Shown here: positions 1 through 64,000 of the stretch, piece after piece
Numbering within the stretch: position 1 is the stretch's first letter
How the letters are laid out: each line of letters opens with the position of its first letter
From: an uncultured Prevotellaceae bacterium
GTDB lineage: Bacteria > Bacteroidota > Bacteroidia > Bacteroidales > Bacteroidaceae
Assembly: GCA_946415705.1 (NCBI GenBank)
Contig: CAMKTN010000010.1
Location: 1 to 64,000, forward strand
Reading direction: 5' to 3'
DNA: 64,000 nt
Notes under the pieces: model-generated
Database searches by the model: none
Seen by the model: only the letters and a program-made list of their open reading frames with translations
Told to the model about the DNA's origin: nothing
Position numbers and translations under genes: made by a program

Positions 1-198
1 GGATTCGGGAAGGCCTCATTGGGGTTGGGTCTATTATTGATTTCCATAAATTCCGATTTATCTGGCTACAAAGGTAGACAAAATCTATGAATCTCATATT
101 GAAGAGTATGTTAAACTACCTTTATATACCTTATTTCATCATCATTTCATGAAGATAACTCATCTGATTGTGTCTTTTCGCTTTCATGGGCTTTGCCG

Positions 199-206
199 TA
201 CCTTTG
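199..206 (+). promoter_or_regulatory. Bacteroidetes-type -7 box TACCTTTG
   Basis: TAnnTTTG consensus upstream of a hairpin/terminator-containing region. Confidence 0.55.
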
Positions 207-210
207 CATC

Positions 211-310
211 GTCATTCGTGAGAGACAGTTTTCTCTCAGAGACGAATGACAAATTGTGTTTGTGAAAAGCGCGACGTGGTCCGGGATGGATAGCGTCGCG
301 CATGTTTTTT
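211..310 (+). ncRNA. candidate small RNA (about 100 nt)
   Basis: Promoter box 199-206; stem GTCATTCGT/ACGAATGAC (211-219/242-250) enclosing GAGAGA/TCTCTC; terminal stem GCGCGACG/CGTCGCGC (269-276/294-301) followed by ATGTTTTTT; no credible ORF. Confidence 0.5.
269..310 (+). terminator. Rho-independent terminator of candidate sRNA
   Basis: 8-bp perfect stem followed by T6. Confidence 0.6.
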
Positions 311-330
311 AACCATAAAGGAGGTTGCGG

Positions 331-552
331 TCAGGGTTCACCGAGGAAGCGGACGATGGTCTTCACCTGACGGGGCGTGAAGACTTTCTGACCAACGAAC
401 CAGCCCTGACGGCGGAGGGTGTCGCGCAGCATACGGCAGGCTTGCAGCTCGCGGTTGAAGCACTTGCGTGCCCAGGAGGGGGAACGGAAGGGGTAGTAGA
501 GCGCGGCCAGTTCAGAGGTGCCGTAGGCGCGGAGGCGAAAGGTGTTTTCCAT
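331..552 (-). CDS. DUF4248-family protein
   Basis: 73 aa MENTFRLRAYGTSELAALYYP...RPWxxVG-like; typical small protein of Bacteroidales VapE/amidase loci. Confidence 0.7.
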   Translation of the reverse strand: MENTFRLRAYGTSELAALYYPFRSPSWARKCFNRELQACRMLRDTLRRQGWFVGQKVFTPRQVKTIVRFLGEP

Positions 553-606
553 GATGGGTTAGAGATTAGAGATGAGAGATTGGGGTTGATTTGCTTTTTG
601 CGAGGG

Positions 607-614
607 CAAAGATA
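607..614 (-). promoter_or_regulatory. -7 box TATCTTTG upstream of DUF4248 gene
   Basis: CAAAGATA on + strand about 55 nt upstream of the start. Confidence 0.5.
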
Positions 615-720
615 CGAAATAATCTCCATATAATCTGCATATTAGCGATAAAATTTCTGGTTTTTGCGCCGAAATGCGCGGCTTTGTGCGTCTGTGGGCA
701 TAGGTTTCTGCGGCTCGCCG

Positions 721-728
721 TACCTTTG
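721..728 (+). promoter_or_regulatory. -7 box TACCTTTG
   Basis: TAnnTTTG consensus, followed by hairpin 756-803. Confidence 0.45.
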
Positions 729-755
729 CAGCGACAAAAGGGACGTAGGAGACTC

Positions 756-803
756 GCCTGACCCTCGTAGGAGGGTACGCGCAGACTCGTACGAGGGTAA
801 GGC
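756..803 (+). other. Intergenic hairpin with alternative pairing
   Basis: GCCT-G-ACCCTCGTA (756-769) pairs with TACGAGGGT-A-AGGC (790-803); competing ACCCTC/GAGGGT and CTCGTACGAG pairings. Confidence 0.5.
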
Positions 804-1168
804 AAGGGACTACTAGTGTTTGCGCGTGGACACCATAGAGTCTTTCTGAAGGCGCCTCAGAAGTCAAGGACATCCCCAAGCCACAAATTAACCTTAAACC
901 TTTAAACCCTTAAACATCAATTCAGGTATGTAAAACACACAAATATGATGTTCCTATCAGTAGGCATAGATGCATTTGGTTTACTCCTCTTTGTCCTTCA
1001 GTTCCTTGAACTTCTTTTCCGAAATCTTCTCCAACACGCATGGGACCTCGTCTTTTTGCGTGCTAGTACAGGAAACCGAGCATCCAGAGGGGTAGCTTAG
1101 CGCCATCAACGCAGAAATAGCCTTGTGACTTGCTGTATTCCACATCGTGCGACTCCGTGAAAAAGTTG

Positions 1169-1198
1169 CAAAAGTGTTGCGCATAGGCAACACTTTTG
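1169..1198. repeat. Perfect 12-bp inverted repeat CAAAAGTGTTGC-gcatag-GCAACACTTTTG
   Basis: Direct reading; second GCAACAC copy about 33 bp downstream. Confidence 0.8.
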
Positions 1199-1350
1199 GT
1201 GAAAAAATGTTGGTTGTGTGCAACACATTTACTCGGAAGCACCGCGCCATTCATGGTGCGGCGATGAGCCAGTGGCAGGCGGCAGCGTGGAGGCGGGTGG
1301 CTTCGGCGGGTGGGAGGAGGTGGTATGCGGCTGCGAGGGTGCGGTTGTAA

Positions 1351-2466
1351 TGCTCCAGGCGCTTGGGGCTGCCGGCGTGGGATGGCGAGACGGATTATAT
1401 CGGTCGTGTGGCTCAAATGGTGAAGGTCGCGGATGCGGCGTTGTGGGATCGTTGTTTCAGGAAATGGTTCTGCGCCATGGTGGCGTCGTGGATGAAGGAG
1501 GGCGTCACCAACCACCAGGTGCTGGTGCTCATCGGCGAACAGGGTATCTTCAAGACGACCTGGCTCGATGCCCTCATGCCGCCGCAGCTGGCCTCCTACC
1601 GCTGCCGGCAGAGCGGCGCACGCGCCATCGACAAGGACGAGCAGCTGCGGGCCACGGAATTCGGACTTATTAACATGGACGAGATTGACCGCATGTCGGA
1701 ACAGGAACTCAACGCCCTGAAGTCGCTCATCACGGCCGCCGACATCAACGTGCGCGCGGCCTACGCCCAGAGCAAGGAGCGGCGCCTGCGCGTGGCCAGC
1801 TATGTGGCCAGCGGCAACAAGGAGCGCTTCCTCACCGACACCACCGGCAACCGCCGCTGGCTGCCCTTCCGTGTGGAAAGCATCGTCTCGCCCTTCGATC
1901 ATCCGCTGCCCTATGAGGGCCTGTACGCCCAGGCGTGGGCGCTTGTGCAGCAGGGCTTCAACTTCTGGTTCGCACTCGACGACATCCACTCGGTGGCCTC
2001 ACATGTGGAGGACTTCATGGTGGAGACCAACGAGGAGCAGCTTCTGCCCGTCTATTTCACACCCTGCCAGCCCGGCACCAACGGCGCACTGTTCCTCACC
2101 GTGGCAGAGATCTCAGCCAAACTCAGCCTCTACGGCAACATACGCCGCCCCATGGATGTGCGTCAGCTGGGAATCCTCCTGCGCAAGACGGGTTATATCG
2201 CCAGGAGGGAGGGCGCGTCGGGTAGGAGAGGCTATATCTTGCTGGAAAACAGTGCGGAAAGCGTGAATGCGCAGCGCAAGAGCCTGCGCACGCTGCTCAC
2301 ACAGCTCCACTGCGACTACCCCGGTGCCATCATCCTCGGCCACCGCGACTTGTCGCCGGACATCAACGGTGACGGCTGCATCACGCCCAACGAATGGCTC
2401 AAGCAATGTCCCTGCTTCGACGCCCTCCTCGACTACGAAGACCTGCAGCCCGAAGGGCTGTTCTGA
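1351..2466 (+). pseudogene. N-terminally truncated VapE-family protein fused to C-terminal fragment of N-acetylmuramoyl-L-alanine amidase
   Basis: VapE-like GEQGIFKTTWL...NMDEIDR...FLTDTTGNRRWLPF...; then LRTLLTQLHCDYPGAIILGHRDLSPDINGDGCITPNEWLKQCPCFDALLDYEDL, the amidase C-terminus; in-frame TAA just upstream and no ATG. Confidence 0.7.
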
Positions 2467-2470
2467 TGAA

Positions 2471-2515
2471 AAAAGAGAAGCCCCGCGGCTCACGAAGGTG
2501 AGCGGCGGGGCTTCT
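2471..2515 (-). terminator. Rho-independent terminator (end of fic gene)
   Basis: AGAAGCCCCGC/GCGGGGCTTCT with inner GCTCAC/GTGAGC; T-run on the minus strand. Confidence 0.7.
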
Positions 2516-2575
2516 GTTGATAGAAGGATGCTTCGTAAGCCGGCCAGTTTGGCGCAGATGGACTAAAACTTTTAT

Positions 2576-3358
2576 TCAGAAGAGGAAGAGGCCGAGATGG
2601 GTGTTCTTGCGCTTTTGTGCCAGCTCGCCCTCAAGACGTTCTGTAGCCACGCGGAAGAAGAAGGCGATGAGATGCTCGTCGGTACCCTCGGTGCGCACTT
2701 GCCGGAGGGCATTGATGTATGCGCCGCGATCCTTCACCTCGATGATGACCATCGGATGTCCGGTATGCATGAGGATCCAGTTCGAGAGCAGACGTCCCGT
2801 GCGGCCATTGCCATCGCGGAAAGGATGCAGGTATTCGAAGTAACCGTGGAAGCGGGCGGCGAGGATCATAGGATGCAGGTTGCCAGTGATGGCTTGCGCT
2901 GTTGAGGCCATCAGCGACGGTACACGTGCCACCAGCGTCTCATGGTCTCCAAATACGGTGTCTCCAGCTGCCATGTCTTCAGTTGTATATTCGCCTGGTA
3001 CAGCGCCTGGTGCGCGATATGCCAGCGTGTTCTCCGTAACCAGACGGTTAGTCTCGCGCAGCAGTGTCTCATCGAAGGGGGCTTCCAGATGCGTGGTCAC
3101 GTAGCGGAAGGCACGAAAGTGGTCGGCCATCTCCGTACACTCCAGCAGCGAGTGTCCCACCGGTACCATCGACAGGCCCTGTTCCTTGAGAATACGTGTG
3201 TCATCTACGGTGAACGTATTGCCCTCGATACCACAGGAATGACACGAGAAGAGCACTTCGTGCCAGTCCATGTAATCCTGTGGCGACATCTTGGCTTTGA
3301 TCTGCGTCTCGTACGCGCGTCGCACCTGCTCGTAGCGTTCGATTTCCTGTTCAAACAT
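2576..3358 (-). CDS. Fic family protein
   Basis: Fic motif HPFRDGNGRTGRLL; inhibitory-type motif SCGIEGN; ATG at 3358 (MFEQEIERYEQ). Confidence 0.9.
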   Translation of the reverse strand: MFEQEIERYEQVRRAYETQIKAKMSPQDYMDWHEVLFSCHSCGIEGNTFTVDDTRILKEQGLSMVPVGHSLLECTEMADHFRAFRYVTTHLEAPFDETLLRETNRLVTENTLAYRAPGAVPGEYTTEDMAAGDTVFGDHETLVARVPSLMASTAQAITGNLHPMILAARFHGYFEYLHPFRDGNGRTGRLLSNWILMHTGHPMVIIEVKDRGAYINALRQVRTEGTDEHLIAFFFRVATERLEGELAQKRKNTHLGLFLF

Positions 3359-3393
3359 GGGCTTCCTGTTTTTAACTGTGACTTTATCGGGCT

Positions 3394-5025
3394 TCAGTCC
3401 TTCTTGGTGGCGGAGAGGAGTTCGATGGCTTTGGCGACGACGGGGTCGTCGGCGTAGATGATCTGGAAGTATTCGCTGTAGTCCCATAGGTCGCGGGCGA
3501 CGAGACCTTTGAGGATGTGACGCATGTTCTGGAGGGTGCGCTGCAGCTCGTCGTCGTCGCGGGCCTGCAGGCTGTCCTTCTTGGCGGCGTCGGCAAGGAT
3601 GTCATCGAGGACGTTCTGGGGCATTGTGAACGTGGCGCAGAAGTCGTCGAAGCTCTTGTACTGCTTGCTGAGCTGCTTGCGGTGCTCGTCCATATAGTGG
3701 AGGCAGGCATTGTTGATGTAGCTGCGGGCGGTGAGCTCGCGGTAGAGGCGTGTGTAGCGGGTGGTGTCGAGGGGCACGAATATGTCGGGCATAATGCCAC
3801 CGCCGCCATAGACGGTGCGCTGCTGCTTCAAGGTCTTATAGCGCAGCGAATCGGGGAAATGGATGCTGTCGGCATTGGTGAGCTCGCCGCGGTTATAGCG
3901 GTCGATGACATCGCGGGCGTAGCTCTTGGCATCGCCCTTCTCGTAGGGTTTCTGGATGCAACGGCCCGAGGGGGTGTAGTAGCGGGCTACGGTGAGGCGT
4001 ATCATACTGCCGTCCTCAAGGGATATAGGGCGTTGCACGAGGCCTTTGCCGAAGGTACGGCGGCCGATGATGGTGCCGCGGTCGTGGTCTTGGATAGCGC
4101 CGGACAGGATCTCGGCAGCCGAGGCGGAGTGCTCATCCACGAGCACCACGAGGCGCCCGTTGGTGAACAGGCCGCCGCCCGAGGAGCGGTATTCGGCTAC
4201 GCGGATGCCGTCGCGACCGCGTGTGTCCACGATGAGCTCGCCCTTGGGCAACAGCTCGCTGACAATCTCCACGGCCGCACCGAGGTAGCCGCCGCCATTG
4301 CCCTGAAGGTCGAGGATGAGGGACTGCATGCCCTGGCGCTTCAGCTGCTTGATGGCATCGACGACTTCGTCGTGTGTGGTGGCTGAGAAGTTGCTGAAAC
4401 GGATGAGTCCGATGCCGGGTGCCGCGATATAGGCGGCATCTACGGACTTGACGGGGATCTTATCGCGGGTGATGTTGAAGGTCAGCACGTCTTTGATGCC
4501 GCGGCGGACGATGCCCAGCTTCACCTTGGTACCGCGCGGACCGCGCAGACGGCTCATGATGTTCTCGCGGCTCATCTTCACGCCGGCGATGGCGGTGTCG
4601 TTGACGCTGACGATGCGGTCGCCGGCCAGGATGCCTTTCTTCTCAGAGGGGCCGCCAGCCACGGGTTGTATGACGACGAGCGTGTCCTCCAGCATGTTGA
4701 ACTGCACGCCGATGCCGTCGAAGTTACCTTGCAGCGGCTCGTTCATCTTCTTGGTGTCCTCGGCGTTGGTGTAGGTGGAGTGGGGGTCGAGCTTGGAGAG
4801 CATACCCGTGATGGCATCCTCCACCTGGCGGTTGAGGTTGACGGTATCGACATAGAGCTGGTTGATCATCAACGTGCTCTGTATGAGCTTGCGCATCGCC
4901 TGCTCGCGAGGGTCAGAGGAAGGCTGCGCATACAGCCACACCCCCAACCCCTCTCCAAAGGGCGAGGGGAGTAGATAGCTAAATGAAAAAAAGAAGAAAA
5001 AAAAGTATTTAGAAATAGATTTCAT
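3394..5025 (-). CDS. S41 family C-terminal processing peptidase
   Basis: PDZ (GILAGDRIVSVNDTAIAG) and S41 signatures (LILDLQGNGGGYLGAAVEI, VLVDEHSASAAEILSGA); start MKSISKYFFF at 5025. Confidence 0.9.
   Translation of the reverse strand: MKSISKYFFFFFFSFSYLLPSPFGEGLGVWLYAQPSSDPREQAMRKLIQSTLMINQLYVDTVNLNRQVEDAITGMLSKLDPHSTYTNAEDTKKMNEPLQGNFDGIGVQFNMLEDTLVVIQPVAGGPSEKKGILAGDRIVSVNDTAIAGVKMSRENIMSRLRGPRGTKVKLGIVRRGIKDVLTFNITRDKIPVKSVDAAYIAAPGIGLIRFSNFSATTHDEVVDAIKQLKRQGMQSLILDLQGNGGGYLGAAVEIVSELLPKGELIVDTRGRDGIRVAEYRSSGGGLFTNGRLVVLVDEHSASAAEILSGAIQDHDRGTIIGRRTFGKGLVQRPISLEDGSMIRLTVARYYTPSGRCIQKPYEKGDAKSYARDVIDRYNRGELTNADSIHFPDSLRYKTLKQQRTVYGGGGIMPDIFVPLDTTRYTRLYRELTARSYINNACLHYMDEHRKQLSKQYKSFDDFCATFTMPQNVLDDILADAAKKDSLQARDDDELQRTLQNMRHILKGLVARDLWDYSEYFQIIYADDPVVAKAIELLSATKKD
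4936..4971 (+). repeat. GC-rich palindromic repeat copy R1 (+ orientation)
   Basis: CCACACCCCCAACCCCTCTCCAAAGGGCGAGGGGAG; inverted match to R2. Confidence 0.8.
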
Positions 5026-5056
5026 AGTCCTAAGTATACTAAGGCATTTATTCCCC

Positions 5057-5554
5057 TTACTGCCGTAGGCTTCCCCCTCGCCCTTTGGAGAGGGGGGTAG
5101 GGGGTGAGGCTTTATATCCTTCCGGCAGGAAGGCTGTGATGTCCTTGCCGAAGTGGGCGAGTTCGCGGACGAGGGAGCTGGAGAGGGAGGCGTAGCGGGG
5201 ATCTGCGAAGAGGACGACGGTGTCGATGCCTGTGAGCTGGCGGTTGACGTCGGCCATCTGCATCTCGTACTCGAAATCCTTGACGGTGCGCACGCCTCGA
5301 AGGATGGCTTTCGCACCGATGGAATGGGCAAAATCTGTGGTGAGGCCGCTGTAGCTCTCTACGCGCACGCGCGCCTGTTCCTTATATAAATTACGTATGG
5401 CTTGCACACGTTCCTCGACAGGTATCCATCCAGCCTTCTGCTCGTTGATGCCCACCGCAATCACCACCTCGTCGAACAGCTGCAGCGCACGCTCGACCAA
5501 GTCTGCGTGCCCCCTCGTAAACGGATCAAAACTGCCAGGAAAAAGGATGCTCAT
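5057..5554 (-). CDS. coaD: Phosphopantetheine adenylyltransferase
   Basis: FPGSFDPFTRGHADLVERAL, ILRGVRTVKDFEYE, SSSLVRELAHFGKDITAFLP; C-terminus ASPPTPLSKGRGGSLRQ is repeat-derived. Confidence 0.93.
   Translation of the reverse strand: MSILFPGSFDPFTRGHADLVERALQLFDEVVIAVGINEQKAGWIPVEERVQAIRNLYKEQARVRVESYSGLTTDFAHSIGAKAILRGVRTVKDFEYEMQMADVNRQLTGIDTVVLFADPRYASLSSSLVRELAHFGKDITAFLPEGYKASPPTPLSKGRGGSLRQ
5071..5110 (-). repeat. GC-rich palindromic repeat copy R2 (- orientation)
   Basis: TTCCCCCTCGCCCTTTGGAGAGGGGGGTAGGGGGTGAGGC, near reverse complement of R1. Confidence 0.8.
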
Positions 5555-5616
5555 CTCAATTTTCAATTTTCAATTTTCAATTCTCAATTTTCAATTTTCA
5601 ATTTTCAATTGTCAAT
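5554..5616. repeat. AT-rich short tandem repeat (TTTTCAA/TTGAAAA family)
   Basis: Iterated CAATTTTCAATTTTCAATTCTCAATTTT between coaD and parE. Confidence 0.85.
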
Positions 5617-7601
5617 TCCTTATACTCTCGCTCTTCCTCTTCATCCTCTGCCCTATCTTCCTCGATGACGAGGTTGTCGATGATGAAGTTCTGGCGTTCG
5701 AGGGTGTTCTTGCCCATGTAGTACTCCAGCAGCTCCGCTACCTGGTCACTCTTATGCAGCGAGACCTGTTCCAGACGGATGTCTTCGCCGATGAAACCGC
5801 GGAATTCGTCGGGGCTGATCTCACCGAGACCTTTGAAACGCGTGATCTCAGGCTCCGGCCCGAGGGCTTCGATGTTCTGCTGGCGCTCCTCCTCGCTGTA
5901 GCAGTAGCGCGTGATGAAATCGCCTTTGGAATCCGCCTCGCCGATGGCTTCCAAGCGGGCTTTGGAGAGCTTCTTGCGACGCTGGCGCACGCGGAAGAGC
6001 GGCGTCTGGAGGATATAGACATGTCCCTTCTTGATGAGTTCGGGGAAGAACTGCAGGAAGAAGGTGATCATCAGCAGACGGATATGCATGCCATCGACAT
6101 CGGCATCCGTGGCCACGATGACCTTGTTATAGCGCAGGCCGTCGAGGCCGTCCTCGATGTTCAGGGCTGCCTGCAGGAGATTGAACTCCTCGTTCTCATA
6201 GACCACTTTCTTGGTGAGGCCGAAGCAGTTCAAGGGCTTGCCTCGGAGGGAGAAGACGGCCTGTGTCATCACGTCGCGGCTCTTGGTGATGCTACCGCTG
6301 GCGGAGTCGCCCTCGGTGATGAAGATGCAGGAGTCTTCCTTGCGCTCGCCCTTGGGGTCGTTGAAATGTATCTTGCAGTCGCGCAGCTTGCGGTTGTGCA
6401 GGTTGGCTTTCTTGCTGCGCTCGCGGGCGAGCTTGGCCACGCCGGCTATCGCCTTGCGCTCGCGCTCGCTCTCGCCGACCTTCTGCAGCAGCACCTCGGC
6501 CACCTCGGGGTTGCGGCGCAGGTAGTTATCTACCTGCTCCTTCACGAAGTCACCGATGAACTTATCGATGGAGATACCGCCGCCGTTGGGTTCTGTGGAG
6601 AGCGAGCCCAGTTTGATCTTCGTCTGGCTCTCGAACAACGGTTCCTGTATGTTGATGCTGATGGCGGCAACGATGCCGTTGCGGATATCGCTGTAGTCGA
6701 AGTTCTTGCCGGAGAAGTCCTTGATGGTCTCGGCGATGTATTTCTTGAAGGCGCTCTGATGGGTACCGCCCTGGGTGGTGTGCTGGCCGTTGACGAAGCT
6801 GTGGTACTCCTCGCCGTACTGTCCGTTGGTGTGGGTGAAGGCGATTTCGATGTCCTCGCCCTTGAGGTGTACGATGGGGTAGAGGGGCTGCGTGGTCATC
6901 GTGTCGGTGAGCAGGTCCTCAAGGCCGTTGCGGGAGAGGATGCGGCGGCCGTTGAACATGATGGCGAGGCCGGTGTTCAGGTAGGTGTAGTTGCGCAGCA
7001 TCACCTCCACGAACTCATCGCGGAAGAGGTAGTTCTTGAAGAGGCTGTTGTCGGGCTCGAAGACGACGAGGGTGCCGTTCTCGGGGTCAGCGCTCAGGCT
7101 GCTGACCACAGTGGCGGCGCCGCTGTTGGCGGTGCCTTCGTCGGTGACGAGCTGGCCACACTCGAAGGTGGCGCGGCGCGTCTCGCCATCGCGGAAGCTC
7201 TGTGCTACGAAGTGCGAGGAAAGGGCGTTGACGGCTTTCAAGCCGACGCCGTTGAGGCCGACGCTCTTCTTGAAAGCCTTGGAATCGTACTTACCACCCG
7301 TGTTCAACATCGACACGGCCTCCACCAGCTTGCCCAAGGGAATGCCACGGCCGTAGTCGCGCACGGTGACGCGCAGGTGCTCGTCGATGGTCACCTCGAT
7401 GCGCTTGCCGGCGTTCATCTTGAACTCATCGATGGAGTTGTCGATGACTTCCTTCAGCAACACGTAGATGCCGTCCTCGGCGTGGGAGCCGTCGCCCAGC
7501 TTACCGATATACATACCGGGTCGCGTGCGCACGTGCTCCATATCGGAGAGGTGGCGGATATTATCTTCGGAGTAGAGGGTTGGGGTGATAATTTCTTCCA
7601 T
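5598..7601 (-). CDS. parE: DNA topoisomerase IV subunit B (GyrB/ParE family)
   Basis: [60 protein letters not shown] 7601 overlaps the upstream TAA (TAATG). Confidence 0.9.
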
Positions 7602-8755
7602 TAGAGCTCTTTCTGATAGCAGCGGCGGCGTTTGTGGATGGTGCAGTCGAGGTGTGCCCACTGGCCCTGGCTCTTCTCGTTGGACTCCAGCTGCGGGTGC
7701 GTCTCGGCCCATACGAAGCCCATCTTCTGGGCGACCTTGATGATTTGTGCGAAGAGCGGTGCGTTCACGCCCTTGTTCTGGTACTCAGGCAGCACGCCGA
7801 CCAGCAGCAGGTCGATGACGGGTGCCGGCTTGAAGAAGATGGCCTTGGCCAGATGCCACCAGCCGAAGGGGAACAGCTTGCCGTGGGCCTTCTGTAGGGC
7901 ATAGGACAGGGAGCCCATGCCGACGCCCATCGCGATGGGCTCGTTCTGCTCGTTCTCCACGATGGCCAGCAGGCGCATGTCCAGGAACTGCAGGTAGGTG
8001 GTGGCGTACTGCTGGATCTGACGCTCGTTCATCTCGGAGTAGCCATAGAGGTCGGCGTAAGCTTTGTTGATGACGTTGAAGCACTTCTGCACGTACTTGC
8101 CGTCCTCCTCGGCCAGGATCTCCCTGGCATTCTTGAAGTGGCGCATGTGCAGGTTGTAGCGCTTCATGCTCATCTCAGCCACGCGGAAATATTTCTGCAT
8201 GTCGGCCTGGTGTTCGTCGGCCGTCGGGACCATTACCTTGCGCTCCACCCAGTCGATCTCCTTCTCATAGCCTAACTGTTCGATGAGGCGGGGGTAGTAG
8301 GGGAAGTTGTAGATGGTACTCATCGTGGAGAGCTGGTCGAAGCCGTCGATGAGCATGCCCTCGGGGTCCATGTCCGTGAAACCCAGCGGGCCTACGATCT
8401 TCTTCATGCCGCGCTCGCGGCCCCATTGCTCGACGGTGTCCAGCAGCGCCTTCAGTACCTCGATGTCCTCGATGAAGTCAATCCATCCGAAGCGGACGTT
8501 CTTCGCCTGCCAGGTCTTGTTGGCCTTGTGGTTGATGATGGCTGCCACGCGGCCCACGATCTTCTTGTCGCGATATGCCAGGAACAGGTCTGCCTCGCAG
8601 AACTCAAAGGCTGCGTTCTTACGGCGGTTGAACGTGTCGAGCATGTCCTCCAGGAAGTCGGGCACGGCATAGGGATTTCCTTTATAAAGATGATAGTTGA
8701 AACGGATGAAAGCGCGTAATTCGCTTTTACTTTCTACTTTCTTAATGGTAATCAT
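7601..8755 (-). CDS. GNAT-fold N-acetyltransferase family protein
   Basis: 384 aa [35 protein letters not shown]...; conserved Bacteroidales family. Confidence 0.7.
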
Positions 8756-8795
8756 AGTTAGATGATAAGCCTAATAAGAGGTATAATAGATAGTT

Positions 8796-9773
8796 TTATG
8801 ATATCAGTTTGTTGGCCCCGCTGGTAAACGATATGGCCTCGGGGTGGTCTTTGGCAAAGCTGTCGATGTGGCGCACGCGCTTCTCGTCGAGGATCTCATC
8901 GACGGCAATCAGGATGCCTGTCTCCTCAACGTCGCCAAAGCCGTAGTTGATGGCTGTGCCGAACATACGCATCGTCGGCGAAAGGCTCATGTAGGCGTTG
9001 ACGAGTGGCGGGATGTCATAGCCGCGCTGACGCACCTCGCGGTTCAGGATGCGGTAGTCCGCCTTGAATTCATCCTCGCTGAAGAGGGCAGCGAGCTTGT
9101 CGCTGTCCGCTTCAATTTCGAGCGGTTTCATCGGGAGGATGAGTTGGTCGGGGTCGGGGAAGTGTTTCTTGAGGAAGTAGAGGATCATGTCGCGTGCCTG
9201 GCGGTCGTAGCTCGGGTACATCGTCATCTTGCCGAAGAGATAGCGGACGTTTGGCATGACGACGGTGAGCGCTCCCAGTCCGTCCCAGAGATTGTCCAGG
9301 GCAAAGAGGGCCTTTGCGCCTGCGCGCGTGCTTTGATATTCTAAGGTGACCCAGCTGCGCCCCAGCTCGATGGTGTAGGGGAGGAAATCACGGATGAATT
9401 GTTCTGAGAAATGGAACATGTGGGATGTCGCCAGGATGGGCTGCCCCGCTTCATCGAAGCGCGCTTCCGTGCCCAGCAGGTAGCGATAGCCGCCGAGAAT
9501 GGCCTTTGCCTCGGGATCCCAGACAATGAGCTGCTTGTAGGGATTCTCCATGGTGTCGAATTCATCAAGGTCCAGCGCCTTGCCGGTGCCACCACCAGCA
9601 GCGCGGAAGGCTATCTCGCGCAGACGACCAATCTCGCGGAGCACGTTGGGAGCGTCCTGCCATGTGATGACATACACTTCGTTGTTGCTCTTGTTGGTGA
9701 ATCGCAGACGCTTGTCCTCGGTGAGCTCACTCATCAGGATGTCAACGGGAATAGGGGCAATGATCTCTTCCAT
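8796..9773 (-). CDS. glsB: Hemolysin/OlsB-like N-acyltransferase (GlsB-like)
   Basis: EIGRLREIAFRAAGGGTGKALDLDEFD..., EYQSTRAGAKALFALDNLWDGLGAL; adjacent to GlsA-like acyltransferase as in Bacteroides glycine-lipid loci. Confidence 0.75.
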   Translation of the reverse strand: MEEIIAPIPVDILMSELTEDKRLRFTNKSNNEVYVITWQDAPNVLREIGRLREIAFRAAGGGTGKALDLDEFDTMENPYKQLIVWDPEAKAILGGYRYLLGTEARFDEAGQPILATSHMFHFSEQFIRDFLPYTIELGRSWVTLEYQSTRAGAKALFALDNLWDGLGALTVVMPNVRYLFGKMTMYPSYDRQARDMILYFLKKHFPDPDQLILPMKPLEIEADSDKLAALFSEDEFKADYRILNREVRQRGYDIPPLVNAYMSLSPTMRMFGTAINYGFGDVEETGILIAVDEILDEKRVRHIDSFAKDHPEAISFTSGANKLIS

Positions 9774-9792
9774 GTTCTTAGAACGTTATGGT

Positions 9793-10596
9793 TTACAGTT
9801 CGTACACCTTCTCCTTCACCCATTCAGCCCATTCCACGGGGCGGCGGGTGGTGTCGAAGGTGGTGTAGGGGATGGGTTTGCCGAAGCGCACGGTATAGTG
9901 GTTTCCGCAGGAACGGTACATCTCATCGGGCAGCAATAGCATGGCCAGATTGAACTTGATACCCAGGCGCTTGCACCAGTTGGCGATGCGATAGAAGCGG
10001 GGTGAGTTCTGTGCGATGAAATGAACGGGAACGACGTCGCGTTGTGTTTGTATGCTTTTCTGTATGAAGGCCTTACCCCATGCTAGGTCACGAATCTGTC
10101 CGTTGATCTTACGTGAGCAGATGCCGGCGGGGAACAGGATGACCTGATCGTCGCTGTGGAAGACGCTGTCCACCTGTTGCGGCAGGTTGCGCGACTGGCT
10201 ACCTATCTTATTGATACCTACACAAATCGGTGCCAGCCCTTTCAGGTTCAACAGCAGGTCGTTGACGAGGTATTTCACGTGGCCGTTGTACTTTGTGCCG
10301 ATGATACCACCGAGTGCTACGCCGTCGATGCCGCCCAGCGGGTGGTTGGAGACGAAGGTGAAGTGGCCGTCAGCCGGCAGTTCCTCCAGACCTTCCACGT
10401 TCAGTTGTACGCGGAGGTATTCAATACCTTTTGTGCAGAAGTCAACGCCTACGTGGCCGCGGCGAAGGAACTCGTTGATAAAATCTTCGTGGATAAGGCG
10501 TTTGAGCCAGCGAATGACAAAACCAGGGACTTTGTTGCCTGCCCGTTCCCGAACAATGCGCTCAAGGTCAATGGTTAATTCGTTCTGTTCAGACAT
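9793..10596 (-). CDS. glsA: 1-acylglycerol-phosphate-acyltransferase-like O-acyltransferase (GlsA-like)
   Basis: FVSNHPLGGIDGVALGGI (H-x4-D-like), ILFPAGICSRKINGQIRDLAWGKAFI; start MSEQNELT at 10596. Confidence 0.75.
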   Translation of the reverse strand: MSEQNELTIDLERIVRERAGNKVPGFVIRWLKRLIHEDFINEFLRRGHVGVDFCTKGIEYLRVQLNVEGLEELPADGHFTFVSNHPLGGIDGVALGGIIGTKYNGHVKYLVNDLLLNLKGLAPICVGINKIGSQSRNLPQQVDSVFHSDDQVILFPAGICSRKINGQIRDLAWGKAFIQKSIQTQRDVVPVHFIAQNSPRFYRIANWCKRLGIKFNLAMLLLPDEMYRSCGNHYTVRFGKPIPYTTFDTTRRPVEWAEWVKEKVYEL

Positions 10597-10619
10597 TGTG
10601 GAGGGCTTGGGTGGCAAGT

Positions 10620-10976
10620 TCAATAAATGGTGAACTTGCGGTTGTTGATGTAATAAGTTCCTTTGGGCAGTCCGGACAACCAATTGGTACCCTTTGACAG
10701 GCGGAATGCTGTGTAGAAGACGCCGCCCTCTGTGTAGATGGGCAGGATCTGGTTGTAGCGACTCTGCACGCAGATCTGTCGTCCCTGCTGACGGATGCTC
10801 ACTGGCAGCGGACTTGTCATCATACGGTTCTGAACCTCAGGATTCTGGGTGGACAATGCAGGCTGACGGGAGAGCGTGTCAGTCCGTTCCACTTGAGCCG
10901 CCATCCGTGATGGAATCACGACTCCCGTGAGCATTGCCGCCATGACAAATAATATGATCCTCAGGTTCTTTTTCAT
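10620..10976 (-). CDS. Small secreted protein, unknown function
   Basis: 118 aa with signal peptide MKKNLRIILFVMAAMLTGVVIPSRMAAQ. Confidence 0.6.
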   Translation of the reverse strand: MKKNLRIILFVMAAMLTGVVIPSRMAAQVERTDTLSRQPALSTQNPEVQNRMMTSPLPVSIRQQGRQICVQSRYNQILPIYTEGGVFYTAFRLSKGTNWLSGLPKGTYYINNRKFTIY

Positions 10977-11222
10977 AAAAAGAGACGTGCCTCAAAGGCT
11001 GATTTGGGTACAAAGGTAGGCATTTTTGCTCGCTTTGCCAAATTTTGTAAAGAAAAATTGCATTTTTCTATAGGAAAAAGCATTTCTGCTGCTCCGCGCC
11101 TCCTCACTCGTTTCTTTAGTTAAAGTGTAGCTTTAATTGCATAAAAAACCAAGAAACAGCGAATTATAATTTTTTAAGAAATTATTTTTGCGGATGATAC
11201 ATAAAAATTGAAATAAAGTAAC

Positions 11223-11230
11223 TACCTTTG
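11223..11230 (+). promoter_or_regulatory. -7 box TACCTTTG of dcw operon
   Basis: TAnnTTTG four nt upstream of the rsmH ATG. Confidence 0.6.
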
Positions 11231-11234
11231 CGCC

Positions 11235-12164
11235 ATGGAACCCGACATTTATCACATCCCGGTGCTTTTGCACCCCTCTTTAGAGGGCCTAAACATCAAG
11301 CGTGATGGAACTTATGTGGATGTGACGCTGGGCGGTGGCGGTCATAGCCGCGCACTGTTGGCGCAGTTGGGAACGGGTGGTCGCCTCTTCAGCTTTGACC
11401 AGGATGCTGATGCCATCGAGAAGTGTGAGCGTCAGCGTGAGGCCGAGGACTCCACGGATGCCGAGTGGACATTGGTGCGCTCCAACTTCCGCTACCTCCG
11501 GAATTGGATGCGTTACTATGATGTCGATGGCGTAGATGGTATCTTGGCTGACTTGGGTGTCTCCAGTCATCATCTGGATGAGGCTAGCCGCGGTTTCAGC
11601 TTCAGGGCCGACGCTCCGCTGGACATGCGCATGAATCAGTCCGCCACCATGTCGGCAGCAGAGGTGGTCAACCGCTATTCTGTGGAACAGCTGACCTCCG
11701 TCTTTCGCCTCTATGGCGAGCTGCATCAAGCCTCACGGTTGGCAGCAGCCATCGTGAAGGCACGCTCTACGGCTCCCATCGATACGACGTTCCAGCTTGT
11801 GCAGGTGCTCACCCCGCTGGTAGGGCGCGACCGCGAAAAGAAAGATCTGGCTCGCGCCTTTCAGGCGTTGCGCATCGAGGTGAACGGTGAAATGGAAGCC
11901 TTGCGCAGTATGCTGACGGCCGCTGTTGATCTGTTGCGCCCCGGTGGCCGTCTGGTGGTCATCGCCTATCACTCCCTGGAGGACCGCATGGTGAAGAATC
12001 TCATGCGTGCCGGCAATGTGGAAGGTGAGGTGGAACAAGATGTGTTCGGGCGCAGTCAGGCTCCATTCCGGCTCATAGGCAAACCGATTGCCGCAGATGA
12101 AGAAGAAATCCGATGTAACCCTCGAAGCCGCAGCGCTCGCCTGCGGGTGGCAGAGAAGGTCTAA
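11235..12164 (+). CDS. rsmH: 16S rRNA (cytosine(1402)-N(4))-methyltransferase
   Basis: HIPVLLHPSLEGL..YVDVTLGGGGHSRALL; ILADLGVSSHHLDEASRGFSFRADAPLDMRM. Confidence 0.96.
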   Translation: MEPDIYHIPVLLHPSLEGLNIKRDGTYVDVTLGGGGHSRALLAQLGTGGRLFSFDQDADAIEKCERQREAEDSTDAEWTLVRSNFRYLRNWMRYYDVDGVDGILADLGVSSHHLDEASRGFSFRADAPLDMRMNQSATMSAAEVVNRYSVEQLTSVFRLYGELHQASRLAAAIVKARSTAPIDTTFQLVQVLTPLVGRDREKKDLARAFQALRIEVNGEMEALRSMLTAAVDLLRPGGRLVVIAYHSLEDRMVKNLMRAGNVEGEVEQDVFGRSQAPFRLIGKPIAADEEEIRCNPRSRSARLRVAEKV

Positions 12165-12200
12165 GGTAGAAGAAATATTAGAGAAAAGAGAGAGAACAAC

Positions 12201-12743
12201 ATGAAACGTAAAGATGAAGATTTGAAGGACGACGTACGTTTGGTCGTCACCAATCTCGAAGAGGATGTCCTGATGGAAGAGGACGCCCAAGAAGTTTCCG
12301 AAGCTGATGAGACATCGGCTGCGGAAGCTGTGCCCGATGATATCCCCGTGGCGTTTACGGAGGAACCTGAACGCGAGGCTCCGCGCTCGGGTTGGCGCCT
12401 GTTCTCCACCGAGGACCTGCCGCAGGTGTCTTTGCGTGAGATCCTGGGTGGCGACTACCTCTTGGGTAGCTATCTTCGCCGTAACATCTGGTTCATCCTT
12501 CTGTTGGTGCTGCTGAGTATCCTGTACATCTCCAACCGCTATGCCGCCCAGCAGGAGATTATCGAAGAGGAAAAGCTACGCCAGGAACTGGTGGAGAAGA
12601 AAAACTACGCTCTCACCCAGTATGCAGCGCTGACGATGGCCAGCCGCCAGAGCAGCATCGAACGGAAGCTGCGACAGCTGGGCGACAGCCTGCTGATGAG
12701 TGCCACCGAACCGCCGTTCATCATACGGGTGAAGAAGGAATGA
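12201..12743 (+). CDS. FtsL-like cell division protein
   Basis: Position between rsmH and ftsI; acidic N-terminus, single TM, short coiled coil. Confidence 0.75.
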   Translation: MKRKDEDLKDDVRLVVTNLEEDVLMEEDAQEVSEADETSAAEAVPDDIPVAFTEEPEREAPRSGWRLFSTEDLPQVSLREILGGDYLLGSYLRRNIWFILLLVLLSILYISNRYAAQQEIIEEEKLRQELVEKKNYALTQYAALTMASRQSSIERKLRQLGDSLLMSATEPPFIIRVKKE

Positions 12744-12834
12744 GTACCACGTAAACAAGAGAGAGCGTCACAGAAAAAGAGAGGTCAATTGATAGAAAAT
12801 TAAAGAGAGGTCAATCAATAGAAAATAAGGAGTC

Positions 12835-14913
12835 ATGAAATTCGACCATAAACATATTATCCCCCGTTACACCTTTGTCATCATCCTGCTGACACTGGTG
12901 GGTGTTGCCGTCGTCGTTTCGGCAGGTTATCAGATCTTCTTCCAGCAGAGCTATTGGGAGCGGGTGCGTGAGCGTCTGGCCTCTCGCCAGCAGGACATCC
13001 CTGCTGTTCGCGGTAATATCTACTCTGCCGACGGCCAGCTGTTGGTAGGGTCTATGCCCATCTACACACTGTATGTCGATCTGGTGGTTGTCGATCGTAA
13101 CGACAGCGTTGCCGAGCGTAAGCATCGCCAATGGCGTGACACGACCTTCGTCAAGGAGATCGATAGCCTGAGCATTGGGTTGAACCGTCTGTTCCCCAAG
13201 AGATCAGTCATGGAATATAAGGAACTCCTCAACACGGCCTATCGCAATGCCTTGAAACGTGAGACTTCTTCGAGCAAATGTCAGCGCACCTTCGTGCTGG
13301 CGCGCAACGCGTCCTATATCCAATACCGCGAGTTCCTGAAACTTCCTTATGTGCGCTATGGCCGCAACAAATCAGGTATGTATGGCGAGGAGATCCCGCA
13401 GCGCCAGAAGCCTTACGGCAGTATGGCCCGACGCACGTTAGGCGACCTAATGTCCACCAGCGATTCCGCCATGAATGGTCTGGAGTTGGCCTACGACAGC
13501 ATCCTGCGCGGGGTCAATGGTAAGAAGCACCGCGAGAAGGTGCGCCGTATGTGGACGGACCGCACGGATGTGGAGCCCATCAACGGCCTGGACATCATCT
13601 CCACAATCGATGTGGGCATGCAGGATGCCGCTGAGCGTATCCTTGTGAAGAAGCTGCACGAGGTAAACGGCGAGGTGGGTGTCGTGGTCCTCATGGAAGT
13701 GGCTACGGGCGATGTGAAGGCGATTGTCAACATGACCCGTCTTGGCACCCCTGGCAACTACACTTATGCCGAGGTGAAGAACAATGCCATCACCGACCTT
13801 TGGGAACCCGGCTCCACGTTTAAGACGGCCTCCATCATGGTGGCGCTGGAAGATGGTATGGTGACCCGCAAGGACAGCGTCCAGGTGGGCAACGGACAAT
13901 ATCTCATGCATGGTCGTCTGATGAAAGACCACAACTGGCGCAAGGGCGGTTACGGTCGTGCCATCTCGGTTGATGAGTGTCTGATGTTCTCGTCGAATGT
14001 CGGTGTCAGCCGCATCATCGATGAGCATTACAACCAGCATCCGGAGAAATATGTCGATGGCTTGCATCGCGAAGGCGTAGGCGTTCCCTTCACGCTACCG
14101 TTCAAGGGACAGGGCTTCCCCAGTGTGCGTCGTCCGAAACCAGACGGCAGCAACTGGAGCAAGACCGCGCTGGCATGGATGAGTATCGGTTATGAGACGC
14201 AGATACCGCCCATCTATACCGTCACCTTCTACAATGCCATCGCCAATAACGGGTGCATGGTGAAACCCCGCTTTGTGCGCGAGATTCGCAAGGATGGTGT
14301 CACCCTGAAGGAGTTCCCCGTGGAGGTGGTGAAGCAGCGTATCTGCAAGCCCAGCACGCTGAAGGACATTCATGAGATTCTGGAGCGCGTGGTCAACGAC
14401 AAGACAGGTCTTGGCAAGAAAGCTGGTTGCAAGCAGTTCAAGGTCTGTGGAAAGACAGGTACCGCTCAGGTGGCCGACGAACACGGTAGCTACCACGGAT
14501 CTCCAGCCCGTTATATGGTCAGCTTCTGTGGCTTCTATCCATCCGAGAAACCGCAGTATTCCTGCATCGTCTGCATCAAGAAGAGCGGCCTTCCCGCATC
14601 GGGTGGCGGTCAGTGTGGTCCGGTCTTCAGCGAGCTGGCACAGTATGTGATGGCCAAGGGCGTCTTCCGCGAAGCTCATGAGGCCGCAGACAGCACTTCC
14701 GTGTTCGAGGCCCCGGCACCCATGACCATGCCGGAGGCTGAAGCCGGTACCGTTCCTGACGTGACCGGCTTGGGAGCCCGTGACGCTGTCAACCTCCTGG
14801 AACCCTTAGGGCTCAAGGTGACATTGCATGGACAAGGTCACATCTATAGGCAAAGCATCCATGCCGGTCAGCAAGTCGTGAAAGGGCAGACCATAACGCT
14901 TGATATGAAATAA
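12835..14913 (+). CDS. ftsI: Penicillin-binding protein 2/3 (FtsI) with C-terminal PASTA domain
   Basis: SxxK (GSTFKTAS), SxN (SSN), KTG (CGKTGTAQ); [28 protein letters not shown]. Confidence 0.94.
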
Positions 14914-14924
14914 AAACAAACTAT

Positions 14925-16388
14925 ATGAAACTATCGGAACTTCTATCAGTCATCCAACCCCTTGACGTGCAGGGGTCACAGGATATTGAGATTACGGACA
15001 TCGCCATCGACTCCCGTCAGGTGAAGGATGGAACCCTGTTCATTGCCGTTCCCGGCACTCAGGTGGATGGCCATCAGTTCATCCCCAAGGCTGTGGAGCA
15101 GGGGGCTGCCGCTGTCGTCTATAGCCGTCCGGATGGTCTTGCTGGCGGCGCTGCGCCCCAGGTCACCTTCATCCGCGTTGCCGACAGTGAGTGCGTGGTG
15201 GGGCCTCTGGCACATCATTTCTTTGGCGATCCCACAGAAAAACTCGATCTCATCGGTGTCACCGGTACTAATGGCAAAACGACCATCGCCACCTTATTAT
15301 ATAAGATGTTCCGTGCGTTTGGCTATCAATGCGGACTCTGCTCCACCGTCTGCAACTATATCGATGATGAGGCCATCCCCACCAGCCATACCACTCCCGA
15401 TCCCATCACGCTGAATCGGCTGCTCGGTCGCATGGCCGATGCGGGCTGCCGCTATGCCTTCATGGAGGTGAGCTCCCATAGCGTGGCACAACACCGCATT
15501 GCAGGTCTGAAGTTCAAGGGCGGCTTGTTCACCAACCTCACGCGCGACCATCTCGATTACCACAAGACCGTGGAGGCTTACAGGGATGCCAAGAAAGCAT
15601 TCTTCGACAGTCTGCCCGCAGACGCCTTCGTGGTGACCAATGTCGATGACAAGAACGGCCTCTTCATGACACAGAACACCAAGGCTACGGTGAAGACCTA
15701 CAGCCTCCGTGCGATGGCAGACTTCCGTGCCCGCATCCTGGAGGAAGGCTTCGATGGCATGGAACTGAACATCAACGACCGCAATGTTTTCGTACAATTC
15801 ATCGGCCGTTTCAACGTCTCGAACCTCCTCGCCGTCTATGGCGCTGCTGTTTGCTTGGGCAAAAAACCGGAGGACGTGCTTGTGGTGCTCAGCACGCTGA
15901 AGCCTGTCAACGGACGCTTTGAGACCATCCGTTCTCGCGAAGGTGTCACCGCTATCGTTGATTACGCCCACACTCCCGATGCCCTTGACAATGTCCTTGC
16001 CACGATCAATGAGATCCTGCAGAAGAAGGGTCAGTGCATCACCGTCTGTGGCGCTGGCGGCAATCGCGACAAGGGCAAGCGCCCGCTGATGGCACAGAGT
16101 GCTGTGCGTGCCAGCGACCGCGTCATCATTACCTCCGACAATCCTCGTTTTGAGGAGCCTCAGGATATCATCAATGATATGCTTGCCGGCATCACGACGG
16201 CCGAGGACAAGCGCAAGGTCCTCAGCATCGTGGATCGTCGCGAGGCCATCCGCACAGCGTGTGCCATGGCACAGCCCGGCGATGTCATCCTGATTGCCGG
16301 AAAAGGCCACGAAGACTATCAGGACATCAAAGGTGTCAAGCACCATTTCGATGACCACGAAATCGTCCGAGAAGCCTTCGCCCTTTAA
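14925..16388 (+). CDS. murE: UDP-N-acetylmuramoyl-tripeptide synthetase
   Basis: [37 protein letters not shown]. Confidence 0.95.
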
Positions 16389-16442
16389 CCATAACCCCTC
16401 AACCATAACCCCTCAACCATAACCCCTCAACCATAAACCCTC
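16387..16442. repeat. Tandem repeat, 14-bp unit AACCATAACCCCTC x4
   Basis: Four consecutive near-identical units between murE and mraY. Confidence 0.9.
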
Positions 16443-16453
16443 ATCCCTCCACC

Positions 16454-17719
16454 ATGCTCTACTATCTCTTCAGATATCTCAATGAATTCGGCATCCCAGG
16501 TGCTCACCTGTGGACCTATATTTCCTTCCGTGCCATCTTAACGTTGGTGCTCTCCTTGATCATCTCCGCCTGGTTTGGCGAGTGGTTTATCAAATTCATG
16601 AAACGTCGCAACCTCAGCGAGGAACAGCGCGATCCCAGCATCGACCCGTATGGTGTTGAGAAGATAGGTGTACCCACGATGGGTGGCATCATCATCATCG
16701 TGGCGACGGTCGTTCCAGCCTTGTTGTTGGGCCGCTTGCGTAATATCTACATGCTCCTCATGCTGGGCACCACCGTGTGGCTGGGCTTGCTTGGTTTCTG
16801 GGACGATTACACCAAGATGACGAAGGGCAAGGATGGCATCCGCCCGATCTTCAAGCTGGTAGGTCAGGCACTGCTGGGTCTGGTCGTAGGCCTTGTCCTG
16901 TGGCTCAGTCCTGACGCTGTGGTGCATGAGAATGTGATCACGGAACGTCAGAATGGGGTAGAAGTGGTTACGCACACGAGTGAACCCGTCAAGAGCACTG
17001 TGACGACCATCCCCTTTGTGAAGAACAACAACCTGCGCTACTCGGATGCTTTCCTATGGTTAGGGCAGTATAGGACCGCTGCCGGCTGGATTCTCTTCGT
17101 CATCGTGACCGTCTTCATCGTCATGGCCGTCAGCAACGGTGCAAATATGAACGATGGAATGGATGGAATGTGCGCCGGCAACTCAGCCATCATCTGTCTG
17201 ACGCTCGGCATTCTCGCCTATGTGTCCTCGCACATCAGAATGGCGGCTTACTTGAATATCATGTTCGTGCCAGGCTCCGAGGAGTTGGTGGTATTTCTGA
17301 TGGCTTTTGTAGGCGCCCTGATTGGTTTCCTGTGGTACAACGCCTACCCGGCACAGATCTTCATGGGCGATACGGGTTCGTTGGCCATCGGCGGCATCGT
17401 GGCTGTCACAGCCATCATCATTCACAAGGAATTGCTGTTGCCGCTCATCTGTTTCATCTTCTTCATCGAGAGTGTCAGCGTCCTCTTGCAGACCAACTAT
17501 GCACGCTATGGTAACAAGCGTGGTCTGAAGCTCCGTTTCTTTAAGCGGGCTCCCATCCATGACACCTTCCGTGTGAAGCCGGGACAGCTGCCTGCAGACT
17601 TCCGTGTGCTGCTGAACTGGCCTAAGGGTTGTTGGCTGGAGTCGAAGGTCACCACCCGTTTTTGGATTATTACGATTATGATGTGCGCCCTCGCCATCGT
17701 CACGCTGAAGATTCGTTAA
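16454..17719 (+). CDS. mraY: Phospho-N-acetylmuramoyl-pentapeptide-transferase
   Basis: PTMGGIIII; NGANMNDGMDGM; MGDTGSLAIGG; FKRAPIHDTF. Confidence 0.95.
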   Translation: MLYYLFRYLNEFGIPGAHLWTYISFRAILTLVLSLIISAWFGEWFIKFMKRRNLSEEQRDPSIDPYGVEKIGVPTMGGIIIIVATVVPALLLGRLRNIYMLLMLGTTVWLGLLGFWDDYTKMTKGKDGIRPIFKLVGQALLGLVVGLVLWLSPDAVVHENVITERQNGVEVVTHTSEPVKSTVTTIPFVKNNNLRYSDAFLWLGQYRTAAGWILFVIVTVFIVMAVSNGANMNDGMDGMCAGNSAIICLTLGILAYVSSHIRMAAYLNIMFVPGSEELVVFLMAFVGALIGFLWYNAYPAQIFMGDTGSLAIGGIVAVTAIIIHKELLLPLICFIFFIESVSVLLQTNYARYGNKRGLKLRFFKRAPIHDTFRVKPGQLPADFRVLLNWPKGCWLESKVTTRFWIITIMMCALAIVTLKIR

Positions 17720-17721
17720 GA

Positions 17722-17755
17722 GTTTAAGGTTTAAAGTTTAAGGTTTAAGGATTTA
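17722..17755. repeat. AT-rich short tandem repeat (GTTTAAGGTTTAAA family)
   Basis: AGTTTAAGGTTTAAAGTTTAAGGTTTAAGG. Confidence 0.8.
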
Positions 17756-17791
17756 GCCTCGTGCTAAGTAAAAAATAGAAAATAAGGAGTT

Positions 17792-19123
17792 ATGAGTAGA
17801 ATTGTTATATTAGGTGCCGCAGAAAGCGGTGTGGGCGCAGCCGTACTCGCCCAGAAAGAAGGTTTTGATGTGTTTGTCACCGACATGGGAAAGATCAAGC
17901 CTCATTACCAGGCGATGCTCGATGAGCACCACATCCCCTGGGAGGAGGGACAGCACACCGAAGCGCAGATCCTGAATGCCGACGAGATCATCAAGAGTCC
18001 CGGTATTCCGGATACGGCACCGATGATTCGCAAGATAAAAGATGCAGGTATTCCCATCATCAGTGAGATAGAATTTGCAGGACGCTATACGCACTCCAAG
18101 ATGATCTGCATCACAGGTTCGAATGGCAAGACGACCACGACGAGCCTGATTTTCCACATCTTCAAAAAGGCAGGCTACGATGTAGGCCTCGCCGGAAATA
18201 TAGGTCATAGCCTGGCGTTGCAGGTGGCTGAGGATCCCCATGAATACTACGTGATAGAGTTGTCCAGCTTTCAGTTGGATAACATGTATGACTTCCGAGC
18301 CAATATCGCCGTGTTGCTCAACATCACGCCCGACCATCTCGACCGCTATGACAACTGCATGCAGAACTACACAGACGCTAAGATGCGTATCCTGCAGAAC
18401 CAGACGAAGGATGATGCCTTCGTATTCTGGAACGACGACCCCATCATTAAGGGTGAGTTGGAGAAGTACCATATCGAGAGCCGGATGTGCCCCTTCAGCA
18501 TCATCGAGAAGGAAGGTATGATAGGCTACATCGCCGATGGAGAGTACCATATCGAGCGTCCCACGCCTTTCAACATGGAGCAGGAGTCGCTGGCCTTGAC
18601 TGGCAAGCACAACATGTACAACTCCCTGGCAGCAGGCATCACGGCAGACCTCAGCGGTATCTCCAACGATGTCATCCGTGAGAGTCTCAGCGACTTCGAG
18701 GGTGTAGAGCATCGTCTGGAGTTCACCTGCAAGGTGCATGGTGTCACTTTCATCAACGACTCCAAGGCCACGAATGTCGATGCCTGCTGGTATGCGTTGG
18801 AGAGCATGACGCAGCCTACCATCCTCATCCTGGGAGGTTTGGACAAGGGCAACGACTACAACCAGATCAAGGAGCTCGTTGCCAAGAAGTGCAAGGGTCT
18901 CGTCTTTCTGGGTGTCGATAATCGAAAGCTGCATGAGTTCTTCGACCCCATGGGCATTCCCACCGCCGAGACACACAGCATGAAAGACTGCATCGCTGCC
19001 TGCTACAAGATGGCCTCCCCGGGCGATACGGTGCTGCTCTCACCCTGTTGTGCCAGCTTTGACTTGTTCAAGAATATGGAAGATCGTGGCGAGCAATTCA
19101 AGAGCCTCGCCAGAGCACTGTGA
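17792..19123 (+). CDS. murD: UDP-N-acetylmuramoylalanine--D-glutamate ligase
   Basis: ITGSNGKTTTTSLIFHIF; VIELSSFQLD; NDSKATNVDACWYALES. Confidence 0.95.
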   Translation: MSRIVILGAAESGVGAAVLAQKEGFDVFVTDMGKIKPHYQAMLDEHHIPWEEGQHTEAQILNADEIIKSPGIPDTAPMIRKIKDAGIPIISEIEFAGRYTHSKMICITGSNGKTTTTSLIFHIFKKAGYDVGLAGNIGHSLALQVAEDPHEYYVIELSSFQLDNMYDFRANIAVLLNITPDHLDRYDNCMQNYTDAKMRILQNQTKDDAFVFWNDDPIIKGELEKYHIESRMCPFSIIEKEGMIGYIADGEYHIERPTPFNMEQESLALTGKHNMYNSLAAGITADLSGISNDVIRESLSDFEGVEHRLEFTCKVHGVTFINDSKATNVDACWYALESMTQPTILILGGLDKGNDYNQIKELVAKKCKGLVFLGVDNRKLHEFFDPMGIPTAETHSMKDCIAACYKMASPGDTVLLSPCCASFDLFKNMEDRGEQFKSLARAL

Positions 19124-19172
19124 AATTGAGAATTGAAAATTGAAAGATTGAGAATTGAAAATTGAAAGATTG
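19121..19172. repeat. AT-rich short tandem repeat (GAATTGAAAATTGAAAGATT family)
   Basis: Two copies of ATTGAGAATTGAAAATTGAAAG between murD and ftsW. Confidence 0.85.
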
Positions 19173-19177
19173 CCCCT

Positions 19178-20386
19178 ATGTCCATCGGTAATAAAACAGT
19201 GAATATCGGCAAGCTCTTCGAGGGCGATAAGGTCCTTTGGATGGTGCTCTTCTTCTTGTGCATCATCTCCATCCTCGAAGTGTATAGTGCCTCCAGTAAT
19301 ATGACTTTTGAGAAGGGAGCCTACTGGAGCCCTGTGCTCAAACATGGCCTCTATCTGGCTCTTGGCGTGGCCATCACCTGGGTTATCCATCGCATCCCCT
19401 GCCGTTTCTTCGGATGGGTGGTCGTGATAGGCCCCATCCTCAGCGTCCTGCTGTTGCTGTTGGCGCTGTTCTCTTCGGGCAGCCTTAACGACACCAACCG
19501 CTGGCTCAGCGTCGGTGGCTTCTCATTCCAGCCCTCGGAGATTGCCAAAGGCTCTTTGGTGGTCGTGGTGGCGTGGCTGCTCAGTGTGATGCGTAATGAG
19601 AAGGGTGCCACCCCACAGGCCTTTAAGTGGATCATGGTCTTCTCCATCATCATCTGTGGCCTGATTGTCAAGGAGAACCTTTCTACGGCGTTGTTCACCT
19701 TCATCGTCATTCTGATGATGATGTTCGTGGGTAATGTGCCATGGAAGCAGTTGGGTGCGCTCATCGGGTTCCTCGCCATCGTAGGCTCGGCGGGCTATTC
19801 CGTGCTGGCCTTCACGCCCGAAGAGACTCTGGAGAAGGTCAGCACCTATCCAGGTCTCAAGCGTCTGCCCACGTGGGCACACCGTGTGCGCAACCACACG
19901 GAGATGCCTGAAAACCCTGATGAATTCGACCTGAACACCAACCCTCAGATTACGCAGGCCCACATCGCCGTGGCCACCAGTGGGTTGATAGGCTGTGGAC
20001 CGGGTAACTCCAAGGTGCGTGATTTCCTGCCGCAGGCTTACTCCGACTTCATCTTTGCCATCATCATCGAAGAGCTGGGACTCATCGGTGGTGCCTTTGT
20101 CCTGCTGCTCTATATCGCCTTGCTGTACCGGGCGGCGCGTATCGCCAGCAGGTGTGAAAAGAACTTCCCGGCCTTCCTCATCCTGGGGCTTGCGTTGCTC
20201 ATTGTGACGCAGGCACTCATCAACATGATGGTCGCCGTGGGCCTCTTCCCCGTCACCGGACAACCCCTGCCGCTCGTGAGTCGTGGAGGCTCGTCCATCA
20301 TGGTGAATTGTGCCTATATCGGCATGATGATTTCCATCAGTCAATCGGCTCGTCAGAACGGTGAGGTGACCACATCTGCCATCTAA
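19178..20386 (+). CDS. ftsW: FtsW/RodA/SpoVE-family peptidoglycan glycosyltransferase
   Basis: Polytopic membrane protein; GFSFQPSEIAKGSLVV; PVTGQPLPLVSRGGSS. Confidence 0.95.
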   Translation: MSIGNKTVNIGKLFEGDKVLWMVLFFLCIISILEVYSASSNMTFEKGAYWSPVLKHGLYLALGVAITWVIHRIPCRFFGWVVVIGPILSVLLLLLALFSSGSLNDTNRWLSVGGFSFQPSEIAKGSLVVVVAWLLSVMRNEKGATPQAFKWIMVFSIIICGLIVKENLSTALFTFIVILMMMFVGNVPWKQLGALIGFLAIVGSAGYSVLAFTPEETLEKVSTYPGLKRLPTWAHRVRNHTEMPENPDEFDLNTNPQITQAHIAVATSGLIGCGPGNSKVRDFLPQAYSDFIFAIIIEELGLIGGAFVLLLYIALLYRAARIASRCEKNFPAFLILGLALLIVTQALINMMVAVGLFPVTGQPLPLVSRGGSSIMVNCAYIGMMISISQSARQNGEVTTSAI

Positions 20387-20469
20387 GTGCAGAAAAATGA
20401 CGTGAAAGCGTAAAAAAGTGGAGCCAAATCATTCATCATAAGAGAATTATTATTAATTTTGCACCCAAA

Positions 20470-21588
20470 TTGAGAGAGATAATGAATCAACCCCTTAGAG
20501 TGATTGTCAGTGGCGGTGGCACAGGTGGCCACATCTTCCCCGCCCTTAGCATAGCCAATGCCATCAAGGCGTTGCGCCCCGATAGTGAAATTCTGTTTGT
20601 CGGTGCTGAAGGTCGTATGGAGATGCAGCGTGTGCCGGCAGCGGGTTACAAGATTATCGGACTGCCCGTGGCGGGCTTCGACCGCCAGCATCTATGGCGT
20701 AATGTCAGCGTGCTGTGGAAGCTGTGGAGGAGCCGTCGGATGGCTCGCCGCATCATCAAGGACTTCCGTCCGCAGGTTGCTGTCGGTGTGGGTGGCTATG
20801 CCAGTGGTCCCACGCTCAACATGGCTGCTGCTATGAATGTTCCCACGCTCATTCAGGAGCAGAACTCATATGCCGGTGTCACCAACAAGCTGTTGGCCAA
20901 GTCGGCGAAGAAGATATGTGTGGCCTACGAGGGCATGGAGCGTTTCTTCCCCAAGGAGAAGATCATGCTCACGGGCAATCCTGTGCGCCAGCAGCTGCTG
21001 GACTGCAAGCTCTCACGTGCCGAAGCCGTCACCAAGCTGGGCTTCAATCCCATCCGTCCCGTGGTGCTCATCATCGGCGGCAGCCTGGGCGCCCGCACCA
21101 TCAACGACAGCGTGATGGAGAACCTTCATCAGATTGCGAACAGCAAGGTGCAGTTCATCTGGCAGACGGGTGGCTATTACTTCGAGAATATCAAGCGTCA
21201 ACTCACCGAGAAGGGTTGCCCCGCCAACCTGAAGGTGACGGATTTCATACAGCACATGGACGAGGCCTACCGTGCTGCCGACCTGGTCATCAGCCGTGCC
21301 GGTGCCAGCAGCATCTCCGAGCTCTGCCTTCTGGGCAAGGCTTCCATCCTGGTGCCTTCGCCCAATGTGGCTGAGGACCACCAGACGCACAACGCGATGG
21401 CACTCGTCAACAAGGAGGCAGCCTTGATCGTCCGCGATGCGGAGGCGCGTGAGCAACTCATCCCGCTGGCGCTTACGATGGCTACCGATGATGCAGCACT
21501 CAGCCGTCTGGGTAACAACGCGCTGGCGATGGGTCTGAAGAACTCAGCGCAGGTAATCGCAGAAGAAGTCATTAAACTGGCGGAATAA
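20470..21588 (+). CDS. murG: UDP-N-acetylglucosamine--N-acetylmuramyl-(pentapeptide) pyrophosphoryl-undecaprenol N-acetylglucosamine transferase
   Basis: SGGGTGGHIFPALSIA; IIGGSLGARTIND; SRAGASSISELCLLGKASILVPSP. Confidence 0.95.
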   Translation: MREIMNQPLRVIVSGGGTGGHIFPALSIANAIKALRPDSEILFVGAEGRMEMQRVPAAGYKIIGLPVAGFDRQHLWRNVSVLWKLWRSRRMARRIIKDFRPQVAVGVGGYASGPTLNMAAAMNVPTLIQEQNSYAGVTNKLLAKSAKKICVAYEGMERFFPKEKIMLTGNPVRQQLLDCKLSRAEAVTKLGFNPIRPVVLIIGGSLGARTINDSVMENLHQIANSKVQFIWQTGGYYFENIKRQLTEKGCPANLKVTDFIQHMDEAYRAADLVISRAGASSISELCLLGKASILVPSPNVAEDHQTHNAMALVNKEAALIVRDAEAREQLIPLALTMATDDAALSRLGNNALAMGLKNSAQVIAEEVIKLAE

Positions 21589-21599
21589 ACAAGAGGAGT

Positions 21600-22964
21600 A
21601 TGTATAGTGCAGTTTATTTCATAGGTATTGGCGGCATTGGCATGAGTGCCATCGCCCGTTACTATTTGCAGCGTGGTCTCATCGTAGGTGGCTACGATAA
21701 GACCCCGAGTGCCCTCACCCGTGAACTGGAGCATGAAGGTGCTCTCGTACATTATGAGGATGATGTCAACCTCATCCCTCAGGCATGCAAGGATGCTTCC
21801 ACGACCCTCGTCATCTATACCCCCGCCATTCCCGCTGAACACACAGAACTGCAGTTCTTCCGTGCTGGGGGCTTCGATATCCAGAAGCGTGCACAGGTGC
21901 TGGGAACGCTCACCCACGACCACAAAGGTCTCTGTGTGGCAGGCACTCATGGCAAGACCACGACCAGCAGCATGACCGCCCACCTGCTCTACCAGAGCCA
22001 TGTCGATTGCAACGCCTTCCTGGGTGGCATCACCAAGAATTACGGCACCAACTACATCCTGGCACCCAAGAGTGACTATGTGGTCATCGAGGCGGATGAA
22101 TTCGACCGCTCCTTCCACTGGTTGGCACCCTTTGCCACCGTCATCACGGCTACAGACCCCGACCATCTGGACATCTACGGCACCGAGGAGGCTTACCTCG
22201 AAAGCTTCCGCCACTATACGGAGCTCATCCGTCCCAACGGTTTCCTGGTGATTCACGAGGGGCTGAAAATGCAGCCCAATGTTCCCGCAGGCGTTACCAC
22301 CTACACCTACTCCCGTGAGCGTGGTGACTTCCATGCTGACAATGTCCGCATCGGCAATGGACAGATTGTCTTCGACCTCGTATCGCCCCTCGGGAATATC
22401 AGCGATATCAGTCTGGGCGTTCCGGTGAGTGTCAATATTGAGAATGGCATTGCGGCAATGGCGCTGGCGCAGATTGCCGGCGTTGAGGCTGACGAGATCC
22501 GTCGTGGCATGGCCTCCTTCTCTGGCGTGGAGCGTCGCTTCGACTTCCGAGTGAAGAACGAGCGCAAGGCCTATCTCAGCGACTACGCCCATCATCCCGA
22601 GGAGCTGCGTGCTTGCATCGAGAGCATCCGCGAGGTGTATGCCGGTCGCCGCATCGTAGGTATCTTCCAGCCACATCTTTATACTCGTACACGCGACTTC
22701 TACCGCGAGTTCGCAGATGCCCTCTCACTTCTCGATGAAGTCATCCTCACAGAGATATACCCTGCCCGCGAGCTTCCCATTCCGGGTGTCACCAGCCAGC
22801 TCATCCTCGACAACTTGCGTCCTGGTGTCAAAGGACGTCTGATCCAAAAGGCCGATGTCGTTGAGGTCGTTCGCACGACCCCGTTCGATGTCCTCATGAC
22901 CCTCGGTGCCGGTGATCTCGAAAACTACTCAGCGGACATCGCCGCCCTTGTCTCAACCCTCTAA
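21600..22964 (+). CDS. murC: UDP-N-acetylmuramate--L-alanine ligase
   Basis: FIGIGGIGMSAIA; VAGTHGKTTTSSM; DYAHHPEELRA. Confidence 0.95.
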   Translation: MYSAVYFIGIGGIGMSAIARYYLQRGLIVGGYDKTPSALTRELEHEGALVHYEDDVNLIPQACKDASTTLVIYTPAIPAEHTELQFFRAGGFDIQKRAQVLGTLTHDHKGLCVAGTHGKTTTSSMTAHLLYQSHVDCNAFLGGITKNYGTNYILAPKSDYVVIEADEFDRSFHWLAPFATVITATDPDHLDIYGTEEAYLESFRHYTELIRPNGFLVIHEGLKMQPNVPAGVTTYTYSRERGDFHADNVRIGNGQIVFDLVSPLGNISDISLGVPVSVNIENGIAAMALAQIAGVEADEIRRGMASFSGVERRFDFRVKNERKAYLSDYAHHPEELRACIESIREVYAGRRIVGIFQPHLYTRTRDFYREFADALSLLDEVILTEIYPARELPIPGVTSQLILDNLRPGVKGRLIQKADVVEVVRTTPFDVLMTLGAGDLENYSADIAALVSTL

Positions 22965-23005
22965 CCCTCATCCCTCAACTATAAACCCTCAACTCTCAAC
23001 TAAAT

Positions 23006-23737
23006 ATGTGGAAGACCATCTTGAAAGTGTGCATCCTGATCGGCGTTGGAGCCTATCTCGTCTTTGCTGTCGCTATGTTTAACCGCAGCGAAGAGAATCA
23101 GGTGTGCCGTGGCTTGGGCATCATCGTGCATGACCCCGACAGCACGGGCTTCATCACGGAGAATGAGGTGCGCGAGATGCTGGTCGCCAATAAGCTGTTC
23201 CCCGAGGGCAAGGCCATCCAGGACATCGACCTGGCAAAGATGGAGAAGGTGCTGGTGGCGAGCCCTTATATCGACCAGGCACTCTGCTATCTCGCAGCCG
23301 ACGGGCGCGTAGGCATTCAGGTGACGCCGCGCATCCCTGTGCTGCATGTGCTGAACAGTGCCGGCGAAGACTTCTACATCGACAACTGCGGCGGCATCAT
23401 GCCGCGTGGGCACCATCAGATAGACCTTATCGTCATGACCGGCAATGTCAACAAGAAGACGGCAGGTCGCCTCTATGCGCCTATGGGTAGGATGCTTTCC
23501 AAGGACACCTTCTGGAATCAGCAGATTGAGGAGATACACATCACCAGCGCCGGTGAGTTAGAGATTACACCGCGTGTGGGCGACCATATCATCCAGCTGG
23601 GTGACACCTCGGAGCTCGATAGCAAGCTCAGCCGCATGAGGACATTCTACACCGAAGGCCTTGATAAGGCTGGGTGGAATAAGTATAAAACCATCAACCT
23701 GAAGTTCCACGATCAGGTCATCTGCACGAAACGCTAA
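23006..23737 (+). CDS. ftsQ: Cell division protein FtsQ
   Basis: Position between murC and ftsA; single TM, POTRA-like extracellular region. Confidence 0.85.
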   Translation: MWKTILKVCILIGVGAYLVFAVAMFNRSEENQVCRGLGIIVHDPDSTGFITENEVREMLVANKLFPEGKAIQDIDLAKMEKVLVASPYIDQALCYLAADGRVGIQVTPRIPVLHVLNSAGEDFYIDNCGGIMPRGHHQIDLIVMTGNVNKKTAGRLYAPMGRMLSKDTFWNQQIEEIHITSAGELEITPRVGDHIIQLGDTSELDSKLSRMRTFYTEGLDKAGWNKYKTINLKFHDQVICTKR

Positions 23738-23782
23738 ACAACCATCTTTCATCGTCAAATAATCATTAAAATATAAACGGTC

Positions 23783-25198
23783 ATGGGAGTAGAAAAGAAC
23801 ATAGTAGTCCTTGAGCTCGGATCATCATCCATCCGTGCCATGATTGGTCAGAAGAAACCTGACGGAAGCCTGCAAATCCTGGGCTTTGAAAAAGAGAGTG
23901 CCCCCGACAGCATTCATAAGGGGGTTGTGTATAACATTGACAAGACCATTCAGGCCATTGCCGCTGTCATCAAGCGCATCGAGGAACGCCAGAAGGTGTT
24001 TGTCAATAAGGTCTATGTCGGTGTCACCGGACAGTCGCTTCGCACGATAGGCAACACCGTCAAGCGCCAGCTTGATGTGAAGGTGGCCATCAGCGATGAG
24101 ATCATCGACAGCCTTCGTGATGAGAATCGCCTGCAGCCTTATCCCAATGCCGAAATCCTGGATTTCGTGACACAGGAGTATCGCGTTGGCAATCATCTCA
24201 CGATGGATCCTGTGGGCATTATGGCCGACCACATCGAGGGCTGCTTCAAGAACATCGTGGCACGTAAGGTGCTCTGCGATAATGTGCGCCGCTGCCTCGA
24301 AGGTGCTAAGCTGGAGCCGCTGGACATCTTCATCTCACCCCTCTTGCTCGCAGGTTACCTGCTGAGCGACCCTGAGAAGCGCTCCGGATGCGCCCTCGTG
24401 GATTTCGGCGCCGAGACGACCACGGTTATTATCTATGAGAAGAACATCCTGCGCCACCTGGCTGTCATCCCTCTCGGCGGCGACAATATCACCACCGACA
24501 TCGCCTCAACCCTTCATATTGAGCATGAAGAAGCTGAGAACCTCAAGCGCACCCATGGCTCGGCATACACGGAGGAGGCTAACATGCCCGAGGCACAGAC
24601 CATCAACATCAGTAACGACCGCCGGGTGGAGGAGAAGCGCATCCTCAACATCGTGGAAGCACGCCAGCAGGAAATCCTGTACAACGTGTGGGAACAGATC
24701 AAGAACTACTCCGACCGTCTTCTGTCGGGCGTTATCTTCACGGGAGGCGCAGCCAATATGCGTCAGTTGGAGACCGCCTTCGTCCGCTACCATCATTTCG
24801 ACAAGGTAAAGACCCGCATGATGCCGGCTACCGCAGAATACACCACCAATCTGCGTCTCGATCCCCAGACCAACACCCTGGCCACTCTCGTGGCGATGCT
24901 GCGTCGTGGCGATGACGAGTGCACCTCCGAGCGTCCCATCCAACCCGATCTCTTTGAGCCCGCCGGCAAGGAGGAGCCGACCATCACCGGTCTCTCCGCC
25001 GCTAAGGAGGGTGGTGTGGTGATGCAGAACAAGGCGGGAACCGAGGAGATTCCTGCTGCTGAGAAGCAGCCCACAGAAACGCCCGAAGAGAAGCCCGAGG
25101 AACCCAAGAAGCCGTCGAAGCCGAAAGGCCCTGGTGCCTTCTCGCGCATGGGCAAATGGTTCAAGGACCTTGCTGCCGACCTCGTGGAAGAGAAGTAA
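23783..25198 (+). CDS. ftsA: Cell division protein FtsA
   Basis: VVLELGSSSIRAMIG; VDFGAETTTVIIYEKN; GVIFTGGAANMRQL. Confidence 0.94.
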   Translation: MGVEKNIVVLELGSSSIRAMIGQKKPDGSLQILGFEKESAPDSIHKGVVYNIDKTIQAIAAVIKRIEERQKVFVNKVYVGVTGQSLRTIGNTVKRQLDVKVAISDEIIDSLRDENRLQPYPNAEILDFVTQEYRVGNHLTMDPVGIMADHIEGCFKNIVARKVLCDNVRRCLEGAKLEPLDIFISPLLLAGYLLSDPEKRSGCALVDFGAETTTVIIYEKNILRHLAVIPLGGDNITTDIASTLHIEHEEAENLKRTHGSAYTEEANMPEAQTINISNDRRVEEKRILNIVEARQQEILYNVWEQIKNYSDRLLSGVIFTGGAANMRQLETAFVRYHHFDKVKTRMMPATAEYTTNLRLDPQTNTLATLVAMLRRGDDECTSERPIQPDLFEPAGKEEPTITGLSAAKEGGVVMQNKAGTEEIPAAEKQPTETPEEKPEEPKKPSKPKGPGAFSRMGKWFKDLAADLVEEK

Positions 25199-25237
25199 AT
25201 CGAACGTTGAACGACCGTAACACTGAACGACACAACT

Positions 25238-26575
25238 ATGGAAGATTTCAATATCAACGAATCTGGAGGCATCCAGTTCAATCTCAAAGTCAATAACCCC
25301 AGCATCATCAAGGTGGTGGGCGTAGGTGGTGGCGGCGGCAATGCCGTGACCCACATGTTCAACGAAGGCATCCACGATGTCACCTACGTGCTTTGCAACA
25401 CCGATAACAAAGCGCTTACGGATTCTCCCGTACCTATGAAGCTGCAGATGGGCGAAGGCCTCGGTGCCGGCAACCGTCCCGAGGTGGGCCGCAAGGCCGC
25501 CCTCGACTCGCTGCCCCAGATTCGCGAGCTTTTCACCGACGGCACGCGCATGGCCTTCATCACCGCAGGCATGGGCGGCGGCACCGGAACGGGTGCGGCA
25601 CCCATCGTGGCCCAGTGTGCCCGTGAGCTGGACATCCTCACCGTGGGTATCGTCACCATCCCCTTCCGTTTCGAAGGACATAAGAAAATCGACCAGGCGC
25701 TCGACGGCGTCGAGGAGATGAGCAAGCACGTTGATGCCCTCCTCGTCATCAACAACGAACGTCTGCGCGAGATATACCCCGAGCTCACCGTCCTCAACGG
25801 CTTCGCCAAGGCCGATGACACCCTCAGCATTGCTGCCAAGAGCATCGCGGAGATCATCACCATGCGAGGCATCATCAACCTTGACTTCCAGGATGTCAAG
25901 ACCGTCCTCAAGGACGGCGGTGTGGCCATCATGTCCACCGGCTACGGCGAGGGCGAGAACCGCGTCACCAAAGCCTTCCAGGAAGCGCTCCACAGCCCGC
26001 TGCTGAACAATAACGACATCTTCAACTCCAAGAAGGTGCTCTTCTACATCACCTTCAGCCGCAACGACCAGAACAACCAGCTCACGATGGAGGAGATGAA
26101 CGAGGTCAACGACTTCATGAGCAAGTTCAACCAGGACAGCGTAGAGACCAAGTGGGGTATGGGTACCGACGACACCCTGGGCGACAAGGTGAAGATCACC
26201 CTTCTCGCTTCCGGCTTCGGACTCCAGAACATTCCCGGCATGGAGGAAGTGGAGCATCGTCGTACACGAGAAGAGGAAGAGGAGCGCCGTCAGCGTGAAG
26301 AGGAACAGGAAGAGCGCGACACGCGTCGTCAGGTCTATTACGGCGGCGACGACAACCGTCCGCAGAAGCCACGCCGTCAGATCTTCCTCTTTGCTGAGAC
26401 CGACCTCGACAACGATGACATCATCTCCATGGTAGAATCCACGCCCACCGTGGATCGTAAGAAGGAGGAGCTGCGTCGCATCCAGGAGAAATCCAACCGC
26501 GAGACCACCGCTGCTGAGGAGAAACCTGCCGTCGAGGAAGACTCCGACGCCCCCGCATTTACCATCACGTTCTAA
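25238..26575 (+). CDS. ftsZ: Cell division protein FtsZ
   Basis: VVGVGGGGGNAVTHMF; AFITAGMGGGTGTGAAPI tubulin signature. Confidence 0.97.
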   Translation: MEDFNINESGGIQFNLKVNNPSIIKVVGVGGGGGNAVTHMFNEGIHDVTYVLCNTDNKALTDSPVPMKLQMGEGLGAGNRPEVGRKAALDSLPQIRELFTDGTRMAFITAGMGGGTGTGAAPIVAQCARELDILTVGIVTIPFRFEGHKKIDQALDGVEEMSKHVDALLVINNERLREIYPELTVLNGFAKADDTLSIAAKSIAEIITMRGIINLDFQDVKTVLKDGGVAIMSTGYGEGENRVTKAFQEALHSPLLNNNDIFNSKKVLFYITFSRNDQNNQLTMEEMNEVNDFMSKFNQDSVETKWGMGTDDTLGDKVKITLLASGFGLQNIPGMEEVEHRRTREEEEERRQREEEQEERDTRRQVYYGGDDNRPQKPRRQIFLFAETDLDNDDIISMVESTPTVDRKKEELRRIQEKSNRETTAAEEKPAVEEDSDAPAFTITF

Positions 26576-26614
26576 GTTTTAGGACGAAAATTTGGCCGCG
26601 AACGTAAAAAGTAG

Positions 26615-26622
26615 TACCTTCG
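26615..26622 (+). promoter_or_regulatory. -7-like box TACCTTCG of tRNA-Arg, inside inverted repeat GGCCGCGAA/TTCGCGGCC
   Basis: 26594-26602 and 26619-26627 are exact reverse complements. Confidence 0.5.
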
Positions 26623-26638
26623 CGGCCGAATTCAGAGG

Positions 26639-26713
26639 GCTCCTGTAGTTCAACGGATAGAATAGAAGTTTCCTAAACTTTAGATAGGGGTTCGATTCCC
26701 CTCGGGAGTACCA
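26639..26713 (+). tRNA. tRNA-Arg (anticodon CCT)
   Basis: Cloverleaf: GCTCCTG/CGGGAGT acceptor, loop TTCCTAA, GGGGTTCGATTCCCC T arm, encoded CCA. Confidence 0.9.
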
Positions 26714-26724
26714 AGCAAAGACGA

Positions 26725-27435
26725 ATGCCCATGACGCGATCCCGTAACATAGCTCTCATCCTTGCCGGTGGCGAGGGCACACGTGCACAACAGCCTGTGC
26801 CCAAGCAGTATGTCCAGATTGAGGGCATCCCCGTGCTGGCTTACACGCTGCGCACCTTTGACCGCCATCCGCTCATCGATGCCATCTATGTGGTCTGTCG
26901 CGACAAGTGGCGCGCCTATGTGGAACGCTTTACCGCCGAGTTGGGATTCAGTAAGTTCAAAGGCACGTTCGTGGGTGGCGAGAGCAGCTTTGACAGCCTC
27001 CGCAACGGCATTCAGGGACTTGCCGATGCAGAACCTGACGATGCCGTCGTCCTTGTCCACGATGGCGTGCGTCCCCTTGTCTCTGCCGACATCATCAGCG
27101 ATAGCATCCGCGTCTGTGGCCTCCACGGCAACGCCATCGCTGCCATGCAGGGCGAGGAAGCTTATATGGGCGGCGATGAGGAGAAAGCCATTGAGATGTT
27201 CCCACGCGAGCAGCTATGGGGCGCACAAACCCCTCACACCTTCCCCCTTGCCACCCTCGTGCAGGCTTTCGCCGAGGCTGACAGGCGTGGCATCACCACC
27301 TCGCAGTCTCTCTATACGCTCATGGCTGAGCTGGGTCACTGGCCCTTGTATAAGTCCCGCGGTGAGCGTGTGAACCTCAAAATCACCAACCCCGAGGACA
27401 TCTGGTTCTTCAGTCGCTTAGCCAGTGTGTTATAA
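26725..27435 (+). CDS. IspD/TarI family cytidylyltransferase
   Basis: LILAGGEGTR...PVPKQYVQIEGIPVLAYTLRTF; VHDGVRPLVS; GAQTPHTFPL; NLKITNPED. Confidence 0.85.
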   Translation: MPMTRSRNIALILAGGEGTRAQQPVPKQYVQIEGIPVLAYTLRTFDRHPLIDAIYVVCRDKWRAYVERFTAELGFSKFKGTFVGGESSFDSLRNGIQGLADAEPDDAVVLVHDGVRPLVSADIISDSIRVCGLHGNAIAAMQGEEAYMGGDEEKAIEMFPREQLWGAQTPHTFPLATLVQAFAEADRRGITTSQSLYTLMAELGHWPLYKSRGERVNLKITNPEDIWFFSRLASVL

Positions 27436-27439
27436 ATGA

Positions 27440-27465
27440 AAAAGAGTCGCTGTCGCGGCTCTTTT
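27440..27465. terminator. Bidirectional terminator between convergent genes
   Basis: AAAAGAGTCGC TGTC GCGGCTCTTTT with A/T flanks. Confidence 0.75.
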
Positions 27466-27471
27466 GTTGTC

Positions 27472-28419
27472 TTAGTTCTTAATGCGCTGGGTGATGTCGG
27501 CACAAAGTTGTTCGTGCTGGCGTCGCAGGCGCAGGAAGATAATCTGTAGCACCGTTCCCTCGAAGAGCCAGTAGAGCCAGATGATATTGAGCAGTGCGCT
27601 GACATAGAGCACGAAGATGCGCAGGTCGAAGGTCAGCAGCTGGCAGGCCGGTTGCAGCGGACGGCTGCGGCGGCAGAACTCCTGGCGCAGCTCGTCGGGG
27701 ATGTCATCGCCATAGGTGGCCTGCATCGCGTCGAGCATCTCCTGGCAGCGGGGTGTCATGTGCTCCTGGCGCAGGGTGTAGCGGATATAAAAGAACAGGT
27801 ATAGCTTCTCAAACCAGTCGTTGCTGCGCCAGCGCAGACTGTTGTAGCGCGCTGTGAGCTGACGGCTACGGTCCAGCTCGCTGCGCCCACGGCCGAGTTG
27901 GAAATAGAGGTGTTGGTTGCGATAGTAGTCGGCCAGGTTCGCCTGATGTACGTGGCACCAATAGCCGGCATAGGCGCCGAACAACCACCCTGCCACTACG
28001 CACGGCCAGCCGCCGATGCCTGCAAACCAAGGTGTGAGTCGGAGGGCGATGGCAACATAGATGAACTGGAACCACACATCACCGGCGAAGCCGTCGAGGA
28101 TGCGCCCGATGAGTGTCTTCTGTCCTGTCATGCGTGCCAGCTGCCCGTCGGCGCAGTCCAGCCAGTTGGCGGTGATGAGGAGCACGACGGCGATGATATT
28201 GCTCTGCAGGTCTGTCTTCACGAAGAAGAATGCCGAGGCGGCTCCCAGCACGATGCTGATAAGTGTGACGGCAATAGGATGTATGTGCAGAGCCTTGAAG
28301 ACCAAGGCCCATACGTAGCCGGGGGTACGTGTGAAGAGGAGCTCGAAGCGTCCCTCGGTTTCTTCGGACTTCATCGTGGCGCGCACGCGCTGTAGGAATG
28401 AAGGTGTGTTGGTTGTCAT
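27472..28419 (-). CDS. CDP-alcohol phosphatidyltransferase family protein
   Basis: DCADGQLARMTGQKTLIGRILDGFAGD motif; multiple TM helices. Confidence 0.85.
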   Translation of the reverse strand: MTTNTPSFLQRVRATMKSEETEGRFELLFTRTPGYVWALVFKALHIHPIAVTLISIVLGAASAFFFVKTDLQSNIIAVVLLITANWLDCADGQLARMTGQKTLIGRILDGFAGDVWFQFIYVAIALRLTPWFAGIGGWPCVVAGWLFGAYAGYWCHVHQANLADYYRNQHLYFQLGRGRSELDRSRQLTARYNSLRWRSNDWFEKLYLFFYIRYTLRQEHMTPRCQEMLDAMQATYGDDIPDELRQEFCRRSRPLQPACQLLTFDLRIFVLYVSALLNIIWLYWLFEGTVLQIIFLRLRRQHEQLCADITQRIKN

Positions 28420-28430
28420 GTGAGTATCTT

Positions 28431-28895
28431 TTAGAATTTTCGGAAAAAGAGTGTGGTGTCTGCTTTTTCCAGTATCAGGGCCTCGCCGTTGAGCTGCCGC
28501 ACACGATAGCGTGCATCCAGGTTATGGATGCCCCAGGCGTCCATGGCGCCGTCGCGCATCTCCTCCTCTGTGACCCATTCGTTGTCGTCGGCCTTAGAGC
28601 GGTGCAGCGAGTCGTGGGCGAAGTCATAGAAGCGGATGCTGTCACCCTCGTGGGTGAAGTGTGCGAAGTAGCGAAAGCCTACGTGATCCCATTGCGTTAG
28701 ATGTAGCTGGAAGGACAGATAGGCGCGGTCGCTCTTCACGTCGCGGACGTCCTGACCTGTTTGCACGGTGGTGAGCTGCCACAGGCCGTCGAGGTCACCG
28801 TTCATGGGTACCTTGTCGCAACCCGTCAGGAGAAGGGCAACGAGGAGTGAGAGGCTGAGGCTGAGGCTGAGAAGGGGATTCTTATGGAGATGCAT
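28431..28895 (-). CDS. Lipocalin-like lipoprotein
   Basis: Signal peptide SLSLSLSLLVALLLTGC lipobox; DGLWQLTTVQ... Confidence 0.65.
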   Translation of the reverse strand: MHLHKNPLLSLSLSLSLLVALLLTGCDKVPMNGDLDGLWQLTTVQTGQDVRDVKSDRAYLSFQLHLTQWDHVGFRYFAHFTHEGDSIRFYDFAHDSLHRSKADDNEWVTEEEMRDGAMDAWGIHNLDARYRVRQLNGEALILEKADTTLFFRKF

Positions 28896-28905
28896 TTGGG
28901 GTTTA

Positions 28906-28930
28906 TGGTTGAGGGTTTATGGTTGAGGGA
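28906..28930. repeat. 14-bp unit AACCATAAACCCTC x2 (minus orientation)
   Basis: Same unit as at 16387-16442. Confidence 0.75.
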
Positions 28931-28980
28931 TATCTTTAATCTCTAATCTTTAATCTCTAATCTTTAAACGCTAACCGATT

Positions 28981-30510
28981 CTATTTCGCCAGGCGGAAGG
29001 TTTTGCGGATGGTTGCCTGGAAGCCGAGGCTGTTTCCGAGGAGGCCGCCGTGGTCGTAGCCGATGCCAAGGACGAAGTCCCAGCCTTTCGCGCGGCGTGT
29101 GGGGCTGAAGCGCCCCTCGGCCAGCAGGTATGTCTGGCGTTGCATCTCGTCGAAGGGGAGGGCGTAGATGCCCCAGTTGCGCGTGAAGGAGGCCAGGATG
29201 CGCCAGTGCCATTGCGCCGAGGGATCGCCGGAGAGACCTACGTGCCATCCCTTCATGCGGTTGTTGTAGAACATCAGTACCCCGTCATGGCCTAAGGCTC
29301 CGTTATAGAGGGGCGATGTGAGCAGCGGGTTGCCCAGCGTCTGCCCGTAGTGCTGCCATCCGGCATAGTGCAGGTGGTTGTAGTAGTCGTCGCGCCCCGC
29401 CATCGCATCCGGGATATTGTGTGTGCCGTCATGATACACGGCACCGCTCTGGTCGGTGGTGGTGATGTACTCCAGCACGGCGGTGGTGATGAACGGGTTG
29501 CGGGGCACGGTGACCTCCGCGCCGATGAGCATATCGCGAATGCCATATTGCACGGTGAGCATCGAATGGTCCTCGAAGAAACGCTCCCAGTAGGCGCGTG
29601 CCTGCCATTTCTTGCCGTGGTATTGCAGTTGCATGATGTAGCTGCCCAGGTGGTTACCCGAGACATTGGGGTTGCTGCCATCTGTGGCATCGCTGCCGCG
29701 ACAGAGGAGTGCATCCCAGTAGGCACGCAGGCCGCTGTCATGGTTATATTCCGTCTTCTGGCCATCGTGGGCGCGCACGGTCTTTACATTATAGCTGCTG
29801 CCTCCGAACTCCGCCATCATGCGAAGGCCGATCTCATAGGTGAGCGGGAAGATGTCCTTGCGCCCGAACTGCCAGTAGAGCGCTTTCTCGTGGTAGAGTG
29901 TGTGCTTGGCGTAGCGCATGCCGTCCTGCACCCAGTGCTCCTGCCAGCGGCCGTCGGTCATCCAACCGTAGGAGCCATGCAGCTTCCACTGCCACCACCC
30001 TTTGGTGCCGGGGAAACTGAACCAGTCGATGTCGAAACGAATCTGCGGAATCGGACGCGCATTGATGCCTAACCCCATCGCGCCGCTGCTCAGCTCCGGG
30101 TTCTGTGTCTCCAGGGGCTGTTGCTTTGCGCCGAGCGTCAGGCGCAGCATCTTCCACGCCCCCTCGACATACGCTTGTTGCACGATGCCCACGCGCTCAT
30201 GGCCCAGCGCAGCAGCCAGGTCGAGGCCGTAGCCCAGGCGCCATTTGCGCGTAGAGTCGTTAGCGATGTCGCGCTCCACTCGAGCACGCACATACCCTGA
30301 ATATTGTTTCACGCTGCTCAGTCCGTAGCGGTTGGACACCAGCCACAGCGGGGCATAGGACCCGGTGCTGGCGGTGGCGGACACTTCTGCCATCACCTCC
30401 GTCTCGTGCAGCCAGTTGCGGCGCGTGCTGTCCGTCTCCTCAGCGGCCATCATGGGCATCGCGAGGAACAGCACCCCGCACAGCGTGTATAACTTCCAAT
30501 TTAACTTCAT
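28981..30510 (-). CDS. Capsule assembly Wzi-family outer membrane protein
   Basis: YAPLWLVSNRYGLSS...; beta-barrel pattern to C-terminal FQATIRKTFRLAK; signal peptide. Confidence 0.8.
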   Translation of the reverse strand: MKLNWKLYTLCGVLFLAMPMMAAEETDSTRRNWLHETEVMAEVSATASTGSYAPLWLVSNRYGLSSVKQYSGYVRARVERDIANDSTRKWRLGYGLDLAAALGHERVGIVQQAYVEGAWKMLRLTLGAKQQPLETQNPELSSGAMGLGINARPIPQIRFDIDWFSFPGTKGWWQWKLHGSYGWMTDGRWQEHWVQDGMRYAKHTLYHEKALYWQFGRKDIFPLTYEIGLRMMAEFGGSSYNVKTVRAHDGQKTEYNHDSGLRAYWDALLCRGSDATDGSNPNVSGNHLGSYIMQLQYHGKKWQARAYWERFFEDHSMLTVQYGIRDMLIGAEVTVPRNPFITTAVLEYITTTDQSGAVYHDGTHNIPDAMAGRDDYYNHLHYAGWQHYGQTLGNPLLTSPLYNGALGHDGVLMFYNNRMKGWHVGLSGDPSAQWHWRILASFTRNWGIYALPFDEMQRQTYLLAEGRFSPTRRAKGWDFVLGIGYDHGGLLGNSLGFQATIRKTFRLAK

Positions 30511-30538
30511 TCTATATAACTTCCTATTTAACTTCCAA

Positions 30539-31528
30539 TTAGTTTTTCACCTTCATCAGCCCCAGCCCGAGGGTGGTGAAGAACAGCTCGCGCACGCGAC
30601 AGATGATGGAGATGAAGAGCCCTGTGCCTCCCGTGAGCCCCAGCTGGGCCGTGGACATGGCAAAGCCGCCCTCACGGCCTCCCAGCTGCATGGGAATGAA
30701 GCCCAATAGGTTGGCGAAGAGCGAGGTGAACGCCAGGATGAGCACGCTATCCACGAAGGTCATCCAGCTCAGTGGTGCCCCGAAGAGCAGGAGCATGAAC
30801 ATGATTTCCAGCGACTGCATCATGCGCCCTGTATATTCCAGCACCAGGGAGGTGTAGAACGAGCGGCGGCTCTGTGTGTGCAGGGCTGCTATCTGGTCGT
30901 CGATGCGGTGGAGCGATTCCTCGTGTTGCGTGGCGAAGCGCTGCGCCCAGCCCTTCAAGCCGGGGATGTGTCCCAGCCAGCGGATGCCCTTCACCACCAG
31001 ACCGTACTTGTAACCCCGCAGGAACAGGTAGATACCCCCGGCGCAGAACAAGGCGCACGCGGCCAGCAGCACGGCCATGCCCGCTGTCAGCGGCTTCAGC
31101 AACAGCCACAGCACGATGGCGGTGACCCAGTAGCAGAAATGCGTGAAGATATGCATCATGGCAAACAGCAGCACCGACGATGTGGCGCGCTGCGTGCCCA
31201 CCAGCGGTGTCAGCTCCATGATCTTATACGGCTCGCCGCCCAGCAGACCGATGGGCGTGGCGCTGTTCAGCGCGAAGGCCGAGACGGTGATCTTCATGAG
31301 CGTCATGAAGCTGAGCGGCATCGCCCCGCTCTCGCGCAGGATGAGCCACCACGTCAGCGTGTTCATCGCATACAGCACCACCCATAGCAACAGGATGGCC
31401 ACCAGCCAGTAGCCGGCGTGGCAAAGGTCGCTCCACAACACCTCCCAGCTGACGTCGAAGGTGACCAGCATCACCACCACGGAGGCCAGGCCTATGAGGA
31501 ACAATATGTTCTTAATCTTTTGACGCAT
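30539..31528 (-). CDS. Lysylphosphatidylglycerol synthase TM region / UPF0104 flippase-like protein
   Basis: Polytopic; NSATPIGLLGGEPYKI; GFIPMQLGGREGGFAM; start MRQKIKN. Confidence 0.8.
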   Translation of the reverse strand: MRQKIKNILFLIGLASVVVMLVTFDVSWEVLWSDLCHAGYWLVAILLLWVVLYAMNTLTWWLILRESGAMPLSFMTLMKITVSAFALNSATPIGLLGGEPYKIMELTPLVGTQRATSSVLLFAMMHIFTHFCYWVTAIVLWLLLKPLTAGMAVLLAACALFCAGGIYLFLRGYKYGLVVKGIRWLGHIPGLKGWAQRFATQHEESLHRIDDQIAALHTQSRRSFYTSLVLEYTGRMMQSLEIMFMLLLFGAPLSWMTFVDSVLILAFTSLFANLLGFIPMQLGGREGGFAMSTAQLGLTGGTGLFISIICRVRELFFTTLGLGLMKVKN

Positions 31529-31544
31529 CTCTGTAAATCTGCTG

Positions 31545-31624
31545 CAAAGGTAAGGAGTTTTTGCGTGCCACGACAAAAAAACTATGAAAAAGTTGGCTGT
31601 GTCGCAAAAACTCCTTACCTTTGC
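31545..31624. promoter_or_regulatory. Divergent promoters in a perfect 22-bp inverted repeat
   Basis: GCAAAGGTAAGGAGTTTTTGCG ... CGCAAAAACTCCTTACCTTTGC; TACCTTTG on each strand, facing the flippase gene (-) and tRNA-Lys (+). Confidence 0.7.
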
Positions 31625-31663
31625 CGCGCAAAAACGGGCGATGTCGCATTTTTTGGTCATTAT

Positions 31664-31736
31664 GATCCGTTAGCTCAGCTGGTAGAGCACAACACTTTTA
31701 ATGTTGGGGTCTTGGGTTCGAGCCCCAAACGGATCA
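31664..31736 (+). tRNA. tRNA-Lys (anticodon TTT)
   Basis: GATCCGT/ACGGATC acceptor; loop CTTTTAA; TTGGGTTCGAGCCCCAA T arm; CCA not encoded. Confidence 0.92.
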
Positions 31737-31806
31737 CCTGCAATTGCCACAGAAATCCTTGGTATTCGTCCGAGTATCAGGGATTTTTTAGTTTTGGGTC
31801 AAACTC

Positions 31807-32763
31807 ATGAGCGCGCGCGCTTTCCATATAGCCATCTTGCTGCTGTTGCTGACAGCTATCGGCAACGCATCACTGCAGGCCCGTTCCCACACGGTGCCCC
31901 CCTCGCCCGGTCTAGTATATTATTGTACGGGCGCGAGCGGTGGCTACTATCATAAGCTGAAGAGCTGTTCCGAGTTGCGCGGCTGCAATGGGGTCGTGAT
32001 GCCCTTGACGCCTACGACGGCCAAGAGCAAAGGCCTGGGGGCCTGCCCCGTGTGCTTGAGTGGTCAGAGTCCCGCAGCTGCACCCGCAGCCACCACAGCA
32101 CCTGCCGCAGCGCTCACTGCCACCGCCTCCGCTGCCTCTTCAGCCACCTCCCCGCAGGCGAGCCGCTATATGGAGAAGGCCGAGCGTGAGCAGGAGAAAG
32201 CCCGTAAGGCACTGGAGAAGGCCGAGCAGAAGCGCCTGAAAGAAGAGAAGAAGCGCGAGGCCGCAGAGATGAAGCTGCGCGCCAAGCAGATGAAGGCGGA
32301 GGCCAAGGCCCGCAAGCAAGCCATTGAAGAAGCGCGTCAGGCAGCCAAGGAAGCCGAGCGCGAAGCCAAGGCCAAGCGCCAGGAGGCAAGGGATAGCCGT
32401 CGCGAGACAGCCAGCCTGAAGCGCGATACCGAGACGCGTATGCGTCAGGAAGCCAGCGACATGCGTGCAGCCGCTGAGGACAAGCGCTTCGAGTCCGAGG
32501 AACTCCGCCGCGAGGCCCGCGAACTGAAGCGCGAAGCCGCCGCCCATAAGAAATCTATCGCCCTAGAAAAGAAACGCCTCGAAGCCGAACAGCGCCGCCA
32601 GGAGAATGCACTCAAGCAACAGGCAGCCCTCCAGAAACAGGAGGCAGAGCGCATGAAGCGCGAGGCGGAGGCCATCCGTCGCGAAGCCAAGGAACAGCGC
32701 CGCGCTGCGAAGGAAGCCGAGAAGGCCGCCAAGGCCATGCGCAAGGAGGCGCGCCGCATGTAA
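31807..32763 (+). CDS. Secreted Cys/His module plus long charged coiled-coil protein
   Basis: Signal peptide; YYCTGASGGYYHKLKSCSEL...AKSKGLGACPVCL; Ala-rich linker; about 180 aa of charged A/E/K/R helix. Confidence 0.7.
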   Translation: MSARAFHIAILLLLLTAIGNASLQARSHTVPPSPGLVYYCTGASGGYYHKLKSCSELRGCNGVVMPLTPTTAKSKGLGACPVCLSGQSPAAAPAATTAPAAALTATASAASSATSPQASRYMEKAEREQEKARKALEKAEQKRLKEEKKREAAEMKLRAKQMKAEAKARKQAIEEARQAAKEAEREAKAKRQEARDSRRETASLKRDTETRMRQEASDMRAAAEDKRFESEELRREARELKREAAAHKKSIALEKKRLEAEQRRQENALKQQAALQKQEAERMKREAEAIRREAKEQRRAAKEAEKAAKAMRKEARRM

Positions 32764-32805
32764 TCACGCCTTTTAGGTATTCCCAAGTGAAAAAAAATGC
32801 CCGAT

Positions 32806-32850
32806 TATTTGCGCGAATCATCAAAAGTGAGTACTTTTGCCGCGCAAATA
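32806..32850 (+). promoter_or_regulatory. Ferredoxin promoter (TACTTTTG 32832-32839) in nested inverted repeats
   Basis: TATTTGCGCG/CGCGCAAATA outer arms; CAAAAGT-GAGT-ACTTTTG inner arms. Confidence 0.6.
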
Positions 32851-32882
32851 GACCGAATTATTCATTTAAACACTCTTAAACT

Positions 32883-33050
32883 ATGGCTTACGTAATTAGT
32901 GAAGACTGCGTTGCTTGCGGCACCTGCATCGACGAATGCCCCGTTGGCGCTATCTCTGAGGGCGACATCTACAGCATCAACCCCGACGAGTGCACCGAGT
33001 GCGGCACCTGCGCTGACGCTTGCCCCTCTGGCGCTATCAGCCTCGGCTAA
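32883..33050 (+). CDS. 2[4Fe-4S] ferredoxin, 55 aa (absent from the supplied ORF track)
   Basis: MAYVISEDCVACGTCIDECPVGAISEGDIYSINPDECTECGTCADACPSGAISLG; two CxxCxxCxxxCP motifs. Confidence 0.95.
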   Translation: MAYVISEDCVACGTCIDECPVGAISEGDIYSINPDECTECGTCADACPSGAISLG

Positions 33051-33073
33051 GCAGCACACAATCCCGTTACAAG

Positions 33074-33103
33074 CCTCTTTCCACGCATGGAAAGAGGTTT
33101 TTT
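33074..33103 (+). terminator. Rho-independent terminator after ferredoxin
   Basis: CCTCTTTCCA CGCA TGGAAAGAGG TTTTTT. Confidence 0.9.
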
Positions 33104-33143
33104 CATGCCCTCATGCAGACATTTTCGCCAAAACGTTTGGCAG

Positions 33144-33183
33144 TTCCGAAAAAACAGCCTACCTTTGCACCCGCATTTCGGAA
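33144..33183 (+). promoter_or_regulatory. tRNA-Met promoter (TACCTTTG 33160-33167) flanked by TTCCGAAA/TTTCGGAA
   Basis: Exact 8-bp inverted arms around the -7 box. Confidence 0.55.
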
Positions 33184-33205
33184 ATCCCCGGATTTCCCTT
33201 GCGAT

Positions 33206-33279
33206 GGCGGGATAGCTCAGCTGGTTAGAGCGCATGATTCATAATCATGAGGTCATCGGTTCAATCCCGATTCCCGCTA
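33206..33279 (+). tRNA. tRNA with CAT anticodon (tRNA-Met or tRNA-Ile2)
   Basis: GGCGGGA/TCCCGCT acceptor, loop TTCATAA, ATCGGTTCAATCCCGAT T arm. Confidence 0.9.
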
Positions 33280-33288
33280 CCCACAACG

Positions 33289-33318
33289 AAGGCCACCCAA
33301 CAAGGTGGCCTTCTTCTA
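33289..33318 (+). terminator. Terminator after tRNA-Met
   Basis: AAGGCCACC CAACAA GGTGGCCTT then T-rich tract. Confidence 0.6.
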
Positions 33319-33329
33319 ATCTTCTTCCT

Positions 33330-33629
33330 ATGAATAAGGTACGCATCACAGCCATTCGCCAGACGGTCTATGAGGACTTGATGGCGCAGTTCGAAAACCC
33401 CATCGAGCACACCTGCGACGTCAGCGTAGGGCAGCAATGGATTTCCGTCGATGGGCAGCGTCCCGAAGGCATGTGCCCGTCAGCATGGGAATCCATGAGG
33501 CCCTTTGTGGAGTCGCTGGCCCGGGGCGAAGGCAACTTCTTCGACGGATGGATGCAGAACCCCATGAGCGCCATGATCAGCTGCAACGACGGTTTCCGCC
33601 CTTTCAGCTTCTACATGGAAACGGTCTGA
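33330..33629 (+). CDS. TIGR04076-like small protein
   Basis: 99 aa KVRITAIRQTVYEDLMAQF...CDVSVGQQWIS...MCPSAWESMRPFVESLARGE...CNDGFRPFSFYME. Confidence 0.65.
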   Translation: MNKVRITAIRQTVYEDLMAQFENPIEHTCDVSVGQQWISVDGQRPEGMCPSAWESMRPFVESLARGEGNFFDGWMQNPMSAMISCNDGFRPFSFYMETV

Positions 33630-33650
33630 GCTACGCGCAGCACTCCATGC

Positions 33651-35285
33651 CTACGCCTTGAAGACCTCCTCGCCATCGACGATGGTGGCGACGACGTTGG
33701 CCTGGGCGACCTTCTCGATGTCGTCGTGCAGGAAGTCGCAGTCGAACACCGTCATGTTGGCAATCTTATCGACCTCAATAGAACCCAGACGGTGCTCCTG
33801 ATGGAACTGACGGGCTACATTGATGGTCATAGCGCGCAGCGACTGCTCGCGGGTGATGGCCTCCTTGAGATTGCGCGCCTTGACGCCATCAATTCCCATG
33901 AACCCTGCTGGAACATTACGCTTCTCTGCCGTATAAATGCTGAACTTGATGTCCATCATCGGCGACACGGGATAGTCGGAGTGGAACACCACGTTGGCTC
34001 CGGCATCATAGAATGACTTGATGGGATAAGCCTGATCTGCCAACTCCTGACCCACATACGATATTTCCTGCTCATAAACGCCTGGAACAGCTGGTGACCA
34101 CAGGGGTGGAACGGCTGCTACCGAACCGGTTTCTGCCATGCGACGGACATCTTCGTCGGTCACGAAGTGCAGGTGTGCCAGCACGTTGCGCTGATCCAGA
34201 TTGCCCGTAATCTTCTCGGCGTCCTCGATGCAGCCTAACATATAGTGCGTAGCACCGCCACCCTCGGAATGGACGTGTACGGACATGCCCTCCTTGTCGG
34301 CCTCTGCAATCAGCTCCACCATCTTGTCGTGGTCGTTGTAGCGCTCTGCACCGTGATAGCCAGGCTGATCCAGATAATCCTGATTCTGCCAACCCGTATG
34401 GGCCTCGGTCACACCGTCCAGGAAAGCCTTGGCACCGATGATATGGAAATACTCACCACTCATCTCCGCACGCTGGGCAGCGATGCGGGCAATCTCTGTC
34501 TTTGCGTCGGCATTATCAGTCACATACATCCATGCGTATGTGCGCAACTTCAGCTTGCCTTCCTGCTGCAGTTCAGAGTATGCCTGGGGAGCTGCGCGAT
34601 GTATAACTTCCGCACCAGCGTCACCAACGGCCGTATAACCTCTGCTGAACGCAAATTCCTGCCATGAGAGCAGATAATCCTTGATGTCTCTCACCGTAGT
34701 AGGCAACTTCGGTACTATTTCGAACAAAGGCCCTTCGCAGATATAGCCGTCGGGTTCACCATTCTTATCTACGTGTACCAGGTCATAACCCCATTTCTTG
34801 GCATACTCCGCATCAACTCCTGCCCATTCCAGCGCCTTTGTGTTCATCAACATGGAATGTCCGCCGCCAGTTTGCATGAAGAGCGGCTTGTCGGAACAGA
34901 TCTCGTCAAGATATGACTTATCGACGTATTCGTCATTCTCCACCCAGCCGGCAGCCACGTAGAAGTCACGCTGTGGATTCTTCGTAATAAACTCCTTGAT
35001 GATCTCGCGATATTTGGGATAGTTTGTCAAGCCCGCCTGCATCAAATTCGCCTGTCCGATAGCACGTTCTCCGGCAAAGCTGCCGTGGCAGTGGGACTCC
35101 ATAAAGCCCGGGTAGATGAAGTTCTCGCCATAGTCCAGCACCTTCGCGTCGGCGCCGGCGAGCTTCTTCGCCTCCTCTGCGCTGCCGATATAGGCAAATA
35201 CGCCGTTCTTGACCAATGCAGCCTTGGCAAAGGGCCGCTTTTCGTCCATCGTAATGATGTTGCCGAGAATAATTGTAGCTTTCAT
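33651..35285 (-). CDS. Metal-dependent amidohydrolase, YtcJ-like
   Basis: IYPGFMESHCHGSF; LDGVTEAHTGWQNQDYL; VHSEGGGATHYML; VVFHSDYPVSPM. Confidence 0.88.
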   Translation of the reverse strand: MKATIILGNIITMDEKRPFAKAALVKNGVFAYIGSAEEAKKLAGADAKVLDYGENFIYPGFMESHCHGSFAGERAIGQANLMQAGLTNYPKYREIIKEFITKNPQRDFYVAAGWVENDEYVDKSYLDEICSDKPLFMQTGGGHSMLMNTKALEWAGVDAEYAKKWGYDLVHVDKNGEPDGYICEGPLFEIVPKLPTTVRDIKDYLLSWQEFAFSRGYTAVGDAGAEVIHRAAPQAYSELQQEGKLKLRTYAWMYVTDNADAKTEIARIAAQRAEMSGEYFHIIGAKAFLDGVTEAHTGWQNQDYLDQPGYHGAERYNDHDKMVELIAEADKEGMSVHVHSEGGGATHYMLGCIEDAEKITGNLDQRNVLAHLHFVTDEDVRRMAETGSVAAVPPLWSPAVPGVYEQEISYVGQELADQAYPIKSFYDAGANVVFHSDYPVSPMMDIKFSIYTAEKRNVPAGFMGIDGVKARNLKEAITREQSLRAMTINVARQFHQEHRLGSIEVDKIANMTVFDCDFLHDDIEKVAQANVVATIVDGEEVFKA

Positions 35286-35421
35286 CCTTTCTTTGGTTTT
35301 TGTAAGTTAGTTGATCCACGTTTGCGCTGCAAAGATAGCACAGCCCTTTCACATGAGCAAATCTTTTTCACATTATTTGTGCAAAAGCCCTTTATCACCT
35401 CACCACCACCATCATCCCATC

Positions 35422-35452
35422 GCCCTCCCGACACCCGTTGAGAGGGCTTTTT
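35422..35452 (+). terminator. Terminator-like hairpin
   Basis: GCCCTC...GAGGGC followed by TTTTT. Confidence 0.5.
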
Positions 35453-35632
35453 GTGCCTCGTTTTGAAAAATGCAGAGATTTTTTCCTTTTTCTTTATGAA
35501 ATAAAGGATGAAGGATCGATGTAGGTTCCATGTAGGTTTGTTTTGAGATAGTTTCTTGCTTATCAGCTATTTAGCCCATAAATGATGAAGGTATCCCAAA
35601 CATCATGCTGCACGACCTTTTATCGTTGTGCT

Positions 35633-35827
35633 GAGTTCCACTAATGGAACTCGACGGAAGGCATAGGTCTTATGGCTGGAAGACCTAGCTCTTCTTGGTG
35701 GACCACCATGGTGATCCACCTCACGCTCCCTGCTCTTCCGCCATACGCCTACGGCTGGGAGGGTGCAGACACTACTACTTCCTCGCCTTACCCTCTATAG
35801 TGTCTGCGCGCGGTCACTATAGAGGGT
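35633..35827. other. Hairpin-dense intergenic region with two mutually exclusive stems
   Basis: Five dyads: 35633-35652, 35664-35687, 35697-35720, 35765-35774/35798-35807, 35790-35802/35815-35827. Confidence 0.75.
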
Positions 35828-35848
35828 TGGACAGGGCTCTATACTTTG

Positions 35849-38380
35849 TTACTTAACCACCACCGTCTTTCCGTCGCGGATATAGATGCCACGTTTTAAT
35901 TGATGATTGAGGGATGATGATTGAAGAATCTGGCGGCCGGAGAGGTCGTAGCATTTATTATTTGACGATTTGCGATTTTCGATGGAGGGGGCAGAGATGC
36001 CTGTCCCGTGCCACGGCACGACGAAGGTGTAAGTCTCGCCAGCAGCAGTGTCAAACGTGTGCTCTCCGTCGCTCGTTATGAGGCGGCAAGGTTGTCCTGC
36101 CAGCGAGTGTATCGTGGCCTGCATCTGCTCACTGTCCCATTCCACGTCAACCTCGAAGCCTCCTTCGGCGCGCATCCCCTGCACACGTCCTCCCGATTTC
36201 CAGGCCTCGGGCAAGGCCGGTAGCAGCCGCAGCGCCTGCCCGTGGCTCTGCACCAGCATCTCTGCAATGCCCGCCGTCATGCCGAAGTTGCCGTCGATCT
36301 GAAAAGGAGGATGCGCCGAGAGCAGGTTATAATAGACGCCTGAGTAGGCGGGGCTCGTGCTGACGTTGTACGAACGGGCGTGCTTCAGCGCCGTCGTCAA
36401 CACGTCATACGCTCTTTCGCTGTCGCCCATCCGTGCCCACAGACATAGCTTCCACGCCATCGACCAGCCTGTGCTCCGGTCACCGCGCAGGAGCAGGCTA
36501 TTGCGGACGGCTTCCAGTAGCGCAGCGTCGCCCTCCAGCATATCAAAGGGATAGAGGCACATCAGATGCGACACGTGGCGGTGCTTCTGCTCCGTAGCCG
36601 AATGATAGGGAAAATGCTTCCACTCGCGCAGGAGCATGCTACCGCTGCTTACGCCATCCGCTACCGTGCCGTAGCGTCCATCGTACTCCTCGGTATGCAC
36701 CCCCTTGTCTAATTCATGGAATTTACTACGTATCTCCTGCAGCCTCGTCGTCGTCAGTCCTGCGGATCCATATCCAACGATATCGACAGCCTTGAGCGTG
36801 CAGTCGAACAGGTTCCAAACGCATTGCTGGGTATGTGCCGTGCCGTCGTCCAATGGCCCTTGTTCGGGACTCCATTCCTGCGGGCATACCCACATGTCGT
36901 CCTGCGGGTCACGGATGAGCCGCTGCATCCAGAAGTCCACGCAGCTGAGCATCACGGGCAGTGCCTTCTCGCGCAGATAGTCCTTGTCCTGTGTATAGAG
37001 GTAATGCTGCCATAGGTGCCAGCTTAGCCATGCCGGCGCAGCGCAATAGTTCTGCCTTGCTTGCCATTCGGCTGTGTACCCCAGCGGATTATTGGAACAT
37101 GCACAGAGCCATCCCTCTGTGATGCCCGTCATCTTCTTGGCAAAAGCTTTCCAGTAGGACTGTTGCATGGCTCCTGTGTAGATCCAGTCAATCAGCGGCA
37201 TAGCCATCTCGGAGAGGTTCGTCGGTTCAGCAGGCCAGTAGTTCATCTCTACATTGATGTTCGTATGTAGGCTGCCGTGCCATGGAGGAGTGTTCGTGTT
37301 ACACCACATACCTTGAAGGTTGGCCGGCACGGCACCATCGCGCGACGAAGCGATGAGCAGATACCGGCCGTAGGCGAAGAGCAGCTGCGCCATAGCCTTC
37401 CGCTCACTCTCCGAGGCGGTTTCACCCTTCGCAACCAGCGCATCCGTCGGCATCGCGGCTTCTGCACCCTCCAGCGACAATGTCATCCGACTGAACAAGC
37501 GGCTGTAGTCTTCTTCGTGTTCCTGGCGCAACTGTTCCCAGCTTTTGGCCGAGGCCGACGAGAGCTGCTGCAAGGCTTTGTCCTTGGGCAGGGGATTATT
37601 GCTCACATAGCCCGATACCGTGTGGTCGTAGTTCGTCGCCACGGTGAGTACTATGGTAATCTCGCGGGCATGAGAGACGACGATTCCATCGGCTTCTGAC
37701 TCCACGGTAGCGCCATCATCGGTTGTAACCTTCATGGTCGTGGCGGCTCTCACGGTCTGCAGCGTAGTCGTCATCGTGGCTACTTGGTTATTGTAGCTCG
37801 TGGCATCCGTGTGCGTTCCCTCAATCCATATTCGCTGGTTCAGGCACGCCTCTGTCGCCGTCATGCGCACGACCAGACACTGCGCTGGCCAGCTACACAG
37901 ATACTCCCTGCGGTAATCTGTCTCGTCAGCCGTCCACGCCGCCTCAGCCACCGCATTCGTCAAGTCCAATGAGAAATGGTAGTTGGTGACATTCGTCTTA
38001 GGCTCTAGGTCGTTGAGATGGAGATACCCTAAGTTCTGGTAATAGCCAAAAACCTTGCTGCTGCCCGTCCACAGCGTCTTCTCGTTGAGCTGCACCGTTT
38101 CCTCATTCACACCGCCTGCCAGCATCGCCCCGATGTGTCCGTTGCCTAATGGCAGATAATAGTCCATCCACGCGTTGCTCACACCATGGCTCTCGGCTGG
38201 CTGGAGATACCACAATGTCAAGTCATTCGACGGTACATAACTCGCATTTCCAGTCACACTATCGGCCTTGGCTTGTGAGACCAATAGTGCCAGGGCACAA
38301 AGCAGCAGACCACATCTGATCTTCAAGGATTTGTGAAGGAAGGAATCATAATCAAAAAACAAAAGACATACCATTTGCAT
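35849..38380 (-). CDS. Glycoside hydrolase family 95-like enzyme with type IX secretion C-terminal domain
   Basis: LPLGNGHIGAMLAGG; HTNINVEMNYWPAEPTNL; PQEWSPEQGP; QIDGNFGMTAGIAEML; C-term CYDLSGRQI...RGIYIRDGKTVVVK. Confidence 0.9.
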   Translation of the reverse strand: MQMVCLLFFDYDSFLHKSLKIRCGLLLCALALLVSQAKADSVTGNASYVPSNDLTLWYLQPAESHGVSNAWMDYYLPLGNGHIGAMLAGGVNEETVQLNEKTLWTGSSKVFGYYQNLGYLHLNDLEPKTNVTNYHFSLDLTNAVAEAAWTADETDYRREYLCSWPAQCLVVRMTATEACLNQRIWIEGTHTDATSYNNQVATMTTTLQTVRAATTMKVTTDDGATVESEADGIVVSHAREITIVLTVATNYDHTVSGYVSNNPLPKDKALQQLSSASAKSWEQLRQEHEEDYSRLFSRMTLSLEGAEAAMPTDALVAKGETASESERKAMAQLLFAYGRYLLIASSRDGAVPANLQGMWCNTNTPPWHGSLHTNINVEMNYWPAEPTNLSEMAMPLIDWIYTGAMQQSYWKAFAKKMTGITEGWLCACSNNPLGYTAEWQARQNYCAAPAWLSWHLWQHYLYTQDKDYLREKALPVMLSCVDFWMQRLIRDPQDDMWVCPQEWSPEQGPLDDGTAHTQQCVWNLFDCTLKAVDIVGYGSAGLTTTRLQEIRSKFHELDKGVHTEEYDGRYGTVADGVSSGSMLLREWKHFPYHSATEQKHRHVSHLMCLYPFDMLEGDAALLEAVRNSLLLRGDRSTGWSMAWKLCLWARMGDSERAYDVLTTALKHARSYNVSTSPAYSGVYYNLLSAHPPFQIDGNFGMTAGIAEMLVQSHGQALRLLPALPEAWKSGGRVQGMRAEGGFEVDVEWDSEQMQATIHSLAGQPCRLITSDGEHTFDTAAGETYTFVVPWHGTGISAPSIENRKSSNNKCYDLSGRQILQSSSLNHQLKRGIYIRDGKTVVVK

Positions 38381-38422
38381 AGACTTTGAAACGAGAAAAA
38401 TGCTTTGTGCAAAAGCCCAATA

Positions 38423-41400
38423 TTACTTCACCACCACCTTTCTCCCATCACGGATATAGACGCCCTTGGCGGGCGGTGTGGAGAGTTGGCGGCCGGAAAG
38501 ATCAAAGCATTTACTATTTAAAGATTTATTATTTACGATTGGATCTGACGGAATATCGCGGACGGCGGTATCGTCAAGGGGCAGGGTGAGGGTGGCGGTG
38601 TATTGCTCCTCGCTGTTCTCCACGACGAGTGTGTAGGTGCCTGCTGGGTACTTCGTCAGGTCGGTGTTGAGGGCGATGGTGCTGTTTGTCTGCACATCCT
38701 TGCGATAGACCTCATTGTCTGCGGCATCTCTCAGCGTAACGGTATAAGTTCCTGACAGGATCTTGAGATTCACGAAGAGCTCATGAGCCGAATATTCACC
38801 CGTCAGGTTCTCCTCATCAGTTTCGTTCGCCGTCCTCTCGCGTGCTGGTGCCTTCGGCCTCGGTTTCTTGATGTGGGTGAAATCCAGCCACTGCCTCTTC
38901 ACCTCAGCCCCATCGGGCGGGGTGACGCCATCGATGAGATAGGGATTATAGTAGAGAATCTCATCGCCGACGGTGCAAGACATCAAATCATCATAAAATC
39001 CGTCCCATCCTGAGAACATGATATTTGCGAAAGGAGTTCCTGAGCCCACGCCTTCCAGCCAGCGGTTAGGATCATCATGATTGTACTTGTTGATGAATGT
39101 CTGGGTTTTGTTGTCCCATTCCGGTTCTTCTACATCAACATACGTGACACCTCCCTTGAAGAGTTCATCGTTTATATACTCCCTTTTGGAAATGATACAT
39201 GATACCGTGGGATATTGGTCTGCTCCGACTCCCCCATACACCTGAATAGTGTCGCCAATGTTGGACTCGAAGTCATAAAGAAGCTCGAAATCTTGTTTGT
39301 TGGGGAAGACACAGAATACTTTGCGCCCTTCTTCGTAAAATGCGCCTACATACTCTGACCAAGGTTCAGGATTACCCCATTGCTCATTGGCCTCGTGGCG
39401 GCATCTCATCTTAAGACAGACTTTTCCTCCGATGGTAATGGAATCACCATCGAAATAGTAATAATCCAGTTTCTGTGCCGTGTTGCCAGCCCCTGGGAAC
39501 CATCCCACTTTCCACACTTTCCCCTCCTCGATGAAGGGACGATAAAACGTTCCCCTGACGGCAACCGGGTGTTCGCCACGCTCATCCACAGCAATATATT
39601 TGTTTCCTGCCTCGAAGAAGGGGAAGGATAAGTCAACGTGATAGGGGCTCTTGCAGGTAGTGACCTCTGCTGGATAATCTAACTGGAGGTATAGCTTATA
39701 AGCAGAATTGTCTTCTGTACGTTCACTTCTACAATATATGTAAAGATCACCACCACAATGAAGCCACATAATGCCAGAAACATGAAGCACATACGCATCG
39801 TGCACGGGGTCAGGGACGAGTTCATAGTGCAAATCGTTTTCATCGAAGGAATGTGTTCTCGCATAGTCCTGATCTTCCTTTCCCCTTGCTAAGTCCTGTC
39901 CCCACCAGCCATTGGAGGGTAGGCCAAAGGTAAAGGGCCAATAGCTTGAGCCTGACACATAGGCCAGTTGATAGCTCCACGAATTCGGGGCACTATGCGA
40001 GAATAATCCGTCTAAGGGGTTCATCTCACTACCGATTCCCTCAATCCATCGACCTTTAGCTAGTACAGAAAGTAAGCTTGTCTTATCTTTCCCCTGGAAG
40101 TTGATGACTTTCAGAGAGTCTCCATATACCATGAGGTAATCAATCTTAGTGACTTCGCAATGTTCAAAATCGCCGTATTCCGGCTCAAACCTATCGCCCA
40201 CCTTGAGCGAGAAGTCATAGGTAAGAACTTCCTTGTCTTCCTCCTCGTTGTACATATAGACACGTTGGTTCTCTTCACGGAACCAGCCGAGAGGTTTATC
40301 ATTTCCATCTTGTGTTCTGGCACACAGTTGTTCATAGCTGTGCCCGTTTCTTACGAGCGCGCTTTCATCATCTGAGAAGTAGTAATCGGTTACAGTGTGC
40401 TGCGTACCCAAACTAAATCCATGTACACACCAGTGTTTCCCCCGTTCAACGAAAGGATGATAGGTAGCGTCCTCGGGTTGGGGGTAATCGACCGAGAAGA
40501 TTTCATTAGGACCCTCCATACGGTAATTGACAGATAGTGGCGATGGCACGAAGGATTTGAACATATCGCCTGTAAAGTCGATTTGCAGGGGCTCGTTATT
40601 AAGGTAGAGGGTAAATACATCTTTTACATCGTGGAGGAAAAACGTGATGTTTGTCCCGTCTGTCTCCAGCCAGATGTTTGACGCTTCACCATCGTAGCCG
40701 TCCTTCCCTTCATAATGCAGGGGTATGGCGGTGCGAGTGGTAACGGGGACACTCGTCTCATCGCCGTAGAGATAGACACCATCTTCAATGCATGAGACCA
40801 ATTCGCCATAGCCTCCAAGGACCGTACCGCCATCGCTCGGACCGAACAGATGACACTTGAAAAAGTCCTGGGTGCAGCCTATGCCTTCAATCCATAAGAA
40901 TAGCATGTGCACACTTGTCGGCCCGATCAGCCATTCAAGACAGTTCAATGTGATGCCGTTGATGTCCCTGGTGGACGGACTTTTATAAGGCCGAGCGTCA
41001 AGGCCGTATGTCAGTTGCACCCTCTCCGTCAGCTCCAGATCATAATAGAATCTTTCCGTCACGCTATCTGCCGGCACGATGTATGCCCGACAGCCCTCAT
41101 CGCGCAGTGCTGCCGTATAGATATTGTACTTGTCATACTGCATATATAGCTTCTTGTAAGTCTTTTCATGGATGGTCGTGTCACCTTTTACAATATAGCT
41201 GTAGTAGTGATCAAGAACGCCATTATTCAGATATTCGCGCATCTTGAAGTTCCACACCTTCCCCTCTTTGGCCAAGGGATGATAGGTAGCGTCCTCGGGG
41301 TCAGTTAGCTGCTGAATCCAGTCTATAGCGTCTTTATCATATAACAGATAACGGTCGCCGACATGGCAGTCAATCATTTTACCATACCATCCAAGGTTTA

Positions 41401-41983
41401 TAGCACCACCATTCATCAGCGGTGACGTTTTGTGACCTACTCCCTCAATCCATTGGACGGGATAAGAGTCATAAGGTTTTTCTACGCCAGACGTCTTAGA
41501 CTCATAGTTGACTTCATCTTGATCATATAGTGTCAGAACGGGAGGTCCTTTTGTTTCATCTCTCTTACCCATAATAAAATGATACTGGGAGGAATGATTG
41601 CCATAGAAAGGTATATTGGCATAGTTCACAACAACACTTTCCCCTTCCTGCGCACCAAAGTCATACAATAACTTGAAGTCCGTGGTTCCGTCCTGACAGA
41701 AATAGACCTTCCTATTCTCCTCGTAGAGAGCCATCAGGTAGCCATTCATAGGTTTAAACTCATCGTTTTGGAAATAGGGTTTCTCCTCCACCATCATCTT
41801 CTTACAGACATGACCGCTGATAAGTGTGTCACCTTTCAGTTCAAACGTCTGGGTATAGAAGACCTCCTTACGTCCGAGGTTCATAGCAACAACCCACACT
41901 TTCCCCTCCTCGACAAAGGGATGATAGGCCTTGACACCGAGAGATGGAATCAACAGGCATAGAATGGTAAGCAGTCGTTTCAT
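38423..41983 (-). CDS. 1186-aa secreted repeat protein with DUF3244-like region and type IX secretion C-terminal domain
   Basis: Signal peptide; recurring YHPFVEEGKVW, YHPLAKEGKVW, YHPFVERGKHW, YRPFIEEGKVW and WIEGVG motifs; C-term CFDLSGRQLSTPPAKGVYIRDGRKVVVK. Confidence 0.8.
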   Translation of the reverse strand: MKRLLTILCLLIPSLGVKAYHPFVEEGKVWVVAMNLGRKEVFYTQTFELKGDTLISGHVCKKMMVEEKPYFQNDEFKPMNGYLMALYEENRKVYFCQDGTTDFKLLYDFGAQEGESVVVNYANIPFYGNHSSQYHFIMGKRDETKGPPVLTLYDQDEVNYESKTSGVEKPYDSYPVQWIEGVGHKTSPLMNGGAINLGWYGKMIDCHVGDRYLLYDKDAIDWIQQLTDPEDATYHPLAKEGKVWNFKMREYLNNGVLDHYYSYIVKGDTTIHEKTYKKLYMQYDKYNIYTAALRDEGCRAYIVPADSVTERFYYDLELTERVQLTYGLDARPYKSPSTRDINGITLNCLEWLIGPTSVHMLFLWIEGIGCTQDFFKCHLFGPSDGGTVLGGYGELVSCIEDGVYLYGDETSVPVTTRTAIPLHYEGKDGYDGEASNIWLETDGTNITFFLHDVKDVFTLYLNNEPLQIDFTGDMFKSFVPSPLSVNYRMEGPNEIFSVDYPQPEDATYHPFVERGKHWCVHGFSLGTQHTVTDYYFSDDESALVRNGHSYEQLCARTQDGNDKPLGWFREENQRVYMYNEEEDKEVLTYDFSLKVGDRFEPEYGDFEHCEVTKIDYLMVYGDSLKVINFQGKDKTSLLSVLAKGRWIEGIGSEMNPLDGLFSHSAPNSWSYQLAYVSGSSYWPFTFGLPSNGWWGQDLARGKEDQDYARTHSFDENDLHYELVPDPVHDAYVLHVSGIMWLHCGGDLYIYCRSERTEDNSAYKLYLQLDYPAEVTTCKSPYHVDLSFPFFEAGNKYIAVDERGEHPVAVRGTFYRPFIEEGKVWKVGWFPGAGNTAQKLDYYYFDGDSITIGGKVCLKMRCRHEANEQWGNPEPWSEYVGAFYEEGRKVFCVFPNKQDFELLYDFESNIGDTIQVYGGVGADQYPTVSCIISKREYINDELFKGGVTYVDVEEPEWDNKTQTFINKYNHDDPNRWLEGVGSGTPFANIMFSGWDGFYDDLMSCTVGDEILYYNPYLIDGVTPPDGAEVKRQWLDFTHIKKPRPKAPARERTANETDEENLTGEYSAHELFVNLKILSGTYTVTLRDAADNEVYRKDVQTNSTIALNTDLTKYPAGTYTLVVENSEEQYTATLTLPLDDTAVRDIPSDPIVNNKSLNSKCFDLSGRQLSTPPAKGVYIRDGRKVVVK

Positions 41984-42001
41984 AGTCGTATATTTTAAGC
42001 G

Positions 42002-43420
42002 TTAATCATTCAGGGTTTCGAGCACTTGCTCCAGCGTTGTCTCGGGGTCGTTCTCGCCGAAGACTTCTTTCTTGAGCTTGAGCTTGCGGTGCTGCACGGC
42101 GGAGATGCTGACGCCGTAGAGGTTGCCGATGGATCGGTTGGAGAGGCGCAGGCGTGTGAGGATGCAGAGCTGCACGTCCTCATCCTTCAGGGCGGGGTAG
42201 CGGTTGCGCAGGTGTGCTACGCGGTCACCGTCGATGGCGTTCAGCGTGCGCTCCACCTCCTGCCATTCGTGGGGCGTGAGCACGATGTGCCGCTCTGAAC
42301 TCATCCCCAGCTTCTGGATGACGGCAGAGCGTTCGAGGATGAAACTCTGCAGGAAGTCGATGGTGGCGTCGCGCTGTCGCAGCTGCTCGGTTTGTGCTGC
42401 CAACTGCTGGACGTGGAGCTGTTCCTGCTGCTGGCGGCGCAGGGCTGTGTTGCGCAGACGCTGTTTGATCATCACGCCAGCGGCACAGACGATGAGCACG
42501 AACGCGCTGAGGCCGCCCCAGAGCATACGGCGGTGCAACGCCGAAGTGTAGCGCAGGCGCTCGTTCTCACGTTCCTGAAGCAGGGCCGCCTGGTAGTAGT
42601 CGTCCTTCTGCTGAAGAGCCTTGTAATACAGGTCTTCTGCATGCTGGAAAGCCTCGTCGATGGTGGCCTCTGCCGCCTCGGTGTCATTGCGGCGCAGGGC
42701 CAGCTTAGCAAGATTGCTCTGCACGATATAGGCGGCCTGCAGGTCGTCGCCGGGTTGCATCTTCCGATAGACGGCTTCGGCTGCATCCAGCGAGTCGCAG
42801 CTCACCAGGCAGCGCGCCAACACCTGTTGCGTACCCAGTAGGAGGTCGTCGGGTGTGCAGGCTTCCGCCTCGCGGGCATAGCGCAATGCCGTGGGGTAGT
42901 CCTCCATCGCCCAATGGATGTTGGCCAGGCTAGTGAGTGTCTGGCACAGGAGTTCCGTGCCCAGCGTGTCCTGTACGCCCACTGCCAAGGTGTGGGCACG
43001 ACGGACATAGGCGAGGGCCTCGTCGAAGCTGCCGTCGGTGTTGAAGGCCAACTGGCTCGCGTACGTACCTATATAATCTAATATGATGATATGGTTGCGC
43101 TCGCTGTCCGGGTGCCGCTCATACGTCTTAAGGGCAGACTTCGCCATGTCAAGGGCAGCCTGACTGTTACCCCACGCCAGCGATTCCGCCAGTCGCAACT
43201 GTGCCAGATAGAGCGTGTGCGTGTCGTTCTCCGCGTTGGCCTTGCTGATGGCTTCGTGCAGCAGGCGTTCACCGCAGGTCACGCTGTCATCATCAAAAGC
43301 GGTCAATGCCTGTTCGTAGCAGCTACGCGCATCACAGACATGCGCCGTGTCAGCGGTATGCCGACACGACATCATGCATGTGATGAGTAGTAGTAGAAAG
43401 AGTCTAAGAACGGCTTTCAT
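42002..43420 (-). CDS. TPR-containing membrane-anchored regulator with C-terminal LuxR-like HTH
   Basis: Lipobox-like LITCMMSC; TPR-like helices; TM GGLSAFVLIVCAAGVMI; HTH LTRLRLSNRSIGNLYGVSISAVQHRKLKLKKEV. Confidence 0.75.
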   Translation of the reverse strand: MKAVLRLFLLLLITCMMSCRHTADTAHVCDARSCYEQALTAFDDDSVTCGERLLHEAISKANAENDTHTLYLAQLRLAESLAWGNSQAALDMAKSALKTYERHPDSERNHIIILDYIGTYASQLAFNTDGSFDEALAYVRRAHTLAVGVQDTLGTELLCQTLTSLANIHWAMEDYPTALRYAREAEACTPDDLLLGTQQVLARCLVSCDSLDAAEAVYRKMQPGDDLQAAYIVQSNLAKLALRRNDTEAAEATIDEAFQHAEDLYYKALQQKDDYYQAALLQERENERLRYTSALHRRMLWGGLSAFVLIVCAAGVMIKQRLRNTALRRQQQEQLHVQQLAAQTEQLRQRDATIDFLQSFILERSAVIQKLGMSSERHIVLTPHEWQEVERTLNAIDGDRVAHLRNRYPALKDEDVQLCILTRLRLSNRSIGNLYGVSISAVQHRKLKLKKEVFGENDPETTLEQVLETLND

Positions 43421-43576
43421 CGCGCTATCGATTGTTTTCCGCTGCAAAGATACGGTGTTTTTCGATAGCTTGTATCTCCTCACCCGTGGAAAATTCCCGT
43501 TCGCCGATTGTGGCGTAAGAATCTGATGAAGGGGCTTTTATGCGAAGAGCGCGCTCCCGCCCCTATGGAAAAGTGA

Positions 43577-46219
43577 TTATTTCCTTCTCCATACCCCCCA
43601 CCCGATGAGTGCGAGTGCGAGGAGGGCGAGGGCGATGAGGGCGGTGTTGGCGATGGCCTCGGTGGTGTGGAGGCTCTGCGGGTCGAAGCGGAAGGCAATG
43701 TGATGCTTGCCGGCGGGAATGACGACGGCGCGCAGGACGTAGTCGGCACGCAGGATCTGGGCGGGCTCACCGTCGATGGTGCACTGCCAGCCGGGGTAGT
43801 AGATGTCGGAGAAGACGGCCAAGCGCTCTCGGTCGGTCTCGGCCTCGAAGATGAGGGCGTTGGCTTCGTAATGGAGAAGACCCACCCCGGCCCTCCCTTG
43901 TAGGGAGGGAGTGGTTGCCTTACTAGAGTCGGCATCGTTGCCAGCGGTCAGCGTGTCTGCACTACCTCCGGCGCTAATCAATGCGTCGGGGAGTTGGTCG
44001 CGGAAGCGGACATCGACGGCGGCGGTGTGGCGGGGATTGATGGAGGAGAGGAGGGAGAGCTCTTCGTCGGCATTGGCGACGAGGAACACGTTATCGACAA
44101 ACCAGGCGTTGCCCATGGCCCACGGGTTCTGCACGGGCACGGTCTCGCCGCCCTGCAGGGGCAGGATGGCGTACTTGGTGTTGAGCATATTGAGCACGGG
44201 GAAGAGGCTGTCGCCGGCGACGCTGTCGAGGCGTCCGTTGGTCTCGGCGACGGCTTTGTAGAGGGTGGCGAGCTGCGGCTGGATGTGGGCTTCGATGAGC
44301 TCCTGGTAGCGGCGCAGCTTGGCGGCGTGGTAGCCGCCGATGCTCTTGTGCCAGTAGGAGGTGGTGTTGTCGTTGAAGGTGTTCACGGCGAGGTTCACGA
44401 CGCGGTAGTAGAGGTCGCTGTCCTGCAGGATGGCCTCGTCGGCGGGTGTCTTCTGGAAGAACTGCTGTGCGGGCTGGGGCTTGGAGAACATGGCGTCGTT
44501 GAGGTAGCGCTTGTTGACATCCCACAGGTCGGCGGTGCAGAGCACGAGGAGACAAAGGACCATCGCCCACGCCTTGATCTTCTTAAAATAATACGCGAGG
44601 AGCACGGCGCAGCCCACGAGGATGATGAGCAGCGAGCGGCCGGCATCGGCGGTGAAGACAGCGCGACGCATATCGTTCAGGTTGCGCAGGATGTCGGCCA
44701 ACATCTCAGCAGGGATATAGCCAGCCTGCACGGCGTTGTTCAGCATCTCAGCCTCGGAACTGCTGACGTAGTTGCCGAAGAAGACGTCGGGAACTAGGTA
44801 AAAGAGTAAGCATACTCCTCCTGTCAGCGCCAGGGAAATGAAGAATTGATAATTGAAAATTGAAAATTGAGAATTGCTTTCAACCTCTTTTACCACCTCA
44901 CGCAGTGCGAGCATCGCGAGCAGGGGGATGGTGAACTCGGCGATGACGAGGATGGAGGCGACGGTGCGGAACTTGTCGTACATGGGGACATAGTCCAGCC
45001 ACAGGTCGGTCCACGGCATGAAGTTCTTACCCCATGCGAGGGTGATGCTGAGGACGGTGGCGATGAAAAGCGCCCATTTCATCGGACCCTTGACGATGAA
45101 GAGGCCGAGGATGAAGAGGAACATTACGAAGGCGCCGACATAGACGGGTCCGCTGGTGCCGGGCTGCTCGCCCCAGTACTGCCCGAGGCTCTGATAGACG
45201 GGCATATACGTCTGGTTGGCCTTGGCCATCGCCGTCTTGCTCTGCGTGAGGGGTTGGCTGGCGCCGCCCTTGACGTTGGGGATGAGCAGCGACCATGTCT
45301 CGCCAATGCCGTAGCTCCAGGCTGTGATGTAGCTGCGCTCCAGGCCGCTGCTGGTCTGGTCGGCGGGGTCTGCTGTCTTCTGTGTCAGCTCGCTCTTCCC
45401 GCGCATCGACTCCTTGGAGTACTCCCAGGTGTGGAAGAGGTTGGAGGCGTTGATGGCGAGGCCGATGAGGCAGCCGAGGGCGAAGACGCACGAGCTTTTA
45501 GCCCACTCGCGCCACTGGCGCGGTTGGGCTAAAAGCTCTGCCAGCGCCATCAGGGCGATGACGAAGGCGAAGTAGTAGGTCATCTGTACGTGGTTGGAGA
45601 GGATCTGCAGGGCCATGAAGAGGGCGGTGACGAGGAGTCCCCAGCCGTAGCGGCCGCGGTAGCAGAGCACCATGCCGGCGATGGTGGGCGGGATGTAGGC
45701 CAGCGTGTAGAACTTCCAGATGTGGCCTGCACCTATTATAATAAAGTAGTAGCTGGAGAAGGCCCATAGGACGGCGCCGAGGGCTGCCATCCACGCCTTG
45801 AAGTCGAAGGCGCGCAGGAGGATGTAGAAGCCCAGGAGCATGATGAACACCAGTACGACATAGTCGGGCAATCCGAGCTTATAGACTTTCTCGACCTTCG
45901 CGAGCTTCTCGGTGGAGGGGTAGGAGGGTGCCATCTGGTAGGTGGGCATACCTGAGAAGAGCGTGTTGGTCCAGCGTGTGCGCTCGCCGTCGTGGCTCTT
46001 GCGATAGGCCTCCATCTCCGAGGATGCGCCGGCACCGCCGCTGTGGTCATGGCCTGTCAGCACCAGCCCTTCGGAGACCGGCTTGGCGAAGTAGGCGAAG
46101 GAGAGGGCTACGAAGAAGAGGGTGGAGAGAAGGTCGGGGAGGAGGCGGACCCACCCCCTGCCCTCCCTTGTAGGGAGGGAGCGGTTACTATTTGACTGGT
46201 TGTTATTGCTCATGGCCAT
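43577..46219 (-). CDS. YfhO family membrane protein with several repeat-derived in-frame segments
   Basis: FVALSFAYFAKPVSEGLVLTGHDHSGGAGASSEMEAYR...; polytopic; VFSDIYYPGWQCTIDGEPA. Confidence 0.85.
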   Translation of the reverse strand: MAMSNNNQSNSNRSLPTREGRGWVRLLPDLLSTLFFVALSFAYFAKPVSEGLVLTGHDHSGGAGASSEMEAYRKSHDGERTRWTNTLFSGMPTYQMAPSYPSTEKLAKVEKVYKLGLPDYVVLVFIMLLGFYILLRAFDFKAWMAALGAVLWAFSSYYFIIIGAGHIWKFYTLAYIPPTIAGMVLCYRGRYGWGLLVTALFMALQILSNHVQMTYYFAFVIALMALAELLAQPRQWREWAKSSCVFALGCLIGLAINASNLFHTWEYSKESMRGKSELTQKTADPADQTSSGLERSYITAWSYGIGETWSLLIPNVKGGASQPLTQSKTAMAKANQTYMPVYQSLGQYWGEQPGTSGPVYVGAFVMFLFILGLFIVKGPMKWALFIATVLSITLAWGKNFMPWTDLWLDYVPMYDKFRTVASILVIAEFTIPLLAMLALREVVKEVESNSQFSIFNYQFFISLALTGGVCLLFYLVPDVFFGNYVSSSEAEMLNNAVQAGYIPAEMLADILRNLNDMRRAVFTADAGRSLLIILVGCAVLLAYYFKKIKAWAMVLCLLVLCTADLWDVNKRYLNDAMFSKPQPAQQFFQKTPADEAILQDSDLYYRVVNLAVNTFNDNTTSYWHKSIGGYHAAKLRRYQELIEAHIQPQLATLYKAVAETNGRLDSVAGDSLFPVLNMLNTKYAILPLQGGETVPVQNPWAMGNAWFVDNVFLVANADEELSLLSSINPRHTAAVDVRFRDQLPDALISAGGSADTLTAGNDADSSKATTPSLQGRAGVGLLHYEANALIFEAETDRERLAVFSDIYYPGWQCTIDGEPAQILRADYVLRAVVIPAGKHHIAFRFDPQSLHTTEAIANTALIALALLALALIGWGVWRRK
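43880..43917 (+). repeat. GC-rich palindromic repeat copy R3 (+ orientation, inside yfhO)
   Basis: ACCCACCCCGGCCCTCCCTTGTAGGGAGGGAGTGGTTG. Confidence 0.85.
44845..44878. repeat. TTGAAAA-type AT repeat inside yfhO
   Basis: GAATTGATAATTGAAAATTGAAAATTGAGAATTG, translated as [11 protein letters not shown]. Confidence 0.8.
45492..45538. repeat. 47-nt near-perfect palindrome inside yfhO
   Basis: GAGCTTTTAGCCCA CT CGCGCCA C TGGCGCG GT TGGGCTAAAAGCTC. Confidence 0.9.
46149..46188 (+). repeat. GC-rich palindromic repeat copy R4 (+ orientation, yfhO 5' end)
   Basis: ACCCACCCCCTGCCCTCCCTTGTAGGGAGGGAGCGGTTAC. Confidence 0.85.
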
Positions 46220-46251
46220 TTTTATTATATTATGATTGTTTTGGTATCAAT

Positions 46252-46300
46252 AAAAAACAAAAGAGAAGCATGGGATGAACCAGACACTTCTCTCTTGGTG
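46252..46300 (-). terminator. rpsO terminator
   Basis: On minus strand AGAGAAG...CTTCTCT followed by TTTGTTTTTT. Confidence 0.55.
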
Positions 46301-46317
46301 ATTTCACTTCTTGAGCA

Positions 46318-46368
46318 GTGACCACTCCCTCCCTCACAGGGAGGGTGAGGGGAGGGCCGGGAATGGGT
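46318..46368 (-). repeat. GC-rich palindromic repeat copy R5 (- orientation)
   Basis: TGACCACTCCCTCCCTCACAGGGAGGGTGAGGGGAGGGCCGGGAATGGGT, inverted relative to R4. Confidence 0.8.
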
Positions 46369-46376
46369 AGCGTTTC

Positions 46377-46646
46377 TTACTTACGCAGACCCAGAGCCTT
46401 GACGATCGCGCGGTAGCGGTTGATGTCGCGAGACTTCAGGTAATTGAGGAGTGCACGACGCTTACCTACGAGACCCGTCAGAGCGCGCTCTGTGCTGTGG
46501 TCCTTGCGGTTCTGCTTCATGTGCTCAGTGAGGTGAGCAATGCGGTAGGTGAACAGTGCGATCTGGCTCTCGGCACTACCTGTGTCGGCTGTGCCCTTAC
46601 CGAACTTCTCGAAGAGCTCGGCCTTCTTAGCGGAATCTAAGTACAT
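46377..46646 (-). CDS. rpsO: 30S ribosomal protein S15
   Basis: MYLDSAKKAELFEKFGKGTADTGSAESQIALFTYRIAHLTEHMKQNRKDHSTERAL... Confidence 0.96.
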   Translation of the reverse strand: MYLDSAKKAELFEKFGKGTADTGSAESQIALFTYRIAHLTEHMKQNRKDHSTERALTGLVGKRRALLNYLKSRDINRYRAIVKALGLRK

Positions 46647-46912
46647 AATTGTTTGATGAATGAAGTTTGTAATTACATCCTTCAGGTGGTGAGCCGTCGT
46701 CATCAATCGTCGTACACCCACCCTCGAATGCACCCGTGTTTCGGGATTTGCGGGCGCAAAGGTAAGCATAATTTACGATTTACGATTTACAAATCACGAA
46801 TTATTTTCGTTTACGCCCCTCTTTTTCTTTTGTTTTGGCCCTTTTACGACCTTTTTCACTCCCCCATTTTTCATTTTTCACTCTTTCATTTTTCACTTTT
46901 AATTTTTATGCG

Positions 46913-46920
46913 TACCTTTG
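46913..46920 (+). promoter_or_regulatory. -7 box TACCTTTG of typA
   Basis: Consensus box 9 nt upstream of the typA ATG (46930). Confidence 0.6.
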
Positions 46921-46929
46921 CACCCACTT

Positions 46930-48735
46930 ATGAAGCAGAACATTAGAAATATCGCTATCATCGCCCATGTCGATCACGGCAAGACGACGCTCGTGGACAA
47001 GATGCTGCTGGCCGGCAACCTGTTCCGCGAGAACCAGCAGACGGGAGAGCTGATGCTGGACAACAACGAGCTGGAGCGCGAGCGCGGCATCACCATCCTC
47101 TCCAAGAACGTCAGCATCAACTACAAGGACACGAAAATCAACATCATCGACACCCCGGGTCACAGCGACTTCGGCGGCGAGGTGGAGCGCGTGCTGAACA
47201 TGGCCGACGGCTGCCTGCTGTTGGTGGATGCCTTCGAAGGACCCATGCCGCAGACGCGCTTCGTGCTGCAGAAAGCCTTGCAGATCGGACTGAAGCCCAT
47301 CGTGGTCATCAACAAGGTGGATAAACCCAACTGCCGACCCGAGGAGGTCTATGAGATGGTGTTCGACCTGATGTGCGACCTCGACGCCACCGAGGAGCAG
47401 CTGGACTTCCCCGTCATCTACGGCTCTGCTAAGCAGGGCTGGATGGGCGAGGACTGGCAGACGCCCACGGACAATATCTTCTACCTGCTCGACCAGATCC
47501 TGGAGCACATCCCCGCCCCCGAGCAGCTGGAGGGCACGCCGCAGATGCTCATCACCTCGCTGGACTACAGCACCTACACGGGTCGCATCGCCGTGGGACG
47601 CGTACACCGCGGCACCCTGAAGGAGGGCATGGCCATCACCATCGCACACCGCGACGGCTCGAAGGAACGCACGAAGATCAAGGAGCTGCACACCTTCACG
47701 GGCATGGGCCATCAGAAGACCGACGCCGTCAGCTCGGGCGACATCTGCGCCATCATAGGCCTCTCGAACTTCGAGATCGGCGACACCATCTGCGATGCCG
47801 AGGAGCCCGAGGCACTGCCCACCATCAGCATCGATGAGCCCACGATGTCGATGCTCTTCACCATCAACGACTCGCCGTTCTTCGGCAAGGAGGGTAAGTG
47901 GTGCACGAGCCGCCATATCCACGAGCGCTTGCAGAAGGAGCTGGAGAAGAACCTGGCGCTGCGCGTGGAGATGCCCGAGGGCGCCACAGACCGCTGGATT
48001 GTCAGCGGCCGCGGCGTGCTGCACCTGAGCGTGCTCATCGAGACCATGCGCCGCGAGGGCTACGAACTGCAGGTGGGACAGCCGCAGGTGATTTATAAGG
48101 AGATCGCCGGCGAGCGTTGCGAGCCCATCGAGGAGCTGACCATCAACGTGCCCGAGGAGTTTGCCTCGAAGATGATAGACATGGTCACGCGCCGCAAGGG
48201 CGAGATGACCTCTATGGAGAGCCAGGGCGACCGCGTGAACATCGAGTTCCTCATCCCCTCGCGCGGTATCATCGGCCTGCGCACCAATGTGCTGACAGCC
48301 TCGCAGGGCGAAGCCATCATGGCACACCGCTACAAGGAGTACCAGCCCTACAAGGGCGAGATCGTGCGCCGCACGTCGGGCTCCATGATCGCGCTGGAGG
48401 GCGGCACCGCCTTCGCCTACGCCATCAACAACCTGCAGGACCGCGGTAAGTTCTTCATCGAACCGCAGACCGAGGTGTATGCCGGTCAGGTGGTGGGCGA
48501 GCACATCCACGAGAACGACCTCGTCATCAACGTCACCAAGAACAAGCAGCTCACGAACATGCGTGCCAGCGGCTCCGACGAGAAGGTGCGCATCATCCCC
48601 GCCACCCTCCTCAGCCTCGAAGAGGCCCTCGAATACATCAAGGAGGACGAGTACGTGGAGGTGACCCCCAAGAGCATGCGCATGCGCAAAATCATCCTCG
48701 ACCACTTAGAGAGGAAGAGGGCAAACCGTGAATAG
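46930..48735 (+). CDS. typA: Ribosome-binding GTPase TypA/BipA
   Basis: [48 protein letters not shown]. Confidence 0.96.
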
Positions 48736-48739
48736 GAAG

Positions 48740-48783
48740 ACCCTCCCCCCTGCCCCTCCCTTGCAGGGCGGGGAGTGATTACC
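48740..48783 (+). repeat. GC-rich palindromic repeat copy R6 (+ orientation)
   Basis: ACCCTCCCCCCTGCCCCTCCCTTGCAGGGCGGGGAGTGATTACC. Confidence 0.85.
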
Positions 48784-48851
48784 TTTCAAGAACCGCTATT
48801 ATTCAACAATCATTAAAAATGGCCCTATAACCTCCATTGCTCAAAGCATTT

Positions 48852-48888
48852 TACTCTCCCCCTACAAGGGGGAGCGGGGAGGGGGTTC
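48852..48888 (-). repeat. GC-rich palindromic repeat copy R7 (- orientation)
   Basis: TACTCTCCCCCTACAAGGGGGAGCGGGGAGGGGGTTC. Confidence 0.85.
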
Positions 48889-48894
48889 TATTAT

Positions 48895-49773
48895 ATGGAT
48901 TTATCAGGCAGAAGACAGAGCTCTAACGTCGATGACCGTCGGCGCATGAGCGGTGGTGCGAAAGCCGGCATCGGCGGCATCGCGGGTGTAATCATTGCTG
49001 TAGTGTTTGCCTACTTCACGGGTGGCAACCCGCTGGAGGCCGGCATGCAGGCCTTCCAACAGTCGCTGGGAGCTAACACCGAGATGAGCGCCACGCAGGA
49101 GCGTGAGTTCACCGAGGAGGAACAGGCGCTGGCCGTCTTCGCCTCACAGGTGCTCGCCAGCACCGAAGACGTGTGGACAGAGGTGTTCAAGACACAGCTC
49201 GGCCGCACCTATGTGCCGCCCAAGATGGTGCTCTACACGGGTAGCGTGCAGACGGGCTGCGGCGCAGGTAACGCGCAGGTGGGACCCTTCTACTGCTCGG
49301 CCGACCAAGCGCTGTACATTGACCTCTCCTTCTTCTCGGACATGAAGAAGACGCTGGGGGCCGACGGCGACTTCGCCTACGCCTACGTCATCGCACATGA
49401 GGTGGGACACCACGTGCAGCACCTCCTCGGCACTCTCGACAGCGCCCACAGCCAGATGGCCAAGATGAGCGAGACGCAGGCCAACAAGGTCAGCGTGCGC
49501 ATAGAACTGCAGGCCGACTTCTACGCTGGCGTGTGGGGCTACCACGAGGGCAAGACCTTCGGCTCACTCGAAGACGGCGACCTGCAGGAAGCCATCCAGT
49601 GCGCACAGGTCATCGGCGACAACTACCTGCAGGAGAAAGCACGCGGATACTCGCAACCCGAGAGCTTCACCCACGGCACCAGCGCACAGCGCATGAAATG
49701 GCTGAAACTCGGACTCAACACCGGTGACATGCGCCGTGGCGACACCTTCAGCCTAAGCGAAAGCCAGCTGTAA
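48895..49773 (+). CDS. Neutral zinc metallopeptidase (YpfJ-like)
   Basis: MDLSGRRQSSNVDDRR; TM; YVIAHEVGHHVQHLLG; RIELQADFYAGVWGYHEGK. Confidence 0.9.
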   Translation: MDLSGRRQSSNVDDRRRMSGGAKAGIGGIAGVIIAVVFAYFTGGNPLEAGMQAFQQSLGANTEMSATQEREFTEEEQALAVFASQVLASTEDVWTEVFKTQLGRTYVPPKMVLYTGSVQTGCGAGNAQVGPFYCSADQALYIDLSFFSDMKKTLGADGDFAYAYVIAHEVGHHVQHLLGTLDSAHSQMAKMSETQANKVSVRIELQADFYAGVWGYHEGKTFGSLEDGDLQEAIQCAQVIGDNYLQEKARGYSQPESFTHGTSAQRMKWLKLGLNTGDMRRGDTFSLSESQL

Positions 49774-49804
49774 AGCCCCCTCCCTGCTCCCCCAAGGGGG
49801 AGTG
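49772..49804 (+). repeat. GC-rich palindromic repeat copy R8 (+ orientation, left of DUF559 gene)
   Basis: AAAGCCCCCTCCCTGCTCCCCCAAGGGGGAGTG. Confidence 0.85.
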
Positions 49805-49827
49805 CTTCATATCCACGAGTACGAAAA

Positions 49828-50202
49828 ATGAGCGATTACGATTATGCTACGTCTGATCCATTTTACTATGGATTATTAAAACAATTGGCGCAGGAAAAAA
49901 AAAGTAATCCGACCTTGGCAGAGTGCGTCTTGTGGGAGCATTTGAAGAAATCGCAAATGGGAATTCCTTTCAGAAGGCAGCATATCATAGATTGCTACAT
50001 CGCGGATTTCTTCTGTATGCCTAGTAAACTGGTTGTTGAGGTCGATGGTGGTTACCACCAACTCCCTGAGCAAATCATCAGTGATGAGGAGCGGACAAAA
50101 AGGCTTAATCAATTAGGATATAAAGTGATTAGATTCTCCAATGAGGAGGTACTGAACGATATTGAAAATGTACTAAAGACCATAAAACATAATATTATAT
50201 GA
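49828..50202 (+). CDS. DUF559 (Vsr/PD-(D/E)XK-like) endonuclease domain protein
   Basis: [82 protein letters not shown]. Confidence 0.9.
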
Positions 50203-52316
50203 ATAATCAACAATCTCCAAAAGTAACTTCCAATCCCCTCCCCCTTGGGGGAGGCCGGGAAGGGGCTTTCAAGCGCACTACAGTGACGTCGGCGCTGCCG
50301 TATGCCAATGGCGGCGTGCATATCGGACATTTGGCAGGCGTGTATGTGCCTGCGGACATATACGTGAGGTACCTGCGCCTGAAGGGCGAGGACGTGATGT
50401 TCATCGGCGGCTCAGACGAGCACGGCGTGCCCGTGACACAGCGCGCCCGCAAGGAAGGCATCACGCCGCAGCAGGTGGTGGATCGCTACCACAAGATGAT
50501 CAAGGACTCGTTCGAGGAGTTCGGCATCAGCTTCGACGTGTATAGCCGCACCACCTCGAAGACCCACCACCAGTTCGCCAGCGACTTCTTCCGCAAACTC
50601 TACGACGACGGCAAGCTCATCGAGAAGACCACGAAGCAGTTCTACGACGAGACGACGGGCACCTTCAAGACCGACCGCGACATCGTGGGCGAATGTCCCC
50701 ACTGCCACAACGAGGCCAACGGCGACCAATGCGAGAAATGCGGTCGCGACCTTGACCCTACGGAGCTCATCAACCCGCGCTCGAAGGAGAGCGGTGCCAA
50801 GCTCATCCTGAAGGACACCACGAACTGGTTCCTGCCGCTGAACGAGTACGAGGGCTGGCTGAAGGAGTGGATCCTCGAAGGCCACAAGGAGTGGCGCTCC
50901 AATGTCTATGGCCAGTGCAAGTCGTGGCTCGACATGGAGCTGCAGCCGCGGGCGATGACGCGCGACCTGGACTGGGGCATCCCCGTGCCGGTGGAAGGTG
51001 CTGAGGGCAAGGTACTCTATGTGTGGTTCGACGCGCCCATCGGCTATATCTCCAATACCAAGGAACTGTGCGAGAGCAACCCCGAACGCTGGGGCACATG
51101 GCAGCGCTGGTGGCAGGATGAGGAGACGCGTTTAGTCCATTTCATCGGCAAAGACAACATCGTGTTCCACTGCATCATCTTCCCCGTGATGATGAAGGCG
51201 CACGGCGGTTATATCATGCCTGACAACGTGCCGGCCAACGAGTTCCTGAACCTCGAAGGTGACAAGATCTCCACCTCCCGCAACTGGGCTGTCTGGTTGC
51301 ACGAGTACCTGGTAGATTTCCCCGGCAAGCAGGATGTGCTGCGCTACGCCCTCACCGCCTCGGCACCCGAGACGAAGGACAACGACTTCACGTGGGCTGA
51401 GTTCCAGGCACGCAACAACAACGAGCTGGTGGCCGTCTATGGCAACTTCGTGAACCGCGCCCTGCAGCTGACGCAGAAATACTACGACGGCGTGGTGCCC
51501 GCCTGTGGCGAGCTCACCGATTTCGACCGCCAGACGATTGCCGAGTTCACCGACGTGAAGGCCAAGGTGGAAGCCTTGCTCGACAACTTCAAGTTCCGCG
51601 ACGCGCAGAAGGAAGCCATGAACCTGGCGCGCATCGGTAACAAATACCTGGCCGACAGCGAGCCCTGGAAGGTCATCAAGACCGACCCCGAGCGCGTGAA
51701 GACCATCATCAACATCTCCCTCCAGCTGACCGCCAACCTGGCCATCGCCTTCGAGCCCTTCCTGCCCTTCTCCTCGAAGAAGCTGTATGGAATGCTCAAT
51801 GTGGAGGCGCTGGGATGGGACAACCTCGGCAGCACGGCGCTGCTGAAGGCTGGCCACCAGCTGGCGAAGCCTGAGCTGCTCTTCGAGAAGATCGAGGATG
51901 AGGCCATCCAGGCACAGATGGACCGCCTGGCACGCATCAAGAAGGAGAACGAGGCCGCCAGCTATCAGGCCGCTCCCGTGAAGCCCAACGTCAGCTTCGA
52001 GACGTTCGAGAAGCTCGACATCCGCGTGGGACTCATCAAGGACTGCCAGAAGGTGAAGAAGAGCAAGAAGCTCCTGCAGTTCACCATCGACGACGGCACG
52101 GGCACAGACCGCACCATCCTCTCGGGCATTGCCGCCTTCTATGAGGACCCGTCGGTGCTCGTCGGCAGGCGCATCCTCTTCGTGGCCAACTTCGAGCCGC
52201 GCCAGATGATGGGCATCGAGAGTCAGGGCATGATCCTGTCAGCCGTAGATTTCGACGAAAGCCTCAGCGTGGTGACGACCACCAAGGACGTGAAGCCCGG
52301 CAGTCAAGTGGGCTAG
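50199..52316 (+). CDS. metG: Methionine--tRNA ligase with C-terminal tRNA-binding domain
   Basis: [57 protein letters not shown]-term tRBD. Confidence 0.96.
50232..50269 (-). repeat. GC-rich palindromic repeat copy R9 (- orientation, inside metG 5' end)
   Basis: AATCCCCTCCCCCTTGGGGGAGGCCGGGAAGGGGCTTT; translated [13 protein letters not shown]. Confidence 0.85.
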
Positions 52317-52336
52317 ACTTGATAAAAGTCAAGGAA

Positions 52337-52376
52337 AACCGTGATTTTTATGTTTTGCGACATAGAAATCGCGGTT
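52337..52376 (+). terminator. Long hairpin downstream of metG
   Basis: AACCGTGATTTTTATGT TTTGCG ACATAGAAATCGCGGTT (17-bp stem with two G-U pairs). Confidence 0.55.
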
Positions 52377-52393
52377 GTTTCGTGAAGTCGCCG

Positions 52394-52401
52394 TACCTTT
52401 G
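52394..52401 (+). promoter_or_regulatory. -7 box TACCTTTG
   Basis: TAnnTTTG consensus upstream of candidate RNA. Confidence 0.5.
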
Positions 52402-52405
52402 CACC

Positions 52406-52542
52406 GCAAAAAGGAAACAAAAGGCACTGTGAAGCGCGAAACTGTTTTCCATTCATAGAAAAAGCAAAGATTTAGTTAGTTAGTTTATAAGGTAAATGAT
52501 TTTGTAAAGCGGTGGTCCGTGAGGATCGCTGCTTGTTTTTTT
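52406..52542 (+). ncRNA. Candidate sRNA or attenuated leader upstream of V-ATPase operon
   Basis: Promoter box 52394-52401; no ORF; ends at AAGCGGTGGTCC-GTGA-GGATCGCTGCTT then TTTTTTT. Confidence 0.4.
52507..52542 (+). terminator. Rho-independent terminator-like hairpin
   Basis: 12-bp stem with G-U pairs followed by T7. Confidence 0.65.
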
Positions 52543-52616
52543 GTGAAAAAGCGTTAGATTCCTCTCACACACGGCATCTTTTGCCCCTTTTATTTTGTCA
52601 TGCAGCAAATTATGAC

Positions 52617-52624
52617 TACTTTTG
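52617..52624 (+). promoter_or_regulatory. -7 box TACTTTTG of V-ATPase operon
   Basis: Consensus box about 44 nt upstream of the subunit E ATG. Confidence 0.5.
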
Positions 52625-52667
52625 CGCGCGAAAACTCAAAAATAACTATAAAAAGACGTCTTTTTAC

Positions 52668-53255
52668 ATGGAAAAAATTCAAGAACTCACCGACAAGATT
52701 CTTCGCGAAGGTGTTGAGAAAGGGCAGGCCGAGGCAGCGCAGATTGTAGCGCAGGCCAAGGAGCAGGCTGCCAAGATTGTTGCTGATGCCAAGGCACAGG
52801 CCGAGGCCATCGCTGCGAAAGCTAAGAAAGATGCTACCGAACTGGAGCAGAACACCAAGAGCGAGCTGAAGCTGTACACGGCTCAGGCGCTGAACGCGCT
52901 GAAGAGCGAGATTGCCAACGTGCTGACGAACAGCACCGTGAGCACAGAGGTTGAAAAGCTCACCGCCGACAAGGACTTCCTGGGCAAGTTCGCCGTCACG
53001 CTGGCAGAAAAATGGCAGGGCGATGCACCCGCCGTCATCAACGCCAAGGATGCCGAAGGCCTGAAGGCTTTCTTCATGAAGAATGCCAAGGCGCTGCTGG
53101 ACAAAGGTCTGAAGATTGAGAAAGTCAATGGTCAGGATGTGCTGTTTGTCATCCAACCCGCCGATGGCAGCTACAAGGTGCAGTTCGGCAAAGAGGAATT
53201 TGAAGCCTACTTTAAAACATTCCTGCGTCCACAGCTCGTGGAGATGCTCTTCTGA
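52668..53255 (+). CDS. V/A-type ATP synthase subunit E
   Basis: Ala/Lys-rich coiled coil MEKIQELTDKILREGVEKGQAEAAQIVAQAKEQAAKIV...; first gene of operon. Confidence 0.88.
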   Translation: MEKIQELTDKILREGVEKGQAEAAQIVAQAKEQAAKIVADAKAQAEAIAAKAKKDATELEQNTKSELKLYTAQALNALKSEIANVLTNSTVSTEVEKLTADKDFLGKFAVTLAEKWQGDAPAVINAKDAEGLKAFFMKNAKALLDKGLKIEKVNGQDVLFVIQPADGSYKVQFGKEEFEAYFKTFLRPQLVEMLF

Positions 53256-53260
53256 TTTGT

Positions 53261-54112
53261 ATGGCTAATTACTATTTCTTACTTTCCGGACTGCCCGACC
53301 TGAAGTTGGACTCCCTGGAGACGGCACCCTCTGTCCAAGAGCTGCAGCAGCTGATTCTGGAGCAGGACGATATGGACAAGAAAGACCGTCGTCAGGTAGA
53401 GATGTTCTTTCTCTTGGGCGACTGCAGGAACCTCATCACGCTCCTCGACAACAACCTCGCAGAGCTGCCCTACGCCGGTAACTGGGACAAGGCAGAGCTG
53501 CAGGAGCTCATCGCCGATGCCCTGGAGGAGGTCTATGAGGATGACAGCCGCTTCCCGGCTTTCATGGCCGACTTCGTGCGCGAGTACTATGAGCGCAAGA
53601 GCGAGGCTGGCTATTTCCCCGAAGACCGCCTGATGGTGCGCTACTGGAAATACCTGAAGCAGCACGGCACGGGCTTCGTGCGCCGCTGGGCTGAGCTCAG
53701 TCTGGACATCGCCAACACGCTGACGGCACTGCTGTGCGAGCGACAGGGATGGGCTGTGGAGCAATACACGTATGACTACGACCCCACGGAGGTGGACAAG
53801 GACCTGATGTTGCAGTTGCAGGACATCGCCAAGGACAGCGACCCCGTGCAGAAGGAGCGCCGCATTGATGCGCTGAAATGGCTGTGGATGGACGATGAGA
53901 CCTTCTTCGAGCCCTTCGACATCAACGCGCTGTTCGCGTACATCCTGAAGGCCGACATCCTGGAGCGATGGGCGCGCCTGGATCCCGAACAGGGCAGACA
54001 ACGCTTTAGTCAGATTATAGAGAACTTGCGGCAACACGCAACCGTTCCTGCAGAGTTCACGGCTTACATGCCCAAGAAGGAAGAAGGAACATACACCAAG
54101 AATTACAAATAA
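53261..54112 (+). CDS. DUF2764 family protein, V-ATPase-associated
   Basis: MANYYFLLSGLPDLKLD...; located between subunits E and A. Confidence 0.85.
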   Translation: MANYYFLLSGLPDLKLDSLETAPSVQELQQLILEQDDMDKKDRRQVEMFFLLGDCRNLITLLDNNLAELPYAGNWDKAELQELIADALEEVYEDDSRFPAFMADFVREYYERKSEAGYFPEDRLMVRYWKYLKQHGTGFVRRWAELSLDIANTLTALLCERQGWAVEQYTYDYDPTEVDKDLMLQLQDIAKDSDPVQKERRIDALKWLWMDDETFFEPFDINALFAYILKADILERWARLDPEQGRQRFSQIIENLRQHATVPAEFTAYMPKKEEGTYTKNYK

Positions 54113-54127
54113 ATACATACAGATATT

Positions 54128-55867
54128 ATGACACAAGGAAAAGTAAGTGGCGTAGTCTCTAACATGGTCACCCTCAGCGTGGACGGCCCTGTGCAGCAAG
54201 GAGAGATATGCTACATCACCACTGGCGGCGACCGCCTGATGGCCGAGGTCATCAAGGTCATCGGACAGGACGTCTATGTGCAAGTCTTCGAAAGCACACG
54301 TGGCCTCAAAGTGGGCGCCAAGGCTGAGTTCACGGGCCACATGCTGGAAGTACAGCTCGCACCGGGCATGCTCAGCAAGAACTTCGACGGTCTGCAGAAC
54401 GACCTCGACAAGATGGAGGGCGTCTTCCTCAAGCGCGGTGAATACACCGATCCGCTCGACCGCGAGCGCCTCTGGGACTTCGAGCCCATCGTGAAGGTCG
54501 GCGACAAGGTCGCAGCCAGCGACTGGCTCGGCAAGGTCGAGGAGAACCACCAGCCCCTGAAGATCATGGCTCCCTTCCAGATGAAGGGCACCGCAACGGT
54601 GAAGGCCATCACCAAGGCCGGACAGTACAAGGTGGAAGACACCATCGCCACCCTCACCCTGGAGGATGGTACGGACCTCAATGTCAACATGATCCAGCAC
54701 TGGCCCGTGAAGCTCGCTATGACGAACTATCGCGAGAAGCCCCGTCCCTTCAAGCTCCTGGAGACCAGCGTTCGCACCATTGACACCTTCAACCCCATCG
54801 TGGAGGGCGGCACGGGCTTCATTCCCGGTCCTTTCGGTACGGGTAAGACGGTGCTGCAGCACGCCATCTCCAAGCAGGCTGAGGCTGACATCGTGATCAT
54901 CGCTGCCTGCGGTGAGCGCGCCAACGAGGTCGTGGAGATCTTCACCGAGTTCCCCGAGCTGGAAGACCCACACACGGGCCGCAAGCTGATGGAACGTACC
55001 ATCATCATCGCCAACACCTCGAACATGCCTGTCGCTGCGCGTGAGGCTTCCGTCTATACAGCCATGACGATGGCCGAGTACTATCGCTCGATGGGTCTGC
55101 GCGTGCTGCTGATGGCCGACTCCACCAGTCGTTGGGCACAGGCACTGCGCGAGATGTCCAACCGCATGGAGGAGCTCCCCGGTCCCGATGCATTCCCCAT
55201 GGATCTCTCCGCCTTGATCTCCAACTTCTACGGTCGCGCCGGCTATGTATATCTCAACAACGGCGAGGTGGGCAGCATCACCTTCATCGGTACGGTGTCG
55301 CCTGCCGGCGGTAACCTCAAGGAGCCCGTCACGGAGAACACCAAGAAGGTGGCCCGTTGCTTCTACGCCCTTGAGCAGGACCGCGCCGACAAGAAGCGCT
55401 ACCCCGCTGTGAACCCCATCGACTCCTACTCCAAGTACCTGGAGTACCCCGAGTTCGCGGAGTACATCAAGGAGCACATCAACGAGGAGTGGATTCCCAA
55501 GGTGCTGAACCTGAAGACCCGTATGCAGCGCGGAAAGGAGATTGCCGAGCAGATCAACATCCTCGGTGACGACGGCGTGCCTGTGGATTACCACGTGACG
55601 TTCTGGAAGTCCGAGATCATCGACTATGTCGTGCTCCAGCAGGATGCCTTCGACGAGGTCGATGCCGTGACACCCATCGAGCGTCAGGAGGAGATTCTGA
55701 ATTTGGTCACGGAGATCTGCGAGCATAACTTCCAGTTCGACAAGTTCCAGGATGCCACAGACTATTTCCGCAAGCTCATCAACCTCTGCAAGCAGTGGAA
55801 CTACAGCCAGTTCAAGAGCGAGCAGTACTACGACTTCAAGAAGCAGATAGAAGAATTCATCAAGTAA
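54128..55867 (+). CDS. V/A-type ATP synthase subunit A
   Basis: GPFGTGKTVLQ P-loop; RPFKLLETSVRTIDTFNPIVEGGTGFIPGPFG; MADSTSRWAQALREMSNRMEELPG. Confidence 0.96.
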   Translation: MTQGKVSGVVSNMVTLSVDGPVQQGEICYITTGGDRLMAEVIKVIGQDVYVQVFESTRGLKVGAKAEFTGHMLEVQLAPGMLSKNFDGLQNDLDKMEGVFLKRGEYTDPLDRERLWDFEPIVKVGDKVAASDWLGKVEENHQPLKIMAPFQMKGTATVKAITKAGQYKVEDTIATLTLEDGTDLNVNMIQHWPVKLAMTNYREKPRPFKLLETSVRTIDTFNPIVEGGTGFIPGPFGTGKTVLQHAISKQAEADIVIIAACGERANEVVEIFTEFPELEDPHTGRKLMERTIIIANTSNMPVAAREASVYTAMTMAEYYRSMGLRVLLMADSTSRWAQALREMSNRMEELPGPDAFPMDLSALISNFYGRAGYVYLNNGEVGSITFIGTVSPAGGNLKEPVTENTKKVARCFYALEQDRADKKRYPAVNPIDSYSKYLEYPEFAEYIKEHINEEWIPKVLNLKTRMQRGKEIAEQINILGDDGVPVDYHVTFWKSEIIDYVVLQQDAFDEVDAVTPIERQEEILNLVTEICEHNFQFDKFQDATDYFRKLINLCKQWNYSQFKSEQYYDFKKQIEEFIK

Positions 55868-55873
55868 ACAACT

Positions 55874-57196
55874 ATGGCACAAGCTTTTCAAAAGATATAC
55901 ACAAAGATCAGCCAGATCACGAAGGCCACCTGCTCGCTCAAGGCAACAGGCGTAGGCTATGACGAACTGGCCACCATCGACGGCAAGCTCGCACAGGTGG
56001 TGAAGATTATGGGCGACAACGTGACGCTGCAGGTGTTCGAAGGCACGAGTGGCATCCCCACCAACGCCGAAGTCGTCTTCCTCGGCCATGCGCCCTCACT
56101 GAAGGTCAGCGAGCAGCTCGCAGGCCGTTTCTTCAATGCCTACGGACAGCCCATCGACGGCGGCCCCGCCATCGAAGGCAAGGAAGTGCCCATTGGCGGT
56201 CCCAGCGTGAACCCCGTGCGCCGCAAGCAGCCCAGTGAGCTCATCGCCACCGGTATCGCCGGTATCGACCTGAACAACACCCTCGTCTCCGGTCAGAAGA
56301 TCCCGTTCTTCGCAGACCCCGACCAGCCCTTCAACGAGGTGATGGCCATGGTGGCCCTGCGCGCCAAGGTCGATAAGATCATTCTCGGCGGTATGGGTAT
56401 GACCAACGACGACTACTACTACTTCAAGAACACCTTCTCCGAGGCCGGTGCGCTCGACCGTATCATCTCGTTCATGAACACCACCGAGGACCCCGCTGTG
56501 GAGCGTCTGCTCATCCCCGATATGGCGCTGACGGCTGCCGAGTACTTCGCTGTGGAGAAGCATGAGACGGTGCTCGTCCTCTTGACCGATATGACCTCCT
56601 ATGCCGACTCCCTCTCCATCGTCAGCAACCGTATGGACCAGATTCCCTCGAAGGACTCTATGCCCGGTTCCCTCTATTCCGACCTGGCGAAGATCTACGA
56701 GAAGGCCGTGCAGTTCCCCGAGGAGGCCGGTGGCGGCTCCATCACCATTATCGCTGTGACCACCCTCTCCGGCGGCGACATCACGCATGCCGTGCCCGAT
56801 AACACGGGTTACATCACCGAGGGTCAGCTCTACCTGCGCCGCGACTCCGACGTGGGTAAGGTCATCGTCGATCCCTTCCGCTCGCTGTCACGTCTGAAGC
56901 AGCTCGTGGCTGGTAAGAAGACCCGCAAGGATCACTCGCAGGTCATGAACGCCGCCATCCGCCTGTACTCAGACGCTGCCAACGCCAAGACCAAGCTGGA
57001 GAACGGCTTCGACCTCACCGACTACGACAACCGCTGCCTCGACTTCGCCAAGGAGTACGCCACGTCCATCCTCGCCATCGACGTCAACGTCGATACCACC
57101 GAGATGCTCGACGTCACCTGGGGCCTGTTCCGCAAGTACTTCAAGCTCGAAGAGGTCAACATCAAGAAGGAGTTTACCGATATCTATTGGAAGTAG
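55874..57196 (+). CDS. V/A-type ATP synthase subunit B
   Basis: PSELIATGIAGIDLNNTLVSGQKIPFF; LVLLTDMTSYADSLSIVSNRMDQIPSK; degenerate P-loop as expected for subunit B. Confidence 0.96.
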   Translation: MAQAFQKIYTKISQITKATCSLKATGVGYDELATIDGKLAQVVKIMGDNVTLQVFEGTSGIPTNAEVVFLGHAPSLKVSEQLAGRFFNAYGQPIDGGPAIEGKEVPIGGPSVNPVRRKQPSELIATGIAGIDLNNTLVSGQKIPFFADPDQPFNEVMAMVALRAKVDKIILGGMGMTNDDYYYFKNTFSEAGALDRIISFMNTTEDPAVERLLIPDMALTAAEYFAVEKHETVLVLLTDMTSYADSLSIVSNRMDQIPSKDSMPGSLYSDLAKIYEKAVQFPEEAGGGSITIIAVTTLSGGDITHAVPDNTGYITEGQLYLRRDSDVGKVIVDPFRSLSRLKQLVAGKKTRKDHSQVMNAAIRLYSDAANAKTKLENGFDLTDYDNRCLDFAKEYATSILAIDVNVDTTEMLDVTWGLFRKYFKLEEVNIKKEFTDIYWK

Positions 57197-57207
57197 CTCG
57201 CGCTCTG

Positions 57208-57293
57208 CGCGAAGTTTAAGGTTTAAAGTTTAAAGTTTAAAGACCTACGGAAAACCGCTTTAATCGTTAAACATTAAACATTCAACATTAAAC
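57208..57293. repeat. AT-rich short tandem repeats (GTTTAAA and ATTAAAC units)
   Basis: AAGTTTAAGGTTTAAAGTTTAAAGTTTAAAG and GTTAAACATTAAACATTCAACATTAAAC. Confidence 0.8.
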
Positions 57294-57316
57294 TACGGAC
57301 AAAGTCCGTGCAAATT

Positions 57317-57973
57317 ATGGCAATCAAATTTCAATACAATAAGACATCGCTCCAACAGATTGAGAAGCAACTCAAGATGCGACAGCGCACGCTCCCTATC
57401 ATCAAGAATAAGGAGACGGCCCTGCGCCTTGAGGTGAAGCGCTGCAAGGAAGAGGCCGAGGCGCTCGAACGCAAGCTGCAAGAGCAGATTGCCGGCTATG
57501 AATCGATGTATGCCCTATGGGGCGAGTTCGATGCGTCGCTGGTGAGCCTGCAGGACGTGGAGATAGAGGTGAAGAAGATCGCCGGTGTGCGCGTACCCGT
57601 TCTCGCCAACATACGTCTCACGGTGCAGCCCTTTGGTCTGTTCAGTGCCCCGAAATGGTACTTCGATGGTATCAACCTCTTGCAGGGCCTGGCTAAGACA
57701 GCTGTTGAGCACGAATTCGTGGAAGCCAAGACCAGCCTGCTGGACCACGCACGCAAGAAGACCACCCAGAAGGTGAACCTCTTCGAGAAGGTGCAGATTC
57801 CGGGCTTCCAGGAAGCGGTGCGAAAAATCAAGCGATTCATGGAGGACGAGGAGAACCTCTCCAAGTCCAGTCAGAAGATCCTCAAGTCCCTGCAGGAGAA
57901 ACGCAAGCAGGACGAAGAGGACGTTGCGTCCGCCGGTTCTCCCGACGGCGAAAAGAAAGGAGGCACCGCATGA
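57317..57973 (+). CDS. V/A-type ATP synthase subunit D
   Basis: MAIKFQYNKTSLQQIEKQLKMRQRTLPIIKNKETALRLEVKR...; the ORF-track start at 57308 is GTG, ATG at 57317 preferred. Confidence 0.9.
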   Translation: MAIKFQYNKTSLQQIEKQLKMRQRTLPIIKNKETALRLEVKRCKEEAEALERKLQEQIAGYESMYALWGEFDASLVSLQDVEIEVKKIAGVRVPVLANIRLTVQPFGLFSAPKWYFDGINLLQGLAKTAVEHEFVEAKTSLLDHARKKTTQKVNLFEKVQIPGFQEAVRKIKRFMEDEENLSKSSQKILKSLQEKRKQDEEDVASAGSPDGEKKGGTA

Positions 57974-59868
57974 TTGAGAAAATGAAGAAACTCACGTTCC
58001 TGGTCTATCACAAGGACTACGAACGTTTCCTGCGCGACCTTCAGGCCTTGGGTGTGATGCATATCCAGAAGTCCGGCGACCAGACGCTGGCCGAGCCGGC
58101 CACGCTGCGCGAGTTGCGCCGCCAGAAGGTTGATGTCACAGAGGTCCTTAACATCCTACAGAAACTCTCGGGTGTGATCCTCGACATGGTGCCGCTGGGT
58201 GATGCCGGCATGAAAGACACGATAGCGTCTGCCAAGGCCATGCAGTTGGTGCGCAGGACACAGGAGATCGGCAACACGCTGCTCGCCCTGAACCCGCAGA
58301 TCGCAGCCCTGGAGCGCGATGCAGAAGCACTTCGCCCGTGGGGTGAGATCAACAAGGAGACGATGGAAGCGCTGCACAAGGCTGGCGTTCACGAGCACTA
58401 CCGCATCGCATCGGTCGCACGCTTCGCCTCCAACTTCCCTGAATATGCAGGTCTCGAGGTGAACCGCGACAACAAGTTCGTCTATTTCCTCACCTTCGAC
58501 ATCGACGGTCAGGAGAACGAGGACATCCCCGCACAGAGCCTGAAGCTGCCTGAGAAATCCTTGAAGGAAGTGGAGGACGAGCTCGCAGGGGTCGTCAGCC
58601 AGAAGGCCAAGCTCGAAGCCGAACGCGCCAACATCGCTGCCAACAGCATCGGCGATATCCGCGCCTTGGAGCAGCTCATCGACAGCGCCATCGCACGCGA
58701 GGAGGCCACCCTGCTGACACAGCGCGCAGCCATGGACACCGTCATCGTCATGGAAGGCTGGTTCCCCGTGCGCGAAGAAGCCGCCATCAAAGGCTTCCTG
58801 TCCAGCGAGGAGGCGTACTATGAGATGCGTGATCCTGTGAGCACGGACAATGTGCCTATCAAGCTGCGCAACAACCGCTTCAACCGCATGTTCGAGCGAC
58901 TCACATGCATGTATGGCTTCCCCAGCTACAACGAGTGGGATCCCACACCCATCGTGGCACCCTTCTTCACGCTCTTCTTCGCCATCTGTATGGGCGATGC
59001 CGGCTACGGTCTCATCATCATGCTCTACGGTATGCTGGAGATGGCCGGTAAGGCGCGCAAGACACCCATCGTGGGCGAGATGCTGCACGGCTGCGGCGAT
59101 ATGGTCTTCACCCTCGGAGCTGCCACCACACTCGTGGGCTTGGCCCTGGGCACCTTCTTTGGACTCTCGCTCGTGGACTACGCCCCCGAGGGCAGTCCAC
59201 TGCACAGCTACTATGAGTTCGTGGGCGGCAACTTCCCCGGCACCACCTATTCCTTCCAGATGGCGAGTGCCATCCTCATCGGTGTCCTGCACCTGTGCAT
59301 AGCGCTGATGGTCAAGGCCCTCCTCTACACGCAGAAGGAAGGTCTCGCCGCCACGCTCGGCACATGGGCCTGGAACCTGTTGCTCATCGGCGGTGTCATC
59401 GTGGGTGCCTTATACCTCGTTGGCACGCTGTCAGCTGACGCCACCCGCCTGACGATTATCGCCATCGGCGCCGTCAGTGCCATCGGCATCTACTTCCTCA
59501 ACGACATCGGGCGCATGAAAGCGTCGCCGATCAAAGGCTTGCTCATCAACCCCCTGGCCGGTCTCTACGAGACGTACAATATGGCCAGCGGCCTGCTCGG
59601 CGATGTCCTGTCCTATGTCCGCCTCTATGCCCTCTGCCTGGCAGGCGGTGCGCTCGGTAGTGCCTTCAACCAGATTGGTGATATGGTCGCCGCCAGCGGT
59701 GGCGTGGCCATTGTGGGAGCCGTGCTCATCTATGTCATCGGCCACCTCCTCAACCTGCTGCTTTCGGCCATCTCGGCCTTCGTGCACCCGCTGCGTCTGA
59801 ACTTCGTGGAGTACTTCAAGAACTCAGGCTACGAGGGCAAGGGCACTGGCTATGCACCGCTGAAATAA
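57970..59868 (+). CDS. V/A-type ATP synthase subunit I
   Basis: EKMKKLTFLVYHKDYERFLRDLQALGVMHI; C-terminal TM domain YVRLYALCLAGGALGSAFNQ, FVHPLRLNFVEYFKN. Confidence 0.94.
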   Translation: MIEKMKKLTFLVYHKDYERFLRDLQALGVMHIQKSGDQTLAEPATLRELRRQKVDVTEVLNILQKLSGVILDMVPLGDAGMKDTIASAKAMQLVRRTQEIGNTLLALNPQIAALERDAEALRPWGEINKETMEALHKAGVHEHYRIASVARFASNFPEYAGLEVNRDNKFVYFLTFDIDGQENEDIPAQSLKLPEKSLKEVEDELAGVVSQKAKLEAERANIAANSIGDIRALEQLIDSAIAREEATLLTQRAAMDTVIVMEGWFPVREEAAIKGFLSSEEAYYEMRDPVSTDNVPIKLRNNRFNRMFERLTCMYGFPSYNEWDPTPIVAPFFTLFFAICMGDAGYGLIIMLYGMLEMAGKARKTPIVGEMLHGCGDMVFTLGAATTLVGLALGTFFGLSLVDYAPEGSPLHSYYEFVGGNFPGTTYSFQMASAILIGVLHLCIALMVKALLYTQKEGLAATLGTWAWNLLLIGGVIVGALYLVGTLSADATRLTIIAIGAVSAIGIYFLNDIGRMKASPIKGLLINPLAGLYETYNMASGLLGDVLSYVRLYALCLAGGALGSAFNQIGDMVAASGGVAIVGAVLIYVIGHLLNLLLSAISAFVHPLRLNFVEYFKNSGYEGKGTGYAPLK

Positions 59869-59878
59869 TAAACACTAA

Positions 59879-60334
<456 letters not shown>

Positions 60335-60345
60335 TTTCTTTCTTT

Positions 60346-60978
60346 ATGAAAACTCTGGAACAGATTTTCGCGTCCAAGCTGTTGAAGGTGAAGGCTATCA
60401 AGCTGCAGCCCACCAACCCCTTCACATGGGCCAGCGGCTGGAAGTCGCCCTTCTACTGCGACAACCGCAAGACGCTCTCGTACCCCGATCTGCGCAGCTT
60501 TGTGAAGCTTGAGACGGCGCGCATCATCATGGAGCGCTTCCCCGAGGTGGAGGCCATCGCCGGCGTTGCCACGGGAGCCATCCCGCAGGGCGCTATGGTG
60601 GCTGATGCCCTCGCACTGCCCTTCGTCTATGTGCGCTCGAAACCCAAGGACCACGGCCTTGAGAACCTCATCGAGGGCGAGCTGAAGCCTGGCATGAAGG
60701 TCGTTGTTGTCGAGGACCTCATCTCCACGGGCGGCAGCTCCCTGAAGGCTGTCGAGGCCATCCGCCTCAACGGCTGTGAGGTCGTTGGTATGGTGGCTGC
60801 TTACACCTACGGATTCTCCGTTGCTGAGAAGGCGTTCAAGGAGGCCAAGGTGGAGCTCATCACCCTCACCAACTACGAGGCTGTCGTCGAGGAGGCGCTC
60901 GCCACGGGCTACATCAAGCAAAGCGAAGTGGAACTCTTAAACGCATGGCGTAAAGACCCTGCACACTGGAACGCATGA
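60346..60978 (+). CDS. pyrE: Orotate phosphoribosyltransferase
   Basis: WASGWKSPFYCDNRKTLSYP; VVVVEDLISTGGSSLKAVEAIR. Confidence 0.95.
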   Translation: MKTLEQIFASKLLKVKAIKLQPTNPFTWASGWKSPFYCDNRKTLSYPDLRSFVKLETARIIMERFPEVEAIAGVATGAIPQGAMVADALALPFVYVRSKPKDHGLENLIEGELKPGMKVVVVEDLISTGGSSLKAVEAIRLNGCEVVGMVAAYTYGFSVAEKAFKEAKVELITLTNYEAVVEEALATGYIKQSEVELLNAWRKDPAHWNA

Positions 60979-61451
60979 CAAAGTTTGAAAGTAGCGTAAA
61001 GCAGATTCATTATCCGCAGACGAGCGTCTTCGCCAAGCTCGCAGACCTCCGCAACCTCGAAGGCCTGAAGGAACGCTTCAGCGACCCGGCCGTCGTGGAC
61101 CAGCTGCGAGCCACCGGGCAAGTTCCCGAGGACAAGCTCGCACAGATTCAGCAGATGGCCCAGCAGCTGGCGTTCACCGAGGACACCGTCAGCATCGAAG
61201 GCACACCCATGGGCAACGTCACGCTCCGCATTGTGGAGCGCGACGAGCCCAAATGTGTGAAGTTCCAGGTCGAGGGCGCACCCATCGCCGCCAACCTGTG
61301 GATTCAGGTGCTACCCACGGCCCCCTATGAGAGCAAGATGAAATGTACCATCGGTGCCGAACTCAACTTCTTCATCAAGCAGATGGCCAAGAAGCCCCTG
61401 CAGGAAGGCGTCGAGAAACTCGCCGAAATGCTCTCCATGATCCCTTATTAA
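60975..61451 (+). CDS. SRPBCC-family protein
   Basis: 158 aa MTKFESSVKQIHYPQTSVFAKLADLRNLEGL...; ATGA overlap with pyrE. Confidence 0.7.
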   Translation: MTKFESSVKQIHYPQTSVFAKLADLRNLEGLKERFSDPAVVDQLRATGQVPEDKLAQIQQMAQQLAFTEDTVSIEGTPMGNVTLRIVERDEPKCVKFQVEGAPIAANLWIQVLPTAPYESKMKCTIGAELNFFIKQMAKKPLQEGVEKLAEMLSMIPY

Positions 61452-61479
61452 CGTTAAGGTTAGGGTTAAGGTTATCGTT

Positions 61480-62820
61480 ATGGTTAATAAACTCTGGCAG
61501 AAGAATGTGACGCCCACCGCCGAGATTGAGCGGTTCACCGTAGGGCGCGACCGCGAGTTGGATGCCTACCTCGCCGAAAGCGATGTCATGGGCTCCATGG
61601 CCCATATCACCATGCTCGAGAGCATCGGCCTCCTCTCTGCCGACGAGCTCCGCCTCCTCCTCGCCGAGCTCCGTAACATCCTCAAGGAGATACGCGCCGG
61701 CGAGTTCCAAATCGAGGAGGGCGTCGAGGACGTGCACTCCGAGGTGGAGCTCCTCCTCACGCGCCGCCTCGGTGACGTCGGTAAGAAGATCCACAGCGGG
61801 CGCTCACGCAACGATCAGGTCCTCGTGGATCTGAAGCTGTGGACGCGCCGCCAGCTCCGCGACATTGTGGAGCTCGTGAAGACACTCTTCGATGAGCTGC
61901 AGGCACAGAGCGAGCGCTATAAGAACGTGCTCATGCCCGGCTACACACACCTTCAGGTGGCGATGCCATCCAGCTTCGGACTCTGGTTCGGAGCCTATGC
62001 CGAGAGCCTCACCGACGATATGCTCTTCCTGCAGGCAGCCTATAAGATGGTCAACCGCAATCCCCTGGGCTCCGCCGCGGGCTACGGCTCCAGCTTCCCC
62101 CTCGACCGCCAGATGACCACAGACCTCCTGGGTTTCGACTCCATGGCCTACAACGTCGTCTATGCACAGATGGGGCGCGGTAAGATGGAGCGCAACGTAA
62201 GCTTCGCCCTCGCCTCCGTGGCTGGCACCATCGCCAAGCTCGCCTTCGACGCCTGCCTGTTCAACTCCCAGAACTTCGCCTTCGTGAAGCTCCCCGCCGA
62301 GTGCACCACAGGCTCCAGCATTATGCCCCATAAGAAGAACCCCGACGTCTTCGAGCTCACGCGCGCCAAGTGCAACAAGCTGCAGGCACTGCCCCAACAG
62401 GTCATGCTCATCATGAACAACCTCCCCAGCGGCTATTTCCGCGACCTGCAGATCATCAAGGAAGTCTTCCTGCCCGCCTTCGCCGAGCTCAAGGACTGCA
62501 TCACCATGACCACCTATATCATCAATAAGATGCAGGTCAACGACCACATCCTCGACGATCCCCGCTACGACCTGATGTTCTCCGTCGAGGAGGTAAACCG
62601 CCTCGCTGCCGACGGCATGCCCTTCCGCGATGCCTACCGCAAGGTGGGCCTCGACATCGAAGCTGGCCAGTTCACCCCCGTCAAGGAAGTCCACCATACC
62701 CATGCCGGATCCATCGGCAACCTCTGCACCGCCGACATCGCCGCCCTCATGAATACTGTGCTCGAAGGTTTTGCCTTCGACAAAGTTGATGCCGCCGAAA
62801 AAGCCCTCACCGGCTGTTGA
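61480..62820 (+). CDS. argH: Argininosuccinate lyase
   Basis: DVHSEVELLLTRRLGDVGKKIHSGRSRNDQV; GSSIMPHKKNPDVFELTR. Confidence 0.96.
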   Translation: MVNKLWQKNVTPTAEIERFTVGRDRELDAYLAESDVMGSMAHITMLESIGLLSADELRLLLAELRNILKEIRAGEFQIEEGVEDVHSEVELLLTRRLGDVGKKIHSGRSRNDQVLVDLKLWTRRQLRDIVELVKTLFDELQAQSERYKNVLMPGYTHLQVAMPSSFGLWFGAYAESLTDDMLFLQAAYKMVNRNPLGSAAGYGSSFPLDRQMTTDLLGFDSMAYNVVYAQMGRGKMERNVSFALASVAGTIAKLAFDACLFNSQNFAFVKLPAECTTGSSIMPHKKNPDVFELTRAKCNKLQALPQQVMLIMNNLPSGYFRDLQIIKEVFLPAFAELKDCITMTTYIINKMQVNDHILDDPRYDLMFSVEEVNRLAADGMPFRDAYRKVGLDIEAGQFTPVKEVHHTHAGSIGNLCTADIAALMNTVLEGFAFDKVDAAEKALTGC

Positions 62821-62832
62821 AGAATTGAAAGA

Positions 62833-63486
62833 TTGAACTTTTCCTTTCCCCATAACGCCCATTCGGCCCATAAGCCCTATAAGCCTTATAAGGCCCATAA
62901 GCCCAATAGGCCTCATTCCCCCCACCATCTCCTCCTCCTTCTTTCAATCTTTCAATTTTTCAATCTTTCCATCCTCCTCTCCTCCTGCGAGAAAGCCGAG
63001 CAGCCCTACAGCAACATCCTTGTTCGCCTGACCCTCTCGGCCACCAATCTCATACCCCAGCTCAACAGCTCCCTCAACAACCCGGGCGAGTTCTGCACCA
63101 TCACCGCCCACAACAACACCTACGTCTTCCACAGCCCCGGCTTGCGTGAGGATTACGTCCACGAGCTCACCGAGCTGGAGCGTAAGTCCAACTTCGTCCT
63201 CGGCCTCAGCGGACTTATCGTAGGTACCCCCATTATGGCCGAGCAGCTGACCACGCAGGCCAATGTTGTATGCTTCGACATCGCCTGCGCCAACTGCTAC
63301 GAGGAAGCCTCCATCACCCGCAACCTCACCCTCCGCGAGAGCCAGCGGGCCGAATGTCCCCGCTGCGGTCGCCGCTATGACCTCAACACCCAGGGCATCG
63401 TCATCGACGGCCCCACCGGCCGCTCCCTCTTCCGCTACCGCGCCACCTTCTACCCCTCCAGCAACACCCTCACCATTAGCAATTGA
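62833..63486 (+). CDS. Lipoprotein with Rieske-like/zinc-ribbon C-terminal module
   Basis: LLLLLSIFQFFNLSILLSSC lipobox; CFDIACANCYEEA...AECPRCGRRYDLNTQGIVIDGPTGRSLFRYRA. Confidence 0.65.
   Translation: MNFSFPHNAHSAHKPYKPYKAHKPNRPHSPHHLLLLLSIFQFFNLSILLSSCEKAEQPYSNILVRLTLSATNLIPQLNSSLNNPGEFCTITAHNNTYVFHSPGLREDYVHELTELERKSNFVLGLSGLIVGTPIMAEQLTTQANVVCFDIACANCYEEASITRNLTLRESQRAECPRCGRRYDLNTQGIVIDGPTGRSLFRYRATFYPSSNTLTISN
62845..62915. repeat. Degenerate 9-nt tandem repeat (CCCATAAGC/CCTTATAAG)
   Basis: CCCATAAGCCCTATAAGCCTTATAAGGCCCATAAGCCC. Confidence 0.75.
62938..62975. repeat. CTTTCAAT tandem repeat encoding the signal-peptide core
   Basis: CTTTCAATCTTTCAATTTTTCAATCTTTCCATCC. Confidence 0.75.
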
Positions 63487-63512
63487 AAATTTGAGCTATA
63501 CGCCTATATTTT

Positions 63513-64000
63513 ATGTGCTTGAACCCCGTCATCGTATGGATACACGGTGGTGCATACGCTTATGGCGGAACAGTGGATCTGCTGTATGATTTCCATAATT
63601 TTGTTGAGGAAAATCCAGAGGTCATCATAGTTAGCGTAGCTTACAGGCTCGGCGTACTGGGGTACCTGCACCTGTCTCATCTGTCCGACGGAAAGGACTA
63701 CCCTGACGCACAAAACCTGGGACTATTGGACCAGCTGATGGCACTGAAGTGGGTGCATGAGAACATTGCAGGCTTCGGGGGCGACCCAGACAACGTGACC
63801 ATTATGGGTGAATCTGCTGGAGGTGGCAGCGTGACCAATCTCTCGCTCATCAATGGCTCGCACCAGTATTTCAACAAGGTCATCTCCCCGAGCGGTACAC
63901 CCGGCCTGTCAAGGTCTGCAGAGGCAGCCAAAGCATGTACAGACGATTTGATGGAGGCACTTGGCTGCAAGACCGTAGCCGACCTGCAGAAACTCGATGC
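63513..64000 (+). CDS. Carboxylesterase type B, partial (runs off window; N-terminally short)
   Basis: MCLNPVIVWIHGGAYAYGG...IIVSVAYRLGVLGYLHL...NLGLLDQLMALKWVHENIAGFGGDPDNVTIMGESAGGGSV; not in ORF track because it is open at the edge. Confidence 0.85.
   Translation, partial: MCLNPVIVWIHGGAYAYGGTVDLLYDFHNFVEENPEVIIVSVAYRLGVLGYLHLSHLSDGKDYPDAQNLGLLDQLMALKWVHENIAGFGGDPDNVTIMGESAGGGSVTNLSLINGSHQYFNKVISPSGTPGLSRSAEAAKACTDDLMEALGCKTVADLQKLD

Follow-up and report, generated by a model that had tools for sequence, protein, structure and literature searches.

A yfhO-family gene of a rumen Bacteroidota bacterium carries in-frame, probably translated copies of dispersed DNA repeats

Introduction

How can a gene for a membrane protein contain several copies of dispersed repeat DNA and still be read from end to end? 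The question is raised by a yfhO gene in a stretch of 64,000 nucleotides (hereafter the window) from a rumen Bacteroidota bacterium, the closest named relatives of which are uncultured Prevotellaceae/Bacteroidaceae genomes, many of them ruminant-derived. The best-known examples of in-frame coding repeats come from Rickettsia, and N-terminal REPs have so far been attributed largely to misannotated starts. Our search of the open-access literature for coding repeats of heptamer or palindromic type in Prevotella/Bacteroidetes found no earlier description. Here we argue that three segments of yfhO, two derived from a palindrome and one from a heptamer, are very probably copies of dispersed repeats that lie in frame and are translated within the protein. 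The argument is built from genomic sequence: the source genome is a draft of 2.49 Mb in 76 contigs, 84% complete, and the genomes closely compared with it are draft MAGs.

Repeat-derived segments in an open yfhO frame

The yfhO coding sequence (43577..46219, minus strand) specifies an 880-amino-acid member of the YfhO family of membrane proteins, which has homologues in 60 of 61 genomes of the genus, and Pfam places a PF09586 match in the C-terminal domain (residues 783-855, E=9e-12). The frame is intact across four repeat- or hairpin-derived segments, with all 880 codons open and TTPSLQGRAGVGLLHYE among the peptides present in the translation. The window holds 4 sites of the palindrome pattern and 13 of the heptamer, whereas dinucleotide-preserving shuffles give an expectation of 0. 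The central claim of the original prediction, an intact yfhO with repeat-derived peptides in frame, is borne out by the open codons, the peptides themselves and the absence of the patterns from shuffled sequence.

The first palindromic copy, R4 (46155..46186, minus strand), lies in frame at residues 12-24 (NRSLPTREGRGWV) and forms the right arm of an inverted pair, the left arm of which (46327..46370, plus strand; palindrome core 46327-46345) is situated upstream of the yfhO start codon. The second, R3 (43885..43916, minus strand), is in frame near residue 770 (TTPSLQGRAGVG). Between them, a TTGAAAA/TTTTCAA heptamer array (44839..44878, minus strand) translates as a 13-residue peptide; it is used in its sole open orientation, in which all three frames are open, as against none of the three in the other. 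The heptamer is not a palindrome, does not fold, and belongs to a family unrelated to that of R3 and R4. A near-perfect hairpin within the gene (45492..45538, minus strand; fold of -40.2 kcal/mol, z -8.6) accounts for a further peptide, ELLAQPRQWREWAKSS. The WREWAKSS half of this hairpin is native, being identical in L098, the yfhO locus of the near-identical strain represented by genome G061, and the second half, which occupies the position of a full-length repeat element in L098, is an inverted copy of the first. The hairpin would be most simply read as a local inverted duplication. The three repeat segments originally proposed are present, but R3 and R4 turn out to be one 32-bp repeat, 94% identical and read in two frames, and the hairpin at 45492-45538 had been overlooked as a fourth insert.

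The window copies of the palindrome other than R3 and R4, namely those at 46327 and 48754 (48754..48772, plus strand, 1 mismatch), are outside called genes, as are heptamer arrays at 5554-5615 and 19119-19172 except for slight overlap with ORF ends. As a separate observation, a 33-bp direct repeat occurs in four copies at 39512-41926 of the window, within a 1186-amino-acid ORF (38423-41983).

Genome-wide distribution of the repeats

Allowing at most one mismatch, the palindrome (CTCCCTNNNAGGGAGGG) has 97 sites in the genome and the heptamer (TTTTCAATTTTCAATT) 458 matches, overlapping ones counted, and the reversed-pattern controls return 0 for both. Palindrome hairpins fold at -21 to -23 kcal/mol, and 23 inverted doublets were found with 54-151 bp between the palindromes; paired inverted arms occur at many sites, some of them inside genes. 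In the 28 regions fetched around sites, which furnish the 68 copies examined and the intragenic fractions given here, 42 of the 68 lie in long ORFs. Because the palindrome is so often intragenic across the genome, the view that these repeats are "intergenic elsewhere" holds for this window only. Nor is yfhO exceptional, since dozens of genes carry the palindrome in frame, in most cases N-terminally.

Two further genes deserve mention in their own right. A leuA-like gene (L082, 4049-5761) contains, besides an N-terminal arm, an entire in-frame inverted doublet (approximately residues 172-208), and a methionyl-tRNA synthetase-like gene of G041 (L069, 5573-5644) has an N-terminal insert nearly as in yfhO (MKENNQSNSNCSLPKREGKGWA).

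Structural setting and variation among relatives

In an AlphaFold model of YfhO (mean pLDDT 80, pTM 0.82), residues 1-19 and 751-777 have pLDDT below 50, and R3 falls inside the latter segment, modelled as a disordered loop. The heptamer segment sits at a turn (448-456) between helices 419-447 and 457-475 and continues into the second of these, and the hairpin-site insert is at a break between helices 218-231 and 233-256. On this model, each of the four insert sites is a terminus, a loop or a helix junction.

These same sites vary between close relatives. At the DNA level, L098 matches the window with 97-100% identity along most of yfhO; elsewhere in the aligned window, identity is mostly 93-98.7%. 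It retains the N-terminal insert (ATGAGCAATAACAACCAGTCAAATAGTAACCGCTCCCTC...), with a different palindrome at the upstream left-arm site. At 45515-45538 it has a paired GC-rich element in place of the hairpin half seen in the window; at 44792-44877, an inverted array of another heptamer; and at 43871-43964, another paired element unrelated to R3. In L099, which is about 80-90% identical, the three sites other than the N-terminal one are empty. More distant relatives hold many other repeats at the same four places, including inverted GACGAAT arrays (L063, L067) and full inverted doublets (L064, L066), and one yfhO loop element of the relative G015 has 53 matches in G015's own genome. Across 44 yfhO sequences of the genus, 29 of 175 loop segments bear hairpin or heptamer signatures, versus 17 of 665 control windows (P=1.6e-10), by a local-hairpin criterion, adopted because a strict hairpin criterion missed 8-bp stems.

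The expectation that repeat segments would appear as lineage-specific loop insertions is therefore matched in yfhO homologues, where sites are empty or occupied by other repeats in close relatives. It applies to three of the four sites, which differ in L098 and are empty in L099; the N-terminal insert is common to L098 and several species, and so is not a recent insertion. SNP clusters flank two of the loops swapped between the window and L098, which suggests, at the level of sequence, exchange by short-tract recombination; the differences from L098 could thus be due to recombination between strains as opposed to new insertion.

Other parts of the window also differ from G061. At 4930-5117, inside ORF 3394-5331, a palindromic doublet stands against a heptamer array; at 5510-5614 the swap is the reverse; and at 7578-7631 the window has no element where G061 has a doublet.

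Palindrome arms at gene starts

Among the 68 palindrome copies, 28 lie in frame within the first 40 codons, although some of the ORF calls among these 28 may be spurious (e.g., one at L038 and one at L081). Repeat-derived N-termini are predicted on more than 20 proteins besides YfhO, many of them housekeeping enzymes, as exemplified by gcvPA (MSTPSQKLSTPLPTREGQGGGS-AFKYFPHTEED). All 28 gene-start arms have one polarity (P=7e-9), the opposite polarity being open in two of three frames. Arms of 39 and 36 bp both maintain the TP...GGGS phase, which is used by 21 of the 28; a third open phase (PPYKGG) is used by none. The arms have at least four readings (TPLPTREGQGGGS, TPSLQGRAGGGS, SLPTREGGGRV, LPSLQGRGRGVGL), and the repeat-encoded peptides predicted in carrier proteins include STPLPTREGQGGGS. 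In three apparently secreted proteins (L081, L088, L091), the arm is placed behind a stretch resembling a signal peptide.

Might these N-terminal copies simply belong to 5′ untranslated regions, with the true starts downstream? Precisely this caution has been raised for N-terminal REPs (Di Nocera et al., 2013, PMC3733652). However, in several tagged genes the stretch from the arm to the conserved domain is free of ATG, GTG and TTG. In proC, etfA, ddl, gcvPA, ispH and a chromate transporter, the Pfam domain begins about 1-3 residues past the arm without another start codon ahead of the domain, so that the tag would have to be translated if these genes work, which answers the caution for them. 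In yfhO itself, no alternative start occurs until 28 codons downstream, past the first helix, and misannotation is inapplicable to R3 or the heptamer, both being internal. Start-codon misannotation is accordingly very improbable as an explanation.

The ddl gene displays the variability between genomes directly. In seven close relatives the site is empty and the protein starts MEKKxVIAIVCGG or similar, whereas in G000, G055, G040 and G015 an arm follows the start. In G000, the left arm comes directly after the EKWR of the upstream gene, which is terminated by a TAG in the hairpin loop.

It is conceivable that what moves, or is converted, between gene junctions is a whole start unit, in which an inverted pair contributes a left-arm stop, an AT-rich leader, a start codon and a right-arm N-terminal tag. 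One subfamily fits this description, sharing leader, start (ATGTCGAATAAT) and an MSNNNESTRQP-like tag among unrelated genes in three species (hisC, hisB, truB-like, cdsA-like, folD-like and efflux genes), and the polarity that such a unit requires is found in 28 of 28 arms; in ddl, moreover, the left arm adjoins the last shared codons of the upstream gene and provides its stop. Yet an all-against-all comparison shows the interiors of most other pairs to be non-homologous beyond about 20 bp beside the arms, the MEK at the start of ddl is similar to the native MEKK, and ddl of G015 and G040 has the right arm without the left. With a shared leader and start limited to one subfamily and most pair interiors differing, a mobile start cassette is kept only as a rival, possible but rather doubtful; the broader proposition, of a start cassette over many housekeeping genes of one Bacteroidota genus that can be swapped with unrelated repeats at the same sites, we regard with equal reserve. 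Within the subfamily (L089, 2974-9062; L245-L255), the leader is made up of arrayed 8-bp CGTAATAA-like units.

Invertible switches are common in Bacteroidota, and a leader and start codon flanked by nearly perfect inverted arms could in principle be flipped by a recombinase as a phase-variable promoter or start-codon switch. Many of the tagged genes are housekeeping genes, however, and single arms and loop inserts would be left unaccounted for, making such a switch highly unlikely. In comparison with the near-identical strain, every orthologous paired site spanned by one alignment has its interior in the same orientation, with 0 flipped, and the inversion switch was rejected. The reading of the yfhO segments as translated copies of dispersed repeats is the one that we carry forward.

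Comparison with known repeat families

The palindromic elements of Rickettsia (RPEs; Ogata et al., 2000, 2002, as reviewed in PMC10969869) are the parallel proposed for yfhO at the outset. Like them, the elements described here are dispersed palindromic repeats (97 sites) that occur in frame in unrelated genes, conserved ones included (42 of 68 copies in ORFs, with empty homologues for yfhO and ddl), and that are expected to be tolerable in a folded protein. RPEs, by contrast, are about 150 bp in length with one conserved peptide per family, whereas the present arms measure about 36-39 bp, are often paired around a start codon, are concentrated at N-termini and are read in several frames with at least four readings; the host, too, belongs to an unrelated phylum. 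As the TTGAAAA heptamer is neither palindromic nor folding, the analogy is restricted to R3 and R4, as in-frame inserts at a loop and a terminus.

The resemblance to REPs and REPINs is likewise partial. REPs are found inside ORFs, and some provide stops to flanking ORFs (Di Nocera et al., 2013, PMC3733652); the present elements share with them the short GC-rich hairpins, the inverted doublets (23 here), the presence of some copies in ORFs and the donation of stops to flanking ORFs. In the N-terminal cases, the copies here appear to lie within the translated region, not upstream of it. Could these palindromes be classical REPs moved by a Y1 (RAYT) transposase? Their REP-like hairpin size, high copy number and REPIN-like inverted doublets would be compatible with this. 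However, a profile search for Y1_Tnp (PF01797) gave no match over the cut-off in this 84% complete genome; among genomes of the genus, Y1_Tnp has a patchy distribution (17 of 61) and is missing from the copy-rich G015 and G018; and the arm ends are GACCC/GGGTC, not the GTAG/CGTC tags of known REPs. A classical REP/RAYT system is thus unlikely, if less so than misannotation or an invertible switch. In the PF01797 search of this genome and 60 relatives, RAYT as the mover was left unsupported.

MITEs such as BOX, ERIC and BrickBuilt are similar in being small, non-autonomous and sometimes fused to ORFs, with the inverted ends that are also present here, and they differ in that the interior of the present elements is mostly unconserved and that neither a parent transposon nor a target-site duplication was noticed for these. 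By analogy, our elements may work like RPEs and intragenic REPs, and we claim membership in neither.

Proposed mechanism and significance

A plausible course of events can be outlined. The palindromic arms would spread as inverted pairs in a REP- or MITE-like manner and the heptamers as arrays, and both would enter the edges and loops of genes, where they may be tolerated because they encode hydrophilic or flexible peptides on a coding strand free of stops. Inserts that break the fold or the frame would be lost, so that survivors would gather at N-termini, behind signal peptides and in surface loops, and short-tract recombination between strains would swap the inserts at these sites. Judged from sequence, the repeat peptides are most likely tolerated linkers that serve no dedicated function.

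The source organism is a rumen Bacteroidota bacterium in which close strains vary in the repeat that occupies each site, as do relatives. The finding would add a gut lineage in which repeats appear to serve as the N-termini of many proteins and in which loop inserts appear to be exchanged between nearly identical strains. Annotation and structure pipelines should expect such repeat segments, and this large, diverse group, with its many genomes, offers a place to test what selfish DNA contributes to protein evolution.
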